Positions 1-59,352 of a DNA stretch of 59,352 nucleotides are shown here, piece after piece. The stretch's first letter is position 1, and the number at the start of each line of letters is the position of its first letter. The stretch is from positions 1-59,352 of the IMG/VR virus record IMGVR_UViG_3300037041_001560; one strand, written 5' to 3'. Under the pieces are notes generated by a model. The model worked only from the letters and a program-made list of their open reading frames with translations. It was not told the origin of the DNA and did no database searches. Source of the DNA: a virus. The position numbers and the translations under genes are program-made.

Positions 1-214
1 CGTATGAGCCTGCGATATTAAATTCGAAAAACTCAACAGCCTCAGGCTCTGTCATTTCGTTTCTTAAATTTTTAATTATTGCTGTAACTGAATAAATTAA
101 TCTCATTGATTGTAAATCAACACCAATTACTGCGCTATCATGACCATCTATCTTAATGAACTCATCACCATCAAATGCATCTAGAATATAGTCTAGTACT
201 AGTTTGTTTTTCAT
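1..214 (-). CDS. Conserved small phage protein, 3' end cut by window edge
   Basis: An ATG-initiated frame stays open for 71 codons and runs off the left edge. Readable parts include AVIGVDLQSMRLIYS and MTEPEAVEFFEFNIAGSY. From memory this matches a short protein found in many unrelated tailed phages, with the pattern AVIGVD, then RLIYS, then an acidic EAxEFFEFN stretch. No biochemical function is known to me. The start is 20 bases upstream of the stop of the primase-helicase, on the same strand, so it is probably in the same minus-strand early transcript. The C-terminus is missing because of the window boundary, not a mutation. Confidence 0.75.
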   Translation of the reverse strand, partial: MKNKLVLDYILDAFDGDEFIKIDGHDSAVIGVDLQSMRLIYSVTAIIKNLRNEMTEPEAVEFFEFNIAGSY

Positions 215-234
215 GTTTTAGGTTTCAGTCAAAA

Positions 235-2082
235 TTAAAAGTTTATATCTGTTTCAGGAAATTCTTTCCATATTTCTTGTGGAGTATAATCGGTTTTTTC
301 TTGCATTTGCGTTTTTTTAGCAAATACTGGGTCACAAGGCATTTCGCTGTTACTATTAATATATCTCTTCTTAGCCCAGTTTAGTGTTAAGGGGAAGTGC
401 CCAAGCTTCCCGCCAGTTCTCTTTCTCTTAAGCTTCTGAACATAAACCTCAACATCTGGGCTATTCTTGTCTTCATGAAACCTTGGCCTATAATAGGCTA
501 AAATTTGGTCAGACTTATTGGCCCACATACTACCGCCATGCAAATCATAACTATCTGGTACGGGAAGTGAACGGTCTTGATTATATGTTGGATTTTTAGG
601 GTGAGCTATTATACAGTAAACTATATTATTCAATAAAGCGAATCTTTTGATATCTTTGAGTATTGCACTAAGATACTGGTCATCCCTTTCATATGCTTTT
701 TGAGTCCTATCTAATTGATTGAAAGGGTCAATCATAACTCCATCAATTCCCTTTTTCAAAATCAGATATCTAAATTTCTCATGGATAGAATTTATGTCAT
801 GCTCGCTTTCTGGATAAACATAATAAATATGCTCAGAAATAAAATTACACGCTGCTGTATATTCATCTACTGTCATATCCTTTAACCACTTCCCGGCATA
901 CATCTCAACGATATCATCATAAAAGTCATTTGGAGGATAATTCTCAGGAGAAAATATCGCCCACTTCCAACCATCCCAGATGGATTTAGTAATCATTAAT
1001 TGAAGCATGAAAAATGATTTGCCATGATTACCATACCCAGTACACAAAGTAATATCTCCCTTTTTCCATCTGAAGAAATCATCCATTTCACCAAACCTTG
1101 TTGTTGGTGCAAGTTGAACTCCTTCTTTAAAAGATTCTAACATGTCAGGGAATATGCTTTCCAAGTAATAAACACCATCTACAGGAATCAAATTAGATTC
1201 AAGTAATATTTTTATTACCTCATCCTTGCCGTATTTAAGCAATACTTCATTTAAGTCTTTACAATCATTTGGATATTCAACTACTCGACACTTCTCAACT
1301 CCAAGTCTTCTAACTAATTCATCTTTCAATTTTCTACCAGCATCATCTGAATCAGTTGCAATGATAAATTCATCTATAGAAGACAACCATTCGCTACAAT
1401 TATCAAGATATTCTAATTGCTGGTTTCCTTTACTTGCACCATTGGGAACTGATAATACAGCCCACCTTCCAAGTTCGTGTTCTACTACTTCCCCATCATC
1501 ATTTGGCTCTGGCTCATAGTCGTTCCCAAAACCACATTCATATGCAACTAACATATCCCACTCGCCTTCAGTTATAATAGCACAATGTCTTCCCTCAATA
1601 GTTTGCATGCCAAAGAATATCAATTCAGCATCTTTAATCAATCTGAAGTTTTTAGCTCCATCTCTATACTTTGCATTTACAATTTGGGAATCTCTGATAT
1701 ATGGGAAAACAATACAACGCTCTTTTTTCTGTGTCGCTGGCATCCATTCTTCCTTTCCATGTATGAAGAATTTTTTTAATGTTTCATGTGAAACACCACG
1801 GCTTTCAGAGTATGAAACAATACGCTCATTCAACTGAATATTTTCGAGCATTGATTTATCCGGCCTTGAATATTTTTTTGACGATTCCCGGCGCTCAAAA
1901 GATTTAACATTCCCACGCCAACCACAATGATGGCAGTTATAAGTTCCCTCAGTTATATTCACTGACAAACAAGGGTCTTTTTTATTTCTGCGGGAATCTG
2001 AGCACTTTGGGCACACTGTTTTTTCCTGTCCACTTCTTCTTCGGATTTTGATATCAAGTTTCGTAAGCTGGTTGTAATACAT
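235..2082 (-). CDS. TOPRIM primase-helicase (T7 gp4 / Twinkle-like)
   Basis: This 615-residue protein should both synthesise RNA primers and unwind DNA at the fork. An N-terminal zinc ribbon has C24-x2-C27 and C50-x2-C53. The TOPRIM primase core shows TEGEWD (171-176, catalytic Glu) and DSDDAG (244-249, metal-binding Asp residues). The C-terminal RecA/DnaB-type motor has Walker A GYGNHGKS (349-356), SPEN (378-381) and Walker B GVMIDPFNQL (448-457), followed by a basic arginine-finger-like region near KLKRKRTGGKLGH. Domain order and length match bifunctional T7 gp4-type proteins. The first ATG follows an A-rich leader without a Shine-Dalgarno sequence, as is usual in Bacteroidota. It probably acts with the DUF4373 protein just upstream. 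The primase recognition sequence is unknown; see the finding on GGGAA. Confidence 0.93.
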   Translation of the reverse strand: MYYNQLTKLDIKIRRRSGQEKTVCPKCSDSRRNKKDPCLSVNITEGTYNCHHCGWRGNVKSFERRESSKKYSRPDKSMLENIQLNERIVSYSESRGVSHETLKKFFIHGKEEWMPATQKKERCIVFPYIRDSQIVNAKYRDGAKNFRLIKDAELIFFGMQTIEGRHCAIITEGEWDMLVAYECGFGNDYEPEPNDDGEVVEHELGRWAVLSVPNGASKGNQQLEYLDNCSEWLSSIDEFIIATDSDDAGRKLKDELVRRLGVEKCRVVEYPNDCKDLNEVLLKYGKDEVIKILLESNLIPVDGVYYLESIFPDMLESFKEGVQLAPTTRFGEMDDFFRWKKGDITLCTGYGNHGKSFFMLQLMITKSIWDGWKWAIFSPENYPPNDFYDDIVEMYAGKWLKDMTVDEYTAACNFISEHIYYVYPESEHDINSIHEKFRYLILKKGIDGVMIDPFNQLDRTQKAYERDDQYLSAILKDIKRFALLNNIVYCIIAHPKNPTYNQDRSLPVPDSYDLHGGSMWANKSDQILAYYRPRFHEDKNSPDVEVYVQKLKRKRTGGKLGHFPLTLNWAKKRYINSNSEMPCDPVFAKKTQMQEKTDYTPQEIWKEFPETDINF

Positions 2083-2171
2083 TTCAAATTATTTTTGGTC
2101 AATTGATTTTAAGGCGATTCTAGCCCCTGTTTTTTTTGAGTAAGGTGTTGATACCTTTTTGCATTTTGAAT

Positions 2172-2210
2172 CGAAATTTGGGCCGTTTCCGTGCGTCTGG
2201 TGCGATTCTA
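2172..2210 (+). repeat. Left copy of a 39-nt long-distance imperfect direct repeat
   Basis: CGAAATTTGGG, then GTTTCCGTGCGTCTG, then ATTCTA occur in the same order, spacing and orientation here and at 56713-56751. Of 39 positions 32 are identical, and the differences sit in two short spacers (2 and 5 nt). The left copy overlaps the stop codon of the DUF4373 gene and the spacer before the primase-helicase. A shorter direct repeat GCGATTCTAG occurs at 2114-2123 and again at 2202-2211. Function is not known: an origin, a packaging or recombination site, or a shared regulatory site are all possible. Confidence 0.7.
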
Positions 2211-2921
2211 GGTTCCTGCATCAACCTCGGAAAGCGGCTTGAGCAGCTCCGGCACGGCTTCGATGTGGTAAGGCCGAATTTCCTTTTTTGCCCATAGTGC
2301 GAATTCTTCTTCGGTCATAGGCTGGCACGTTTCATCGTCGAAAACCACAACTTTCAACTTAGGCAAAACATACATCCCAACTTTTTTTGGTTTGGGAACT
2401 CGTGGTGAAATCCTTTTTTCTTCTTTTTCTTTTTTATTTATTTTTTCTTTTTGTTCTTTTTTAGAAAAGTCCTTAGTGACTAAGTTACTTTCTTTTATTT
2501 CATTTATTTCTTTTCTTTTATTTATAGCATTGCTGTCGCATTCCGAACGCATTGCGTTCGCATTACCCCATCTATAACTAGCTGATTCTCTAGCCTTTAA
2601 AGATTTAGAATTTACCTCATCTAACCTTCTTTGCACTGACTTGGACCCGAAAAAATTTTCCGAAACTTCAAACAAATTGAAGTCCTCAACAACACTCTTA
2701 ACAACGTCGCATTGCGCCCGCAAATCGAACGCAATGCCTTCGTAGTCCGTTCGCAATGCGTTCGCATTATGATACAAATCCTCCACAATTGACCAGTAAA
2801 TTCCGTAGCCAATCATGCCGTGTTTTCTAATCAAAACTTTGATTTTTTCGTCATTTCTGGCGTTATAATCGTGACTGAAGTAAAAGGTTAATTTAGGCAT
2901 AGGAAAAGGTGGCTTGCCCAT
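2208..2921 (-). CDS. DUF4373 (Lin1244/Lin1753-like) replisome organizer
   Basis: The N-terminal region reads KLTFYFSHDYNARNDEKIK followed by IRKHGMIGYGIYWSIVEDLY, the hallmark of the DUF4373 (Lin1244/Lin1753) domain of phage replication-initiation proteins, usually a winged-helix origin-binding fold. The middle (about residues 125-180) is lysine- and glutamate-rich and probably disordered. The last 60 residues form a second folded segment. The open frame could begin at a GTG at 2945, but that would translate the arm of an inverted repeat; ATG 2921 is preferred, and ATG 2900 directly before the conserved domain is also possible. It lies upstream of the primase-helicase on the same strand, fitting a loader or initiator role. 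Iteron-like DNA repeats inside the gene suggest that it may bind its own coding sequence. Confidence 0.82.
   Translation of the reverse strand: MGKPPFPMPKLTFYFSHDYNARNDEKIKVLIRKHGMIGYGIYWSIVEDLYHNANALRTDYEGIAFDLRAQCDVVKSVVEDFNLFEVSENFFGSKSVQRRLDEVNSKSLKARESASYRWGNANAMRSECDSNAINKRKEINEIKESNLVTKDFSKKEQKEKINKKEKEEKRISPRVPKPKKVGMYVLPKLKVVVFDDETCQPMTEEEFALWAKKEIRPYHIEAVPELLKPLSEVDAGT
2527..2770. repeat. Iteron-like GCATTGC/GCAATGC repeats inside the DUF4373 gene
   Basis: Two GC-rich clusters in otherwise AT-rich DNA carry the 7-mer GCATTGC or its complement: 2527-2533, around 2549-2556, 2709-2715, 2731-2737 and 2753-2759. On the coding strand a 17-mer AATGCGAACGCAATGCG (cluster near 2550-2566) recurs with a single mismatch about 200 bases away (near 2753-2769), giving the peptides NANAMR and NANALR. 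Lambda O and several other phage initiator genes carry their origin iterons inside the coding region, so this is a candidate replication origin. Codon constraint alone could not easily produce the same 17-mer twice. Confidence 0.45.
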
Positions 2922-2927
2922 GCTGTT

Positions 2928-3030
2928 GCTAAAAGTTATAACCACCCCAAACGAGCGACTTTAACGCAGCACAGGACAAGCCTAATTTTTTCAGTAAAAT
3001 GATAATGGAATCAATGTTATAACTTTTAGC
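2928..3030. repeat. 15-bp perfect inverted repeat around the DUF4373 leader
   Basis: GCTAAAAGTTATAAC (2928-2942) and its exact reverse complement GTTATAACTTTTAGC (3016-3030) are separated by 73 bases. Each arm contains the 8-bp palindrome GTTATAAC. One arm lies immediately downstream of the promoter-like TATCTTTG (minus strand, 3043-3036); the other lies just before ATG 2921. It could be a pair of operators for DNA looping, or the leader RNA could pair its 5' end with the start region. Confidence 0.6.
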
Positions 3031-3035
3031 GGCTC

Positions 3036-3043
3036 CAAAGATA
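3036..3043 (-). promoter_or_regulatory. Candidate -7 element (TATCTTTG) for the DUF4373 gene
   Basis: On the minus strand TATCTTTG matches the Bacteroidota -7 consensus TAnnTTTG. The preceding bases CATTTTAG resemble the conserved spacer of the stronger promoters at 4255, 55802 and 56525, but no TTTG is present 20-21 nt upstream, so this is a degenerate member. It would start transcription about 110 bases before ATG 2921. Confidence 0.4.
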
Positions 3044-3079
3044 TGTGCTAAAATGTTTTATTTAAAAATATTTTTTTTA

Positions 3080-3517
3080 TCAATAGTAAGTGTATCTTTT
3101 TTCTAAAATATCTTCTACGTTGTCTTCTTCTTTAGCCACAGAAAAATAATACATATTTGTTTTATTGTACACCGCATTCATCATGTATACTATTCCAGAT
3201 GAATCAGTACATGTATACCAAGCATCAATTACTACATTCTTAACTGATGAGTGAAAATATTCATCAGTTTCTATTTCGTTTATTTTGTATGTCTTGCCAT
3301 TAAAGATTATTTCCTTTTCTTTGATGATAATTAAATTTCTCTCATCAGATGAGTCTTTTGGAATAAAATCTTTTTTTACTTTATCATAAGATGCCGTTAT
3401 GCATTTACCGAACAAAGCCACTTTGTAGTCTCTTAAATACAAATCATTAATTACTTGTGCATTAATTGAGATGTGGATGATGATGATTCCAATTAGTGTT
3501 GCGATTGTTTTTTTCAT
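3080..3517 (-). CDS. Exported protein of unknown function
   Basis: A 145-residue protein begins with a clear signal peptide: MKK, a hydrophobic core ATLIGIIIIHISI and a cleavage-like NAQ near residue 21, the usual end of Bacteroidota signal peptides. The mature part, about 124 residues, is mixed alpha/beta in appearance, with two cysteines (CITAS and YTCTDSS) and an acidic, tyrosine-rich C-terminus. I do not recognise the family. It lies among minus-strand early genes between the DUF4373 gene and an HNH-like nuclease. An early exported phage protein would fit a job in the host envelope, such as superinfection exclusion or receptor blocking, but this is inference from position and the signal peptide only. 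Confidence 0.7.
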   Translation of the reverse strand: MKKTIATLIGIIIIHISINAQVINDLYLRDYKVALFGKCITASYDKVKKDFIPKDSSDERNLIIIKEKEIIFNGKTYKINEIETDEYFHSSVKNVVIDAWYTCTDSSGIVYMMNAVYNKTNMYYFSVAKEEDNVEDILEKRYTYY

Positions 3518-3532
3518 TGTTTTTGTTTTTGA

Positions 3533-3754
3533 TTAATAAAGATATTCAATAGATTTTTCTTGGTGTGTTAAAGCATAGTTAATGTCTATTTTTCTAACAT
3601 CCCATTCATTTTTATCTGGCGTTTTTTCATATTTAGATAGTTGTTTTTTTGATAGTATTCTAAGCATAAATACTTCGTAGCTTACAGTTCCTAATTTTTC
3701 ATCATTATGATATATAGATATATTTTCAACCCCTTGCTTTATTTCAATTTTCAT
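3533..3754 (-). CDS. Small hypothetical protein
   Basis: Seventy-three residues starting MKIEIKQGVENISIYHNDEK. The ATG lies inside the end of the upstream HNH-like gene (stop at 3746-3744, 11-base overlap), which supports this start over an upstream in-frame ATG at 3784 and suggests translational coupling. The sequence looks like a small beta-rich domain (EIKQGVENISIYHNDEKLGTV) followed by a helix. No family recognised. Confidence 0.6.
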   Translation of the reverse strand: MKIEIKQGVENISIYHNDEKLGTVSYEVFMLRILSKKQLSKYEKTPDKNEWDVRKIDINYALTHQEKSIEYLY

Positions 3755-4250
3755 AGTTAAAATTTTTAAATGGGTCATTGTCATCTAATATTTTCTGAAA
3801 AAAATCTGGAATTCTAGATGTTTCTTTTATGTCTGGTGAAATCATTATAAATCTATCTGTAGCCTCTTTAAATATTGGCATTTTTCTAGCTGCATCCCAA
3901 TTGCTATCATAAGTGCCATGACAATTGCACCACTTCCCTAAAATCATATAGTTGAGACGATGTGTGGATACTGATGGGAATATAGATTTGGGCAAGACAT
4001 GCGCTATACAAGCGTGCCAATCTTGCTTATTATAATGTGCCAGAGATTCCCCGCAATTCCAGCATTGCTTGTCTTCCCGGGCCATTATTCCTTCATACCA
4101 TTTTTGTAATTCGGAGGGAAGTCCGGCCTCTTTAAATTCTAGTTCTTGGGCAATCTTCTTTGCCGACTTTTTAGGAATACGGTAAGCCTTTTTAGGCTTT
4201 TCCTGTTTCCCATTTAGTTTCTGATTAAATCGTTGTTCTAGGTAACTCAT
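3744..4250 (-). CDS. HNH-like zinc-binding endonuclease
   Basis: A 168-residue protein with a basic N-terminus (residues 10-36 rich in Lys) and a treble-clef-type zinc site: CWNC, then an HxxxAHVLPKS block, then an Asn-containing loop (THRLNYMILG) and a second CNCH pair. This arrangement is that of small phage HNH/NinG-like nucleases, where the AH-xLPKS histidine is part of the active site. It could nick or cut DNA during replication, recombination or packaging. The promoter at 4255-4286 ends five bases before the ATG, so the message may be leaderless. The next gene overlaps its 3' end. Family assignment is from motif memory. Confidence 0.7.
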   Translation of the reverse strand: MSYLEQRFNQKLNGKQEKPKKAYRIPKKSAKKIAQELEFKEAGLPSELQKWYEGIMAREDKQCWNCGESLAHYNKQDWHACIAHVLPKSIFPSVSTHRLNYMILGKWCNCHGTYDSNWDAARKMPIFKEATDRFIMISPDIKETSRIPDFFQKILDDNDPFKNFNYEN

Positions 4251-4254
4251 ATTG

Positions 4255-4286
4255 CAAACATAAAGTATCTAAACAAACAAACCAAA
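4255..4286 (-). promoter_or_regulatory. Early promoter, TTTG-N20-TATGTTTG
   Basis: On the minus strand TTTG (4286-4283), a 20-nt spacer and TATGTTTG (4262-4255) match the Bacteroidota sigma-A consensus exactly. Flanks and spacer (AACAAATAAAATTTGG upstream; TTGTTTAG in the spacer) are shared with promoters at 53993, 55802 and 56525. The last base of the -7 element is only four bases from the ATG at 4250, so transcription probably starts at or next to the start codon. Confidence 0.8.
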
Positions 4287-4332
4287 TTTTATTTGTTAAA
4301 AAAATATTTTTTTTATTTTCATTTTGTCCAAT

Positions 4333-4403
4333 TATATTTGCATTCGCATAGCAAATAGAGTTGGTTTACACCCGCCTGTATCTTTATACTGGGCGGATTT
4401 TTT
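4333..4403 (+). terminator. Intrinsic terminator preceded by a -7-like box; possible short RNA
   Basis: CCGCC (4372-4376), GTAT (4378-4381), loop CTTT, ATAC (4386-4389) and GGCGG (4392-4396) form a two-part hairpin followed by ATTTTTT, a classic intrinsic terminator. TATATTTG (4333-4340) upstream fits the -7 consensus but lacks a TTTG at the right distance. Transcription from that box would give a transcript of about 60 nt ending at the hairpin, just before the LuxR-type gene. It could be an attenuated leader or a small RNA. A similar box-plus-hairpin arrangement occurs at 57169-57247. Confidence 0.55.
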
Positions 4404-4420
4404 AAAAAAAAATTATTAAA

Positions 4421-4645
4421 ATGAGTACAGAATCTATCATTAAAATTGATGTAACGCCTACTGAGCAAGAAAAATCATGGGTGAAATCTTTGGCTTCCGG
4501 TGAAAAGGCTAGCAAAATCGCTGAACAATTCGGCATGAATAGAAACACATTTGCCTACCACTTGCGTTTCCTTCGGGCCAAATTTCAATGCAAAAACACA
4601 AATCAATTGATTTCTTATTTTTTGCGCAATAATTTGATTGATTAA
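4421..4645 (+). CDS. LuxR/GerE-type helix-turn-helix protein
   Basis: Seventy-four residues. The region TPTEQEKSWVKSLASGEKAS then IAEQFGMNRNTFAYHLRFLR then KFQCKNTNQLI matches the four-helix LuxR/GerE DNA-binding domain (recognition helix NTFAYHLRFLRAKF, followed by CKNTNQLIxY). There is no receiver or ligand domain, so the protein is just a DNA-binding module. Placed at the divergent junction between the early minus-strand block and the plus-strand block, it is a good candidate for the phage's own transcription regulator. Upstream is a terminator-like hairpin and an A-rich leader ending TATTAAA-ATG. Confidence 0.8.
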   Translation: MSTESIIKIDVTPTEQEKSWVKSLASGEKASKIAEQFGMNRNTFAYHLRFLRAKFQCKNTNQLISYFLRNNLID

Positions 4646-4676
4646 ATAGGCCCCATCAAAACCTAAAAAAAGTAAG

Positions 4677-4883
4677 ATGAAAATTAGATTAGAAAAACTG
4701 CAAAAAGAATTGTCTCGCGGCACTTCTAAAGAACAATTTGATGCTCTTAATGAGTTAAAGGGATTTGTATTGAAATCTCTTTTGGAGGAGCAGTCTAAGC
4801 TTCAGGGGACTGTATCTGGTATTCAAAACCTTATCAACGAGGTTGGCGGAAATCTTAATGCCACTTCCCCTTCAGAAAATTAA
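4677..4883 (+). CDS. Small coiled-coil-like hypothetical protein
   Basis: Sixty-eight residues, highly charged and helical (MKIRLEKLQKELSRGTSKEQ, then LLEEQSKLQGTVSGIQNLI), probably a short coiled coil. It follows the LuxR-type gene by 31 bases and its stop overlaps the stop of the convergent minus-strand gene by 3-4 bases. No family recognised. Confidence 0.6.
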   Translation: MKIRLEKLQKELSRGTSKEQFDALNELKGFVLKSLLEEQSKLQGTVSGIQNLINEVGGNLNATSPSEN

Positions 4884-5122
4884 GCATTTGCGTTTGTTAT
4901 AAGCGTAGATGCCGTTTCTGAAGAATAATATATTGGGAAAGGCTGTTGTGCTGTTATTATTTCAATTGAAGAAATACAATCAACTCCTTGAAAAGGTATA
5001 GCTGGAGATATTGGTTTAATAATAATTTGGGCTGTGGGGAATCCGACTTGAATACCAGCGTTGGTAGTATAGTTTGGGTTGTTCTGATACCCATAAATAG
5101 ATGCAGTAAGTATTGTAGCCAT
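4880..5122 (-). CDS. Small structural-type protein (IxAxxY-repeat family), paralogue 1
   Basis: Eighty residues starting MATILTASIYGYQ and ending STLITNANA. It shares a pattern with the neighbouring 85-residue protein and with the N-termini of the 554- and 317-residue virion proteins at 23027 and 24734: an initial VxxxxxYxxDG strand, a middle FPTAxIIIxP segment, and YYSSETxSxLxxxANA at the end. It is probably a single small beta-domain. It lies on the opposite strand to the surrounding late-type genes. Function is unknown; being a free-standing copy of a virion module, it might assemble with the particle. Confidence 0.7.
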   Translation of the reverse strand: MATILTASIYGYQNNPNYTTNAGIQVGFPTAQIIIKPISPAIPFQGVDCISSIEIITAQQPFPIYYSSETASTLITNANA

Positions 5123-5135
5123 TTCACAAAAATAA

Positions 5136-5161
5136 AAAAATCCGAGCGAACTCGGATTTTT
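5136..5161. terminator. Bidirectional hairpin between the two small minus-strand genes
   Basis: AAAAATCCGAG (5136-5146), loop CGAA, CTCGGATTTTT (5151-5161): a perfect 11-bp stem with A-tract and T-tract, able to work in either direction. It lies between the stop of the 85-residue gene and the ATG of the 80-residue gene, so it may limit readthrough between them. Confidence 0.8.
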
Positions 5162-5188
5162 AATTCATTCGCCAAAATAGCGCCTAAA

Positions 5189-5446
5189 TTAGGCGTTAGC
5201 GGCGGCGAGGATTGTTGCAACAGGAGTTGGGGTAAAGAACTTAGTCGATACCTGATTCAAACCTGTAGGAAGCAACTCAACTACGGCTGTGCAGGTTACG
5301 TTAGCCTGACCACGAACTTCGGTGGTTGGATAAACGTGAATTCCTTGAACAGGGAACAGATTTTGCTGTCCTCCAGCGGCTTTAATTTCGGTTTGTCCGC
5401 CGGGTCCGTCGATTCCGTAAACAAAAACACTAACTACTTGTGCCAT
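5189..5446 (-). CDS. Small structural-type protein, paralogue 2
   Basis: Eighty-five residues from ATG 5446 (MAQVVSVFVYGIDGPGGQTE). The frame extends upstream to 5500, but the extension MIFRKRLRR reads through a hairpin and is unlikely. The end FFTPTPVATILAAANA parallels ETASTLITNANA of the neighbouring paralogue. The opening beta-strand and xIDGP turn match MASLIQATVYQIDGSP of the virion protein at 23027. Small proteins of the MAQxVSVxVYGxDG kind are familiar to me from Bacteroidota phages, without a known function. It faces away from the glycosyltransferase cassette. Confidence 0.75.
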   Translation of the reverse strand: MAQVVSVFVYGIDGPGGQTEIKAAGGQQNLFPVQGIHVYPTTEVRGQANVTCTAVVELLPTGLNQVSTKFFTPTPVATILAAANA

Positions 5447-5475
5447 GTTTAAAAATTTGATTGTGAAGAAAACTC

Positions 5476-5493
5476 TTCGCAAACGCTTGCGAA
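5476..5493. promoter_or_regulatory. Perfect 7-bp dyad in a divergent promoter region
   Basis: TTCGCAA (5476-5482), loop ACGC, TTGCGAA (5487-5493), between the minus-strand gene starting at 5446 and the plus-strand gene starting at 5510. No T-run follows, so it is more like an operator for a dimeric regulator than a terminator. The small LuxR-type protein at 4421 is one possible binder (inference). Confidence 0.45.
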
Positions 5494-5509
5494 ATATCAA
5501 TGTAAAATT

Positions 5510-6319
5510 ATGAATATACCATTAAAGTACAAAACGTCGTCTCCTGCTGGTGATTTAATTAGCTTTTTGGCCGGGGTCAAAAAAATGTGGGAAGACACTG
5601 GTCGAAGGGCTATAATATATCAGCGTATAGGCATGCAGGGGATTGGTTATGAGGGAAGTATACATCCATTTCAAAATAGTGAAGGGGAAACGGTTTGTAT
5701 GTCTGAGTATATGTTTGATATGTTAAAGCCACTGATTGAAGAGCAGGAATATGTTGAATCTTTTTTAATTTGGAAAGGGGAAGATTTTGATGTTGATTTT
5801 GATTTGATTAGACTTGAAAGATATACTAATCAGCCTAAGGGTTCATTAAATAGATGGTTTAATTACGTTTTCCCGCAGATGGCCTCAGACCTTTCAAAAC
5901 CTTGGATAGAACTTCCCAAAACATTAAATTTTGCTTTTCCTTGGCAAGGGAAAATTTTAATTAACTTTACTCAACGGTATAGAAATTATCTAATCACATA
6001 TCATTTCCTGAAAAAACATCAAGATGATATAATGTTTTTAGGATTGCCTAAAGAAAAAGACATTTTTTGTAAAACTTGGGATTTGGATATAGAACACTAT
6101 CAACCAGATAATTTTTATCAATTAGCTCAAGCTATTAAAAATTGTAAATTTTTCCTAGGTAATCAAAGTTTTTGTTTTCAGCTAGCAGAATCTTTGAAAA
6201 CCCCTAGAATTTTAGAAACATTCACTATGATGCCTAATGTAATCCCGGTTGGAGAAAAGGCATATGACTTTTATCATCAAGGCGGTTTAGAATATTACTT
6301 TGAAAAATTAAATAAATGA
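5510..6319 (+). CDS. Glycosyltransferase, GT9/heptosyltransferase-like
   Basis: A 269-residue protein whose C-terminal half looks like the nucleotide-binding lobe of a GT-B enzyme: KILINFTQRYRNYLITYHFL, then DDIMFLGLPKE, then FYQLAQAIKNCKFFLGNQS and FQLAESLKTPRILE. The GNQS-x3-FxLAESL stretch replaces the GxDSGxxHxA signature of GT9 heptosyltransferases. It would transfer a sugar from an activated donor, in the cytoplasm, to surface glycan or a virion protein. It is shorter than full heptosyltransferases (about 320-350), so activity is not certain. Next gene overlaps by four bases (ATGA), the first of several such overlaps in this cassette. Confidence 0.7.
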   Translation: MNIPLKYKTSSPAGDLISFLAGVKKMWEDTGRRAIIYQRIGMQGIGYEGSIHPFQNSEGETVCMSEYMFDMLKPLIEEQEYVESFLIWKGEDFDVDFDLIRLERYTNQPKGSLNRWFNYVFPQMASDLSKPWIELPKTLNFAFPWQGKILINFTQRYRNYLITYHFLKKHQDDIMFLGLPKEKDIFCKTWDLDIEHYQPDNFYQLAQAIKNCKFFLGNQSFCFQLAESLKTPRILETFTMMPNVIPVGEKAYDFYHQGGLEYYFEKLNK

Positions 6320-6537
6320 TACATCAATTCCCAAGCCCAATACCAGTACATACCCCTCATGGAGAAGGAGAAGCCATTTTACTAATAGATTATGGGATAG
6401 ATATTAATACCGTTTGGCTTGTTAGATTGGAAGGCGGTATTGTTAAGCATTATTTGTCTGATGATATAATCATATATGGCAATCCTATGTATGGTAAATC
6501 ATTTGATGTTAAAATACCAGAAAATTGGAATCAATGA
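6316..6537 (+). CDS. Small hypothetical protein in the glycosyltransferase cassette
   Basis: Seventy-three residues, with IPVHTPHGEGEAILLIDYG and WLVRLEGGIVKHYLSDDI. It looks like a small beta-barrel of SH3-like size (HGEGEAIxxIDYG, then WLVRLExG) and is coupled by ATGA overlaps to the genes on both sides. I have a sense of similar small ORFs near phage glycosyltransferases, but no function. Confidence 0.65.
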   Translation: MIHQFPSPIPVHTPHGEGEAILLIDYGIDINTVWLVRLEGGIVKHYLSDDIIIYGNPMYGKSFDVKIPENWNQ

Positions 6538-7973
6538 AATTACAGTTAAATAATATAACACTTATAGCTGTAGATTGTTACAGCTATAAAGGAGCGGTTG
6601 ATGCTCTAAAAAAGAGCTCAGAACACTGTGATTTTGCTTCAGTAAAACTATTGACAGATATTGATATAAAGGTAAAGGGAATAGATGTTGTAAAAATTGA
6701 ATCTATAAAATCAAAAGAACAGTATTCAGAATTTATTGTAAAAAAATTAAATTCCTTTTTTGATACAGAATATGTTCTTGTTTGTCAGCATGATGGGTAT
6801 GTTTTAGATGGGAAATGCTGGGATGATGAATTTTTAAAATATGACTACATAGGTGCGCCTTGGCTATATATTGACGGTAAAAATGTTGGTAATGGTGGTT
6901 TTTCCCTTCGTTCAAAAAAACTCCAAAATGCATTAGCTGAAGATGATTTTATAGCGGCAACTGACCCAGAAGACCAAGCTATAGGAAGGCTATATCGTGA
7001 TTATTTAATTAAAAAGTATGATATCAAATTTGCCCCAGAAGAAGTTGCAGATAAATTTTCTTTTGAATTAAGGCAGCCAGCGCAACCCACATTTGGTTTT
7101 CATGGGAAATTCCATGAGCCATATAAGCCAGTTGTAGTTATAAAGAGAATGGGTGCAATGGGTGATGTAGTAAGACTCGAACCAGTTATGAGATATTTTC
7201 ATGATACTGGGCACATGGTCGTATTACACACAACAAACAATTTTTATAATCTTTTTATAAATCATCATTATAAGATACATAATATTCATTTAGTTGATGG
7301 AAGATTGTTGAAGAATGCAAAACATTACGACTTAGATATGTCGTATGAAAATAACCCACAAGTTCCCCATCTAATATCATATTTCGAGGCTTGCGGCGTT
7401 TGTGAAGATGATTACAAGAAATACCTGACTAAGCAAAAATTGTCATTAGGATTTCAGGTTAATCAGTATACGAAATTATTTAATAAATATGTCGTACTTC
7501 ACATTGATGACAGACCTCAGGCAAGCAGAAATATTTATGGAGTTGATTGGGAAATGGTCGCTTACGAATTAAAGCGTAATGGTTATGATGTAATACAGGT
7601 TGGATTTCAAAATAAAGAAATAATAGGTACTATGCACATGAAGACAATAAATGAAAATTTATTGTCTTATCTAGTTGCTGGTGCAGATATGTTTATAGGT
7701 GTAGATAGCGGTATAAGTCACATAGCAGCTGGGTTCAATGTTCCAAGTATGATATTTTTTGGAAGTGTAAATCCTGATATTATTCATGTTGACCTTGATA
7801 ATATTGTAGTTGTGACTAATCATAGTCAAGAAAACCCTATTTGTGAAAAGCCTTATTGTTGGCATTCAGTAGTTGGTTGTGCAGGAGTTCCATGCTATAT
7901 AAGTGAAAGTAATCCCCCTTGTTCAAATTTTTCAACTAAACAAGTTATTAATTTCATAAAGCTTATGAAATGA
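6534..7973 (+). CDS. Two-domain glycosyltransferase: DUF5672 fused to GT9
   Basis: From ATG 6534 (overlapping the previous stop) this is 479 residues; a TTG at 6525 also opens the frame but is less likely. Residues 1 to about 195 resemble DUF5672, a glycosyltransferase-like domain: VLVCQHDGYVLDGKCWDDEF, YDYIGAPWLY, GNGGFSLRSKKL. From about 200 on it resembles GT9: VVVIKRMGAMGDVVRLEPV at the domain start and DMFIGVDSGISHIAAGF, the typical GxDSGxxHxA donor-binding signature. The two active sites on one chain would add consecutive sugars or act on the same glycan. Fusion of these two families is uncommon in my experience. It sits in a run of four transferases joined by ATGA/GTGA overlaps. Confidence 0.85.
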   Translation: MKLQLNNITLIAVDCYSYKGAVDALKKSSEHCDFASVKLLTDIDIKVKGIDVVKIESIKSKEQYSEFIVKKLNSFFDTEYVLVCQHDGYVLDGKCWDDEFLKYDYIGAPWLYIDGKNVGNGGFSLRSKKLQNALAEDDFIAATDPEDQAIGRLYRDYLIKKYDIKFAPEEVADKFSFELRQPAQPTFGFHGKFHEPYKPVVVIKRMGAMGDVVRLEPVMRYFHDTGHMVVLHTTNNFYNLFINHHYKIHNIHLVDGRLLKNAKHYDLDMSYENNPQVPHLISYFEACGVCEDDYKKYLTKQKLSLGFQVNQYTKLFNKYVVLHIDDRPQASRNIYGVDWEMVAYELKRNGYDVIQVGFQNKEIIGTMHMKTINENLLSYLVAGADMFIGVDSGISHIAAGFNVPSMIFFGSVNPDIIHVDLDNIVVVTNHSQENPICEKPYCWHSVVGCAGVPCYISESNPPCSNFSTKQVINFIKLMK

Positions 7974-8707
7974 TTTGGGATTGCTTTACATATAATGGGG
8001 AAGAGGACTTACTTAAGATAAGGTGCGAAGAGTTATCTGGTCTTGATGTTACACATATATTAGTAGAAAGCAATTATACATTTACCGGGAAATGGAAGTC
8101 CCTTAGCTATAAAACTAAACTTCCGTATAAGATAGAGCACTTTGTGGCTAATCATTTACCAAATAATGGTAACGCTTGGGAAAATGAAAAGGAACAGCGA
8201 AATCACATATTGTTTGCATTAATTCAGCTCGGAGCTTCTGATAATGATATTGTAATTATATCTGATGCAGATGAAATTATTAGACGTTCTACAATAGAAC
8301 ACTACAATCCTATTAGTTCCCTTACAGCTCTTAAAATGGATACTTATAGGTATTATTTTAATTGTCTTGAAGGGAAGCAGAACTGGGATATGGCTAGGGT
8401 AATGAATTTTTCTTACCTAAAAGATAAGACACCTGACGACGTAAGAAATAGCGGATTTGAGAGGGTTATTCATGATGCTGGGTGGCATTTCAGTTATATG
8501 GGTGGTTATGATAAAATAATTGAGAAAATAGAGTCTTTTTCTCATACTGAATTAAATACAGAAGAATTTAAGTCAAAGATTAGATATAAGCAAGAAAGTT
8601 GCCAATCTTTGTTTGGCGATGACTTTTGGCAACTTGTTCAAGTTGACAACTCATTCCCAATTGAAGTATTGAAAAATATCACAGCATATCAAAAACATAT
8701 AAAGTGA
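7970..8707 (+). CDS. Glycosyltransferase family 17 (N-acetylglucosaminyltransferase-like)
   Basis: A 245-residue protein with the GT17 pattern: IWDCFTYNGEEDLLKIRCEE at the start (F-x-NGExDLLxIR), VTHILVESNYTFTGKWK, then NEKEQRNHIL and DIVIISDADEIIRR, the last being the DxD-type metal and donor site. Characterised relatives add beta-1,4-N-acetylglucosamine to mannose, but bacterial and phage members have unknown acceptors. The ATG overlaps the preceding stop by four bases and the following gene starts in its own stop, so the four transferases are one translational unit. Confidence 0.85.
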   Translation: MIWDCFTYNGEEDLLKIRCEELSGLDVTHILVESNYTFTGKWKSLSYKTKLPYKIEHFVANHLPNNGNAWENEKEQRNHILFALIQLGASDNDIVIISDADEIIRRSTIEHYNPISSLTALKMDTYRYYFNCLEGKQNWDMARVMNFSYLKDKTPDDVRNSGFERVIHDAGWHFSYMGGYDKIIEKIESFSHTELNTEEFKSKIRYKQESCQSLFGDDFWQLVQVDNSFPIEVLKNITAYQKHIK

Positions 8708-9468
8708 AATTAGCTGGTACAACATTTATTAGAAACGGGGAAACTTATGACTATTGTTATATGGAAACAATAGATTGTTTATTGGAGTTTTGTGACCATG
8801 TATTTGTTGTTGATGCGGGAAGTGATGATGGTACTTGCGAAAAAATAGAGTCTATCACTTCCCCGAACCTAACATTAATAAAGCGGCCTAAAGAAGAATG
8901 GTTTGGGCAAAAGGGAACAGGGAAAACAAAACTTTGCTATTTTACTGATATAGCTATTTCTGCGGCCCAAGAGGCTGGATATGAATATAGTTTTTACTTG
9001 CAATGTGATGAGATACTTCATGAGCGTTCATATGATATTGTAAGGGAGGCTATAAAATCAAACACATCTGGTTACCTGTGCAAAAGAGTTAATCTTTGGG
9101 ATGGCCCGTACACTCAGTTAAAAGTTCCCCAAAACAGAATGCCATGCTCGCCTGAAGTAGTAAGGCTGACTAAAACTGAGTACCGTTCGTATGGGGATGC
9201 TGAAAGTATTGCTGTCCCAATACTCGATAAAAGCTGGGTTGAGCAGATATGTATATACCATATGGGTTTTGTTAGGAAGCGGGAAGTGATGAAAGATAAG
9301 GTTATAAATATGCAGGAAAACGTATTTGAACTTGGCCATCACGACCCCAAGCTAGACTTGGATACCGTATTTCAGCCTAAGTTTTGGTTTAGCGAAGATG
9401 AGTTGGAACTTATTGAAGAGCCACTTCCCCAGATTATAAAAAAATGGGCCTCAGAGCGTGTGTATTAA
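8704..9468 (+). CDS. Glycosyltransferase family 2-like
   Basis: A 254-residue protein beginning with GTG inside the stop of the GT17 gene (GTGA overlap). MKLAGTTFIRNGETYDYCYM then VDAGSDDGTCEKIES is the GT-A nucleotide-binding start (DxGSxDGT), and YSFYLQCDEILHE carries the acidic donor/metal motif. The C-terminal half (NLWDGPYTQLKVPQNRM, YHMGFVRKREVMKDK) is like a large group of bacterial family-2 enzymes with QxDE in place of DxD. Probably it completes the glycan built by the three preceding enzymes. It ends 20 bases before the next gene. Confidence 0.82.
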   Translation: MKLAGTTFIRNGETYDYCYMETIDCLLEFCDHVFVVDAGSDDGTCEKIESITSPNLTLIKRPKEEWFGQKGTGKTKLCYFTDIAISAAQEAGYEYSFYLQCDEILHERSYDIVREAIKSNTSGYLCKRVNLWDGPYTQLKVPQNRMPCSPEVVRLTKTEYRSYGDAESIAVPILDKSWVEQICIYHMGFVRKREVMKDKVINMQENVFELGHHDPKLDLDTVFQPKFWFSEDELELIEEPLPQIIKKWASERVY

Positions 9469-9488
9469 AAAATATATTAATTTTGGGT

Positions 9489-9800
9489 ATGGCAAAGATT
9501 AGAGTAAAGTCAGCAGCTTGGCAACGTAAGGAGGGTAAAAATCCTGAAGGCGGTTTGAACGCTAAGGGGAGAGCCTCTTATAAAGCCGAGACGGGTGGAA
9601 CTCTTAAAGCACCAGTTAAATCCGGCGACAATCCTAGACGTGCTAGTTTTTTGGCTAGAATGGGAGGTATGCCCGGTCCTGAATATAAAGATGGTAAACC
9701 TACAAGACTTTTATTATCTTTGAAGGCGTGGGGGGCATCCTCCAAAGCTGATGCAAAAGCTAAGGCTAAAAATATTTCAGAACGTAATAAAAACAAATAA
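9489..9800 (+). CDS. DUF6321-like small basic phage protein
   Basis: ATG 9489 gives 103 residues; the frame opens further upstream but that part overlaps the glycosyltransferase. The sequence SAAWQRKEGKNPEGGLNAKG, RASYKAETGGTLKAPVK, and RRASFLARMGGMPGP with KPTRLLLSLKAW matches what I recall of DUF6321, a small basic protein common in phages of marine bacteria and cyanobacteria. No function is known to me. It opens a series of basic, lysine-rich small proteins before the terminase, some of which may bind DNA during packaging. Confidence 0.72.
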   Translation: MAKIRVKSAAWQRKEGKNPEGGLNAKGRASYKAETGGTLKAPVKSGDNPRRASFLARMGGMPGPEYKDGKPTRLLLSLKAWGASSKADAKAKAKNISERNKNK

Positions 9801-9801
9801 A

Positions 9802-10068
9802 ATGGAAAGCTCAAAAAAAATCAAAGTAAAATTTAAGTCCCCTAGTGGAACTGTTGTTAGCGGAATGATGGGTAGTGATATTCCCAAAGCTGCTAAATTA
9901 AAAGAAGATGCTCGCAAACTGCGTGCTGAAAACCTTAGAAAGGAGAGTTTAAAAAAAGAAGCTCGCGAATTAAGAGCTGAAAATCTTCGTAACAAATCTT
10001 CAGAGGCTAGTCCAATTTCTGTTGGCATGCGTATGATGAATAAGTTGTCTAAGAAAGAAAAACCATAA
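9802..10068 (+). CDS. Small basic helical protein with internal repeat
   Basis: Eighty-eight residues from ATG 9802. The middle shows a duplicated helical unit, ARKLRAENLRKES and ARELRAENLRNKS, 18 residues apart, which looks like a charged single helix or coiled coil. Rich in Lys, Arg and Glu. It follows the DUF6321-like gene without a gap. Unknown function. Confidence 0.6.
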   Translation: MESSKKIKVKFKSPSGTVVSGMMGSDIPKAAKLKEDARKLRAENLRKESLKKEARELRAENLRNKSSEASPISVGMRMMNKLSKKEKP

Positions 10069-10074
10069 TTTTTT

Positions 10075-10524
10075 ATGACAATTGACCCTGAAAAAAAGAA
10101 AAAACGCATTAAGGTTAAGGTTAAAGCTGGCCAAGCTAGCCCATCTATCCCAGAAGGTTTTGAAAAAGACCCAACTAGGAGTAGGAAGGGTAAAGATGTC
10201 TATATTAAAGAGACAACTACCGTAACGCCAAATGAATCTTCTTTTGGTAGGGAAGCCACTTCTGCTGAAAAAAAATCAATGCAAGAAGGGTCTTTTTATA
10301 GTTCTAATGAGGCTCAATATCGTGATGGAGAATCTGTTAAAACAGATAAAAGCGAATTTATTGTTAAAAAGAAAGAGCCTAAATTTAAAGAAGAAGGTCC
10401 ATCTTTTACAGGTAAAGAAAAAAGAGAAGGTCGTAGAGCTGAAAGGCAAGCGAGATGTGCGGGTAAAAAGTTTAGTGTTGGCTGTAAAGTTGGTTCCGGT
10501 AGAGTTAGTAGAGCACGTTATTGA
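10075..10524 (+). CDS. Lysine-rich hypothetical protein
   Basis: A 149-residue hydrophilic protein with a basic N-terminus (PEKKKKRIKVKVKAGQ) and an arginine-rich C-terminus (GKEKREGRRAERQARCAGKK). Long parts look disordered. A second frame from 10232 is also open but has the skewed composition of a shadow. A strong terminator follows directly. Function unknown; virion or DNA-binding roles are possible. Confidence 0.6.
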   Translation: MTIDPEKKKKRIKVKVKAGQASPSIPEGFEKDPTRSRKGKDVYIKETTTVTPNESSFGREATSAEKKSMQEGSFYSSNEAQYRDGESVKTDKSEFIVKKKEPKFKEEGPSFTGKEKREGRRAERQARCAGKKFSVGCKVGSGRVSRARY

Positions 10525-10528
10525 CAAA

Positions 10529-10560
10529 TAAAGGTAGCTAGTTAAATCTAGCTACCTTTA
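10529..10560. terminator. Strong 13-bp hairpin terminator
   Basis: TAAAGGTAGCTAG (10529-10541), loop TTAAAT, CTAGCTACCTTTA (10548-10560): a perfect 13-bp stem directly after the stop of the lysine-rich gene and before the gene at 10585. It would end the glycosyltransferase and small-basic-protein transcript. Confidence 0.85.
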
Positions 10561-10584
10561 ATACCTAAAACAAAATAAATTTTT

Positions 10585-11250
10585 ATGTCTGAACTTAAGT
10601 GGGTTCAAGGCAAGGTAATAATCAGCGTAGATTTAGAAAGTAAAAATAGTCACACGTTTTCTGACGGGACTAAAATACGCATTGAACGTCAATGGAATAA
10701 TTTAAATAAAAGGGAAACTCATCCTGTAAATGCTACTGTAATAAGTGGTGAGGGGATTAAATCTGGTAGTCAGATATTAATTCATCCAAATATGACTCAC
10801 GATACTTACAGGGTATTCGATTTTGCCCCATTATCTGGTGAAATTGAGGGGAATGATACGAAATATTATTCTATACCTTCTGAACAATGTTACGCTTGGC
10901 TTGATGGTGATACTTGGAGGCCATTAAAGGGTTTTGATTTTGGATTGAGAGTTTTCATGCCTTATGAAGGAAAATTGTCTGGTATTGAGCCATCACTAGT
11001 TAGTGATGTTCTTTATGTTACGACAGGAGAATTTAGTGGTAAGATAGTTCATACGCTGAAGGCTTGCGACTATGAAATTATATTTCAGGATACTAATGGC
11101 CAAGAAGGTAGATTGATACGATTTAGGCACTTCCCTGACGAAGAAAATGAAAGGGAAGAGATAATAGCTATAGATGATTATTTGACTGATAAGTTGAATA
11201 GAGGTGAATTGCTTGTAGGTTTAACTTCAACTAAAGCCGAAAAAATATGA
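10585..11250 (+). CDS. Conserved phage protein with co-chaperonin-like features
   Basis: A 221-residue protein. The N-terminal half has the feel of a small beta-barrel: ERQWNNLNKRETHPVNATVI, then GSQILIHPNMTHDTYRVFDF, similar in style to GroES (a short barrel with an IHxN-type loop). The second half includes GFDFGLRVFMPYEGKL, DVLYVTTGEFSGK and RLIRFRHFPDEENEREE. I recognise the overall sequence as recurrent in Bacteroidota phages near the terminase, without a proven function. Its neighbours (coiled-coil protein, small basic protein, terminase) suggest a packaging or assembly role. Confidence 0.6.
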   Translation: MSELKWVQGKVIISVDLESKNSHTFSDGTKIRIERQWNNLNKRETHPVNATVISGEGIKSGSQILIHPNMTHDTYRVFDFAPLSGEIEGNDTKYYSIPSEQCYAWLDGDTWRPLKGFDFGLRVFMPYEGKLSGIEPSLVSDVLYVTTGEFSGKIVHTLKACDYEIIFQDTNGQEGRLIRFRHFPDEENEREEIIAIDDYLTDKLNRGELLVGLTSTKAEKI

Positions 11251-11585
11251 ATGACGCTGTAAAAAGTATTATTGAAAAAGAGATTGAAGACTTGAAGTCT
11301 AGATTAAAATCATATGAAGAGAATGGTGCTGCTAAACTATTTTATTCTTTGCAGCGAAAAGCTAATGAAATGGCTGATTTGTTGAATGGTAATAGTTTGG
11401 CTAGGATAAATCTAGATGACCCAAAGGATAAAAGTTTTGATAGGATTTTCAAGATTTTAGAAAAAAGCCAAACGGTAAGTGAGTCTATCAGAAGTTTGAG
11501 AGACGCTGCTGGTATTACTGGCAATGAAAAGGCTGACGTAGAAAAGAAACCTTTTTTAGATAGGATAGCTGAAAAACGAGATTAA
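11247..11585 (+). CDS. Hypothetical protein, possible small terminase candidate
   Basis: A 112-residue, mostly helical protein (IEKEIEDLKSRLKSYEE, then LDRIAEKRD at the end) overlapping the previous gene by four bases. It is two genes upstream of the large terminase, the usual position of a small terminase subunit, but I see no clear helix-turn-helix. Treat the terminase suggestion as positional only. Confidence 0.5.
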   Translation: MNDAVKSIIEKEIEDLKSRLKSYEENGAAKLFYSLQRKANEMADLLNGNSLARINLDDPKDKSFDRIFKILEKSQTVSESIRSLRDAAGITGNEKADVEKKPFLDRIAEKRD

Positions 11586-11586
11586 T

Positions 11587-11709
11587 ATGGCAAAGGGAAG
11601 TAATTCATCAACTAAAGTAACTTTTGGCGCTAGAAAAGGCGGCAAAGCTCGTAAAAGTCGAAATAAGCACGATAAAAAAGAACGCAATTATCGTGGGCAG
11701 GGCAGATAA
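11587..11709 (+). CDS. Tiny basic protein upstream of terminase
   Basis: Forty residues from ATG 11587 to TAA 11707-11709: MAKGSNSSTKVTFG, then RKGGKARKSRNKHDKK and a C-terminal NYRGQGR. Very basic (Lys/Arg about 35 percent). Two bases separate it from the terminase ATG, and I recall the ending YxGQGR in tiny ORFs at the same position of other Bacteroidota phages. It may bind DNA or help the terminase. The spacing and the perfect fit between its neighbours support it as a real gene. Confidence 0.7.
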   Translation: MAKGSNSSTKVTFGARKGGKARKSRNKHDKKERNYRGQGR

Positions 11710-11711
11710 TT

Positions 11712-13775
11712 ATGTCTGATTTTGATATTATATACGGCCACAAAATAAAGTTACCTCCATGTCCATCGGATGAGGAAGTAATTAATTATGGACTCCCAGA
11801 AGAGGACCAAATGTGGGTTCGTGAAGAACTGCCTTCATATTTTGAGAGGGTAGAATATAATAAAGCAGGAGACCTTATACTGACTGAAGCTCAAGAGGAT
11901 TATGCGACTAGGGAATTGTTGAGATGTAAAAATGGAGTTTGGATTTTCATAAAAGGGAAACCATACTACATAACTAAAAAATATTATTTCTATTTACAGT
12001 GGTGGACACTTGAAGATGGCTCTAGACCAGAATACAGAGATTGTGACAGAAGATATTTTATATATTTAGAGCATTGGGAAAATGTACTGTGGTGTCTTGG
12101 TATTATTCGAGGTAAAAAGCGACGTGAAGGTGCTTCTTCCCAAGCAACATCAAATCTAGTATACGACGCTATATTTTATAAGAACTCAAACTGCGGACTT
12201 ATATCTAAGTCAAATGAAGATGGTAGAGCTACATTTACTGAGATGGTTGCATATGGGTATAGGCAGTTACCTGCTTTCTTGAAGCCTAAGCAGATGAATC
12301 GTGAAGATAGCGTGACTGAATTGGTTTTCGCCCAAAAATCGTCTAACGTAAAGGACGGGGTAGCTGCTACACAAAAGGATGATGAAGGTAATAGGTCTAA
12401 AATCAATTATCGAGCTCCAGTACTAAACGCATATGACCGTGGTCGTATGAGTAGGATATTATTGGATGAGTTTGGTAAGTTGGAAAAGGATGTCCCAGCC
12501 TCACAATTATTTGCCATCGTTTCTAAAACTCTTGTAAAGGGGGTAAAGAGGGTTGGATTTGTTGAAATGCCTTCTACAGTCAACAAGATGACTAAGGGTG
12601 GCTCTGAGTTTAAAATGCTCTGGGAAAATGCTGATTTAGGTAAAAGGACTCCTACGGTAAACAGGCTTGTAAGATACTTTAGTCCAGCTTTTGATGGATA
12701 TGAAGGTTTTATTGATGAGTATGGATTTAGTGTGATGGATTCCCCAACAGAAGAACAGGCACAATATCTTATCGAAAAATGGGTTAGAAAAGATGAGGAT
12801 GGGAACACAATAAGTGAACTTTCAGAAGAAGACATTAGGCTTGGAGCAAGAGCCTATATTCAAAAAAGAAGGGAAGGCCGGAAAGGAGATGACTTAGAGG
12901 AAGAGATTCGTATGAATCCATGCAACGAGATTGAGCTGTTTATGTCAGCTAACGCGGATTGCATTTTTAATGTTATGAAGATTAATGAAAGAGTTGAATA
13001 TCTTAAAAATAATAACATATATAAGCGTAAGTTATTGTTTTACAGGGATATAGACCAGAAAGTAAAGTGGAGAGATGCTAAAGAAACTGAAGAGAATTTT
13101 TGCTGGGAATTTGTGGGAGATTTGAATTTAAGGGGAGAAGATAATAAGTCCTATTGGGATGGACCATTTAAAAAACCAGCTAGAACTGATATAGGAGTTA
13201 TCGGATTGGATAGCTATTCAAATAGTCAGGGCGGTAAAAAGTACGGCTCAAAGGCATCTGCTTGGGTTTACTTGAAATATGATTTAAAAGACCCTGTAAA
13301 CACTGGGCTATTTACAGGCCATTTATATGGCAGACCTATAGAAAAGGATGACCTGCATAATCAGGTAATGCTTTGCGCAGAATATTTGGGTTACCAGATT
13401 TACATAGAATTCGTGGCTGATGATTACTATTCTTATTATAAAGATAGAGGTAAGTTGGGATATCTGGCTAAGTTCCCCTTAAATGCAATAGACCCAAACA
13501 GACGAAAAACGGGTTCATTTGATAGGCACTACGGGTTCCCTGTAACTGATTTTGCTATGACTAAGCAAAATGATGCCATGATTAGTTATGTAGAACACTA
13601 TTGCGATAAAATATATTGGATTGAACTTTTGGAGGATTTGAAGGTCTATGACCCTTCAAAACGTACACCAAGCGACCGGACCGTAAGTGCTATGATTGCG
13701 CTGGTTGGTGGTTTGGAGCCAGTGTATAAGCCACCGCCCCCCAAGGAACCACTTGTAAAGGTTTATCCACGATAA
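11712..13775 (+). CDS. terL: Terminase large subunit
   Basis: A 687-residue packaging motor. The ATPase part has a degenerate Walker A near IIRGKKRREGASSQ (residues 131-144) and Walker B RILLDEFGK (248-256, with the catalytic Glu following the Asp). The C-terminal RNase H-like nuclease is suggested by GVIGLDSYSNSQGG, YIEFVADDYYSYYKD and, later, DFAMTKQNDAM. In the procapsid it pumps DNA and cuts the concatemer. It is long for a TerL (typical 450-600), with the extra length mainly before the ATPase, as in other Bacteroidota phage terminases I recall. The ATG follows the tiny basic gene. A 71-base gap separates it from the portal gene. Confidence 0.85.
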   Translation: MSDFDIIYGHKIKLPPCPSDEEVINYGLPEEDQMWVREELPSYFERVEYNKAGDLILTEAQEDYATRELLRCKNGVWIFIKGKPYYITKKYYFYLQWWTLEDGSRPEYRDCDRRYFIYLEHWENVLWCLGIIRGKKRREGASSQATSNLVYDAIFYKNSNCGLISKSNEDGRATFTEMVAYGYRQLPAFLKPKQMNREDSVTELVFAQKSSNVKDGVAATQKDDEGNRSKINYRAPVLNAYDRGRMSRILLDEFGKLEKDVPASQLFAIVSKTLVKGVKRVGFVEMPSTVNKMTKGGSEFKMLWENADLGKRTPTVNRLVRYFSPAFDGYEGFIDEYGFSVMDSPTEEQAQYLIEKWVRKDEDGNTISELSEEDIRLGARAYIQKRREGRKGDDLEEEIRMNPCNEIELFMSANADCIFNVMKINERVEYLKNNNIYKRKLLFYRDIDQKVKWRDAKETEENFCWEFVGDLNLRGEDNKSYWDGPFKKPARTDIGVIGLDSYSNSQGGKKYGSKASAWVYLKYDLKDPVNTGLFTGHLYGRPIEKDDLHNQVMLCAEYLGYQIYIEFVADDYYSYYKDRGKLGYLAKFPLNAIDPNRRKTGSFDRHYGFPVTDFAMTKQNDAMISYVEHYCDKIYWIELLEDLKVYDPSKRTPSDRTVSAMIALVGGLEPVYKPPPPKEPLVKVYPR

Positions 13776-13846
13776 AAAAAATTTTTTGATAAAAAAACTT
13801 ATATTTGTTCTTGAATAGTGGGTTAATTTTTATTAAAAAATTGTAG

Positions 13847-16297
13847 ATGCAGCAGAATTCTGCACAAATACTAAAAGATTTCCAGCTCAATAATTTATCT
13901 ATTAAAGATAAATCTGACTGGGGTTACGGCAAGCAACTTGCCCAATATATTAATACTACAATAACTGGAGGTATATCTAGTTATTTTTGGGTTCGAAATG
14001 CTCGTTGGCGTACTAATCGTGGTTACGCTAATGGTCGTGTGCCCATGAGCAAATTCCAAGATTTGCTTGAATTTAATGGGAAGATAAACTATATAAATAT
14101 TAATTGGCAGTCAATTAATGTTGTTAATCGTGTTGTATCTGGTTTAGTTGGTCGTTGGATGAGTAGAAGCGAAAAGATTAGAGTTACTGCCATAGATTCC
14201 CTGTCAGTAAAACAGAAGAAAGACCAATTAGATGAGATTGAGTTCATGGTTAGTAATAGGGAAGAGCTAGAACAATTGGAGGCTGAAGCTGGTATTCAGA
14301 TTATCCCAAAGCACGAGCAACTCCCGGCTGACAAAGAAGAGCTTTTGATTTGGAAAGAGCAGTTCCAGCGTTTGCCTGAAGAAATAGAGTATGAAATGTC
14401 ATGCAATGACATTCTTGCTGCTAATGGATTTTTTGATGTCATGAAAGAAAAGATGCTTCATGATTCTGCCACTACTGGATTTGTTGCAACATATACTTAT
14501 ATGGATGACCAAGGGGTCGTTCACGTTGAACTGTTGAAGCCTGAAAACTGCTTCTATTCTTATTCTAATTACAATGATTTTCGTGACACTACATGGCGTG
14601 GTGTAATACGCACTTTGAAGATAAGTGAGATACGTCGTAGATATGGTAAAGAATTCGGGGGCAAATTAAGCGAGGAGGAGATTTGGAAGATTGCTCAATT
14701 TGCTAAAGAGTTTCAGTTGTATGATAATATCACTTGGCTTACTGAGTGGAATGTAACTTTCCTTCGTCCTTATGATGAATGGAATATTGACATCTTGGAA
14801 TTTGAGCTCAAGACTGTAGATAGCGACCCATATACTGTAGTTACTACAAAGAAAAACAAGAGTACTATTGTAAAGAAGGGAAGACCTGAGAAGGTTGGAG
14901 AAAATGAGGAAGTTATCGCTGATACTCATTGGAATATATATCGTGGAGTATTTTGTCGCCAACTTAATCTGATGCTTGATTGGGGTATCAAGAAAAATAT
15001 GATTCGCCCCGAAGACCCTAAAGAGGTAGGTAATGCAGAGTTCTCATATAGCTTTTATATGGTTCAGAATTATGATATGACTTCCCTCGCTATCCCAGAA
15101 AAGATTCAAGAACCAGTTGACCAAATGATTATTGCTCGTCTAAAGATGCAGCAATTGGTGGCTAAAATGCGTCCAGTGGGTTCTCTTATTAACTGGGATG
15201 CTCTTCAGAATATCGATTACGGATTGGGAGATGGTAATAAAGCAATTGATGTAAAAAAACTATACGACCAGACTGGTGACCTTTATTATCGCGGCAAAGA
15301 CGCTGAAGGAAACCCAGTGCCTGTACCTGTTACGGAATTGGCTAATTCAGGGTTCCTAAGTCAGCTTCAGGGTCTTATTTTGCTTTACGACAAGCACTAT
15401 TCAATTCTTAAAGATGAATTAGGGGAAGACCCGAACTTGATTTCCCAAGCCATCCAACCACGAGTTGCTGTATCTAATATCGATACTGCTCAACAGGCTG
15501 CTCAATTTGCTACTGACTATTTCTATTGGGCATATACAAACTGTATCGCTGAAACTGCTAAGAAAATTTCATGCCTTCTTAAGAATTCAGTTAAATATGG
15601 TGCTGACGCATATCGTGGTATGAATAAGCAGAAACTTGCAGGTAAGATGTTTTCGACTAGAATTCAACTTCTACCTGACCAAGGGGAACTTATGCGCTTT
15701 GAGGCTTTGCTTAATCAAACTCTGGCAACTAACCCAGATTTTGTAATGTATGTCGACCCATTTCAAATTATGCGTGTAGCTAAGGAGGATGTTAAATTAG
15801 CCGAAGCTTTATTCCGTCGTGCCCAGAAGAAAATGATTGTTACTCAGCAAGAAATGGCTATGCAAAATCAGCAAATGACTTTCCAAGGTCAGGCTGCTGC
15901 TGCTCAGGCTGCTGAAGAAGCAAAGCGTCAAACAAAAGAGCTAGAAGGTCAAATTGATATTAAGCGGGCTCAAATGACAGCCGAAGCACAGAATCGTACT
16001 AGCGTATTGCAAATGGCTACAGCTTTGTATTTGAAGATGCAAGAGACTGGACAGCCAATTCCCGCAGAACTGCAACCACTTATCCAAGCAGTTATGGAGA
16101 ATGTAGGTTTGGCAGCTGTAGTTTCAACAGATGAACAAAAGCAACAAATCGCAGCTCAAATGCAAGCAGCACAACAGCAGGCGATGATGGAACAACAGGT
16201 TATGCAGGAACAAGGTCAAATGCCTGAGGGGGAAATGCCAGTTGAGGAAGGAGTAGAAGCCCCTCTTCCGGAACAACAAGAAATTCCCCAGCAATAA
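13847..16297 (+). CDS. Portal protein
   Basis: An 816-residue protein directly after the terminase. The first 450 residues have the portal look: WVRNARWRTNRGYANGRVPM, NWQSINVVNRVVSGLVGRWM, FFDVMKEKMLHDSATTGFVA and ENCFYSYSNYNDF. The C-terminal 180 residues are a long Gln/Ala-rich helix (QQEMAMQNQQMTFQGQ, ending QQEIPQQ), like the barrel of large P22-type portals. Twelve copies would form the DNA entry ring and head-tail junction. TATATTTG (13800-13807) lies 39 bases before the ATG and fits a -7 box, but no TTTG is found at the right distance. Confidence 0.85.
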   Translation: MQQNSAQILKDFQLNNLSIKDKSDWGYGKQLAQYINTTITGGISSYFWVRNARWRTNRGYANGRVPMSKFQDLLEFNGKINYININWQSINVVNRVVSGLVGRWMSRSEKIRVTAIDSLSVKQKKDQLDEIEFMVSNREELEQLEAEAGIQIIPKHEQLPADKEELLIWKEQFQRLPEEIEYEMSCNDILAANGFFDVMKEKMLHDSATTGFVATYTYMDDQGVVHVELLKPENCFYSYSNYNDFRDTTWRGVIRTLKISEIRRRYGKEFGGKLSEEEIWKIAQFAKEFQLYDNITWLTEWNVTFLRPYDEWNIDILEFELKTVDSDPYTVVTTKKNKSTIVKKGRPEKVGENEEVIADTHWNIYRGVFCRQLNLMLDWGIKKNMIRPEDPKEVGNAEFSYSFYMVQNYDMTSLAIPEKIQEPVDQMIIARLKMQQLVAKMRPVGSLINWDALQNIDYGLGDGNKAIDVKKLYDQTGDLYYRGKDAEGNPVPVPVTELANSGFLSQLQGLILLYDKHYSILKDELGEDPNLISQAIQPRVAVSNIDTAQQAAQFATDYFYWAYTNCIAETAKKISCLLKNSVKYGADAYRGMNKQKLAGKMFSTRIQLLPDQGELMRFEALLNQTLATNPDFVMYVDPFQIMRVAKEDVKLAEALFRRAQKKMIVTQQEMAMQNQQMTFQGQAAAAQAAEEAKRQTKELEGQIDIKRAQMTAEAQNRTSVLQMATALYLKMQETGQPIPAELQPLIQAVMENVGLAAVVSTDEQKQQIAAQMQAAQQQAMMEQQVMQEQGQMPEGEMPVEEGVEAPLPEQQEIPQQ

Positions 16298-16332
16298 TAA
16301 AAAATCTTAAATTTGTATAAAATAATAATAAA

Positions 16333-16602
16333 ATGCCCACACTAGCACTAACAAATCAAGTTGCCTCACAAGCTTTAAGGGGAGAAAATACAAAAGTTAC
16401 TTTGTCTGCCGCCGATGCTGCAAATCTTTCTTCTTTAAGCGTAGGTATGCGATGCCAAGGCAGCACTTTTTCGACTCTTGGGTATATATATAGTATTGAT
16501 TCTGTTGGTAAATCTTTCGAGGTAATTCCTGCGCAACCAGATTTTTATTTTGGTGCTGAGGGTTATCTTAAATCATCTGTAACAGTTACGGTAACTTTAT
16601 AA
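16333..16602 (+). CDS. Small virion-type protein
   Basis: Eighty-nine residues, rich in Ser, Ala and Thr (TNQVASQALRGEN, then KVTLSAADAANLSSLSVGMR), ending in a run of beta-branched residues (SSVTVTVTL). It looks like a small beta-domain such as a decoration protein. TAAATTTG at 16308-16315 fits a -7 box. Located between portal and scaffold, where decoration or head-completion genes are common. No family recognised. Confidence 0.55.
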   Translation: MPTLALTNQVASQALRGENTKVTLSAADAANLSSLSVGMRCQGSTFSTLGYIYSIDSVGKSFEVIPAQPDFYFGAEGYLKSSVTVTVTL

Positions 16603-16612
16603 ATAAAAATAT

Positions 16613-16990
16613 ATGTCAGTACAAATAGTATTAGATGTAACCAATGAGTTTAATTCAGGCTCTGAGTCCGGATTCCCCGGTCTTATTAAATTAGATACTG
16701 GAGGGTATGATTATGCTGTAGTTCAATTTATCAGCCCAACAGATACTGTAACTTTTAGACACACAAATGATTCTGGAGATATTCAGGGTGTGTCTGATGG
16801 AAGTGCAATTTCATCTACTAATGCACAATTGGTTCAGGGAATAAATTTGGCTACTGGTGCAGCAGCAACGTCTACTGGAGCAAGTAGTTTATTTCGATTC
16901 CAATCAAACGGAAGATATTTGTGGCTAGATGGTTCTCTTACACCTGTTAGTGTTACAAAATTATTGGTTCGTCTTTACAAAATTCATTGA
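16613..16990 (+). CDS. Putative head decoration protein
   Basis: A 125-residue beta-rich protein (VQIVLDVTNEFNSG, YDYAVVQFISPTDTVTF, LFRFQSNGRYLWLDG, VTKLLVRLYKIH). Low in charged residues, with the alternating pattern of a jelly-roll or beta-sandwich. Late operon position and composition suggest that it is in the virion, perhaps on the capsid surface. The next gene starts two bases after its stop. Confidence 0.55.
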   Translation: MSVQIVLDVTNEFNSGSESGFPGLIKLDTGGYDYAVVQFISPTDTVTFRHTNDSGDIQGVSDGSAISSTNAQLVQGINLATGAAATSTGASSLFRFQSNGRYLWLDGSLTPVSVTKLLVRLYKIH

Positions 16991-16992
16991 TA

Positions 16993-17196
16993 ATGAAAAA
17001 GGTAAGATTGAAGGTTAAAAAGAAAGGGCAAAAGCCAATTGAGTTTAAGGAGGGTGCTTTGCGTTCACAACTTCATGCAAAAAAAGGGGAACCAATTCCC
17101 GCATCTAAAATGAAAGCTGCCGAAGAAGGGGAAATGGGTCCTTTGGCTAAAAAGCGGGCTTTGTTTAAGAAAAATGTTTTAACTGGCAAGAAATGA
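16993..17196 (+). CDS. Small basic conserved phage protein
   Basis: Sixty-seven residues from ATG 16993 (an upstream TTG also opens the frame). MKKVRLKVKKKGQKPIEFK, then RSQLHAKKGEPIPASKMKAA and GPLAKKRALFKKNVLTGKK. The pattern LHxQLxxxKGExIPASKMxAA followed by GPLAKKRAxFxKNVLTG recurs in phage and metagenomic virus genomes near the capsid genes, as far as I remember. Function unknown, perhaps nucleic-acid binding within the head. The next gene overlaps by ATGA. Confidence 0.7.
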   Translation: MKKVRLKVKKKGQKPIEFKEGALRSQLHAKKGEPIPASKMKAAEEGEMGPLAKKRALFKKNVLTGKK

Positions 17197-17342
17197 AAGA
17201 GATGATTAAACGCGCAGATGGTTCTTACTCCCAAAGAGGTCTTTGGGATAATATTCGTGCGAATAAGGGAAGTGGTAAAGAGCCTACTAAAGAAATGTTG
17301 AAGCAAGAAAAAAAGATTAAACTAAAAGTAAAAAAGAAATAA
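17193..17342 (+). CDS. Tiny basic conserved protein
   Basis: Forty-nine residues from ATG 17193 (ATGA overlap) to TAA 17340-17342: MKEMIKRADGSYSQRGLWDN, then IRANKGSGKEPTKEML and a lysine-rich tail KLKVKKK. The SYSQRGLWDNIRAxKGSGKxPT motif is one I associate with tiny ORFs next to phage capsid genes, including crAss-like phages. One base separates it from the next ATG, which supports it as a real gene. Function unknown. Confidence 0.72.
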   Translation: MKEMIKRADGSYSQRGLWDNIRANKGSGKEPTKEMLKQEKKIKLKVKKK

Positions 17343-17343
17343 A

Positions 17344-17760
17344 ATGGCTACTGTTTTTAAAGTTCGGGAAGATATGGCTAAGTCTAAAATGACTCCAGAG
17401 GATGTTCAGTCTAAACTTTTTTATTTATCTGATGCAGCTCACAAGCTACACTTAGATACAAAATCTTATGCTGAACACAAGGCTTTAGGAAAGCTGTATG
17501 AAGGTCTTATTGGATTTCGTGATGAAATTTCTGAAAAGCTGATGGGATATATGAATGGTAAGCGCATAGGAGGGTTTTCTGTTGGTAAACTTCCTGAATA
17601 TTCTGCTGGGGAATCAATGAAGTTGGCTGATGAGGTTGTTGATTTCGCTAAAGATTTGTGTGATTATGCAGCTGCCAACAAATTCATTGATTTGGAGAAC
17701 GTGGGCCAAAGCTTAAGTGGACTTGGAGCTCAAACCAAATACCTTCTCACTCTTAAGTAA
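17344..17760 (+). CDS. DUF5856-like, ferritin-fold protein
   Basis: A 138-residue all-helical protein: KLFYLSDAAHKLHLDTKSYA, EHKALGKLYEGLIGFRDEIS, then SAGESMKLADEVVDFAKDL. The LxDxAHxxHLxTxSxAxHKALxxxYxG pattern is that of DUF5856, a Dps/ferritin-like four-helix protein. His and Asp/Glu residues lie where a diiron or metal site might be, but that is not proven. It is found in phages between portal and capsid genes. Possible roles are metal storage, DNA protection or a particle component. Confidence 0.72.
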   Translation: MATVFKVREDMAKSKMTPEDVQSKLFYLSDAAHKLHLDTKSYAEHKALGKLYEGLIGFRDEISEKLMGYMNGKRIGGFSVGKLPEYSAGESMKLADEVVDFAKDLCDYAAANKFIDLENVGQSLSGLGAQTKYLLTLK

Positions 17761-17785
17761 TTTATTTCTAACCTAAAATATAATC

Positions 17786-18991
17786 ATGTCTGAAACAACA
17801 CAAAATTTGCAGCAAGAATCATCAGAGCAGGTTCAGCAAGCATCTGCTGAGCAAAATCAGCAGCAAGCGTTTAATCCATTTTCTGATAGCAGTTGGGTGA
17901 CACCATCTGAAGATGGTAACATTAATTTCCCTTCTGATGTCACATCTTCCCAGCAATCAACATCAACAGAAGATGAATACGAAGAAGAAATAGTAGAACC
18001 TTCTGAGTGGCTTAAGCGTGAATTTGATTGGGAAAGTGTTGACGCTGCAAAACAAGAACTTGAGGAGCTTCGGAAACTTAGAGAATCTAGTGCAGAAAGT
18101 GAAATTGAATTTGAAAACGAAGAAAGTTTAAATCTCTTTCGTTTATTTAAAGAAGGCAAACAGGATGAAGTATACAATTATTTAGAGACTCGTCGCAAAT
18201 TAAGTAGTTTGATTGACGGGGAAATGAATAAAGATTCTGCTGTTGAAATCGTAAAGATGAACATGCGGAATAATTATCCTGACTTGACTAAAGAAGAAAT
18301 TGAGTTTCAGTTTAATAGAAATTTTGGTGTTCCATCAAAGCCAGTTCAAAAAGATATTGAAACTGACGAGGAATATCAAGAGCGTTTAGATACTTGGCAA
18401 AATCAAGTAAAAGAAGCTGAAACTGAACTAATGATAGAAGCAAAGCTGGCTAAGCCGGATTTGCAGAAATATCGTGATGAGCTAGTTTTTCCAGATATAG
18501 AAGATGGTCGCAATTCTTATGAGCCAACCCAAGAGGAATTGGATGCTCAGGCGAAGTTTGTTGACTATTTCAAAGATTCTGCTAGCGAAGCCTTAATTTC
18601 TTTTGATGGATTTAGCGTTTCGGTTAAGGACGAAGAAGTCGATATACCGCTATCTTACGCTATTTCTCAAGAAGAAAAGGGAATAGTTGCAGAACAACTT
18701 GAACAGTTTGCTAATTCAGGATTTGATGCGAATGTAATCTTGGCTGAAAGGTGGTTGACGCAAGACGGAAACATCAACACAAATCAAATTGTAAAAGATT
18801 TGGCTTTGTTGTTAAGTGAGGGGAAGATGAGTCAGAAGTTTGTGAATGAGGCTGCTTCAAAGCGTCTCGCTGAGCACATTCGTCGGACTAGTAACATTAG
18901 TGTTACTTCCCGGACCCCACAGAATACCTTCAGCCCAGAATCCAAATCTGACAGGGATAAGCAAATTGAATATATCTGGAAGAATAGTTGA
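17786..18991 (+). CDS. Putative capsid scaffolding protein
   Basis: A 401-residue, acidic protein with a Gln/Ser-rich disordered start (residues 1-50), long helical stretches (VDAAKQELEELRKLRESSAE; KEAETELMIEAKLAKPDLQK) and a short basic C-terminus (SKSDRDKQIEYIWKNS). It is directly upstream of the major capsid gene. Composition, length and place are those of a scaffolding protein, which guides capsid assembly and then leaves or is cut. No catalytic motif is visible. Rated on context more than on sequence identity. Confidence 0.7.
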   Translation: MSETTQNLQQESSEQVQQASAEQNQQQAFNPFSDSSWVTPSEDGNINFPSDVTSSQQSTSTEDEYEEEIVEPSEWLKREFDWESVDAAKQELEELRKLRESSAESEIEFENEESLNLFRLFKEGKQDEVYNYLETRRKLSSLIDGEMNKDSAVEIVKMNMRNNYPDLTKEEIEFQFNRNFGVPSKPVQKDIETDEEYQERLDTWQNQVKEAETELMIEAKLAKPDLQKYRDELVFPDIEDGRNSYEPTQEELDAQAKFVDYFKDSASEALISFDGFSVSVKDEEVDIPLSYAISQEEKGIVAEQLEQFANSGFDANVILAERWLTQDGNINTNQIVKDLALLLSEGKMSQKFVNEAASKRLAEHIRRTSNISVTSRTPQNTFSPESKSDRDKQIEYIWKNS

Positions 18992-19023
18992 TATATATTC
19001 AATAACAATTAAAATTTAACAAA

Positions 19024-20463
19024 ATGGCTGGTATTCCTACGTCGAATATACTCCAACCGGGTAATATAAGTCTCTCCGGCGGTATAACTAGACAACTCGT
19101 GTCGGACCTACAACTCCTGACACCTCAGTATTACAAGAACTATGTTGAAAAATATGGTTCTGAAGATTTCACTTGGTGGCTCGCTACCTATGCTGGTATG
19201 GAAGAAGTTAAAAACCGTGACTTCTTTTGGTTTGAAAACCGTGGTAAACTTATCACTGGTATTCAGGCTGCTGCCAACGTATCTGGCGCTACAGCAGGTG
19301 CTACTATCACCGTAACTTTGGCTGCTGCTTATCACTACAACAGTGGTACTCAAGCTCCTTTGCGTCCGGGTGAAACTGTTCGTGTAGCCTCTACCAACGT
19401 AGAAGGTCAAATTTTGGCCATCACTGGTACTACAGCGAACGCCTTCACTTTCACAGTTCGTCCTAAAATCTCTACTCAGTCTTTGGCATCTGCTGGTGCA
19501 AGTAATCAGCTTCTTGCTACTGATGTATTGATTTTTGGTGGTATCATGGATGCTGGTGAAGCTTCTACTTCTAATCAACCAATGATTCAGTTGGATGAGA
19601 AGTATACTAACACCATCACTGAAATGCGTGAAACTTTCACAGCAACTGACCTCGCTGAGATGACCGAAGTGTATTACACTGGCGGTTTCTCTGGTGATGT
19701 TCCTGCTGGTGGTGCTCAAGCTGGTACTTCCCTCTTCACACTGAAAGGGCTGGTAAAATCTAACGTACGTTTCAAAGACGACGTTGAGATGAAGCTGATG
19801 CGCGGTAATATCGTAAATAACAGTGGTCTGTCTACTTCAACTTCAGTAGGTTCTGAGGGTATCATCCCTAAAGTACTGGCTGATGGTGAAACAGTAGGTT
19901 ATACTGCTGGTAACCTCGATATCGCAAAAATCCACGAAATCACCCGTATCATGGATGTGAACGGTTGTACTAGTGAGAATATGTGGCTGCAAGACATCTA
20001 TCAGAACCAAAACTTCTCTGATGGTCTGTTTGCTGCATACCCTGCTGGTGCTTGGGTTTGGGGAAGTAACGAAAAATCTGAAGAGGCTGCAATCAGCTAT
20101 GGTTGCAAATCTATCGCTATCGATGGATACCACTTCAAGGTTAAGAAGTATCGTCCTTTCAACTCTGAGTATCTGACTGGTGTTACTCCTACGAATGACT
20201 TCTTCCGTAACTTCGGTATGATTTGCCCTCAGGGTGAAACTCGCGATGCCAAGGATGCAAGCAAAACGTACAAGAACATCTCCATCATGTACCAGCAACC
20301 TCCCAAAGGTGGTACTATCGGAAACGGTATTCGTGTATGGCAATGGGGTGGTGGTTCTCAGAATCCCACAACCGGAACCATGAACGATAACGTGGAAATG
20401 ATTACTTATCGTGGAAGCCGCGTTGTTGCTGCTAACCAGTTTGTAATCGTACAAGCTTCCTAA
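19024..20463 (+). CDS. Major capsid protein
   Basis: A 479-residue protein of the size and place of a HK97-fold capsid protein: after the scaffold, and followed by a strong terminator. Segments include YKNYVEKYGSEDFTWWLATY near the N-terminus (N-arm and spine-helix region), an Ala/Thr/Gly-rich insertion (about residues 85-160), and a C-terminal ISIMYQQPPKGGTIGNGIRV. Codon use differs from the neighbours, with many C-ending codons (ATC, AAC, TTC, ACC), as expected for a very highly expressed gene. It also has only two GGGAA/TTCCC pentamers in 1.44 kb, against about eight or nine expected from the local rate. Confidence 0.85.
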   Translation: MAGIPTSNILQPGNISLSGGITRQLVSDLQLLTPQYYKNYVEKYGSEDFTWWLATYAGMEEVKNRDFFWFENRGKLITGIQAAANVSGATAGATITVTLAAAYHYNSGTQAPLRPGETVRVASTNVEGQILAITGTTANAFTFTVRPKISTQSLASAGASNQLLATDVLIFGGIMDAGEASTSNQPMIQLDEKYTNTITEMRETFTATDLAEMTEVYYTGGFSGDVPAGGAQAGTSLFTLKGLVKSNVRFKDDVEMKLMRGNIVNNSGLSTSTSVGSEGIIPKVLADGETVGYTAGNLDIAKIHEITRIMDVNGCTSENMWLQDIYQNQNFSDGLFAAYPAGAWVWGSNEKSEEAAISYGCKSIAIDGYHFKVKKYRPFNSEYLTGVTPTNDFFRNFGMICPQGETRDAKDASKTYKNISIMYQQPPKGGTIGNGIRVWQWGGGSQNPTTGTMNDNVEMITYRGSRVVAANQFVIVQAS

Positions 20464-20480
20464 TATTTAGGAACAAACTA

Positions 20481-20510
20481 GGGGGCGGTGAAATATCCGC
20501 CCCCATTTTT
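20481..20510 (+). terminator. Strong intrinsic terminator after the capsid gene
   Basis: GGGGGCGG (20481-20488), loop TGAAATAT, CCGCCCCC (20497-20504), then ATTTTT. A perfect 8-bp all-GC stem with T-run, 18 bases after the capsid stop. It would keep capsid mRNA at a higher level than the downstream connector genes. Confidence 0.92.
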
Positions 20511-20571
20511 AAATCACACCGCCCATACAAATTGGGGGCATTAGTCCTTAAATGGTATAAAAACAAGTAAA

Positions 20572-21462
20572 ATGGCAAAATTGTCAGATGTTCAGTTTTC
20601 ACTGAGCGGGGAGCCCCAAAATGGTGGGCCATCGGAAGGAGAGAAAATAGTTATCAATGAAATTCGGGAAGTCACGCCTACTGGTGTGAAATTTCACATT
20701 TTTAAGCTTGTATCTAATACAAGAAAAGGTGGAGTACATGTTCCGGGAATTGATGACGTAATCAATCCTAAAACAGGAAAGATGGAACGGATTCGTTTGC
20801 TTACTGGTGTTGACACTATTTGGCTTAAAGAGCAAAAAGATGTCACTGCTGATTATGCAAAAATGAATCAAAGAAATTTGAGCTTTGTTCGTGGTACTAA
20901 GATTTTACGAATTCCAGACTACGACAATACAGCTCTTGAATTTGCTCGGTTGACTCGACACAATATCGGAAGCCCTGCAAATAAAACAGGAAGTCATTTT
21001 GAATTCTATGAGTACAATCCAGAACGCGAACAACAAGAGTTGCTGCGTAAGGAGGAACTTGAGATAAAAATGGCTATCTTAGCACAAGGAATGCAAGCGG
21101 AAAAAATGAAAAAACATGCTGCATTCTTGGGAATCCGACTCATTGATGACCTCGGGTTGCCAAAATCGGAAGAAGGTTTGCGTAGAGAATATATGATTTA
21201 CGCAAAACGGAATCCAGATTATTTTGGGAAAACGGTAGAATCTAAAGAAGTAGAGTTAGCATGGTTAGTGAAACGAGCTATTTTGGATTCTAAGCTTGAG
21301 ATTGGACGGGAAGCTGGTAAGGTTTATTGGGCAAATGGCGGCGGTTTTATCGCAGCAATTCCCCGAAATGAAAACGTAGAAAGCTACCTAGTTAATCTCG
21401 CTCTTACAAATACCGAAGAAGGGCGTGAATTTAAAGATAGATTAACGAAAGTAACATCGTGA
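20572..21462 (+). CDS. Conserved virion-associated protein of unknown function
   Basis: A 296-residue protein starting MAKLSDVQFSLSGEPQNGGP. Features are a beta-rich first third (GVKFHIFKLVSNTRKGGVHV, RIRLLTGVDTIWLKEQKDV, NLSFVRGTKILRIPDYDNT) and a helical remainder with an Arg/Glu-rich region (YNPEREQQELLRKEELEIK). Located after the capsid terminator and before connector genes, and similar in kind to a protein I recall in this position in Bacteroidota podoviruses. A head-completion role is possible. Confidence 0.55.
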   Translation: MAKLSDVQFSLSGEPQNGGPSEGEKIVINEIREVTPTGVKFHIFKLVSNTRKGGVHVPGIDDVINPKTGKMERIRLLTGVDTIWLKEQKDVTADYAKMNQRNLSFVRGTKILRIPDYDNTALEFARLTRHNIGSPANKTGSHFEFYEYNPEREQQELLRKEELEIKMAILAQGMQAEKMKKHAAFLGIRLIDDLGLPKSEEGLRREYMIYAKRNPDYFGKTVESKEVELAWLVKRAILDSKLEIGREAGKVYWANGGGFIAAIPRNENVESYLVNLALTNTEEGREFKDRLTKVTS

Positions 21463-21468
21463 TGTAAT

Positions 21469-22350
21469 ATGTCGAATAAGTACATATACGTATATCAAAC
21501 CGTTTGCGAACCTAACGGGAAAACATATATCGGAGTACATTCGACAAATAACATTGATGACGGATATATAGGATGTGGCGTTTATAATCAAAAAGACGCT
21601 AAACGTCAGATGTTATTTCACAAAGCTGTAAATAAGAAAGGATATACCTCTTTCCGGAGGTATATCCTTTCTTTTTATGACACCTATGAGGAGGCTTTAG
21701 AAGAGGAGAAATATATTGTTAATGAGGAATGGGTAAAAAATAAATTAAATTACAACACCGCTTTAGGGGGTAGAGGAAACACAACAAAATGGATGGATGA
21801 TGAGCGGAAAGCAAAATGGAAAGAAAACATAAGAACGAAGGTGCTAGAATGGATGGGAAATGGAGGTCTTGAGATTTTACAACAAAAAACCAAAACTCAA
21901 AAAAAGTCAAGAAAATTTGGGGTAAATAATTCTCAATATGGGAAACCATCTCATTTAAGAAGAAAAGTAATAAAATATGATTTAAACAATAATTATATTG
22001 AAACATACGATTCATTACATGACGCTGCTGATAGTGTAAATACTACCCCGGGGAATATAGTTTCTTGTTGTAAAGGCGATTATAAGGTATGCAAAAATCA
22101 TATTTTTAGGTATGAAAAATATAGTGATGACGAATTAAAGGATTTGCAAAAAAAATTAGAAAGGTTTTACTTGCCTAAGTCTTATTGTAGGCCCATTGAT
22201 TGTTACGAAATAAATGGTAAATTTGTAGGGAGATTTATATCTATAAGAGATGCTGCAAAAAAATTAAAAATTACTACAGCATATATAAGTAGAAATTTAT
22301 CTGGTAAAGTAAAAAATTGTAAAGGATATTATTTTAAATACACTAAGTAA
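21469..22350 (+). CDS. GIY-YIG homing endonuclease 1, with NUMOD-type repeats
   Basis: A 293-residue, Lys-rich protein with a GIY-YIG nuclease core near the N-terminus (YIYVYQTVCEPNGKTYIGVH, where YVYQT and YIGVH stand for GIY and YIG; then FHKAVNKKGYTSFRRYIL). C-terminal repeats VIKYDLNNNYIETYDSLHDA and PIDCYEINGKFVGRFISIRD look like NUMOD1-type DNA-binding units, with helix-turn-helix-like IVSCCKGDYK and ISRNLSGKVK. Such free-standing enzymes cut intronless target sites and spread by repair. It is inserted between two virion genes, six bases after one stop and sharing TAATG with the next. A perfect 17-bp hairpin lies within its coding sequence. Confidence 0.9.
   Translation: MSNKYIYVYQTVCEPNGKTYIGVHSTNNIDDGYIGCGVYNQKDAKRQMLFHKAVNKKGYTSFRRYILSFYDTYEEALEEEKYIVNEEWVKNKLNYNTALGGRGNTTKWMDDERKAKWKENIRTKVLEWMGNGGLEILQQKTKTQKKSRKFGVNNSQYGKPSHLRRKVIKYDLNNNYIETYDSLHDAADSVNTTPGNIVSCCKGDYKVCKNHIFRYEKYSDDELKDLQKKLERFYLPKSYCRPIDCYEINGKFVGRFISIRDAAKKLKITTAYISRNLSGKVKNCKGYYFKYTK
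21634..21673. terminator. Perfect 17-bp hairpin inside the homing endonuclease gene
   Basis: AAGAAAGGATATACCTC (21634-21650), loop TTTCCG, GAGGTATATCCTTTCTT (21657-21673), then TTT. The stem is perfect over 17 bp and ends in an A-tract/T-tract pair like a bidirectional terminator. It spans codons for NKKGYTSFRRYILSF, a conserved part of the nuclease domain. A chance origin is unlikely. It might reduce expression of the endonuclease or end transcripts in either direction. Confidence 0.7.
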
Positions 22351-23027
22351 TGGCGTACAATATTGACGATGTATATAATATAGTCCTTTACGCGACAGGG
22401 AAGAATCTACAAAGTGGTTATGTCTCACCTGAAGAATTTAATCTCGTTATCAATCAAGCTGGCCGTAGCTATGCTTCCTACTTGTTAGGGAACTTTCAAC
22501 AATATCAACCGGGAAGACCCCAAGCTAGGGTTGAATTTGGGCAGAACACGGTAGTTCGTCAGCGCTTGACTCCAATTATTTATGGATATAATTTAAGTGT
22601 TGACCCTTCCGGGTTCTCCCCATACCCCGGTGATTATTTACAACAAGACGCTATGTGGAGCTTCTATGGATATAATAGAATCCGGGAAGTGCAGCAACAA
22701 TATTTTTATTCTATTTACAACTCTGTTATTGACCCAGTTGGTGGTTGGCCAGTATATATGCTTGAGTATGATGGATTTCGGTTCTTCCCAAATAATATAA
22801 ACAGAGCTAAATTATCATACGTTAGAAACCCTCCAGATATGATTTGGGGTTATACATTGAACGGGAACGGAATCCCCGTCTACAATCCTGCTTCTAGCAC
22901 ACAACCAGTGTGGGATGACGCTTCAATCCTTGAAATTATTGTGCGAGCTCTTCGTATAATTGGAGTAAATTTGCAATATAACGAAGTGAGCGCATACGCT
23001 AACGAAATAAAACAAGTTGGTCAATAA
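22350..23027 (+). CDS. Head-tail connector-like virion protein
   Basis: A 225-residue protein starting MAYNIDDVYNIVLYATGKNL. The N-terminal part is helical (SPEEFNLVINQAGRSYASYL) and the second half beta-rich (RLTPIIYGYNLSVDPSGFSP; VYMLEYDGFRFFPNNINRAK). Its style is similar to the 210-residue protein at 25694 and the 256-residue protein at 27525: a helical start with (V/L)NxAxxxx, then a beta domain. Connector proteins and tail adaptors often look like this. TAATG coupling to both neighbours. Role from context. Confidence 0.6.
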   Translation: MAYNIDDVYNIVLYATGKNLQSGYVSPEEFNLVINQAGRSYASYLLGNFQQYQPGRPQARVEFGQNTVVRQRLTPIIYGYNLSVDPSGFSPYPGDYLQQDAMWSFYGYNRIREVQQQYFYSIYNSVIDPVGGWPVYMLEYDGFRFFPNNINRAKLSYVRNPPDMIWGYTLNGNGIPVYNPASSTQPVWDDASILEIIVRALRIIGVNLQYNEVSAYANEIKQVGQ

Positions 23028-24691
23028 TGGCAAGCCTTATTCAAGCTACAGTATATCAGATTGATGGCAGTCCTTTAGATTCGCCAATACAAATTTCTTT
23101 TCTTACTAGTGATATAATGATTAAGGAGGCGGTTATTGGCAACATTGCCGAAGTTAATGCCGCTATTTCTTATTACCCAAATACAAATAATAAGCTTCAG
23201 GATAAGGTATTTTATGTTTCTGAAACATTGTCTGATTTGTTAACAGCAGCTAATGTTTGGGACGTAACCCAAGTACAAGCTACTGTTCTTGAAATTAATG
23301 AAGACCCACAAATTCCCGGCGGCGTACAATATACATTTCCCGTGCATAATATTGCCATTTGGGAGGTAACGCCAGAATCAGATGGAGTAAATTCATTTAT
23401 ACAATACAAAAATAAAACATATTCCGTGGCAGAGACTATATCTAATTTAATGGATGCTTCTAATTCTGGTTCAACGCCAGTTGAGGTTACTTTGCCTCCA
23501 GTTTCATCAGATGCTTTTGGTCGGTTAAGAGTTTCTAATCCATTTACATTATTTGATTCTAGCCACAGGTATGATGATAATGATTTATGGTCTTCATTAA
23601 ATTCTACTGGCGCGGCAGAGGTATTTAATGCAAATCAAGGGCTTGTAGATTTGAATGTTACCGCAGCATCTGGTTCTTCTATTGTAAGAGAAACAATAAA
23701 AGTTTTTTCTTACCAGCCCGGAAAGTCGCTTCTTGTAATGAACACGTTTGTAATGAATGCTCCAAAAACGGGACTTACACAGCGTGTTGGATATTATGGG
23801 GCCAGTAATGGTTTTTATTTAGAACAAGCAGGTAGTGCTGTATCTTTTGTAGAAAGAAGCATTGTGACGGGTTCTTTGGTAAATACATCTGTTTTACAAG
23901 CTGATTGGAATGGAGACAAGCTGGACGGAACAGGTGCTTCTGGGTATACTCTTGATTTGACAAAAGCCCAGATTTATTGGATGGATGTTGAGTGGCTTGG
24001 CGTTGGGTCTGTTCGTATGGGATTTGTGATTAATGGTCAGTTTATTATCTGTCATACATTTAACCACGCAAATCTTATCACTAGTACATACATTACAAGC
24101 GCATCATTGCCGCTTCGTTATGAAATATTTAATACCGCTGCAACATCTGGGGCTAGTACTTTAAAGCAAATTTGTTCTACTGTTATATCTGAAGGTGGGT
24201 ATGAACTTAAGGGAATTCAGCAAGCAGTAGCAACAACAATTACAGCTCCTAAGACCTTTGCTGTAGCTGGTACATATTATCCTATGGCGGCCATAAGACT
24301 TAAGTCTACAAGACTTGATGCTATCGTAATTGCAACAGCTATTTCTATTTTAGGTACAGGTAACGGTAAAAATTATCAATGGCGAGTATTGAATGGTGCT
24401 ACAGTCGTAGGAGGAAGTTGGTTGCCAGCTAGTTCTGAATCTTCTGTTGAATATAATCTTACGGGAAGTAGTGCTACGGGAGGAAGAATTTTGGCTAGTG
24501 GATTTATTAATTCATCAAACCAAGGTTCTCCATCAATTAATATTTTAAAAGAAGCTTTGTTTGCTAATCAGTTGGAAAGGAATGGTTTAACAGGTGTAGT
24601 TTATGAGTTTGTTATTGAAATGGCTGTAGGCACAACATCTGGTGGTGAAGGCGCGTTTGTTTCTTTAGACTGGGAAGAAATTAGTAGATAA
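23027..24691 (+). CDS. Virion protein with two N-terminal small modules and a lectin-like C-terminal domain
   Basis: A 554-residue protein. Residues 1-76 (MASLIQATVYQIDG to LTAANV) and about 77-150 (VTQVQATVLEINEDPQIPGG, YSVAETISNLMDASN) are two copies of the module seen alone in the genes at 4880 and 5189. From about 160 (FGRLRVSNPFTLFDSSHRYD) the protein resembles a broadly distributed phage structural protein, including QPGKSLLVMNTFVMNAPKTG, DWNGDKLDGTGASG, YWMDVEWLGVGSVRMGFVIN and QICSTVISEGGYE. From memory, similar sequences are found in cyanophage and giant-phage virions; a concanavalin-like fold is plausible. It is probably a tail or fibre attachment component. Confidence 0.75.
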   Translation: MASLIQATVYQIDGSPLDSPIQISFLTSDIMIKEAVIGNIAEVNAAISYYPNTNNKLQDKVFYVSETLSDLLTAANVWDVTQVQATVLEINEDPQIPGGVQYTFPVHNIAIWEVTPESDGVNSFIQYKNKTYSVAETISNLMDASNSGSTPVEVTLPPVSSDAFGRLRVSNPFTLFDSSHRYDDNDLWSSLNSTGAAEVFNANQGLVDLNVTAASGSSIVRETIKVFSYQPGKSLLVMNTFVMNAPKTGLTQRVGYYGASNGFYLEQAGSAVSFVERSIVTGSLVNTSVLQADWNGDKLDGTGASGYTLDLTKAQIYWMDVEWLGVGSVRMGFVINGQFIICHTFNHANLITSTYITSASLPLRYEIFNTAATSGASTLKQICSTVISEGGYELKGIQQAVATTITAPKTFAVAGTYYPMAAIRLKSTRLDAIVIATAISILGTGNGKNYQWRVLNGATVVGGSWLPASSESSVEYNLTGSSATGGRILASGFINSSNQGSPSINILKEALFANQLERNGLTGVVYEFVIEMAVGTTSGGEGAFVSLDWEEISR

Positions 24692-24733
24692 GATAACAAA
24701 ACAATATTTTTGTATTAGATAATATATATTAAA

Positions 24734-25687
24734 ATGGCTAACTTAATACAAGCTTCGGTATATCAGATTGATGGAGCACCACTTCCCCAAGCAATTACAT
24801 TAGATTTCCAAACATCTAATTTGGTTATTCGGGAAGCTTCAATTGTAGGAACATCTGCGGTAAACTCAGCTATCCTATATTATAATCTGCCCAATAACCA
24901 ATTGAGTGTACAAACTTTTTATGTTGGGGAATCAATTGCAGAATTGGTAGGAGCAGCAAATGTTGGTTCTACTACACAATTGCAAGCCACCGTACTTGAA
25001 ATAAATAAAGACCCACAGATTCCCGGCGGTGTACAATACAGCTTCCCGGCTAACGAAATCGTAATCGGAGAGAACATCGACTATGCACTTCCCGACGTAA
25101 AAAGCTATATTCAATTTAAGGGTGTACGATATTCTGTATCTGAAGAGCAAGCTGACCTTCTGGTATCGGGAAATGGAGCCTCTGCATATAAAGTGTATAC
25201 AGCTTTATTGACACAGAGTGGAGAAGATGACCCTCTCACCTTATCTAGTGGGGCAGTTACAAAAGGTGTAACATATCAAATAATAGGAAATTCTGATGGA
25301 GATTTTTCTAATGTTGGTGCTCCAAATAATAATGAAAATACTTGGTTTATTGCTACTAATGATGAAATTCCTAATAGTTATGGAACAGATTGTAATTTGT
25401 ATTATAACACAGGAGCTCCCGTAGTAACAGTGTTAGAGAATACTATTGGGAATATTTGGTTTACGTATTATAATGCTGGTATTTACATAATTAATTCTAA
25501 TAATTTATTTACTATTAATAAAACTTGGACATATCCAAATAACACTCAATCTATACCTACAGATGGTGGTAGTTTTATTAGCTTATATATTGACAATTCA
25601 AATACATTGACGTTGGAAACTTCTAATAATGATATTATTTCTTATGCGAATAATCCATTAAGAATCGAAATTCGTGTATACAATTAA
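24734..25687 (+). CDS. Virion protein with two N-terminal small modules
   Basis: A 317-residue protein. Its first 150 residues are paralogous to the start of the preceding gene (MANLIQASVYQIDGAPLPQA; TQLQATVLEINKDPQIPGGV; VRYSVSEEQADLLVSGNGA), so a tandem duplication with replaced C-termini is likely. The C-terminal half is different and rich in Asn, Thr and Tyr (GNSDGDFSNVGAPNN; YYNTGAPVVTVLE), like variable virion surface domains. TATTTTTG (24705-24712) with TTAG 20 nt upstream is a weak promoter candidate. Role probably structural. Confidence 0.65.
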   Translation: MANLIQASVYQIDGAPLPQAITLDFQTSNLVIREASIVGTSAVNSAILYYNLPNNQLSVQTFYVGESIAELVGAANVGSTTQLQATVLEINKDPQIPGGVQYSFPANEIVIGENIDYALPDVKSYIQFKGVRYSVSEEQADLLVSGNGASAYKVYTALLTQSGEDDPLTLSSGAVTKGVTYQIIGNSDGDFSNVGAPNNNENTWFIATNDEIPNSYGTDCNLYYNTGAPVVTVLENTIGNIWFTYYNAGIYIINSNNLFTINKTWTYPNNTQSIPTDGGSFISLYIDNSNTLTLETSNNDIISYANNPLRIEIRVYN

Positions 25688-25693
25688 TATAAA

Positions 25694-26326
25694 ATGACAA
25701 GAGCAGAGTTCATAGAGCGCACCCTTCGCCAGATTTATGGCGGTTATGTATCGGAGGATTCTTCGATTACACCCATGCTTGTAAATTCATGGTTGAATGA
25801 TGCTATTGCTCTTGCTGCAAAGACAAACTATACTGACAACCTTAAGTTGGATGGTATTGGTTATGTAAATAATTCTTTTTATACGACATTTAAGGGAATT
25901 GCTCCCACATTAGACGAAATAAATCTTTGGAAATTGCAGCTTCCTCAGATTCCTGTTGGAATTGGAGCCAATGAGGGAATTAATACCATTGTGTTTAAGG
26001 ACGGAAACGGAACAATTAGTTTCCCATTAATTCCCCTGACTGCAAACCAAAAGACATATTTCCGCTCTATGCGTCCTATCCCAAATAAGACGCTTTATTA
26101 TAATGAGGGGGAATTCGTGTATGTCGTTACTTCCCTAGCATTAAACAACTACACTGCAAGCGTTACAATGGTCAGCGGAGGAGATTCATCAAACCTGAAC
26201 AGCACCCTAAACGTGCCTTCAGATTATTGGCCAGCTATGGTTGCATATGTGCAGCAGCAGTTGATGCTGATGAAAACGACTACTAAGGATTTGGCCTCGG
26301 ACGGGCAAGATTTAGCTATAAACTAA
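25694..26326 (+). CDS. Connector or tail-adaptor-like virion protein
   Basis: A 210-residue protein beginning MTRAEFIERTLRQIYGGYVS with VNSWLNDAIALAAKTNY, the (L/V)Nx(W/A)LNDAI helix typical of phage connector proteins, followed by a beta-rich central region and a C-terminal helix ending in DLASDGQDLAIN. It is in the head-tail gene group and followed with TAATG by a homing endonuclease. Role from context. Confidence 0.6.
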   Translation: MTRAEFIERTLRQIYGGYVSEDSSITPMLVNSWLNDAIALAAKTNYTDNLKLDGIGYVNNSFYTTFKGIAPTLDEINLWKLQLPQIPVGIGANEGINTIVFKDGNGTISFPLIPLTANQKTYFRSMRPIPNKTLYYNEGEFVYVVTSLALNNYTASVTMVSGGDSSNLNSTLNVPSDYWPAMVAYVQQQLMLMKTTTKDLASDGQDLAIN

Positions 26327-27141
26327 TGGCATACGTTTACAGACATATAAGGCTTGATAAAAACCAGCCATTTTATATTGGTATTTCTAAAAATGATAAT
26401 TACGGTAATTGCAAAAGGGCTAAATCTTGTACTGGGAGGAATTTTATTTGGAAAAGAATAGTTGATAAAACTGATTATGAGGTTGAGGTAATTATGGATG
26501 GATTAACTTGGGAAGAAGCTAAACAAAAAGAAATAGAATTTATTAAACTTTACGGTAGGTTAAATAGCGGGACTGGTATTTTGTCGAATATGACTGACGG
26601 AGGAGAAGGCGGTCTTGGGGTTGTTGTTAGCGAAATTACTAGAAAGAAGTTAAGCGAAAATTCTAAAAAAAAGGGGATTAGCAAGGAAACTAGGGAAAAG
26701 ATGGCTTCCAAACTTAGGGGTCGCCCATTACCTGATTGGCAAAAAGAATTGCTTAGAAAAGCGGCAATAGGCAAAGATGTATATTGGTCTAAAAAAAAAG
26801 TTGACCAATATGATTTAAATGGGGAATTTGTACAAACATTTAATAGTATTAATGATGCCGCAAGATGTTTGAATCTTCAACAAGCCAATATAGGTAAGGT
26901 ATTAAAAAAGAAAAGAAGTCATACCGGGGGCTATATTTTTGTTTATAGTGGGAAACCTTTTAGCTTAGGTGAATTAACATTTCGCAGAAAAAATGTAAGG
27001 AAAAAGGTTGTAAATTTGGCCACTGGCGAAGTATATGATACCATGTCTGAAGCTGCTAAAAAAAATGGTATAAAATATGATTTTTTTAAACGTATGATGA
27101 AAAAGAAGAATGGCGAATTTGAATATTTATCTGTAAATTAA
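26326..27141 (+). CDS. GIY-YIG homing endonuclease 2 with NUMOD3 and NUMOD1 modules
   Basis: A 271-residue, Lys-rich protein. The nuclease starts with AYVYRHIRLDKNQPFYIGIS (YVYxH and FYIGI as the two signature strands), then GRNFIWKRIVDKTDYEVEVI and a catalytic-type Glu in EAKQKEIEFIKLYGRLNSGT. TDGGEGGLGVVVSEITRKKL and ETREKMASKLRGR are NUMOD3-like helical DNA-binding repeats; VDQYDLNGEFVQTFNSINDA is a NUMOD1-like unit, with a last block KKVVNLATGEVYDTMSEAAK. It shares TAATG with the preceding gene. Probably mobile within related phages. Confidence 0.9.
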   Translation: MAYVYRHIRLDKNQPFYIGISKNDNYGNCKRAKSCTGRNFIWKRIVDKTDYEVEVIMDGLTWEEAKQKEIEFIKLYGRLNSGTGILSNMTDGGEGGLGVVVSEITRKKLSENSKKKGISKETREKMASKLRGRPLPDWQKELLRKAAIGKDVYWSKKKVDQYDLNGEFVQTFNSINDAARCLNLQQANIGKVLKKKRSHTGGYIFVYSGKPFSLGELTFRRKNVRKKVVNLATGEVYDTMSEAAKKNGIKYDFFKRMMKKKNGEFEYLSVN

Positions 27142-27152
27142 AATTTAATAAT

Positions 27153-27254
27153 ATGTTTGCTTGGGGAATTATCGTTGGTGTAGTTGTTACTCTTATTTTC
27201 GGGGAAGTCGGAAAGGCTGCCCTGACTTGGGTAAAACAAAAATTTTTTAAATGA
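27153..27254 (+). CDS. 33-residue single-pass membrane peptide
   Basis: ATG 27153 to TGA 27252-27254: MFAWGIIVGVVVTLIFGEVG then KAALTWVKQKFFK. One hydrophobic helix (residues 3-18), then an amphipathic, basic tail. The stop overlaps the ATG of the GroES-like gene by four bases, which argues for a real, translated ORF. It resembles very small phage membrane proteins. Function unknown. Confidence 0.65.
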   Translation: MFAWGIIVGVVVTLIFGEVGKAALTWVKQKFFK

Positions 27255-27514
27255 AACCAATACGTTCAAACGTCCTTGTAAAACCATTTCCCCCATCAGA
27301 GATTTCTGAAGGTGGAATTTTCGTACCTTTATCGGTAAGAAAGGAAAACAATCGGGTTACAATTATCTCTGTGGGAAATGGGACTAAAGACCGTCCCATG
27401 CAGTTTAAGCCCGGTCAGGTTGCTTTTCGTGTGAAGGACTGGGGAACTCCAGTCGAAATAGAGGGGGAAATGCATTATTTAATGGATGACTCTGCAATTT
27501 TGGCAACTGAATAA
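27251..27514 (+). CDS. GroES-like co-chaperonin
   Basis: Eighty-seven residues: MKPIRSNVLVKPFPPSEISE, GGIFVPLSVRKENNRVTIIS, VGNGT then VAFRVKDWGTPVEIEGEMHY. The I-x-x-(N/R)xVLVKP start, mobile loop before GGIxxP, and VGxGT after a beta hairpin are those of cpn10/GroES. Length is a little below host GroES (about 95). A phage GroES can replace or modify the host lid so that the capsid protein folds, as T4 gp31 does. Its position in the late block, translationally coupled to the tiny membrane peptide, fits an assembly role. Confidence 0.85.
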   Translation: MKPIRSNVLVKPFPPSEISEGGIFVPLSVRKENNRVTIISVGNGTKDRPMQFKPGQVAFRVKDWGTPVEIEGEMHYLMDDSAILATE

Positions 27515-27524
27515 TATTTAACAA

Positions 27525-28295
27525 ATGCCTCTACAGAATAGACAGTGGGTTTCGTTAGATGATGCGATAACGTCATATTTAGACGAATCGGAACAGTCTA
27601 ATTCAAAGTATTTTAAGCTTTGGAATTTGGCCTTTCGAGCAATGACGGAATTAGGATTGGACTTCTTCTATTCTGTTAAATCGGTAAAGCTGCCTGTAAA
27701 TCCAAACCTTACAGTAACACTTCCCGAAGATTATCTTAATTATACAAAGGTGGGAGTTCTTGACAACCAAGGACAAATAATTCCCCTAGACGTAAATAAT
27801 AACCTCACAGTAGCCTTTGACCTACAACCTACTCGTCTATCCCAAGTAGTAGACCCAACTATTATGACGGCCTATAGCCCTCAGGGAATCGTTTGGTGGA
27901 ACTACTGGAATGGATACGGCCTGAGCAACCTCTACGGTTTGCCCTCAGGTTCCCCATTCGTAGGACAATTTAAGATTGACGCGGGAAATGGTGTAATCGT
28001 CCTTGATATCAACTTCAACTTCGAATATATCATGCTCGAGTATGTTGCATCTCCTATGGCCGGAGGGGAATACTTCGTTCCCATCCAGTTTAAGGAGGCT
28101 TTAATCGCTTACTTGCGCTGGAAGGATATCATTTCCCTCCCTACATCAAGAAAAGGCTCCCTAGGTGACAAACGTGACCGTAGGGCTGAATATTACAATG
28201 AACGCCGTTTGGCTATTGCCCGTTACGATGCAGTTAATCTGACTGACTTGTACGAATGGAATCTCAAGGCGCAGCGAATGACTGTAAAAGGTTAA
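27525..28295 (+). CDS. Connector-type virion protein
   Basis: A 256-residue protein: RQWVSLDDAITSYLDESEQS, then FKLWNLAFRAMTELGLDFFY, then SVKSVKLPVNPNLTVTLPED and a central beta region with WWNYWNGYGLSNLYG. The C-terminus is helical and basic (SRKGSLGDKRDRRAEYYNER). The general plan agrees with a tail-tube or neck protein of podovirus-like Bacteroidota phages, as I remember for the crAss group. No enzyme motif. Role from context. Confidence 0.6.
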   Translation: MPLQNRQWVSLDDAITSYLDESEQSNSKYFKLWNLAFRAMTELGLDFFYSVKSVKLPVNPNLTVTLPEDYLNYTKVGVLDNQGQIIPLDVNNNLTVAFDLQPTRLSQVVDPTIMTAYSPQGIVWWNYWNGYGLSNLYGLPSGSPFVGQFKIDAGNGVIVLDINFNFEYIMLEYVASPMAGGEYFVPIQFKEALIAYLRWKDIISLPTSRKGSLGDKRDRRAEYYNERRLAIARYDAVNLTDLYEWNLKAQRMTVKG

Positions 28296-28298
28296 TAT

Positions 28299-28571
28299 AT
28301 GGCACTTTCCGCAATACTTGGTCCGGGTTTGGTTTCGATATATGGTGCGGGAAGTAATACCAGTACTTTGACTGGGACTATTGTGCCCAATAATACTTTC
28401 TTTTTTGGTGTAGTTGACCAGACTTGGAACGGGATACCGGGAAATGTTTCTGTAGGACAATCTGTTCTTTTCCAAGAAAGCGATGTTTTTGCCAGACTAG
28501 TATATAGTGACCAAACATATACTTTAATTCAAGAAGATAAAGTAATTTTGATAGAAGTTACCCCGCCATGA
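28299..28571 (+). CDS. Small beta-rich virion protein
   Basis: A 90-residue protein with a beta-barrel look (GPGLVSIYGAGSNTST, SVGQSVLFQESDVFARLVYS, EDKVILIEVTPP). It overlaps the following large gene by four bases (ATGA). No family recognised. The small size, late position and coupling to the tail gene suggest a tail accessory. Confidence 0.55.
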   Translation: MALSAILGPGLVSIYGAGSNTSTLTGTIVPNNTFFFGVVDQTWNGIPGNVSVGQSVLFQESDVFARLVYSDQTYTLIQEDKVILIEVTPP

Positions 28572-31500
28572 TAGAAACTAAAAGATTTTCTGGAGTTTTA
28601 AATACGGATGATAAACCGGAAAACGTCGCTGGCCCACAGCACATCGACGCAAAGAATGTTCGTTTCTATGGTGGACCTAATGGATTGACTGCCGAAAATA
28701 TTAAGGGTAATTACTTAATTAATAATGCTAATTTACCAGCGGGAAGTAATGAGTGTATAGGTTCTTTTTTTGATTCAGTTAAACAAAGAATAATTTGGTT
28801 TAACTGGAACAGCAACGGGGATAATGGTATTTATTCTTTGGATTTAGCTACAGATGTTGTTTCAAAGATTTTTCTTTGCGGCACTGATTCTGCTACTGAT
28901 ATACTCAACTTTTCCCCTGATTATCCTGTACATTCTTGTAACGTAGTTTATAGAACCATTGGAGACGGAGACCTTTTGTATTGGACTGATGGTTATAATA
29001 GACCAAGGTATTTGAATATAAGCGGGAGTTTTGTAGGTACTTATGCTCCATTTACAGAGGAAATGATTAATGCTGCAAAAAGTGCACCATTAAGCGAATT
29101 GTCTGTATCATATGGAAGTGATACGAATATTACTGTAAATAATATATTTAATAGGTTTTTTAGATTTGCTTACAGATTTGTTTACGCTAATTTAGAAAAG
29201 TCTACATTATCCCCAACATCAACTTTGGAATTGCCGCCGGGTGGATTTGGTTATAATTTTAACAATTTTATAAATATATCAGGGGTAGCACAACTTAGTG
29301 ATGGTAGTTTAGGCGATATAGTTGCTGTAGAAATATTAGGTCAACAATCTTTAGGCAATACCTTTGGGGATTATTTTTTTATAGCTAAAATAAATAGTAG
29401 TGATTTTGGTTCAGGGAATTCATTCACTTATCGTTTTTTAAATGATTCTTCTTATTCTCCTATTTCATTAGAGGAAAGCGATTTGCCATTTAGTTATTTG
29501 CCAAATAAAGCAAATACTCTTGAATTATTAAATGGTAATGTTTTAATTTATGGAGGGATTACTGATGGTTATAATAACATCCCTCAAAATGATTTAGATG
29601 TTTTAATATATTCTGGGTTATCTTATGGTGTTAATACGCCAGCTGTATCTGCAAATAAAATATCTAATACTAGTGCTGAAGTAATTGTAGGTGGGAATTG
29701 GACGATTGACCCAATGTTGTCTACTGGTGATGCCGAAGTTTCTATAAGATTAAATTGGTTTAATGGAGTATCCCCGCAAACAACTATATTTAACATTGTA
29801 GTTCCAAATGTAAACGTGGACCTTTTTGATGTTACAAATTACATTTGGTCTCAGCTTAACTCTGTTTTATCTGCAAATTTCACTGTTACCCAGAATGGTT
29901 CGTCTACTTCTGGAGATAATTCAAATACTATAAGTATTACTTGCGTTTCCCCAATTGTAATAAATAGTATTTTAGTTACATATGTAGGATATCAAAATGG
30001 TTTTTCTGGTACAGGATTAACGAGTTTGCCAACTCAAAAGTCTATCCCTTGGTCATCTCAATATAGATGGGGTATAATATATTTTGATGAAGTTGGAAAA
30101 ACGAATGGGGTTATTTCTTATTCTGGTTCACAATCTCCGGCAAACAACTTTAATTATGTATCTAGAGATTTTTTAGATGAAGAATCTCCATCAACCCCGG
30201 GAGTTTCTACTGGTGTTCTGATACCCAATATGATGGCTAGTATTAATCATACTCCACCATCATGGGCTAAAAAATTTCAATGGGTACGAACTAAAAACAG
30301 GTCAATTACTAATTATATTCAATTAGTAACTAATGACTTCCAAAATCCGGGTGATGGCTATTTGTATTTTGGAATTCAAAACTTATTGTACACACAAACT
30401 CAAAATACTGGGTTCATACCTAATTATGAGTTTACTGAAGGAGATAGAATAAAGGTGATGGCTAAATACTTCCCCGGTGGAGCTGAAGTTGGAAGGTATA
30501 AACAGCCTTATGCAATTCAATATGATTTTACTATAGAAGGAATAGAAGAAAGAACAATGAATGCCCCTAACACTTCAACTAGTGGAAGAGGTTCTTATGT
30601 AAAAGTTAAAAATATTTTTGGTCTATCTTACACTGATAGATATCAATTTATTCAATTATACACTCCTGTTCTTAGGACTGGTGATAATTTAGATTTTTAT
30701 TACGAATTTGGTGAATCATTTGACATATTTGAAGTTTCTGGTCAAAAGTATCACGCAGGGAATTTAACTGACCAAGATTCAACTCAACCAGCTACATTTA
30801 TATTTTTTGATGGTGGTAGCTACTATCGTAACAGACTTGTATATAGAAATGCTGGTGTTACTACTCCTTTGGTTGAAACATCTGTAATGAGTGAGAGTTA
30901 TAATGATTATTTCCAAAGCGGGGTTAACTCTGATTCTAGAACGTGGGCAGTTGATGCCAATGCAAGAGAAGAATATAATTCAGTATTAGTTCGTTGGGGT
31001 GGGAAATATCAAAGTGGTACTAATATAAATAACTTAAATATTTTTAGGCCAAATGATTTTGATGAGGTAGATAGGTCTAAGGGCGACATCCAAAGATTTA
31101 AATCAAGAGATAGGATTTTGCGCGTATTCCAAGACCGGGGAACTGGTCAGTATGGAGTATATATGCGCTTTATATCAAATAACCAAGGTCAACAAGAATT
31201 GGTTACTACGAATGAGATTATCACAACAAACAATATCCAATACTATCAAGGCGTTTATGGATTATCAGGATATCCAACAAACTTGGTTAGCACTCAAAAT
31301 TCTGACTATTTTGTAGATGTAGTAACTGGACGTGCTATTAGGCTTGGGGGAAATGGTCTTACAGACTTGGGTCTTGCGTATAAAGGGCAATTCTATCTTA
31401 GCCAATTAGTACTTCCATACAATAAAGACATAGTAAGGTCTGGAGGATTTAAGTCTAAGGTGATGGGCTTTTTCGATTATTTCGATAATCAGTATAATGT

Positions 31501-32368
31501 ATTACTTCAGGGAAGTGTTAGCGACTTTGTAATTAATTCACAGGCTTCAGGGCAAGTAGGTACTTATGAATTATCACTAGCGGGAAATCCCAAAACCGGA
31601 GATGTGATATCATTACAATTGACTGATAGTTTATCTACTACACAAACATATTCGTATACTGCTGTTATAGGTGATACTGCAATAGATATGCTAAATGGTT
31701 TGTTGGCGGATATAAATGGTGGAGTTGATTTCGTTGCTACATTTATTAGCGCTTCCCCATATTCAAACATAGAAGTAGTATCTGCATATCCATTGATAAC
31801 GGTTGAGGGAATTGCTAGCATAACCTATAACACCTCTGGAGACATAAACCCGCATAACTTTAGTTTTAACGAAACAAGAAACGGGTTCTGCTCTTTCTAT
31901 GACTTCAACCCAGAATGGGCCACAGGAGCTAATGACATGGTTTATACTTGGGAAAATGGGCTTCTCTGGAAACATGATAGCAATACTTATTGCAATTTCT
32001 ACGGAGACCAGTATTCGGCCTACTTGACCGCCGTTTTCAACAATAATTTGTTGCTTAAAAAGTCTTGGCATAGCATAAACGAGATTGCAAGCGGTACATG
32101 GGCGGTTCCCCTAATGTATACCAATACCAAATCCTACGGGAACCAAAGACAAGAATCTAGCCTTGTAGACGCAGAATTTACTATTTTGGAAGGGAATCCG
32201 TCATCTGCCGTCAAAAGGGATGCCAATTCCCAAGGCGGAAAAATAAACGGAGATTTCATAAAAGGCAACTATTTAGTTGCTAAATTTGAGAAACAAAATG
32301 CTTCAAATTATATAACTTTGTCAGAGGTTTCTATCCGAACCACGGATAGCCCATTGACAGCAAAATAA
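28568..32368 (+). CDS. Large tail protein (stabilisation/tubular-B-like)
   Basis: A 1,266-residue protein. The start, MIETKRFSGVLNTDDKPENV, followed by QHIDAKNVRFYGGPNGLTAE and GSFFDSVKQRIIWFNWNSNG, is one that I recognise from Bacteroidota podoviruses including crAss-like phages, where the protein is annotated as a tail stabilisation or tubular protein. It is beta-rich with a beta-propeller look (repeated YxxxxDxxTD, e.g. DLLYWTDGYNRPRYLNISG). No signal peptide. The C-terminus contains VSIRTTDSPLTAK. It probably forms the tail hub or tube in the assembled particle. Confidence 0.75.
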   Translation: MIETKRFSGVLNTDDKPENVAGPQHIDAKNVRFYGGPNGLTAENIKGNYLINNANLPAGSNECIGSFFDSVKQRIIWFNWNSNGDNGIYSLDLATDVVSKIFLCGTDSATDILNFSPDYPVHSCNVVYRTIGDGDLLYWTDGYNRPRYLNISGSFVGTYAPFTEEMINAAKSAPLSELSVSYGSDTNITVNNIFNRFFRFAYRFVYANLEKSTLSPTSTLELPPGGFGYNFNNFINISGVAQLSDGSLGDIVAVEILGQQSLGNTFGDYFFIAKINSSDFGSGNSFTYRFLNDSSYSPISLEESDLPFSYLPNKANTLELLNGNVLIYGGITDGYNNIPQNDLDVLIYSGLSYGVNTPAVSANKISNTSAEVIVGGNWTIDPMLSTGDAEVSIRLNWFNGVSPQTTIFNIVVPNVNVDLFDVTNYIWSQLNSVLSANFTVTQNGSSTSGDNSNTISITCVSPIVINSILVTYVGYQNGFSGTGLTSLPTQKSIPWSSQYRWGIIYFDEVGKTNGVISYSGSQSPANNFNYVSRDFLDEESPSTPGVSTGVLIPNMMASINHTPPSWAKKFQWVRTKNRSITNYIQLVTNDFQNPGDGYLYFGIQNLLYTQTQNTGFIPNYEFTEGDRIKVMAKYFPGGAEVGRYKQPYAIQYDFTIEGIEERTMNAPNTSTSGRGSYVKVKNIFGLSYTDRYQFIQLYTPVLRTGDNLDFYYEFGESFDIFEVSGQKYHAGNLTDQDSTQPATFIFFDGGSYYRNRLVYRNAGVTTPLVETSVMSESYNDYFQSGVNSDSRTWAVDANAREEYNSVLVRWGGKYQSGTNINNLNIFRPNDFDEVDRSKGDIQRFKSRDRILRVFQDRGTGQYGVYMRFISNNQGQQELVTTNEIITTNNIQYYQGVYGLSGYPTNLVSTQNSDYFVDVVTGRAIRLGGNGLTDLGLAYKGQFYLSQLVLPYNKDIVRSGGFKSKVMGFFDYFDNQYNVLLQGSVSDFVINSQASGQVGTYELSLAGNPKTGDVISLQLTDSLSTTQTYSYTAVIGDTAIDMLNGLLADINGGVDFVATFISASPYSNIEVVSAYPLITVEGIASITYNTSGDINPHNFSFNETRNGFCSFYDFNPEWATGANDMVYTWENGLLWKHDSNTYCNFYGDQYSAYLTAVFNNNLLLKKSWHSINEIASGTWAVPLMYTNTKSYGNQRQESSLVDAEFTILEGNPSSAVKRDANSQGGKINGDFIKGNYLVAKFEKQNASNYITLSEVSIRTTDSPLTAK

Positions 32369-32375
32369 ATATATT

Positions 32376-33023
32376 ATGCCTCCAATACCACCACAAGCAC
32401 TTAAGTCATTAATGGGTAGTGGCGCAGGAATAGCTAGTGGCCTTCAAGCGGGAGTAGGACTTGGCCAAATGATTGGCGGTCTTATTGGTCAAGCAAAAGG
32501 TCGTAAAGAACTTAAAGGGCTGATGGCAAATGCTCCAAAGTATGGGGAAGACACGGGCATTATGGGCTATTACAATCAAGCTCTTCAACGTGCTGGCGTT
32601 TCCCCTGCTCAATCTTCAATGTATAAGCGCCAAATGCAAAATATTGGACGAAGTGCAGCACAAGGATTGCAGGCTGCTCAAGACCGTCGCGGAGGATTGG
32701 CTGCTGCTTCATCTATATCTCGTGGTATGAGTGATGCTGCTCTTGCTGCTGAAGGGGCTGCTGAAGCTCAACAGGAGCGTAGGTTTGGTTTATTGGGAAG
32801 TGCTGCTCAAATGGCTGCTGGAGAACGTCGTCGTGCATTTGATATTAATGTTATGCAGCCTTGGGAAATGAAAAGGCAAATGGCCGCTCAGCGTGCTGCC
32901 GGAGGTGCTCAAACAGCTAATATGGGTATTTCAAACATTTTTAGAGCTGGTAGCACTCTTGCGCAAGCTGATATGTATAGAAATATGAATAGAGGCGGTT
33001 CTGGTGGTTCAGATAACCTATAA
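32376..33023 (+). CDS. Internal virion protein (small, Ala/Gly-rich)
   Basis: A 215-residue, Ala/Gly/Arg/Gln-rich protein: SGAGIASGLQAGVGLGQMIG and AKGRKELKGLMANAPKYGED at the N-terminus, then long amphipathic Ala-rich helices (GRSAAQGLQAAQDRRGGLAA; AAEAQQERRFGLLGSAAQMA). Such composition is characteristic of podovirus ejection proteins like T7 gp14, which leave the head and pass into the cell envelope. Followed by two further presumed ejection proteins of growing size, so the three genes likely form the ejection apparatus. Confidence 0.65.
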   Translation: MPPIPPQALKSLMGSGAGIASGLQAGVGLGQMIGGLIGQAKGRKELKGLMANAPKYGEDTGIMGYYNQALQRAGVSPAQSSMYKRQMQNIGRSAAQGLQAAQDRRGGLAAASSISRGMSDAALAAEGAAEAQQERRFGLLGSAAQMAAGERRRAFDINVMQPWEMKRQMAAQRAAGGAQTANMGISNIFRAGSTLAQADMYRNMNRGGSGGSDNL

Positions 33024-33040
33024 GAGTAATAAAATTTATA

Positions 33041-34321
33041 ATGGCTACTCCAATTCCCAACATATATACTTTTGGCCAAGTCCAGCTAGATACACAACCA
33101 TTAGCTCAATTACAAGGTAAACTTCTTGCCCAACAAGAAGCAAAGCAAGAAGCTTTGAATAAATATTTCCAAAAGCAAATGGGTGATTTGTCAAGAGAGG
33201 GAATTGCTGAAAATGATGTAGCTGACTGGAACGCTGAATTAGATGGGTTAAAAAATTTTTGGAAAAGTAATTCTAATGAAATAAAAAAAGGCGGGGAAGC
33301 TAAGTTAGGGTTTGATAAAAGATTGCAAGAAATAAAAGACCTTACATATCAATCTAAAGAAAAAAAGAAGGAAAATAGTGAACTTCTTAAAATGGCTACC
33401 ATTCAGGGTAAGCAATTTACAGATACTGATATGAAAGTCATTGATGGGATAGGTAAGCCAATAAGAAGTAAAGAAAGAATAAACCCAGCTACTGGTAAGA
33501 CTTGGAGTTATTTAGACCTGTCAACTCAAGTTCCTCCATTCGATGCAAGCAAAAGAGGTGCTTGGTTTGGTAACATATCTTCTGGTATAGACCCTGAGGT
33601 TGCTAAAGCAGTACCAAAATCTAGGAGAACTCTACCCGGAGGAGACATACAAGAGGATATTGAATATTCTTATGGGGACAAACAACTCCAATTTATGGAG
33701 AAAAAGGCTGTGTCATTTCTTCCCGCTGATAGGGCAGCTACTACTGACTATGAAAGATTACTAACAAATCCAACTGACCCAAGATTTGTAGAATTGAAAA
33801 AAGCTTGGGATGCGGCTCCTTGGCATAAGGGGGACCCAATGGATACTAAAGAAGATTTGGCTGCTGCTGATGTTTTGCGAGAATATTATTTGAGACCACC
33901 TGTAAGAAAGCCAAAAACGTATCAGATACCTCAAAAATCTGGTGGTGCTGGTGGAACTGTTGATGCTGATATTCGCCCTTTTTTGATATTCCCTAAGTAT
34001 AGCTCAGAAATAGTAAATCTTCCCGACAAAAGAAAAGCCATCCCAGCTGCTAGGATATCTTATACTGATTTAACTAAAATTAAAGCCACTCCAGAGTTTG
34101 TAAATGGAGAAGATTACTATATTGTGGAGTCTGATGGTGTATGGAGGGGAGAAGGAGGTCAAAGAATTGTAGACGAAGACTTGGCTGTGCAAGCTGCACC
34201 TTCAGATATTAGAGAATCATATTTGAAAAGAAAAACGTCTGGTGGGAAATCAAGTCAAACTAAAAAAACAACTACTCCTGCTGGAACTAAAAAGAAAACT
34301 GGGGCTAGTGGATTAAATTAA
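33041..34321 (+). CDS. Internal virion protein (medium)
   Basis: A 426-residue protein, mainly helical in the N-terminal third (KLLAQQEAKQEALNKYFQKQ; KKKENSELLKMATIQGKQF), mixed in the middle (DLSTQVPPFDASKRGAWFGN) and with a Lys/Thr/Ser-rich disordered tail (SYLKRKTSGGKSSQTKKTTT). No enzyme motif. It sits between the small and the giant presumed ejection proteins. Role by context; the family is not recognised. Confidence 0.55.
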   Translation: MATPIPNIYTFGQVQLDTQPLAQLQGKLLAQQEAKQEALNKYFQKQMGDLSREGIAENDVADWNAELDGLKNFWKSNSNEIKKGGEAKLGFDKRLQEIKDLTYQSKEKKKENSELLKMATIQGKQFTDTDMKVIDGIGKPIRSKERINPATGKTWSYLDLSTQVPPFDASKRGAWFGNISSGIDPEVAKAVPKSRRTLPGGDIQEDIEYSYGDKQLQFMEKKAVSFLPADRAATTDYERLLTNPTDPRFVELKKAWDAAPWHKGDPMDTKEDLAAADVLREYYLRPPVRKPKTYQIPQKSGGAGGTVDADIRPFLIFPKYSSEIVNLPDKRKAIPAARISYTDLTKIKATPEFVNGEDYYIVESDGVWRGEGGQRIVDEDLAVQAAPSDIRESYLKRKTSGGKSSQTKKTTTPAGTKKKTGASGLN

Positions 34322-34326
34322 TACTA

Positions 34327-37300
34327 ATGGCTGAAAATATATATACAGGACAAAACGAAGACCCGAAATATCGTAAAAAAGTATATGATATTTTATCTTC
34401 AAATTTTGAAGACTTCAAATTGTCTGAATCTGATTTTTACAAAAAGTTGGATTCAGATACTGGGTATGCTCCTAAAGTATATAAAGTATTAAAAGACAAT
34501 TTTGCTGATTTTGAGAAGCCAGAAAAAGATTTTATGTCTTTAGTCGGCCCGTCTAAAAAAAAAGACCTTTTTGGAAAAATTACTACTTCCGTTGGCCAAT
34601 TGCAAAAAGAAGCTGGTGAAGCTCTTGGTGGGGTAAAGAAAGGATTGGAAACAGTAGCATCAGCTGCTGCTCAGTATGAAACAAAAGTCCCAAGAACATC
34701 TGGACCTGTTGAGGAAAAAGTAAAGGTAGAAGTAGAGGAGAAGCTTGACCCTAATGATTTGGTGGGAAGTTTCAAGAAGCGTTTAGCCCCTTTGGCTGCG
34801 CCTTCAATTCCCGGAGCAGATGCTACATACGTTCGTCCAAATATGGACGCAATATTCAGTGAGCAAGAAAGAAAGCGACCTGAAGTAGCTAAAAAGCTGG
34901 AGCAAGAAAAGAATTATAAGGATTTAAAGAATGCATTCTTAACAGACGAGAATTTGTCCGTAACTCAGTTGATGAAAGCAACTGGTTTGAGTGCTGAGGC
35001 AATTAAAGGTGCTAGTCGGGAAGATATCATGAAGATGGCTAGACCCGGTAATGAGACGGATAAATTAGCTGCTGAATCTGTTGCTGAGGCTCAAGACATC
35101 AATGCTGCCTTCTCGCAATCAAGAAACCTAGAGGAAGCTGCAATACGTTTGGCTGCTTCTAAAGACCCGCAAATTGCTCGTCAGTTAGAAATAACATCTA
35201 GAAAGGCTCCTGCCAAGAATTTGCAAGAAATTGTTTCTGGAACTAAAGATATTATGGCTGACCCAAAGACTATGTTTGGGGAAGTGACAATAGGGCGTTT
35301 TATTTACCAATTGGCAACAAATCCAATTGCTGTACAGCAGATTGAAAAGAATCCAAATCTAAAAAAGCAGTTTAAGGAAACGCTTCCCCTTCTCATAAAC
35401 AAATACCCTGACTTCGGTAAATCCTACTTGGGAAATGTTATCTCCCAAAAGATGGAAGATATGGGTATGAATAATGCCCTATTGAACATTGTAACAAAAG
35501 AAGAGACTGATAAGGTTGTAGAACAATTATCTAATGAAGGGAAGATGAGCCCCGCAGAAGTTCAGTTCTACAAAGACAATATGCGCGAAGGCGGTATTCG
35601 GAACTTCGCAAAAACAATCGTTGGAGAACAGCTTTACAAGACACCGGGCTTACTAGAGCGAACAGCCGAAAGTGCAGTTGCTGGGGTAAAGGCATTGGGA
35701 AGTGGAGCCGGAGAACTTACGGGTATAAGACAAGGATTAGTTGGCGAACGGGATATGGTTGCGACAGATATTGCAGTTAAAGATGCAGCCGTAAACATAC
35801 GTCCTAGCACAACTATCAATGAAATGACAGCGTATGGGGGAGATTTTTTAGGTCATATGTTATCCCCCGGACTTTTGGGAAAAGGTCTTACTGCGGCCAA
35901 GGTGTTTAGAAATCCAGACAACGCAATTAAGGCTTTGTTTGGTTTGCAAGCTTTTGGGAACTATATGCCTCAAGCCCGTGCTATGTTCCCCGGGGAAAAT
36001 CTGAAGCAAAGAGCATACGCTGGTATATTGTCTGGTTTTGAAATTGCCACAGAAAATATATTTAGAGATAGGAAAGTTATTGATGGTTTGGTAGGTAAAG
36101 TAAAGCCTCAAGTTGCTAAAGTTATTCGGCAGTTTACTGACAAAGAAATTTCTGGTGCTGCTGCTCGAGAAACGGTTGAGGGAGCTATTAGAGGTGCTAT
36201 AAAATCAATCCCCCAGTATACCAAATATTTCGCAAAGGGTGTAGGTGAAAACACATTTGAAGAAACAGTAACACAATTAGGCCAACAGCTTACTGATGGG
36301 GTATTCACTGGCAAGAAATTTAGTGATTGGTTAAATGGGGAAGAGCTGTTTGAAACAGCCCGTATATCTGCTTTAGGAAGTACATTTATTGCAGGTCTAT
36401 CAGCTCGCGCTGATATGATTGCTTCAAAAGGTATTACTGCCAAGATGGTTTACGATATGGCAGAAAAGCCTGATTACTGGATTGCTAAGATTAAGGAAGG
36501 GGCTACTCTTGACCCGGATTTGGCTGCGGATGCTGATGATAAGATTGCGAACCTTGAGTATGCATCTAAAGTTCGTCAGGATTTGGAGTCAACTAATCTT
36601 TCTGAAAAGCAGAAGATTAAATATCTTATTAATGCTTTAGAAGCAAATGTAAAATCCAAGTCTTCCCAAGGCATAACAGACCCAGTACTTAAAAAGAAAG
36701 CAGAACAACAAGCTAAAGAAGTAGAAAAACAACAAGAGGCTATATTAAATGGTGATGACCAAGGGGAAATTGAGGGAGACCTATCTGATGAAGTAGTTGA
36801 ACCTGCTGGGGAAGTTCCACAGCAAACATTATTTGAGCAAATATCTAAAAGAATTGAGGAAATAGATGCTGAAGAAAAAGGTGCTGCCGGGGAAGTCGCA
36901 CCAGAAGTTCCCCAAACAGTAGAACAACTAAGAGCAGCAGAACAAGCAGAATATGCTGCTATGGCTGACCCTAACGACGAAGTAAAAAGACAAGAAATTT
37001 ACGATAGATACGATAAGCTGATTACTCCGTTATTGGAGAAAGAAAAAGAAGTTTCGGAAGCGGCTCCAGTTCCCTCTATCATAGAAGTAAAATCTCCAAA
37101 AGAAGTAAAACAAGGAGATACTATAGTATGGAGAGGGGAAGACTTCATTGTAGAAGAAGTAAATCCAAAAGGTGGATTTAATTTGCGTAATGCAGCAGAC
37201 CGTACAAATACTGTAAAAGACGCAAGAATCACAGATGAAGAGTTCCAAGGTAAGCGTGGGGAAGTAGCGGCTGTGCCTAAAGTTGAAAAGTTTGGAGTAG

Positions 37301-40300
37301 GATTTGCTCCTTTCCGTGAAAAGAATGTATTTACTGAAGAAGAAGATGTAGATATCAGAACTTCCCCAGACTATCAACTTCATCAAGAGAACGTACAGAA
37401 AGTAGCCCAAGGACTAGGAATCAAAATAAACAACAAACTAGATACTTGGGGAGGATATGTAGATAGTGAGACGGGAAATCCAGTCCAAGAAGTTTCCAAT
37501 ATTATGGAAATCGAAGCTACACCTGAGCAAGCTCGGGTAATGGCTGCTATCTTGGGTAAGGCTGCCCCCGAAATGCAGGACTCCGTATTGCTTGGTAACT
37601 ACAATGAGAATGGCGCAGGATTCGAACATATTGTTAAAACTGGTTCTTTTGCCAATGCTAAAGAAGCAATTAAGCTTCTGAAAGACAATGAGTTGCAGTA
37701 TTTTAGCGTTGACAAAAATAGCGGAGATGTCATTATTCTTGACCTTGAAGCAACAGATACACCAAAAATTATTAATTTAGTCAAACAATTAAATGAAAAT
37801 GGAATCCCAGCAAAACACAAGTATGGCAAAGTCAACGCAGAATTCATCGGTAGCGGAGACTATGATGGAATTATTGAAGCAGAGCGGAGCAGAGTTGGAG
37901 CAGAAACAGGGTTCGATATTGATGCCTTTGTCCAAGAAGCAGCGGGAAAGTATGACGCAATCAAAGCAGCAAGAACCCAACCAGTAGTTACTGAAGTTCA
38001 AAAATCTATCGCCGACAAAATTCGTGGACTAAAGATTGATTTGTCTAAGCTAGGAGATGGTGGAGCTCAGTCCAACATAGCAGGACTTCCCGTAGCACTA
38101 TACAACACCGTAGTAGAAGCAGTAGCTCTTGCTGTAGAGGCGGGAGTGGCTGTAAATAAAGCAATTAATGATGCTGTAAAACAATATAAGCTAGATAAGG
38201 CTAAAGATTTTGATAAAGATGTACTTGCAAGGGAAATATTGAAAGGCATTGAAATAACTGAACCTCAAGTAAATCCTGTATATTTTGAAAATCTGAAAAA
38301 ATTTGCAAGTGAATCTTCATTTGACAATAAAATTCAATTTAAAAATTCAATACAGAGTTTATTTGCCAAATACCTTCCAGAACTAAAGGCTAAGTTTGGT
38401 AAAGATTTTGACCCGTCAAATTATGACGAAAGAGCAAGAAAATATTTGGTTGATTTGGTTACTAGGGAATCTTTGAATGCAATCAAAAAGCATCCGGAAG
38501 CAATTGGATGGTATGATGAGAAGACTCAGTCTGCATTAGATGTCATATCGGCTATTCATCCTGAAATCGCCATTGATGCTGAAGCTCGAGGTGCATTTAT
38601 ATTGCCTTTGGCTATTATGTCAAATGGAAACAAAGTAGACTTCAATTTTGAATTGGCTGAAAAGCAATATCAATTCTTTAAAGATAATGGAAGGTTTAAT
38701 CCTGATGGGGAATTTGGCCTTCAGCAATCTGGCATTAAAAAATCTTTGATGCTTATCAATTCGTTACTTGATAACGGATTGACAATGTCAGGTATAAATA
38801 AATTCTTGACATCAAAGTATCGAGCTGGTGATTTGAAAATAAAGATTGATGGTAAGGTTAAGGATTTGGCTTCAGGTGAATTGGCTGATGAGCAAGTTTA
38901 TGGAGCTGTTATTTTAGGTCCAAAGATTGGTAATGGGTTTTATATGAATTTGTGGGGTCAATTCGACCAATTGACCATGGACAGATGGTTTATGCGTACT
39001 TGGGGTCGGATGACAGGCACATTGATTGAGAAAGATGCTGCTGGTATCGCTGAAGGGAAGAAGAGACTTTCTAAGGCTCTTGATGAGATTAAGAAAGATT
39101 CTGAGGCATTGGCTATATTAAAATCATTATTGCCTAAAATATCTAGCTTATCAATTCAGGATTTAGCAAAATCTATTGAGAAAGTTTCGATGGATAAAAA
39201 GAAGAGAGCTGAACTTTCTTCAAATCCAAAAACTGACGAATTAAGGAAGGCTGCCAATTCCCTGTCTAAGAATCTTAGCGGAGAGAAGGAAGCTCCTTCT
39301 ACTGGTAAAGAAAGAAGATTCATAAGGGAAGTGTTTACTGATGTAGTAAATGATTTAAAAAATAAATATGGTATAGAGATATCTATGGCCGACCTTCAGG
39401 CAGCTCTTTGGTATCCTGAAAAAATATTATATGAATCTTTCAAAGGCGGCGAAACATTTGAAGCTGCTGCTGAAGGGTATACATCTGATTCTGCACCTGA
39501 TTATTTAAACGCGGCTAAAAAACTAGCCACAAAACTTGGAGTAAATGAAGAACAAATCAATCAAACCTTATCAAGAGGAAGAGAACGTGCTGAACGAATT
39601 GCAGGAGAAGGATATCCCGAAGGCGGGAGAGCAATTAGCGAATCTTATCAAGACATCCTTGGAAGAGTCAAAGAAGCAATTGGGGAAAAGCCAGCCACAG
39701 AAAAAGTAAGAGCAGCGGCTAAAACAGTTCGTTCTCTTAAGATTAAGCAAGAAGGTCTTCAAGCAAATATTGCGGGAATTCCCATCGCACTTTATAACGC
39801 AGCCTTGGAAACAATCGCTACAGCTTTGGAGGCTGGGGCTAGTTTAACAGATGCTATTCGGGAAGCTATAAGAAAGCACAAACTTAATAAGCAAAAAGAT
39901 TTTGATTCTGATACATTCGTAAAACAATTAGAAAGCGTTACTGGTCAAACAGTAGAAAAAATAGGAGGTAAATATGCCATTCAAATCGAAGCAGCAGGTG
40001 AAGTTCCTGTACAGCCAAAAGCCGGAGTTAGCGAAGAAGTGGAGGGAGGAGTTCCCGGAGCAAAACCTAAAGCAGCTCCCGAAGAAGGTAAAGCTGAAGG
40101 TGAAGAAGAAAAAGTAAGGGTATCTGGTATTAAGAAGGGCTTGGTTTCCCAAGAAATATTATCAAGAGTAAATCTTAATACAGTTGGAGATAAGGAGCTT
40201 TTAGAGTCGGGAAGAGCTATCATTGAAAGTGGGGAAGTGAAGCCAAAGACTGTTGTCAATCGTGTTATTGATGGTGGTCAGGGTGTTCTTACCCCTGCTG

Positions 40301-43300
40301 AGGTAGTCGCTATGATTACTTATAAGGCTGATTTAGATACTAAACAAGAAGACCTTTCTAAAGAAATTGAAAGAAGAACAAAGGCTGGGGAAGACTTGGG
40401 TGACCTTTTGGTTGAATACAAGGACTTGCAGGTCGAAATAGACAATTACGACATTGCAGCTGTTATCACAGCTCAGCAACAGTCATTAGCATTCCGTCTT
40501 CGCAGATATCTTCTTGACAGAGAGTACAACATTACTGTACAAATTAATCGTTACAAGCAAACAAACGGCGGAACAATCCCTGAATCTGTACTCGCTAAGT
40601 TTAAGAAGCTTAATGAAACGATTAAGGATTTGCGTGAGAAGATTAAGGATGCTGAAGCTGTTAAGTATGAAGAAGATTCTAAGGCTGCTATGCAAAACAT
40701 CATCGAAGATGTAGAGCGTGAAAATAAGGCTAACGGTCCTAAATTATATACAGAGCAAGAGCTCGAAGATAAAATTAGAGAAGGAGTTCAGAAGGAAATT
40801 GATGGCATCTATTCAAAGATGCCAGCTGAAAAGAAAAGCAAAGCTCAACGAGTTGTAGATGCTCTCGATAATATTCAACGTAAACTTCGTAGTAAGACAT
40901 ATGATGCAAGCTTAGGAGTTCCCGTAGCTTTCATTGATGCGGGAATTACTGCAATTAAGAATGCTATCAAGCTTGGTATAGAAGTAGAGAAGGCTATTGA
41001 GATTGGAATTAAAACAATCAAGGACAAGCTCAATGGTGCTAAGTGGGATAAGGAGGCTGACTTCCGTAAGGATATGATGGAAGGTTTTAAAGAGGAGGGA
41101 GTTGATGTTAAAAAAACAAAAGAAGTAAAGGCTAGGATTAATGATGATGGCACAATAACAATTCCCAACAAAGACATCCGTGATTTTGTATCTCAGGGAA
41201 TTGAAGACATTGATGATTTGGCTGATGCTATATTAAATAAGTATCAAGCAGAACTTCCCGGCGTATCATCAAGACAAGTAAGAGATGCTATTACTAAGTA
41301 TGGTAAAGAAGTATCCCAAACTAGAGATGATATTTCAATAAAGCTTGGAAGAGCAAAAAGAGTCGGAAGACTGCTTTCAGAACTTGAGGATTTAAGAACT
41401 ATGGATAAGGGTGCTTTCTTGCTGAAGTACCAAAGAGTTAAACCCGCCCAAGACAAGATATCTGAAAGAGAGAAGAATCTTAAATATCTTATTCGTCAAT
41501 TGGGACGGGAAATTATGGGTGATGAGTCACTTCCCGACAACTATGACGAGCAAAAAGCCCTTGATACAGCCAAGAACAGAATTTCTCGTAGAATTGAAGA
41601 GCTAAGAGACAAAATTAAAAGAGGAGATTTTTCTAAAAAGCAAAAACGCAGAGTTCAGGCTGACCAAGAACTTGTTGACCTTCAATCTCAACTCGAAAAA
41701 ACTAAGTCTGAATTTGATTTAGAGCATGAAAAGAATGAGCAAAAGAATAAAAAATGGTATCAAAAAGCTGGTGACTTTGTATTAGAATTATTTAGCGGAA
41801 TACCAAGAACATTGGTTACTGGATTTGACTTTGGTATCGTGTTTACTCAGGGTATAAGAAAAGTATTTACAAATCCTGTCATGTCTGCAAAGGCATTTGT
41901 AGAGGCTGGTAAACAGTTCTTCTCTGAGTCTAGGCAGAAAAAGATGGAGAATGAGCTAAAAGTTTCTGGAGCATATGCATTGATTAAAAATTCAGGTCTA
42001 TCAATAACGGAAGGTGTAGAAAAAGCTTCGGCTCAAGAACAGATATTTATAGTTAATTATGTTAACTTAATTTGGGATGCGTTTGCTCGTGTTATCACTT
42101 TGAATTATAAGCCGGGAACTGAACTTGTAAAAGCAATGAATCCATTCAAAGCTTCCCAAAGATTTTTTGATGGATATTTGAACTACATAAGAATTAATTC
42201 ATTCTTGAATCTGTCAAATGCTATTGATAAAAACGGATATACGCCTGAAACTCATCCGGAAATTTACAAAGCTGCTGCTGAATTTGTAAATACCACTACC
42301 GGTAAGGGTGCTAAGAATATTCCAAAAAGTCTTGGTTTCTTAATGTTCTCTGCATCTAAAGTTGCATCTGAATTAAAACTATATACACCTTATGCATTTT
42401 ATTATTACGCTAAAATGCCTAAAGCCGTAAGGAACAGAGCTATGTTGGAGTTTGGAACATTTGCTTTGAGTTTTAGTACAGCTATGTTGCTTTTAAGAGC
42501 TGCACTTGACCAAGGTCAAGGCGATGATGAGGATGATGAGTTTTGGGATATCAATAGCAGTAATTTCTTGACATTTAAGTTTGGAAATCAGCGGGTGTCG
42601 TTTGCGGCTGGTGCTCGTCCAACTCTTGTGTTTATGGGTCGATTATTTAGTGGCGTGTATGTTGACCAGTATGGTCAAGAATCAAAATTGGGCGAAAGAA
42701 CTGGTAAGCAAATTAATACTAAATTCGACCTTATTGTTAGATTCTTTACTGCCAAAGCGGCTCCAGTTCCCGCAGCTGCTATACAATACCTAGATAAGAA
42801 AGCTGGCGTAGAAGTAGAGGATGATGTATTTAAAAATCTTGTATTGCCAATGTGGTTGCAAGATTCTCAAGAATTGTACGCTCAGAATCCAAAAGAAATA
42901 GGAGCTCTTTATACTCTTCTTTCACTTATCGGGGCAAACATAAGAACCGTGGAAGGTTATACTGAAAGGGAATATAAAATGCCTCAGAAGATTTCTTATA
43001 CAGATGATTATAGTAGGAAGAGGGAAGCTGTATTAACGGATGAGCAAAAAGCTGACTTCCAAAAAATGTTTGACGAAAAGTTCAAAAAGAATATAGAGGA
43101 TATAAAAAATTCTGAATCTTATAAAAATTTAACTAGTGAAAACGATAAAATATTCTTTGATGTGACATTTGGTAAGAAAGCAAAAGACGATGCTGAATCT
43201 GATGCAAAGAAGGAATTGATTAGAAAGTATCGTGGTCCATTTAGTGAATTCCCAATAATAAGAGAAACCCCAGAAGAGAAAGAAATAAATAGAATTCTGA

Positions 43301-43323
43301 ACAGAGGGGAAAAGAAGCCATAA
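34327..43323 (+). CDS. Giant 2,998-residue presumed DNA-ejection protein
   Basis: The N-terminus has two related 30-residue units (YRKKVYDILSSNFEDFKLSE; YKVLKDNFADFEKPEKDFMS). Then come helical and disordered Glu/Ala/Gln-rich parts. Three copies of a unit of about 65 residues centre on NIAGLPVALYN (about residue 1247), NIAGIPIALYN (about 1812) and LGVPVAFID (about 2196), each followed by a hydrophobic helix with (V/L)EAG and a KxxKLxKxKDFD end. Between the first two is a conserved block (WYDEKTQSALDVISAIHPEI, ILGPKIGNGFYMNLWGQFDQ, DRWFMRTWGRMTGTLI), which I recall in marine phage virion proteins (DUF7178-like). The C-terminal 500 residues resemble large polyvalent-protein-associated domains. 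It is probably carried in the head and pushed into the cell. No protease or lysozyme motif was found by eye. Confidence 0.7.
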   Translation: MAENIYTGQNEDPKYRKKVYDILSSNFEDFKLSESDFYKKLDSDTGYAPKVYKVLKDNFADFEKPEKDFMSLVGPSKKKDLFGKITTSVGQLQKEAGEALGGVKKGLETVASAAAQYETKVPRTSGPVEEKVKVEVEEKLDPNDLVGSFKKRLAPLAAPSIPGADATYVRPNMDAIFSEQERKRPEVAKKLEQEKNYKDLKNAFLTDENLSVTQLMKATGLSAEAIKGASREDIMKMARPGNETDKLAAESVAEAQDINAAFSQSRNLEEAAIRLAASKDPQIARQLEITSRKAPAKNLQEIVSGTKDIMADPKTMFGEVTIGRFIYQLATNPIAVQQIEKNPNLKKQFKETLPLLINKYPDFGKSYLGNVISQKMEDMGMNNALLNIVTKEETDKVVEQLSNEGKMSPAEVQFYKDNMREGGIRNFAKTIVGEQLYKTPGLLERTAESAVAGVKALGSGAGELTGIRQGLVGERDMVATDIAVKDAAVNIRPSTTINEMTAYGGDFLGHMLSPGLLGKGLTAAKVFRNPDNAIKALFGLQAFGNYMPQARAMFPGENLKQRAYAGILSGFEIATENIFRDRKVIDGLVGKVKPQVAKVIRQFTDKEISGAAARETVEGAIRGAIKSIPQYTKYFAKGVGENTFEETVTQLGQQLTDGVFTGKKFSDWLNGEELFETARISALGSTFIAGLSARADMIASKGITAKMVYDMAEKPDYWIAKIKEGATLDPDLAADADDKIANLEYASKVRQDLESTNLSEKQKIKYLINALEANVKSKSSQGITDPVLKKKAEQQAKEVEKQQEAILNGDDQGEIEGDLSDEVVEPAGEVPQQTLFEQISKRIEEIDAEEKGAAGEVAPEVPQTVEQLRAAEQAEYAAMADPNDEVKRQEIYDRYDKLITPLLEKEKEVSEAAPVPSIIEVKSPKEVKQGDTIVWRGEDFIVEEVNPKGGFNLRNAADRTNTVKDARITDEEFQGKRGEVAAVPKVEKFGVGFAPFREKNVFTEEEDVDIRTSPDYQLHQENVQKVAQGLGIKINNKLDTWGGYVDSETGNPVQEVSNIMEIEATPEQARVMAAILGKAAPEMQDSVLLGNYNENGAGFEHIVKTGSFANAKEAIKLLKDNELQYFSVDKNSGDVIILDLEATDTPKIINLVKQLNENGIPAKHKYGKVNAEFIGSGDYDGIIEAERSRVGAETGFDIDAFVQEAAGKYDAIKAARTQPVVTEVQKSIADKIRGLKIDLSKLGDGGAQSNIAGLPVALYNTVVEAVALAVEAGVAVNKAINDAVKQYKLDKAKDFDKDVLAREILKGIEITEPQVNPVYFENLKKFASESSFDNKIQFKNSIQSLFAKYLPELKAKFGKDFDPSNYDERARKYLVDLVTRESLNAIKKHPEAIGWYDEKTQSALDVISAIHPEIAIDAEARGAFILPLAIMSNGNKVDFNFELAEKQYQFFKDNGRFNPDGEFGLQQSGIKKSLMLINSLLDNGLTMSGINKFLTSKYRAGDLKIKIDGKVKDLASGELADEQVYGAVILGPKIGNGFYMNLWGQFDQLTMDRWFMRTWGRMTGTLIEKDAAGIAEGKKRLSKALDEIKKDSEALAILKSLLPKISSLSIQDLAKSIEKVSMDKKKRAELSSNPKTDELRKAANSLSKNLSGEKEAPSTGKERRFIREVFTDVVNDLKNKYGIEISMADLQAALWYPEKILYESFKGGETFEAAAEGYTSDSAPDYLNAAKKLATKLGVNEEQINQTLSRGRERAERIAGEGYPEGGRAISESYQDILGRVKEAIGEKPATEKVRAAAKTVRSLKIKQEGLQANIAGIPIALYNAALETIATALEAGASLTDAIREAIRKHKLNKQKDFDSDTFVKQLESVTGQTVEKIGGKYAIQIEAAGEVPVQPKAGVSEEVEGGVPGAKPKAAPEEGKAEGEEEKVRVSGIKKGLVSQEILSRVNLNTVGDKELLESGRAIIESGEVKPKTVVNRVIDGGQGVLTPAEVVAMITYKADLDTKQEDLSKEIERRTKAGEDLGDLLVEYKDLQVEIDNYDIAAVITAQQQSLAFRLRRYLLDREYNITVQINRYKQTNGGTIPESVLAKFKKLNETIKDLREKIKDAEAVKYEEDSKAAMQNIIEDVERENKANGPKLYTEQELEDKIREGVQKEIDGIYSKMPAEKKSKAQRVVDALDNIQRKLRSKTYDASLGVPVAFIDAGITAIKNAIKLGIEVEKAIEIGIKTIKDKLNGAKWDKEADFRKDMMEGFKEEGVDVKKTKEVKARINDDGTITIPNKDIRDFVSQGIEDIDDLADAILNKYQAELPGVSSRQVRDAITKYGKEVSQTRDDISIKLGRAKRVGRLLSELEDLRTMDKGAFLLKYQRVKPAQDKISEREKNLKYLIRQLGREIMGDESLPDNYDEQKALDTAKNRISRRIEELRDKIKRGDFSKKQKRRVQADQELVDLQSQLEKTKSEFDLEHEKNEQKNKKWYQKAGDFVLELFSGIPRTLVTGFDFGIVFTQGIRKVFTNPVMSAKAFVEAGKQFFSESRQKKMENELKVSGAYALIKNSGLSITEGVEKASAQEQIFIVNYVNLIWDAFARVITLNYKPGTELVKAMNPFKASQRFFDGYLNYIRINSFLNLSNAIDKNGYTPETHPEIYKAAAEFVNTTTGKGAKNIPKSLGFLMFSASKVASELKLYTPYAFYYYAKMPKAVRNRAMLEFGTFALSFSTAMLLLRAALDQGQGDDEDDEFWDINSSNFLTFKFGNQRVSFAAGARPTLVFMGRLFSGVYVDQYGQESKLGERTGKQINTKFDLIVRFFTAKAAPVPAAAIQYLDKKAGVEVEDDVFKNLVLPMWLQDSQELYAQNPKEIGALYTLLSLIGANIRTVEGYTEREYKMPQKISYTDDYSRKREAVLTDEQKADFQKMFDEKFKKNIEDIKNSESYKNLTSENDKIFFDVTFGKKAKDDAESDAKKELIRKYRGPFSEFPIIRETPEEKEINRILNRGEKKP

Positions 43324-43372
43324 GGAAATGATTATAAAAAACCTTAATTTTGATACATAAAATACAGATAAA

Positions 43373-43900
43373 ATGCCATTAGTTCCCAATTTTTCAACTA
43401 GTCAATCAGCGGGGAGCCCTTCTGTTATAACTATAACTGATACGTCCACGGGAAGTGATGTTGCTGTTACCCAGCGCCGAGTCTATCTTTTGGACTGGCA
43501 GGGGAATTATGTCGTTCCTTCAGGTACTACTACTAACTATATCCAATGGCCTATCGCACAAGCGACAATTAATATTGATTGCTTGACTCAAGATATGGCT
43601 TTGGAGGTGACCGTTGAATGGTTGAACGTAAGCAATGTGGCTTTGTATGATAAGACTGAATTGGTAGGATTTACTCTTTACAATGAGACTTTCTACTATG
43701 CCCTGACGCAAGCACAAGCTGCTGCTTCAACTCCCACAACTATCCTACAAGATACGTCATTCCTGCAAAATAAGTCTAATCTTCGTTTGTTTATTGATAG
43801 CGGGAATCAAGCAGTCACGCTGGGATACGATATCGTATCTGCTCAGCAGTGCTATAACTTGGCTACCAACTTAAATACTAACCAAGACCTCTATTACTAA
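43373..43900 (+). CDS. Conserved virion protein
   Basis: A 175-residue beta-rich protein starting MPLVPNFSTSQSAGSPSVIT, with DTSTGSDVAVTQRRVYLLDW, TTNYIQWPIAQATINIDCLT and FTLYNETFYYALTQAQAAAS. I recognise this as a recurrent structural protein of Bacteroidota phages. TAATTTTG (43345-43352) fits a -7 box 20 bases before the ATG and restarts transcription after the giant gene, although -33 is poor. TAATG coupling to the next gene. Precise role unknown; a tail or adaptor component is likely. Confidence 0.65.
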   Translation: MPLVPNFSTSQSAGSPSVITITDTSTGSDVAVTQRRVYLLDWQGNYVVPSGTTTNYIQWPIAQATINIDCLTQDMALEVTVEWLNVSNVALYDKTELVGFTLYNETFYYALTQAQAAASTPTTILQDTSFLQNKSNLRLFIDSGNQAVTLGYDIVSAQQCYNLATNLNTNQDLYY

Positions 43901-44421
43901 TGCCACTAACAGTAGCCCAGATAATTGACATTGCCAAGATATCGCAGTATCTGGCGCAGAATGATGTTCTGAAGGGAAATCTTTTCTCTCCTCCTGTGGC
44001 TAGAACTACGCCGCAGATTCTTTATTTAGAGCGCAAGGCAGTAGAATGGATGTACAATATTGACCCAGCGAACACTTCCCTTGTACAAACCTCTCAATAT
44101 CTATACAGCCTTTGCAGAGGATATAATTTGCAAGCACAACAAATTTCGGGAACTGCTGGTGCAATATCTCCAGTCGTCCCTGCTCAGATTCCAAATCCAT
44201 ATGATTTTGAAGTAACAGCTAGTTCGTTGATTGCAGATGGTCAATCAACTGTTACGTTAAATGCATTTATAGGATTCAACGTATTATTTGTTCGCAACGG
44301 AATACCTCAATCTACTATCAATACTGGGGGAAGCTACTACTCTTGGGTAAAGGCTACTGGTGTATTTACCATTTCCCCGGCAGCGGTATTAGGAGAAAGT
44401 TTTGCCATATACCCAATTTAA
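43900..44421 (+). CDS. Conserved virion protein, partner of the preceding gene
   Basis: A 173-residue protein starting MPLTVAQIIDIAKISQYLAQ, with helical N-terminal half (YLERKAVEWMYNIDPAN; YLYSLCRGYNLQAQQIS) and C-terminal beta half (NPYDFEVTASSLIADGQSTV; FIGFNVLFVRNGIPQST; SYYSWVKATGVFTISPAAVL). The two halves joined by a Pro-rich link are similar to proteins that I remember paired with the preceding one in other phages, usually just before the tail-fibre gene. A homing endonuclease follows with TAATG. Confidence 0.62.
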   Translation: MPLTVAQIIDIAKISQYLAQNDVLKGNLFSPPVARTTPQILYLERKAVEWMYNIDPANTSLVQTSQYLYSLCRGYNLQAQQISGTAGAISPVVPAQIPNPYDFEVTASSLIADGQSTVTLNAFIGFNVLFVRNGIPQSTINTGGSYYSWVKATGVFTISPAAVLGESFAIYPI

Positions 44422-45176
44422 TGGATTCATTGTTAAATGATATAAAACATTGGGTTATCTACAAAATAACCAGTCCAACCGAAAGAGTTTATATAGGCAA
44501 AACGTCTAATTGGAATAATAGATATTCTAATTATAAGCACTTTACGGTAGCAAAACAAGTTCATAAACAAAGAATGTTGTATGCATCTTTGCTAAAATAC
44601 GGGTTCGAATCTCATAAATTAGAAAAAATAGATGAATTTGATTCTGATGCAAATTATTGTTCAGGGAAGGAGATGTTTTGGATAAGGTCTTATATGTCAA
44701 ATAACTGTAAATATCCAGAAATTGGTGGGATGAATTTGACTGATGGTGGTGATGGTAATCTTGGATGGAAAAGACCCAAAGAGAGTATTGAAGAAATAAG
44801 AAAAAAAAATACAGGTAAGGTTAGGTCAAAAGAAATTAGAGAAAAAATGTCTAAAAGTAAAATAGGCAATAAAAATGGTTGTGGTAAAAAATTAACAGAA
44901 GAGCATAAAAGAATTTTATCAGAATGTAATAAAAATAAAAAAGGAGATATTAAGTTTAAAAAAACGTGTAAAGATAGGGCTGCAAGAATAAACAATCAAA
45001 ATGGAAAGATAATAATACATTTAGACGAACATAATAATATAATTAATACATTTGATTTTTTATATGAAGCAGCATATTTTTTTGAAGTATCTGAAAGTGC
45101 AATGAGAGATTATATCAATAAAAAAAGAGTGTCTAAAAAAATAAGTGCCATTTTGAAATATAAAAAAGATTTGTGA
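44421..45176 (+). CDS. GIY-YIG homing endonuclease 3 with NUMOD3 repeats
   Basis: A 251-residue, Lys/Asn-rich protein; ATG 44421 shares a base with the preceding stop (TAATG). An earlier in-frame start at 44343 would lie inside the virion gene. WVIYKITSPTERVYIGKTSN is the GIY-YIG core, with LYASLLKYGFESHKLEKIDE following. NUMOD3-type repeats are SIEEIRKKNTGKVRSKEIRE and KMSKSKIGNKNGCGKKLTEE. The C-terminus has a NUMOD1-like unit with HLDEHNNIINTFDFLYEAAY. AT content is visibly higher than the flanks and GGGAA is rare here (about one in 756 bases), so it may be a recent arrival. Confidence 0.88.
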   Translation: MDSLLNDIKHWVIYKITSPTERVYIGKTSNWNNRYSNYKHFTVAKQVHKQRMLYASLLKYGFESHKLEKIDEFDSDANYCSGKEMFWIRSYMSNNCKYPEIGGMNLTDGGDGNLGWKRPKESIEEIRKKNTGKVRSKEIREKMSKSKIGNKNGCGKKLTEEHKRILSECNKNKKGDIKFKKTCKDRAARINNQNGKIIIHLDEHNNIINTFDFLYEAAYFFEVSESAMRDYINKKRVSKKISAILKYKKDL

Positions 45177-47854
45177 TGAAGAAAATATTCTTACTTATTC
45201 TTGGGTTCGTAATGTTTAAGGTGGGGTATTCGCAATACCCCATTCAACAATTTATTGGGGCCGACAGCGCTGTTGTCACCTCTAAGGGTGGTATGCAGGG
45301 TCGTTTTATAAACGTAGTTTTCCCAGATACTACTACTGCCAATTCCCAACGGATACGTCAATATGCCGGGGCTATGATTTATGCCGCAGGGAAGTTGTGG
45401 GTCAGAAACACCACAGCTACTGGATGGAATGAATTGGCTTACAACATTACACCTGTAAATATTTACAATTCAAACGGTTCCCTAACATCAAACAGAACAC
45501 TTGATGGAAATGGATATAGCCTGACATTTGACCAAATTGGCGGGGAATTCGGGGTGGGAGCTGATAGTATTAATTTTGCTCCTGCTTCAGGTAAATTTAG
45601 AATAAGTACCTTAAATCAGGGAATAGGTACTAAAGCTTTACGATATAACCCAGTAACAAAACTTATTACATATTCTGATACAACAAGTTCTGTAAATATT
45701 TATAATTCAGATGGTACTCTTACGGGAAATCGTGAACTTGATGGGGATGGCAATAATCTTACTTTTACAGCAGTAAATAAATTTGAGTTTTCGGGTGATA
45801 GCCTTTATTATTTTCTTGACCCAGCGGGGAACTTAAGGATAAAGCTCGGTAATCAGCAGCTTACTATGCAGGGTGACACGGCTTCCCTTTCTAGAAGAAT
45901 ATCTTACACAGGAAATCTTGGTTCTTCATTTACTAAACATAGCATTGTAGATAAAAATTATGTGGATAGTGTAGCTTCCGTGGCTTCTGGAACTGTTACC
46001 TCTGTGGCTACCAACAACGGAACAGGAATAACAGGAGGGACCATTACAACTACGGGTACTCTTGCCATTGATACTGCCCTTATTTCAACCCGTGCTTGGC
46101 GACAAAAAGGAATTGATAGTGTCACTTCCCTCATCAATGCAAGACCATCAGGCTCAGGAACTACCAACTATATTCCTAAGTGGACAAGTTCAACTGCATT
46201 GGGGAATTCACAGATATTTGATAATGGAACTAACGTAGGAATAGGTATTACTTCGCCAAGTGCAAGACTTCACGTTCAAAATGGTGCATTGACATCTACT
46301 GTTACTTGGAATGCAGCAGATGGTGTAATAATATCAGGAACAAATTTTGGTGGTTTGCAGCTTCAGTCACCAAGTGGAAGTGGCGAAGGTTTTATAGGAT
46401 TTTCAAGTGCATCTGTTAGAAATTTCGGCTTTATACAATATAGCAATTCTACACATAGGATGTCATTTGCGACATCAACAGACGGCTCCTCGTCAGGTAC
46501 TACCAAAATGCAAATAACGCAATCTGGGCGATTACTTTTGGGAACTACGACCGAATCGACTTATTTGCTCGATGTCAACGGAACTGCAAGAGTTCGTGAA
46601 TATCTCTATATGGTGCGTCAAGATGGTGCTGCAACTATTGATGCTTTGAGATATGTAACAGGGGGAACTATTGACATAGGAACTACATTTAGGGTACTCG
46701 GAACAAATTCATGGAACAACACAACATCTTCAACATCATATATTCAAAACGGATATACTACTAAAAACTTTGTTTCAACACCAAGTCAAAACGGTTCCTT
46801 TTCTTCTTTTGATTTTTCAAATTCAGGTCCATTTTCTCCAACAATCCCTAACCCATACACGCAAAAGTTGATAAATGGTGCAATGACTATAAATAGCACT
46901 GCCGCAACAAATAGTTTTCACGGTATTTCTATATCTGCAACAGACAATTCATCATCAATTGCAAACAATGTTTTTGCAGTATATGCTGATGCCACACTTG
47001 GAACAAATACTTCTGCAACTCGTTGGGCAGGGTATTTTGTTGGGAATGGATATTTTAGCGGAAACGTAGGTATAGGTACTACTTCCCCATCTTACAAGTT
47101 AGATGTCAACGGAACTGCAAGATTCAGCGGAACAGAACTGCGTTTGGATAACGGAACAACAGGAACACTTAACATCTATTCAAATACTCCATCGATTCAG
47201 TTTTTTAGTGCAGACCCAACTGGTTATCGGTTTTACAGGTCAGGAACTGGAATGTTTTGGAATTCAGCTGGAAGTATAGCTACACAAATATCAGGCAATG
47301 ATGCATATACTTTGGATGCATCAGTTGGACATATTTGGAGAACTGCTTTAAGTGGTGGTGCTGCAACTGCAAGATTGACAACTGGCGGAAATTTAATCGT
47401 CGGCGGAACAACAGATGCGGGATATCGTGCCGATATTCAGGGAACTTTTAGAAGCAACCACAATGGATACGGTATTGTATTAACAAGCACAACGGGTAAC
47501 AGATTGCGATGGATTGACAATGGCACATTTCGTTGGGCAATAGGTAGCCAAACTATACAAGGAGGAGAACTTGCAAATAGTTTTAATTTTTATAGTGGAA
47601 CAAATAGTGCGACACAAGTTTCAATTGCAGCAGATGGGGCAGTTATGATAGGAGTACCTTTCCCAATTTCATCAAACTATGCACCATCAGCAATTTTACA
47701 AGCAGCAAGCACAACAAGAGGTTTCTTACCTCCTAGAATGACCAATGCACAAATGGTGGCAATCGCATCCCCAGCCGCTGGGTTGGTTGTTTACGATACC
47801 ACAAACAATAAGTTGAATGTTTACGATGGAACGAATTGGGTAACACTTCACTAA
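45176..47854 (+). CDS. Tail-fibre-like protein with N-terminal signal peptide
   Basis: An 892-residue protein from ATG 45176 (TGATG overlap with the endonuclease). It starts MKKIFLLILGFVMFKVGYSQ, a standard Bacteroidota signal peptide with cleavage after SQ. The body has repeated fibre units: NVGIGITSPSARLHVQNG, LDVNGTARVREY, NVGIGTTSPSYKLDVNGTAR and a later DAGYRADIQGTFRS. The 21-base DNA GATGTCAACGGAACTGCAAG plus A occurs twice. The end GFLPPRMTNAQMVAIASPAA and GLVVYDTTNNKLNVYDGTNW is the common C-terminus of Bacteroidota phage fibres. It should bind the host surface. A signal peptide on a cytoplasmically assembled fibre is odd. Confidence 0.78.
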   Translation: MKKIFLLILGFVMFKVGYSQYPIQQFIGADSAVVTSKGGMQGRFINVVFPDTTTANSQRIRQYAGAMIYAAGKLWVRNTTATGWNELAYNITPVNIYNSNGSLTSNRTLDGNGYSLTFDQIGGEFGVGADSINFAPASGKFRISTLNQGIGTKALRYNPVTKLITYSDTTSSVNIYNSDGTLTGNRELDGDGNNLTFTAVNKFEFSGDSLYYFLDPAGNLRIKLGNQQLTMQGDTASLSRRISYTGNLGSSFTKHSIVDKNYVDSVASVASGTVTSVATNNGTGITGGTITTTGTLAIDTALISTRAWRQKGIDSVTSLINARPSGSGTTNYIPKWTSSTALGNSQIFDNGTNVGIGITSPSARLHVQNGALTSTVTWNAADGVIISGTNFGGLQLQSPSGSGEGFIGFSSASVRNFGFIQYSNSTHRMSFATSTDGSSSGTTKMQITQSGRLLLGTTTESTYLLDVNGTARVREYLYMVRQDGAATIDALRYVTGGTIDIGTTFRVLGTNSWNNTTSSTSYIQNGYTTKNFVSTPSQNGSFSSFDFSNSGPFSPTIPNPYTQKLINGAMTINSTAATNSFHGISISATDNSSSIANNVFAVYADATLGTNTSATRWAGYFVGNGYFSGNVGIGTTSPSYKLDVNGTARFSGTELRLDNGTTGTLNIYSNTPSIQFFSADPTGYRFYRSGTGMFWNSAGSIATQISGNDAYTLDASVGHIWRTALSGGAATARLTTGGNLIVGGTTDAGYRADIQGTFRSNHNGYGIVLTSTTGNRLRWIDNGTFRWAIGSQTIQGGELANSFNFYSGTNSATQVSIAADGAVMIGVPFPISSNYAPSAILQAASTTRGFLPPRMTNAQMVAIASPAAGLVVYDTTNNKLNVYDGTNWVTLH

Positions 47855-47903
47855 TTAAAATAAAATCCTTAATTTTACACCATAAAACCCTTAATTTAGA
47901 ACC

Positions 47904-48281
47904 ATGAAAAAGTTAATGTTAGTATTGGGAATTGTTTGTTTTGGACTGGTAGGGAAGTCGCAAACCATTGACTCAACTGTAACCAGCATTACGGCTGTAT
48001 ACATTCAGCCTATCAAAGCTCAGTTCACCGATTCCCTTCTTTCAACAAATCTTGGAGTACGGGTTATTTCCGATGACCTCAAGACTACCGCTATTTTGTA
48101 TTGGGAATTGCTTATGTCCAATGGAGCCGTATCCGTAAACGGAAACTATACCATGACTGGAGCGGACTATACTGCTTGGTGCAACGCATCAAACCCAGTT
48201 CCCTGCAACATTTGGCCTTTCACCGTAGTTGGGAAAGCATACAATCTCACCTTTACCTCTGGCCCTGCATCCAAGAAATAA
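47904..48281 (+). CDS. Exported protein of unknown function
   Basis: A 125-residue protein with a signal peptide MKKLMLVLGIVCFGLVGKSQ and a mature beta-rich part (IDSTVTSITAVYIQPIKAQF; TTAILYWELLMSNGAVSVN; PVPCNIWPFTVVGKAYNLTF). Two cysteines are in the mature part. It follows the fibre gene, and the upstream 50 bases carry two copies of a CCTTAATTT box that looks like a degenerate -7. It might be an exported fibre accessory or a surface protein. Family unknown. Confidence 0.6.
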   Translation: MKKLMLVLGIVCFGLVGKSQTIDSTVTSITAVYIQPIKAQFTDSLLSTNLGVRVISDDLKTTAILYWELLMSNGAVSVNGNYTMTGADYTAWCNASNPVPCNIWPFTVVGKAYNLTFTSGPASKK

Positions 48282-48306
48282 AAATTAAAAACTAAACAAT
48301 AAACAA

Positions 48307-48561
48307 ATGAAAATCACAACAAAAATTGGTCTTTTAGTTTGCCTTTTGGCTTTTGTACTAAGTTCTTTTGCCTTCAAAGGGCAAGAAGAACCCAAGACTC
48401 TGAAATTTGAATTTACTTTGGAAGAGGTGAATGTTATTTTCGAAGGACTTGGGGAATTGCCTGCAAAAAAATCAGAAGCTCTTCGCGGTAAGATTTATCA
48501 AACTGCACAAGAACAATTAAAAGCTCAAGAACAACCTCAATCACTTCCCAAGAAAAACTAA
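48307..48561 (+). CDS. Small exported helical protein
   Basis: Eighty-four residues. Signal peptide MKITTKIGLLVCLLAFVLSS, cleavage near FAFKG. The mature part, TLKFEFTLEEVNVIFEGLGE then ALRGKIYQTAQEQLKAQEQP, is a pair of amphipathic helices. The pattern LxxEEVNxIxxxLxELPAKxSxxLxxKI is one I have met in Bacteroidota phages and their hosts, without known role. Third signal-peptide-bearing protein in a row after the fibre gene, upstream of the lysis genes. Confidence 0.6.
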   Translation: MKITTKIGLLVCLLAFVLSSFAFKGQEEPKTLKFEFTLEEVNVIFEGLGELPAKKSEALRGKIYQTAQEQLKAQEQPQSLPKKN

Positions 48562-48570
48562 TAAATAAAA

Positions 48571-48753
48571 ATGGAAACCCCGGTATCAGTAGGTAACGCA
48601 CACGCAAGTTTATTTGTATCAATTTTTACCGCTGCGGTATCTTTTGCTGATGCCGGGGAAGCCATGAAAAGTTTGGCTGGGCTTATTTCAATTGTGGCTG
48701 GGGTAATGGCAATTCGTTATTATTATCACGCAACTAAAAATGTAAAAAAATGA
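48571..48753 (+). CDS. Holin-like small membrane protein
   Basis: Sixty residues with two hydrophobic segments (SLFVSIFTAAVSFAD, residues 13-27; SLAGLISIVAGVMAIRYYYH, 34-53) and a basic tail (ATKNVKK). Size, two short helices and position just before the spanin and endolysin genes agree with a class II-type holin, but membrane proteins of this size are not specific. ATGA overlap with the next gene. Confidence 0.55.
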   Translation: METPVSVGNAHASLFVSIFTAAVSFADAGEAMKSLAGLISIVAGVMAIRYYYHATKNVKK

Positions 48754-49067
48754 ATTACACTAATTTAGTATTGTTTGCCCTCGGATTGTTCGGAATCTTA
48801 ATCCATAACCTGATTAAGGTTGATACAATCAATCGCCAATCTGAAGGTCACTTTAACTTTAAGAAGTTTATTTCTTTGGAGTGGCCATCAATTGCCATCA
48901 GTTTTTCAGTTGTTGGTGTATGCTTGATTGCCAAACACGAAGTGAAGCAACTTGAAGAAGTAGGGAACTGGCTGGGCTTGGCCTTCGTTACAATCGGGTA
49001 CACAGCTCAATCAATTGTATATAAATACTTGGGAAATGCTGAAAAGAAAATAAAAGGAGATGCATAA
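48750..49067 (+). CDS. Three-helix membrane protein in the lysis cluster
   Basis: A 105-residue protein with three hydrophobic segments: LVLFALGLFGILIHNLI (6-22), WPSIAISFSVVGVCLIA (45-61) and WLGLAFVTIGYTAQSIVY (74-91). Charged loops between them. Three helices and C-terminal charge (NAEKKIKGDA) are like a class I holin. With the preceding and following proteins there are several candidates for the pore-former; which one is the true holin cannot be told from sequence. Confidence 0.6.
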   Translation: MNYTNLVLFALGLFGILIHNLIKVDTINRQSEGHFNFKKFISLEWPSIAISFSVVGVCLIAKHEVKQLEEVGNWLGLAFVTIGYTAQSIVYKYLGNAEKKIKGDA

Positions 49068-49605
49068 TCGTGGGCTGATATACCTCATCATTTCAATAGT
49101 ATGTTTTTTTATTGCAACCAGTTGTAATACAGAAAAACGTCTTCAAAAGGCAGAGGTATTATTAGCTTCAAAGGGCCGTTTACCAGAAGTTTGTGCGGCT
49201 CGATTTCCCCCTAAAGATTCAATTGTATACCGAGATAGCATAAAGTATGATACCCTATATGAGGGTATTTATAGTATTGATACTATCTACGACAAGGATA
49301 CTGTAAAAGTTTACTTGACACTTCCAGCTAAAGTCGTAACAAAAGAAGTCATAAAATATCGAGATATATATCGGGAAAACACGGCTAAAGTAAATGAGTT
49401 AGAAAATAAATTGTCTGCGTGCAATTCCCAATCTGCAAATTACTCAATAGAAATAGTAAAATTACGCGCTGAATCTAGTAAATGGGAGAAGCTAGCTAAA
49501 CAAAGATGGTGGTTCCTTTGGATTTTATTAGTCGTTGCTGGATTAATTACTTTTCGCAAGAGCATAATGAAATTAATTAGCAGATTTATATTGCCTTGGA
49601 CATGA
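49060..49605 (+). CDS. Possible single-molecule spanin (lipoprotein with C-terminal membrane helix)
   Basis: A 181-residue protein. The N-terminus MHNRGLIYLIISIVCFFIAT then SC (Cys22) looks like a lipoprotein signal. A long periplasmic part has strands (VYRDSIKYDTLYEGIYSIDT) and a coiled coil (RENTAKVNELENKLSACNSQ). A C-terminal membrane helix WWFLWILLVVAGLITF (150-165) ends with a basic tail. A protein anchored in the outer membrane by lipid and in the inner membrane by a C-terminal helix is the layout of u-spanins such as T1 gp11, which fuse the two membranes in the final lysis step. It lies between the holin candidates and the endolysin. Confidence 0.68.
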   Translation: MHNRGLIYLIISIVCFFIATSCNTEKRLQKAEVLLASKGRLPEVCAARFPPKDSIVYRDSIKYDTLYEGIYSIDTIYDKDTVKVYLTLPAKVVTKEVIKYRDIYRENTAKVNELENKLSACNSQSANYSIEIVKLRAESSKWEKLAKQRWWFLWILLVVAGLITFRKSIMKLISRFILPWT

Positions 49606-50210
49606 TTGACTTGAGCACATTGGAACATCGACTTCCGAAGCATGTAATGGATGAACTTCCCGACACAATCGCTAAGTTCAATATCAATACCCCACTTCGG
49701 TTAGCACACTTTCTGTCTCAATGCGCACATGAGTCAGGAAGTTTTTCTGTTAATAGGGAAAATCTAAGCTACTCCGCAGACCGACTTCGTGTCGTATTCC
49801 CTAAATACTTCCCCACCCCTGAAGTAGCAAAACAATACGAAAGGAATCAGGTTAAGATTGGTAGCAGAGTATATGCAAACCGCATGGGAAATGGTGACGA
49901 GAAGTCAGAAGACGGATACAAGTTCCGCGGACGTGGGTATATCCAACTTACAGGCAAAGATAATTATACAGCCTTCGGAAAGTTTGTAGCTGAGGACATA
50001 GTAAACAATCCAGAACTAGTTGCATCCAAATATTCTCTCATGTCAGCAGCTTGGTTCTTCGATAAGAATAACCTATGGAAGATGTGTGATGTTGGTGCTG
50101 GGGAAGATGTGGTAAAGAACCTTACCAAACGAATCAATGGCGGTCTGCATGGACTTGATGACAGGTTGAAGAAATTCAAAATGTATCTGAGCTTTGTTCA
50201 GCCAAAGTAG
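49602..50210 (+). CDS. Endolysin, GH19 chitinase/lysozyme-like
   Basis: A 202-residue protein from ATG 49602 (ATGA overlap with the spanin candidate; an upstream TTG would extend it by two residues). LAHFLSQCAHESGSFSVNRE carries the GH19 catalytic glutamate (HESGSF, Glu44), with the following EN-LSYSADRL, and DGYKFRGRGYIQLTGKDNY is the substrate-binding block of GH19. These enzymes cleave beta-1,4 bonds in peptidoglycan. No signal peptide or membrane segment, so release probably requires a holin. It is clearly part of the lysis cassette. Confidence 0.9.
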   Translation: MIDLSTLEHRLPKHVMDELPDTIAKFNINTPLRLAHFLSQCAHESGSFSVNRENLSYSADRLRVVFPKYFPTPEVAKQYERNQVKIGSRVYANRMGNGDEKSEDGYKFRGRGYIQLTGKDNYTAFGKFVAEDIVNNPELVASKYSLMSAAWFFDKNNLWKMCDVGAGEDVVKNLTKRINGGLHGLDDRLKKFKMYLSFVQPK

Positions 50211-50499
50211 TATATGGGTTGTTTCTTTTGCTGTTATATTCAGCATGGTATTCGTGGGCTTGTCGGTTCACTATGTAAACAAACTCTTCGCTTCCCACAC
50301 CAAAGACCTACTGGTCCGTTTTATATTAATCATATTCGCATCACTAGTTGCGGTGTTTATCATTGACAAAGTAGTAGCGTTTAAGATTCCTTTGCTAACT
50401 GATAAGCAAAACGATGAATTGTTCGACCTCATCAAGACCCTGACCTTGATGATTTTTTCGTATTATTTTGGCTCTCAGAAGAATTCCAAGCCAGACTAA
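50194..50499 (+). CDS. Membrane protein, possible holin
   Basis: The frame is open from TTG 50194 (inside the endolysin end); the first in-frame ATG is 50245, inside a hydrophobic stretch, so the true start is uncertain. Hydrophobic segments VVSFAVIFSMVFVGLSV and FILIIFASLVAVFII are followed by an amphipathic and a third weakly hydrophobic segment (TLTLMIFSYYFG) and a polar tail (SQKNSKPD). Downstream of the endolysin, it is one of three holin candidates here. Confidence 0.5.
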   Translation: MFSQSSIWVVSFAVIFSMVFVGLSVHYVNKLFASHTKDLLVRFILIIFASLVAVFIIDKVVAFKIPLLTDKQNDELFDLIKTLTLMIFSYYFGSQKNSKPD

Positions 50500-50519
50500 T
50501 CCACACGAATTCCCCAAGA

Positions 50520-50551
50520 TTTGTTTGTTAAATTAAGTGTTAATATATTTG
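50520..50551 (+). promoter_or_regulatory. Perfect promoter TTTG-N20-TATATTTG, probably leaderless
   Basis: TTTG (50520-50523), 20 bases, TATATTTG (50544-50551) match the Bacteroidota consensus with no mismatch. The epimerase ATG starts at 50555, only three bases after the -7 box, so the transcript should begin at or within the start codon, and the message is likely leaderless. Confidence 0.8.
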
Positions 50552-50554
50552 TGA

Positions 50555-51487
50555 ATGCCTAAAATATTAATAACGGGTGGGGCTGGTTTCATTGGCTCAC
50601 ACCTTTGTGACAGATTTGTAAAGGAAGGATACGATGTGATTGCGATGGATAATTTATTGACGGGAAGTCTTGATAACATAAGCCACCTCTTCCCCCGTCC
50701 CAACTTCACCTTCCACCACCACGACGTAACCAAGTTCATCCATATACCGGGTGACCTTGACTACATTCTGCACTTCGCCTCCCCCGCTTCCCCCGTAGAC
50801 TACCTAAAGATGCCCATCCAGACCATGAAGGTCGGCTCCTTGGGTACACACAACTGCCTCGGATTGGCTAAAGACAAGGGCGCGAGAATCGTTGTGGCGA
50901 GCACTAGCGAAGTCTATGGAGACCCGCTTGTCCATCCGCAGACCGAAGACTACTGGGGGAACGTCAACCCCATCGGTCCAAGAGGGGTATACGATGAGGC
51001 GAAAAGATTTCAGGAAGCCATGACCATGGCATATCATACATACCACGGGGTGAATACGGGAATTGTTCGCATCTTCAATACCTATGGACCACGGATGCGC
51101 CTAAACGATGGACGGGCACTTCCCGCCTTCATATCCCAAGCCATAAAGGGAGAACCCCTGACCATATTTGGGGACGGCTCACAGACCCGTAGCTTCTGCT
51201 ACGTGGATGATTTGGTGGAGGGAATCTACCGCTTGCTACTCAGCGACCACCACTTCCCCATAAACGTAGGCAATCCGCAAGAGATTACCATCAACGAATT
51301 CGCAAAAGAAATCTTAGCCCTGACGGGAAGTTACAAGGGAGTCGAATACCACCCGCTTCCCACCGATGACCCAAAACAACGGAAGCCCGACATCTCCAAG
51401 GCGAAGGAACTGCTCGGATGGGAACCAAAGGTTTCCCGCCCCCTCGGATTAGCCCTGACCTATCAATACTTTAAGAACAAACATTGA
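50555..51487 (+). CDS. UDP-glucuronate decarboxylase-like NAD-dependent epimerase
   Basis: A 310-residue short-chain dehydrogenase/epimerase. The N-terminus [20 protein letters not shown] has the NAD-binding GGAGFIG (8-14). [24 protein letters not shown] and the catalytic pair in GVYDEAKR (Tyr146, Lys150) are nearest to UXS enzymes, which convert UDP-glucuronate to UDP-xylose. Complete and intact, with [20 protein letters not shown] near the end. GC content (by eye about 50 percent) is above that of neighbours, so it may have been acquired. It can supply a nucleotide sugar for the glycosyltransferases at 5510-9468. It has its own strong promoter and overlaps the following gene by four bases. 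Confidence 0.88.
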
Positions 51488-51843
51488 AACATTCATCCTC
51501 ATTTTATTACGACGTAGATTTCGGTGCTGAAGCCGAGGACTGGGTGAAGGACGTGTTCACGGGCGGTTACAAGGTCGAAGTAAAGTGCGACCGAATCGCT
51601 CACAAAACAGGGAACATTTTCATTGAGGTCTATTCCCGGGGTAAGAAGTCGGGAATTTCCACCACTGAAGCCGATTATTGGATTTATGTTATTCAGGAGC
51701 GGGAAGTCATGTATCTGATTCCCGTTGACCACCTGAAGGAACTATGCAAGAAGTTCCATGACCCTGACCGAGGGTTCGTGAAGGGAGGTGATAACAATAC
51801 TTCCCTTGGTGTACTCATCCCCGTAGTGGCGTTAACAAAATAA
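51484..51843 (+). CDS. PD-(D/E)XK-like nuclease-fold protein
   Basis: A 119-residue protein starting at a TTG that overlaps the epimerase stop (TTGA); no ATG is available in frame upstream of the conserved part. [20 protein letters not shown] then [20 protein letters not shown] and [20 protein letters not shown]. The E-x-K (VEVKCD), T-GN-x-FIE and SGIxTTxADYW motifs are those of a small phage nuclease-like family widely seen in metagenomes. Catalytic activity is untested in my knowledge. It ends just before a strong terminator. Confidence 0.72.
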
Positions 51844-51844
51844 A

Positions 51845-51870
51845 ACCCCACCCGTAGAAACGGGCGGGGT
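51845..51870. terminator. Bidirectional terminator between convergent blocks
   Basis: ACCCCACCCGT (51845-51855), loop AGAA, ACGGGCGGGGT (51860-51870): 10 of 11 positions pair. It separates the plus-strand late block from the minus-strand early block, whose last gene ends at 51900. Confidence 0.85.
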
Positions 51871-51899
51871 AACGAACACACTATGAGAAAAAACCAAAC

Positions 51900-52115
51900 C
51901 TATACAACTTTTGTTTTGTCAGGGTTGTCGCCCTTGTAGTTATCTAATGAGGCAACAATCTTTCCGTCGATGGGGAACTTATCAAGGAATTGCTTTGGAG
52001 AGTAGGACTTCCCCCGATAGATATACTTACGCTCTCCGTTAGTATCGTATACATACCCAGCGTTCTTATGTGCCGTCATGTTTTTGCAATATTCTGAATA
52101 GGTTAATAGTTTCAT
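51900..52115 (-). CDS. Small early-type protein
   Basis: A 71-residue protein (MKLLTYSEYCKNMTAHKNAG; YDTNGERKYIYRGKSYSPKQ; LDKFPIDGKIVASLDNYKGD). The SYSPKQFLDKFP part could be a small alpha/beta domain. The ATG overlaps the stop of the upstream gene (ATGA). Last gene of the minus-strand early cluster. No family recognised. Confidence 0.65.
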   Translation of the reverse strand: MKLLTYSEYCKNMTAHKNAGYVYDTNGERKYIYRGKSYSPKQFLDKFPIDGKIVASLDNYKGDNPDKTKVV

Positions 52116-52312
52116 ATGGTTTTTGTTTTTTTGTAGACGGGAATTCCCAATACATAATACGTCACCATTCTTTTCAATCCCTTGCCAATAATCAGGTTAT
52201 ACCTGACATCCTTTCTTACTAGCTTTAATTTCTTTTTAGGGGGTTTGTAAGTGTTGGGAAGTGATGGTCTCTCCGACCAAAAAGTCATGTCGTCAGGGAA
52301 GTGATTGTCCAT
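52112..52312 (-). CDS. Small basic early-type protein
   Basis: A 66-residue protein, MDNHFPDDMTFWSERPSLPN, then TYKPPKKKLKLVRKDVRYNL and KGLKRMVTYYVLGIPVYKKT. Basic, with a hydrophobic strand near the end. Coupled by ATGA overlap to the following gene. No family recognised. Confidence 0.6.
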   Translation of the reverse strand: MDNHFPDDMTFWSERPSLPNTYKPPKKKLKLVRKDVRYNLIIGKGLKRMVTYYVLGIPVYKKTKTI

Positions 52313-52343
52313 AGTTTAGAATTTAAGGGTTATGGGTGGGTTG

Positions 52344-52604
52344 TCAATTCTTAGTTATGGGGGAAGACTTGGTCTCGTAAACTATCACCTCACTATCCGC
52401 AAGTCCCATTTCGATTCTGAATGCCAGTTCCATAGCTTCGTCGTATGCTTTGGGTTGGGCAAAGTAGTCATCATCAGCCGCATCTCGTTTGAATGGGAAG
52501 CAGTCAACGAACACAAGTGTCTCCTCTTCCCCTTGCTTCCTATAATATACCGAGTACCTTGGCTTTTCTCCGATACGTTCAATAAGTTTTACTACCGCTT
52601 TCAT
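52344..52604 (-). CDS. Small early-type protein
   Basis: An 86-residue protein: MKAVVKLIERIGEKPRYSVY, RKQGEEETLVFVDCFPFKRD, then KAYDEAMELAFRIEMGLADS. It looks like one beta-hairpin and one helix. The leader AAAAAAACAAAACAC-ATG belongs to the A/C-rich leader family of this cluster. Unknown function. Confidence 0.62.
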   Translation of the reverse strand: MKAVVKLIERIGEKPRYSVYYRKQGEEETLVFVDCFPFKRDAADDDYFAQPKAYDEAMELAFRIEMGLADSEVIVYETKSSPITKN

Positions 52605-52634
52605 GTGTTTTGTTTTTTTGATTTTGGGAATTGG

Positions 52635-52859
52635 TTATGGAAGGTCATGTATGATTGCCTTCTTCTGTTTGGGGGTTAAATTATCCGTGATGTCGATGCC
52701 GATGCCAGCTATCACTACCTCTACCGATAGGATGTTGACCTCTTCATCGATGAATGTGTGGATGCCGTGGCACTCCTCGGTTCGGGTGGTACGTTCGTAC
52801 TCATAGGTGACAAGGAGTTCTGCTCCTTCGACGATGTCGGTCTTGAATTTAGTTGTCAT
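52635..52859 (-). CDS. Small early-type protein
   Basis: Seventy-four residues from ATG 52859, chosen because the A/C-rich leader (ATAAAAAACAAAAACAC) is directly upstream; the frame extends to 52907 but that part is low-complexity. MTTKFKTDIVEGAELLVTYE, CHGIHTFIDEEVNILSVEVV and NLTPKQKKAIIHDLP. A beta-rich body with a C-terminal helix. Unknown function. Confidence 0.6.
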   Translation of the reverse strand: MTTKFKTDIVEGAELLVTYEYERTTRTEECHGIHTFIDEEVNILSVEVVIAGIGIDITDNLTPKQKKAIIHDLP

Positions 52860-52896
52860 GTGTTTTTGTTTTTTATATAACGGGAATTGGTGATAA

Positions 52897-53061
52897 TTAT
52901 TGTGCAAGGAATTCGTACCAATTTTGCTTACGTCTTCCCTCTTCGATTTGTCTTCTCAGTAGCTCTATTTTGTTGCGAAGTGCATATGGATTTGGTACTT
53001 TGCCCGATTCGAGCTTTCTGATTAACGCTTTTAGTTGTTTCTCTTTTTGTGCCATCGTCAT
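52897..53061 (-). CDS. 54-residue basic helical protein
   Basis: ATG 53061 to TAA 52899-52897: MTMAQKEKQLKALIRKLESG, then KVPNPYALRNKIELLRRQIE and EGRRKQNWYEFLAQ. A convincing protein with good helical periodicity and no low-complexity. It overlaps in a different frame the last part of the longer ORF at 52928-53143, and here the shorter frame looks the more protein-like. Overlapping genes are a possible explanation. Confidence 0.6.
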   Translation of the reverse strand: MTMAQKEKQLKALIRKLESGKVPNPYALRNKIELLRRQIEEGRRKQNWYEFLAQ

Positions 53062-53143
53062 TGATTGGGTAGTTTAATAGTTTGTAAATGTGTATCATCC
53101 ATTCATTGTAGGATAGTTGCTCAGGTGGGTAGGTTGTCTTCAT
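52928..53143 (-). CDS. Small ORF overlapping the 54-residue gene; C-terminal part doubtful
   Basis: The start (MKTTYPPEQLSYNEWMIHIY, KLLNYPIND) looks like a real protein, but the remaining 40 residues (TKRETTKSVNQKARIGQSTK and onward) have the composition of a shadow frame. The 54-residue gene begins where the sequence quality falls. Either the two overlap, or a base difference separates what was once one chain. Its leader near 53143 is A-rich (AATAAAACAATG). Confidence 0.4.
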   Translation of the reverse strand: MKTTYPPEQLSYNEWMIHIYKLLNYPINDDGTKRETTKSVNQKARIGQSTKSICTSQQNRATEKTNRRGKT

Positions 53144-53147
53144 TGTT

Positions 53148-53717
53148 TTATTTTAGTGATTGTTTAAGTTCGTCAATTGATATGCCTGCCTCATCGCATA
53201 GCCATTGTGTGATGGATTCGACATCGGATTCCCTGCAAATAACATCCGATGAGGTGCTGAATACATTTGATGTTGGGGCGAAGGCGAAGATGATTTCGTA
53301 TGGGCATTCCAATCTGCCTTCCAATACCGCATCAACAAGTCGGTTGAATTTATGCTTCCAAGGTACGTCATCGTAGTCTCCGGTAGACCACCCGCTCGCG
53401 AGGTTTGTATATCCGCTTCCCAATTGGACATCCCAATACCCTCTCCATCCATCGGTGCGAACATATTTGAATTCGGGAACTGCCTCGCAGTCGGCTTCCT
53501 CGAAGTATTCAGTATCTCGGTATCCGAATTCAGAACACCACAGGTACTTGTCTACTTCCCCCCGCAAAGTGGTAATAACTTGGCAAGGGTATTCCCATGC
53601 TGATTGCTCACAAGATTCGCATATCTCTTCGCCCGAACGGGTGATGTAACTGCCGTCGTGGTCGGTGTCAATTTCTGCCTCACATGAGGCACATTTGATG
53701 ATGTTTGTTGGTTCCAT
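53148..53717 (-). CDS. Zinc-ribbon protein, early cluster
   Basis: A 189-residue, acidic protein. The N-terminus has two zinc knuckles, NIIKCASCEAEIDTD and EEICESCEQSAW, a rubredoxin-like C-x2-C pair set. The following part (YVRTDGWRGYWDVQLGSGYT; DDVPWKHKFNRLVDAVLEGR; FAFAPTSNVFSTSSDVICRE) is unrecognised. Could be a host-modifying or regulatory early protein. The leader is CATAAAAAACACACACA-ATG. Confidence 0.68.
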   Translation of the reverse strand: MEPTNIIKCASCEAEIDTDHDGSYITRSGEEICESCEQSAWEYPCQVITTLRGEVDKYLWCSEFGYRDTEYFEEADCEAVPEFKYVRTDGWRGYWDVQLGSGYTNLASGWSTGDYDDVPWKHKFNRLVDAVLEGRLECPYEIIFAFAPTSNVFSTSSDVICRESDVESITQWLCDEAGISIDELKQSLK

Positions 53718-53747
53718 TGTGTGTGTTTTTTATGGTTTGGGAATTGG

Positions 53748-53966
53748 TTATTTTGTATCAATTGATTTCAGGTAGTCAACAATACATTCGTATTCGTTTC
53801 TGTTGTCATCGTTATAATCCGAGTCGCAATACTTCCCGAATTCAGCACAAATGTCTTCGTATTGTAGGTCGATTTCGTATTCGGGTTTAAATTGCGCATC
53901 GTATAACTTACTAAACAAGAAGAATGAATAGTCGCAATAAGGTCGGGGACGTGGTGTGTTGCTCAT
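53748..53966 (-). CDS. Small acidic early protein
   Basis: Seventy-two residues, MSNTPRPRPYCDYSFFLFSK, then EYEIDLQYEDICAEFGKYCD and SDYNDDNRNEYECIVDYLKS. Very acidic and tyrosine-rich, a composition often seen in phage inhibitors of host enzymes or DNA mimics, but that is speculation. Start is preceded by the promoter at 53993-54024. Confidence 0.6.
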   Translation of the reverse strand: MSNTPRPRPYCDYSFFLFSKLYDAQFKPEYEIDLQYEDICAEFGKYCDSDYNDDNRNEYECIVDYLKSIDTK

Positions 53967-53992
53967 GGTGGTTTGTTTTTGTGGTTATGAAT

Positions 53993-54024
53993 GTAAGTTA
54001 CTAAACAAATATAGGTGTACCAAA
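53993..54024 (-). promoter_or_regulatory. Early promoter, TTTG-N20-TAACTTAC
   Basis: On the minus strand TTTG (54024-54021) and, 20 bases later, TAACTTAC (54000-53993). The -7 box has two changes from TAnnTTTG. The surroundings (AACAAAATAAATTTGG upstream, TTGTTTAG in the spacer) are the same as at 55802 and 56525, so the assignment rests mainly on the family resemblance. Confidence 0.6.
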
Positions 54025-54096
54025 TTTATTTTGTTAGGGAAATGTTAAGGTAGAAAATGATGGGGGTCGGTGCTTCCCTTCCCCCATCCACACACA

Positions 54097-55044
54097 CTAT
54101 GCGAGAGATAAGATGCTGTTGAATGCTTGGTTGTCAATTCCCAACCCTGTACCAACGTACTTAGATTCGAGACGTGCGTTGTCACGCTTGGGTACGGGTA
54201 GCTTGTGGGAAGTGTAGTGTGTCACTCCGCTGAAGAGACCCCACAGGGTGTCACCCTTGCTCCTCATTTCGGTAGCGATTGAGTCTAGCAATTCGCCCGA
54301 GCGGTTGATAGCATATGTGCTATACTTGTCCTTAGCTTGGGAAGTGGTGAGGTTGATATCCACGTCAGTGACTTCCCGAACTATCCGAGCGATGTTATCC
54401 TTGGTCACGGGAACTGATGAGAGGCGGATGAATTGGTCGAAGATAGATTGCTCCTGATTCGCGATGCCGACCACCTGACGAACCGATGCTTCGACCTTGT
54501 CATGGAGGGAAGCCGTGTGCTTTGCCGATTGCTGAAGTTCCCGACCCGCTGAGGCGAAGGTGTTCCGGCAGCAGATGGTGAAATTCACCGCGCCCCATTT
54601 CAGCGCGGTCGTGCCATCGTGACCATTGATGCCCGTCACGAAGCCCTTAACGGATGTCCCGTTCTTGCCAATTCCCTTGATTTCATTGCCCGTGTTGAGT
54701 TGGAGGTAGACCTTCCCACCGCCATTGAACGTACCGCCCGAATGGATGCTATAGCCTGTCTTCTCCGAGATACGGATGAGGAGTTCAGCCAATTCGCTAT
54801 TTTGGAAGGGAACGTACCCGTCCTTACAGGTTGCGAAGACTTTGGAGTTGTCTTCCCGAACTATACCGAAGAATCCTGTCGGCTCTCCGTTGGGCAGGAG
54901 GAGTTCCTGCTTCGATACTTCCCACCGCAACCCATAGCGGTCGAGTAGGTCGGCTACCGCTTCGCGGTTCTCAGGGTTGGATACTTGCGTTCCGCTGAAC
55001 GCGTTGGCTAAGATGTTGTCTGCGAATGTGTGTGTGTTGTTCAT
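54097..55044 (-). CDS. DUF932-like protein
   Basis: A 315-residue protein, the largest of this cluster. GLRWEVSKQELLLPNGEPTG, TCKDGYVPFQNSELAELLIR, KVYLQLNTGNEIKGIG and GAVNFTICCRNTFASAGREL are typical of DUF932 (phage/plasmid-related protein, TIGR03299 group), seen often on phages, plasmids and ICEs. No reaction is established to my knowledge. The GC content is higher than elsewhere in the window, and GGGAA/TTCCC sites are unusually dense here (about 12 in 950 bases). Leader CATAAAACAAACACACC-ATG. Confidence 0.78.
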   Translation of the reverse strand: MNNTHTFADNILANAFSGTQVSNPENREAVADLLDRYGLRWEVSKQELLLPNGEPTGFFGIVREDNSKVFATCKDGYVPFQNSELAELLIRISEKTGYSIHSGGTFNGGGKVYLQLNTGNEIKGIGKNGTSVKGFVTGINGHDGTTALKWGAVNFTICCRNTFASAGRELQQSAKHTASLHDKVEASVRQVVGIANQEQSIFDQFIRLSSVPVTKDNIARIVREVTDVDINLTTSQAKDKYSTYAINRSGELLDSIATEMRSKGDTLWGLFSGVTHYTSHKLPVPKRDNARLESKYVGTGLGIDNQAFNSILSLA

Positions 55045-55092
55045 GGTGTGTTTGTTTTATGTATTAACGAATGATTGGTGTAGGTTATTGTG

Positions 55093-55416
55093 TTAGGGAA
55101 GTGTTAATGCTAATTGAGAGCGGTTAGACTTTTGTTTAGTGTGGGGGGGGGTATAGTACCGACCGAACTTGCCATACTTTCCGTACAAATATTCGTCGGC
55201 GGGTTCGGGTTTGCCCGCTTCCTCCCATCTACGGCAGCCCCCATTTTTCCATTCAATGTAAGTGTAGCCCCTGTAGTTGTCAGTCCGGTGTAGTATTATT
55301 TCGGCGATGTCGCATAGTCCCTCCCGATATCCTTCGGTGACGTGTGGCCCTTCTGACTGAAGAAGATAGTTTATTTTGTCGATGAGTTCAGCGACCTTGA
55401 TTGTTTTACGTTCCAT
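55093..55416 (-). CDS. Small early-type protein
   Basis: A 107-residue protein: MERKTIKVAELIDKINYLLQ, EGYREGLCDIAEIILHRTDN, YRGYTYIEWKNGGCRRW. A helical first half and YxGYxYIEW motif in the second half. I have an impression of the RGYxYL/IEW motif in other phage ORFs, with no function. Leader CATAAAACACACACACA-ATG. Confidence 0.65.
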   Translation of the reverse strand: MERKTIKVAELIDKINYLLQSEGPHVTEGYREGLCDIAEIILHRTDNYRGYTYIEWKNGGCRRWEEAGKPEPADEYLYGKYGKFGRYYTPPHTKQKSNRSQLALTLP

Positions 55417-55501
55417 TGTGTGTGTGTTTTATGGTTAGGGAAGTGTTAAAGGATGAGGAGGGGGTGACCGATGGGGTCAATTCCCCCTCTTCCCATCACT
55501 A

Positions 55502-55780
55502 TCATTGGCAGCATAGTTCCCACGGCTGAAGTTCTCTCAATTTAGCGGGAGTCAGGCTGAAGTATTCGAGAATGAATTGAGCCAATTTACGGCGGGCGGT
55601 CGGCTTGCTGAGGTCGTTCGTACCGATGGCATTAACAACGTGCCGAGGTTCGCAACACATTGCACGGCGGACGAACTTAACGTCCTGACCGAGGTAGAAG
55701 GACTTCCCCTCCGCGACAAGGGTCCAATCGTGTCCGAATCCGTAAGCATTGGGGGTGGAGATGATAATAGGCTTTTTCAT
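55502..55780 (-). CDS. Small early-type protein
   Basis: A 92-residue protein: MKKPIIISTPNAYGFGHDWT, EGKSFYLGQDVKFVRRAMCC, EPRHVVNAIGTNDLS and FILEYFSLTPAKLRELQPWE. Mixed alpha/beta with four cysteines. The promoter at 55802-55833 and leader CATAAAACACACACACA-ATG precede it. Not recognised. Confidence 0.65.
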   Translation of the reverse strand: MKKPIIISTPNAYGFGHDWTLVAEGKSFYLGQDVKFVRRAMCCEPRHVVNAIGTNDLSKPTARRKLAQFILEYFSLTPAKLRELQPWELCCQ

Positions 55781-55801
55781 TGTGTGTGTGTTTTATGAAT
55801 T

Positions 55802-55833
55802 CAAAGATAAGATACTAAACAAGTGAAACCAAA
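55802..55833 (-). promoter_or_regulatory. Early promoter, TTTG-N20-TATCTTTG
   Basis: On the minus strand TTTG (55833-55830), 20 bases, TATCTTTG (55809-55802): an exact consensus match. AACAAAATAAATTTGG precedes, TTGTTTAG lies within the spacer. It drives the gene starting at 55780 with a leader of about 17 bases. Confidence 0.85.
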
Positions 55834-55853
55834 TTTATTTTGTTAAATAGTTG

Positions 55854-55952
55854 TTAAAGCGAATTCCCGTCTGCTATCATGTTGACCAATTTAAGGGCAA
55901 CGAGGAGGGCTACAAGTAGCCACCAAGGGGAGAGGTCTTTTTGCTTTTTCAT
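55854..55952 (-). CDS. 32-residue single-pass membrane peptide
   Basis: ATG 55952 to TAA 55856-55854: MKKQKDLSPWWLLVALLVAL, then KLVNMIADGNSL. A short basic N-terminus and one hydrophobic helix (9-22). Leader with CTAAAACACCACACC before the ATG fits the cluster pattern. The promoter at 55802 begins just past its stop. Unknown function. Confidence 0.6.
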   Translation of the reverse strand: MKKQKDLSPWWLLVALLVALKLVNMIADGNSL

Positions 55953-55971
55953 GGTGTGGTGTTTTAGTGTT

Positions 55972-56127
55972 TTACAATACAGGGAAGTTCGACCGAAGGA
56001 TGACGGGTCGGGAGTTCTTTGTCCGCTTGTCGGTCATTATGCCGATGATGATGGCGGCAAGCATAACCACGGCGATGAATGTTGATGCGCCGATGGTGAA
56101 GGCTCTAAATGTTTCAATGTGTGGCAT
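55972..56127 (-). CDS. 51-residue membrane protein
   Basis: ATG 56127 to TAA 55974-55972: MPHIETFRAFTIGASTFIAV, then VMLAAIIIGIMTDKRTKNSR and PVILRSNFPVL. One long hydrophobic segment (10-31), then a basic tail. The leader CATAAAACACACAACACC-ATG is of the common type. Unknown function. Confidence 0.6.
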   Translation of the reverse strand: MPHIETFRAFTIGASTFIAVVMLAAIIIGIMTDKRTKNSRPVILRSNFPVL

Positions 56128-56194
56128 GGTGTTGTGTGTTTTATGGTTAAGACAAAGGGAGGGAAGTGTTTGCCCTCTCCGTGTTTCGGCTATT

Positions 56195-56422
56195 TTAAGC
56201 CTCTTCAGTTAACCTCTCCGAAATTACCCTTTCGGTCAGGGTCTGAGTGCGCTGCTCTTTGTCACTCAATTTGCACTCTCGAATTTCAGTTTCGTATTGA
56301 GTTCCGTTTGCATATTCGACCGCTTCCCTCAGATGTTTAAAGTCTCCGATGTTGTACTTCCGTCCGGTGTACGGGCAAATTCTCAATACAAAGTAAAACG
56401 TCATAATGTGTGTACCTAGCAT
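56195..56422 (-). CDS. Small early-type protein
   Basis: A 75-residue protein, MLGTHIMTFYFVLRICPYTG, RKYNIGDFKHLREAVEYANG and ECKLSDKEQRTQTLTERVIS. ATG 56422 is used since the leader CATAAACACACATACC lies before it; ATG 56404 is also possible. First gene of the minus-strand early cluster, about 100 bases after the promoter at 56525. Unknown function. Confidence 0.6.
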   Translation of the reverse strand: MLGTHIMTFYFVLRICPYTGRKYNIGDFKHLREAVEYANGTQYETEIRECKLSDKEQRTQTLTERVISERLTEEA

Positions 56423-56524
56423 GGTATGTGTGTTTATGGTTAAGACACGGATTCAAGTTTAACCCGAAGGTCAGAGGCTTGGTCATTCAAAGAGCGGCGG
56501 GGTATCATCCCCTCATCAACAATA

Positions 56525-56557
56525 CAAAGATAAGAAACTAAACAACACGAATCCAAA
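56525..56557 (-). promoter_or_regulatory. Early promoter, TTTG-N21-TATCTTTG
   Basis: On the minus strand TTTG (56557-56554), 21 bases, TATCTTTG (56532-56525). Consensus match, with the shared AACAAAATATATTTGG upstream and TTGTTTAG in the spacer. It starts the early cluster that reads leftward to 51900. Confidence 0.85.
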
Positions 56558-56712
56558 TATATTTTGTTAAAATATTGTTAACGAAACTGCACAAAATGGG
56601 AGGTATTTTTAATTGCTTGGGAATCAACGACATGTGAAGTAAAAAAATGCCATTTCCTCAAGGTTCGATTATCTACTAAACAATAAGGGTATGGTGCCAC
56701 AAAAAAGATACG

Positions 56713-56751
56713 CGAAATTTGGGGTGTTTCCGTGCGTCTGAGAGCATTCTA
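56713..56751 (+). repeat. Right copy of the 39-nt long-distance imperfect direct repeat
   Basis: CGAAATTTGGG (56713-56723), GTTTCCGTGCGTCTG (56726-56740), ATTCTA (56746-56751), same order and orientation as the copy at 2172-2210. The two copies lie 54.5 kb apart, near the two ends of the window, each outside or at the edge of a coding region. Confidence 0.7.
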
Positions 56752-56854
56752 ATTTTCCAAACATTATTTACCCAATCTTATGTTAACACTTCCCCCCTCT
56801 CATATCATCACATACTACATATATATAGAGAGAGAGACAACCTCCCGCCCCATG

Positions 56855-56878
56855 CCCCCGCCCCCGCCCCCGCCCCCC
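56855..56878 (-). other. Potential G-quadruplex (four G5-6 tracts on minus strand)
   Basis: On the plus strand CCCCC-G-CCCCC-G-CCCCC-G-CCCCCC (56855-56878). On the minus strand four runs of five or six G are divided by single C residues, the best possible loop length for a stable quadruplex. Unusual in a genome of about 37 percent GC. More C-runs lie at 56842-56850. It may stall replication or transcription or be a protein-binding tract. Confidence 0.75.
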
Positions 56879-57113
56879 TGACCCTTGGCATCCTGACCCG
56901 CGACCCCGCCCAATGGGTCACCACTTCCCCACCCATACATACTACAGCATAGGTCACACAATCGCATAGCAGATAGCAAGCAGACCGCCCTTGCCCTCAC
57001 CCATACCCACCGCAACCCGTCGGCAATCAACGAACAATCGTTCGCAATCCTTGGCAAATTAAGATTGTTGCACCCACCCGGTTAAAGTTTTGTTAAAACC
57101 CAATTCGACCGAC

Positions 57114-57132
57114 CCCCCGATTTTTTCGGGGG
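57114..57132 (+). terminator. GC-rich hairpin with T-loop
   Basis: CCCCCGA (57114-57120), loop TTTTT, TCGGGGG (57126-57132): a 7-bp stem, with further pairing GA/TC beyond a bulged C. No T-run follows, so termination is uncertain; it could be a structural element of the control region. Confidence 0.45.
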
Positions 57133-57168
57133 TCTCCAACAACACCGTGCCCGCACTCAAAAATTCAT

Positions 57169-57247
57169 TATCTTTACAATGCAGTTGTTTTCATTGTTTA
57201 ATGTTTTAGGTAAATGGGGCCGCCTGTTTCTACAGGGGGCTCTTTTT
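57169..57247 (+). terminator. -7-like box followed by intrinsic terminator; possible short RNA
   Basis: GCC-G-CCTGT (57219-57227), loop TTCT, ACAGG-G-GGC (57232-57240), then TCTTTTT: an intrinsic terminator. TATCTTTA (57169-57176) upstream is one base off the -7 consensus, but no TTTG is seen at -33. A transcript between them would be about 65-70 nt. The arrangement mirrors 4333-4403 in front of the LuxR-type gene. Confidence 0.5.
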
Positions 57248-57274
57248 GTCTCCACGAAATATTGTGCAAAAATA

Positions 57275-57307
57275 TTTGGATGGTAGTACTTCCCCACCAT
57301 ATATTTG
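57275..57307 (+). promoter_or_regulatory. Promoter TTTG-N21-TATATTTG for the recombination genes
   Basis: TTTG (57275-57278), 21 bases, TATATTTG (57300-57307). Exact consensus match. Start of transcription would be about 57312, some 17 bases before the annealing-protein ATG at 57329. A TTCCC is in the spacer. Confidence 0.85.
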
Positions 57308-57328
57308 CGTTACCTAAATCATTAACAT

Positions 57329-58021
57329 ATGAACTTGAAAGAACTACTCAAGAAAGGAGAACCCATTTTTAAGAAGATTGATACGCTGATTGAGGCCAAG
57401 GAGTATGATAAAGCGTTGGCTTTAATAGACAGCTCAGAACCGCCATCAGAATGGGTTATAGAGCTTCCCTCTAAATCAGTACCCGGCACTACTTACAAGA
57501 CGCTCCCTATTGATATTATGGAGGCTGCAATGCGTCGCATCTTCAAGGATGCGCATATTTCTGAAATAAAGGCTCCCATTATTTCCCAAGACAAAGGAAA
57601 ATTCGCAGTAACCGTCTGTATTAGCTACTCATATAGGTCGTTACACGAGCTAGAGTGCGATAAAGAGATTTATGGCATAGCTACCGTGGTTTCCCCGGAC
57701 ATATCAATGCTAGAACTCGCTTCTCCTAAGGCATCTACAATGGCTGTAAAGAATGCAATCAAGCAATTGGGTGGATTATTTGGAAAATATCTAAACCGAG
57801 CCGCAGAAGATGTCGATTTACCACTTGAATCAGCAGAAGTAGTGCTTACTCCAGAAGAATTGGCCGAAGATTTGACCTTAAAAATCAAGAAATGCGTCAA
57901 TTATGACGAGCTTAGGACCTACAGACTAGTGATATATGATAAAAAAATGCCATTTGAACTGCAAAATCTGTATGAAACACGTTTAAGAGAGCTTGCAAAC
58001 ACCGCAAAATCTATTGGATAA
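57329..58021 (+). CDS. Rad52/Sak-like single-strand annealing protein
   Basis: A 230-residue protein. After a helical N-terminus (KELLKKGEPIFKKIDTLIEA), WVIELPSKSVPGTTYKTLPI then DIMEAAMRRIFKDAHISEIK, and KFAVTVCISYSYRSLHELEC, and finally SPKASTMAVKNAIKQLGGLF. The order P-x-x-(I/M)MExxxRxIF, a beta-sheet, and the (S/A)P-A-x2-AxKNAxKxLGxxFG helix fit the Rad52-type phage annealing family. It would anneal complementary single strands during phage recombination, together with the nuclease encoded next. It is transcribed from the consensus promoter just upstream. Confidence 0.78.
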   Translation: MNLKELLKKGEPIFKKIDTLIEAKEYDKALALIDSSEPPSEWVIELPSKSVPGTTYKTLPIDIMEAAMRRIFKDAHISEIKAPIISQDKGKFAVTVCISYSYRSLHELECDKEIYGIATVVSPDISMLELASPKASTMAVKNAIKQLGGLFGKYLNRAAEDVDLPLESAEVVLTPEELAEDLTLKIKKCVNYDELRTYRLVIYDKKMPFELQNLYETRLRELANTAKSIG

Positions 58022-58032
58022 CCTAAAAAACA

Positions 58033-58899
58033 ATGAAAATGGAAAATAATAACTTTTACAACTGGGATAATGCCTTCGTTAGGTGCAGCTGCATTGGTAA
58101 AATTATGGCGAATGGTCGCGGAGCTGTGTTAACAGAAAAGCAAGCAATCGAAATCGAGCGATTAACTCTTCTCGAAAAGAGAACTGATAAGCAAGAAGAA
58201 ACACTTCAACATTTACTTGAGAAAAAGAATGCAATTCCCTCATTATCAGACACTTGCAAGTCTTATCTAAAGGAAATGTACATGTATTATAAGTACGGAA
58301 AAGAGTCAGTTGGTGGTTCTGAACGTAGTAGATACACGATAAAGGGACGTTCAGTTGAGGACGAATCAATAATGCTATTGAGTCGAATTGATAATGCCGT
58401 TTATTCCAAGAATCAGGACCGATTCCAGAATGATTATCTGACCGGAGAACCAGATATTATTATCAGTTCCCAAAATGGTAACATAGAAAAGGTGATTGAC
58501 ATCAAATCTTCATGGGATGGAGCTAGTTTGCTGAGTAACATTGGTTCCCCACTCAACCCATTATACTTTTATCAAGTACAAGGATATATGGCTTTGACTG
58601 GTGCAAAAGAAGCTGAAGTAGTTTATGTTCTTGTTAATATGCCACAAGAAATCATAAATGGAGAGAAGAGCCGTATATTTAGGACTATGAATCCTGCAAC
58701 AGAAGAAAATGCAGATTATAAAAGGGTTATTGCCAGACTTGAAAACAATATGACCTTTGACGAAATACCAATCAATGAAAGAATAGTAAGATTCAAGGTT
58801 GAAAGAGACGAGGAACTAATAAACAACATTTACGACAGAGTAAAACAATGCCGTGAATGGCTTTCTGAATTCGAAAAAATACATTTAGGATATGCCTAA
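58033..58899 (+). CDS. YqaJ-like PD-(D/E)XK recombination exonuclease
   Basis: A 288-residue protein. DYLTGEPDIIIS (GExD), VIDIKSSWD (DIKSSW, the D/E-x-K centre) and YFYQVQGYMALTGAKEAEVV (QxxxY helix) make up the catalytic signature of YqaJ/lambda-exonuclease-type enzymes, which degrade one strand from a double-strand end. Length is in the range for phage YqaJ proteins. It is 11 bases downstream of the annealing-protein gene, giving the usual exonuclease-annealing pair. The following RusA gene overlaps by eight bases. Confidence 0.87.
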   Translation: MKMENNNFYNWDNAFVRCSCIGKIMANGRGAVLTEKQAIEIERLTLLEKRTDKQEETLQHLLEKKNAIPSLSDTCKSYLKEMYMYYKYGKESVGGSERSRYTIKGRSVEDESIMLLSRIDNAVYSKNQDRFQNDYLTGEPDIIISSQNGNIEKVIDIKSSWDGASLLSNIGSPLNPLYFYQVQGYMALTGAKEAEVVYVLVNMPQEIINGEKSRIFRTMNPATEENADYKRVIARLENNMTFDEIPINERIVRFKVERDEELINNIYDRVKQCREWLSEFEKIHLGYA

Positions 58900-59350
58900 G
58901 AAATACTTCTTTAACATCACACCTCAAACAAACATCCGGGCCACTCAAAATGACCGGATTTTTTTTCGTATACCCAAGGAGAAACTCTTCCCTTCTGGTC
59001 TAAGAAGAAGAAATCAACTGGAGAGGTATAACGAATACAAAGCTGACCTTAGAAATATTGCCAAGAAAAAAGGATTCACGTTTCCAGAACAAGGACTTGA
59101 GATAAATTTCTACATTCCAACTCCCAAGAGCTGGACCAAATACAAGAAAAAAGAACTGAATGGTGAGCTCCATCAACAACGTCCAGACCTTTCAAATTTG
59201 CTCAAAGCTGTAGAAGATGCGCTCTTAGAGGAAGATAAAAAAATCGCGCACTACCACTCGATTTCTAAGAGATGGGTGAACAGTTCCCACGGATACATTG
59301 AGTTCATAGTCCACTCCCCCACATTTCCAAGTAAAGACAACTTGATGTAG
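58892..59350 (+). CDS. rusA: RusA-like Holliday junction resolvase
   Basis: A 152-residue protein. LEINFYIPTPKSWTKYKKKE and then HQQRPDLSNLLKAVEDALLE with EDKKIAHYHSISKRWVNSSH. The RPDxxNLxKAxxDALxxxD motif with its three catalytic Asp residues (RPD, EDAL, EDKK region) is that of RusA. It cuts four-way junctions before packaging. It overlaps the exonuclease gene by eight bases and ends at TAG 59348-59350, two bases before the window edge. An N-terminal basic patch (RIPKEKLFPSGLRRRNQLER) is present, as is common in this family. Confidence 0.85.
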   Translation: MPKKYFFNITPQTNIRATQNDRIFFRIPKEKLFPSGLRRRNQLERYNEYKADLRNIAKKKGFTFPEQGLEINFYIPTPKSWTKYKKKELNGELHQQRPDLSNLLKAVEDALLEEDKKIAHYHSISKRWVNSSHGYIEFIVHSPTFPSKDNLM

Positions 59351-59352
59351 TA

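Follow-up and report, generated by a model that had tools for sequence, protein, structure and literature searches.

A perfect 17-bp hairpin in the coding sequence of an inserted phage homing-type endonuclease gene: a candidate internal attenuator

The endonuclease gene, its neighbours and its hairpin

We analysed a window of 59 352 nt, comprising positions 1 to 59 352 of the IMG/VR virus record IMGVR_UViG_3300037041_001560. On its plus strand, at 21469..22350, lies an intact, free-standing gene for a homing-type endonuclease of 293 aa, in which Pfam and PHROG searches identified an N-terminal GIY-YIG domain and C-terminal NUMOD1/I-HmuI-like repeats. The GIY-YIG domain was barely above its Pfam cut-off (PF01541, 24.5 bits against 22.6), and the two NUMOD-type domains scored 41.1 (PF07453) and 41.3 bits (PF22083). 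Both the GIY-YIG domain and the NUMOD-type DNA-binding repeats of a GIY-YIG homing endonuclease are therefore present in this ORF, which also matched the homing endonuclease family phrog_314 (1.2e-27). The protein was matched by 777 phage records, all at less than 60% identity, in searches that may have omitted the records closest to the genome of the window. The terminases closest to that of the window came from Flavobacterium and Cellulophaga phages, with 26.6% identity in the best records, which makes a flavobacterium the probable host. Two more endonuclease-like genes with matches to phrog_314 were found in the window at 26326–27141 and 44343–45176.

The gene lies between an upstream gene encoding a 296-aa protein with no family match (20572..21462, plus strand) and a downstream gene encoding a 225-aa protein that matches phrog_14543, a virion structural protein (22350..23027, plus strand). 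The intergenic room on its 5′ side is 6 nt, and on its 3′ side the stop codon overlaps the downstream ATG (TAATG); the endonuclease-like gene at 26326–27141 for its part overlaps the end of the gene before it. Of 27 related loci, which comprise 20 distinct sequences, 24 (17 distinct) had an empty junction between the two flanking genes, and the other three, namely the window and the loci L001 and L004, had an endonuclease gene there. Because the flanking genes are adjacent in so many relatives, the endonuclease gene is, as judged from gene order, a free-standing insertion in a run of virion genes, and the sequence-only reading of this DNA, which had placed a terminator-like hairpin in a homing endonuclease gene and had taken that gene for an insertion among virion genes, was borne out on the second point by the empty junctions.

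Three sister phages (L054/L100, L055/L099 and L056/L101), whose upstream proteins were 99, 99 and 94% identical to that of the window, also had the empty junction. At the start of the downstream gene, a patch of ∼140 nt (22350..22491, plus strand) diverged from all three sisters, with an identity of 64–72% over 150 nt, and past this patch the identity was 95% to L054 and L055 and 86% to L056. The sisters also differed from each other in the patch, where L054 and L055 were 69–80% identical before reaching 97–99%, and the comparisons with L056 gave 80–93% past the patch. The divergent patch looks like the footprint of repeated gene conversion beside a putative cut site.

The hairpin spans 21634–21673 on the coding strand, beginning 165 nt into the endonuclease frame and covering codons 56–69 of 293. 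It consists, by sequence and folding, of a 5′ arm at 21634..21650 (AAGAAAGGATATACCTC, codons 56–61), the loop TTTCCG at 21651..21656, which is reduced to 4 nt if the inner pair forms, and a 3′ arm at 21657..21673 (GAGGTATATCCTTTCTT, codons 63–69), all on the plus strand. All 17 of the 17 pairs of the inverted repeat are Watson-Crick pairs, and the repeat with its 6-nt loop is followed by TTTATG. Within it, a core stem (21640–21667) is followed by the U-rich tract TTTCTTTTT at 21668..21676 on the same strand. A perfect 17-bp hairpin had been claimed for this position beforehand, and we found the sequence to be exactly as described. It was the longest perfect hairpin in the window, the next ones being 13 and 12 bp long. 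Folding of a 52-nt RNA segment containing the hairpin predicted 18 pairs with a 4-nt loop at −26.7 kcal/mol, corresponding to a z-score of −8.0, and none of 200 dinucleotide shuffles equalled this fold. No RNA family of the Rfam type, introns included, was found in the window at gathering scores.

The stem had also been said to fall within a conserved stretch of the GIY-YIG domain and to leave the protein undisturbed. The first half of this description agrees with our alignments, in which the residues G58, F62, I66 and L67 at the stem were near-invariant, but the second half does not. Residue 57, which is encoded in the stem, is a lysine in the window, while the 30 ungapped sequences among 35 other distinct homologues had Y (22), H (4), E (2), R (1) or L (1) at this position and none had K.

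Chance tests and orthologous genes

Because the hairpin sits in coding sequence, a suitable null has to preserve the protein, and codons were drawn from the window's own usage. When the 17-residue segment was recoded synonymously 20 000 times, no sequence reached 17 bp or the observed energy, and none of 6000 codon permutations of the endonuclease gene reached 17 bp, with 14 bp as the longest stem. When 441 distinct ORFs from all loci were each subjected to 60 synonymous shuffles, the longest stem was again 14 bp, and 60 rounds of first-order Markov resampling of the window gave at most 13 bp, which was also the length of the second-longest perfect stem among the 441 ORFs as observed. A chance origin of the 17-bp stem is contradicted by the recoding, permutation and shuffle nulls alike and was rejected, keeping practically no probability.

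Among 51 endonuclease-like ORFs, a set that leaves aside L004 as its frame runs off the contig, the window gene was the only one with a perfect stem longer than 10 bp, and there was no excess of perfect stems in these genes as a class. We also compared the stem register in 43 of the 51 loci from one scan with endonuclease queries (eight exact duplicates, L032–L036 and L051–L053, were dropped), and the distant homologues did not have a stem in the same register. The stem was therefore rejected as a general property of GIY-YIG genes.

The endonuclease genes of the window, L001 and L004 were compared in a codon alignment of the hairpin region. Of the 17 Watson-Crick pairs, 12 remain in L004 at the same codons, nine of them contiguous, and two positions are compensated, one A-T pair having become G-C and one C-G pair T-A. 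Its fold was unusually stable for its protein, as only 22 of 20 000 recodings folded as well, but it had no good U-tract and its terminator score (see below) was −35. When the same number of substitutions was placed at random, two compensatory pairs arose in 4.5% of trials (P ∼0.045) and the observed number of kept pairs in 6.8% (P ∼0.068), so that the covariation between the window and L004 is weak by itself. By protein, L001 is closer to the window than L004 is; six of its 17 pairs are broken and a seventh has become G-U, its fold was ordinary, with 7574 of 20 000 recodings as good, and its terminator score was −32.5. The stem looked for in homologues was thus present in L004, with 9 bp, but mostly gone in L001, and the covariation proposed as a check appeared in two pairs but with weak statistics. 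No further close orthologues were found in scans of viral_contigs with endonuclease queries, in which L123 and L177 were the same contig as L004, or in scans of genome_contigs.

The two orthologous loci differ in how the gene begins. In L004 there is next to no intergenic room before the endonuclease gene, and its frame has no ATG at the expected start (L004:2492–2540); translation may begin at an ATA where the frame opens, on the stop codon of the gene before it, or further on at the GTG at 2537. L001 has another hairpin, of 11 bp, in the space that separates its start codon from the upstream gene (L001:1345–1373), and the same junction in L105 has a similar one, these hairpins being 11–12 bp long and without a good U-tract. 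Because L105 has no endonuclease gene at this junction and yet has the hairpin, the junction hairpin of L001 and L105 is, on this comparison, older than the endonuclease gene or independent of it.

Terminator scores, transcription stops and known precedents

Intrinsic terminators were scored with a formula of the d'Aubenton-Carafa type. The core stem at 21640–21667 scored 18.2 and the best sub-stem, 21636–21671 followed by TTTTTATG, scored 18.9, the higher of the two positive plus-strand sites that this formula gave in the 59-kb window. A G+C-paired stem, a small loop and a U-tract are all present in the 5′ coding part of the gene, at codons 56–69, and the description of the hairpin as terminator-like was upheld in that, by this score, it ranked above every other plus-strand candidate for an intrinsic terminator in the window. 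A simpler pattern scan for terminators did not list the hairpin at 21634–21673. The strongest terminator-like sites of the window were both on the minus strand, at 51846–51869 (48.0) and 5140–5157 (29.6). Applied to phage T4, the same formula gave 6.4 for segF and −31 for mobE; because mobE has a reported terminator, the score ranks sites but proves nothing and is a poor guide. Promoter scans for the downstream virion genes, made with a Bacteroidota promoter motif, gave results at or near chance under promoter rules that are uncertain for this host.

Positive scores were found in three of the 51 endonuclease-like ORFs and in four of 390 other ORFs. Only the window gene and T4 segF had theirs truly inside the frame among the 51, since the third, L111, sits just 5′ of the true ATG, and three of the four sites in the other ORFs begin at nt 2 of a frame that has probably been extended too far. 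These counts are therefore no evidence for an enrichment of internal terminators in endonuclease-like genes.

A further terminator-like hairpin follows the capsid-type gene at 20481..20504 on the plus strand and is found in every relative with a visible site. The end of the capsid gene was visible in 26 of 27 loci, and a hairpin of −10 kcal/mol or lower lay within 140 nt of it in all 26. Among distinct loci (L099–L122, with L004 included), the hairpin was found in 20 of 20, with a sequence that changes between loci. Another GIY-YIG-like gene stood directly behind it in 11 of the 20, and all 11 of these genes begin with MG[VLA]IYKI. Because the hairpin is also found in the nine loci without an endonuclease gene behind it, it belongs, by this distribution, to the capsid gene. 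In two of the loci, L104 and L107, the tail of the hairpin and the start of the endonuclease gene are partly duplicated in tandem within the first 150 nt past the capsid stop codon, with two copies of ATGGGTGCAATTTATAAAA, a pattern that resembles imprecise insertion. As a suggestion only, from few independent cases, the endonuclease genes of this group may tend to sit behind stops.

The internal position of the hairpin had been regarded as a departure from known endonuclease genes. This did not hold, because intrinsic terminators have been reported in the 5′ coding regions of T4 mobE and segF, with ∼30% termination for mobE (PMC2988022), and in the T4 record we located the hairpins at codons 11–18 of mobE and 16–22 of segF. 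An internal terminator in an endonuclease gene thus has printed precedent, and the terminator-like hairpin of the window adds a strong further case to an arrangement already known. Like the window gene, segF is a free-standing GIY-YIG gene with a terminator-like hairpin in its coding sequence near the start, but it has 8 pairs at codons 16–22 and a core score of 6.4, whereas the window has 17 pairs at codons 56–69 and a score of 18.9, with the hairpin in the conserved GIY-YIG core and in a different phage group. T4 mobE similarly lies as an insertion between two genes that are transcribed together, with a hairpin in its 5′ coding region; it differs in belonging to the HNH family and in having 9 pairs, at codons 11–18, with a weak U-tract. 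A promoter before nrdB was also reported to spare the gene downstream of mobE, in contrast to the near-chance promoter scans at the window.

Competing explanations and the candidate attenuator

We tentatively favour, at somewhat under an even chance, the reading of the hairpin as a partial, translation-sensitive intrinsic terminator that acts as an attenuator of endonuclease transcription. RNA polymerase arriving from the genes on the capsid side would transcribe the hairpin, and a fraction of the transcripts would end in the U-tract, leaving little full-length endonuclease message, while a ribosome following closely on the endonuclease frame would hold the hairpin open, so that the downstream virion genes would still be transcribed. 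The translation-sensitive part of this reading is based on reports that a closely following ribosome can block the formation of terminator hairpins (PMC5021804, PMC10135430). The perfection of the stem is likely to have its origin in template switching and may well have been kept later.

The attenuator reading is favoured by a stem beyond the reach of codon-preserving nulls, the top plus-strand score, the stable fold of L004 and the stop-adjacent settings of the genes. Counted against it are the six pairs lost in L001 and the poor U-tract of L004, because of which terminator activity would not be conserved over the three orthologues. A strong terminator would, moreover, cut off the virion genes, for which no promoter beyond chance was seen. 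The miss by the simple scan, the score of −31 for mobE, the lack of a class-wide excess of stems and the post-capsid hairpins without an endonuclease gene in 9 of 20 loci were also counted on this side.

The main rival, possible but less probable, is that the hairpin is a mutational by-product, in which an imperfect palindrome arising from the codons for GYxxFxx(Y/H)IL was perfected by a replication template switch copying one arm, with no function or at a tolerated cost. Template switching has been described as a process that creates or perfects RNA stems (PMC8794818), and the window resembles those cases in having a perfect stem that may have arisen in one mutational step, although here the stem is inside a phage protein gene. 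The stem changes seen in the window only, that is, differing from both L001 and L004 (positions 4, 6 and 15), without exception fall in the 5′ arm and add a pair, and two of the three turn the usual Y/H at residue 57 into K, which a protein-sparing, purely regulatory selection would avoid. The core GGATAT/ATATCC is, in addition, largely set by shared residues and codons, and the stem is not retained in L001. A template switch nevertheless leaves unexplained the stable, partly different stem at the same place in L004, matched by 22 of 20 000 recodings, as well as the U-rich tail, though the latter follows in part from Ser-Phe-Tyr codons that L001 has as well. Selection too would be expected to change the 5′ arm, because the bases on the other side are part of Leu and Ser codons; the one-armed changes fit both processes alike, and the sequence does not separate them.

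We consider it unlikely that the hairpin acts only after transcription, either by ending or protecting the upstream virion message through RNA processing or stability, or by slowing ribosomes on the endonuclease frame. The stem is very stable, L001 and L105 have hairpins lacking a good U-tract at this gene junction, and RNase E processing has been reported for some T4 endonuclease messages (PMC2988022). No known RNA family matches the window, however, nothing in the sequence indicates a specific nuclease, and translating ribosomes would melt the stem. The classical repression in which a hairpin hides the ribosome-binding site of the endonuclease, reported for I-TevI, I-TevII, I-TevIII, segB and Aeh1 mobE (PMC2988022), would similarly limit endonuclease expression, but those hairpins are at the translation start, whereas the window stem is 165 nt inside the frame and overlaps neither the Shine-Dalgarno sequence nor the start codon of the gene, and the GGAGG of its 3′ arm is 16 nt from the next ATG, which is out of frame; this explanation was rejected by position and is hardly credible.

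In L001 a hairpin lies 5′ of the endonuclease start, and in the window and L004, which have nearly no intergenic room, the hairpin is inside the gene. A bolder extension of the attenuator reading, which we regard as improbable, is that the free-standing endonucleases of this group depend on a position behind a transcription stop. Most would sit behind the capsid terminator and one behind the junction hairpin, and where intergenic space was lacking the stop would have evolved inside the gene's own most conserved catalytic codons, at the cost of the usual Y/H residue.

If the hairpin does not terminate transcription, it would still be a clean natural palindrome in coding sequence, probably perfected by template switching. 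If it does terminate, it would be a far longer example of the T4-type internal terminators, in a phage with a Flavobacterium/Cellulophaga-like terminase, and would illustrate how a selfish gene may settle in an operon of virion genes while being expressed at a low level, and how conserved codons can accommodate a stop signal.
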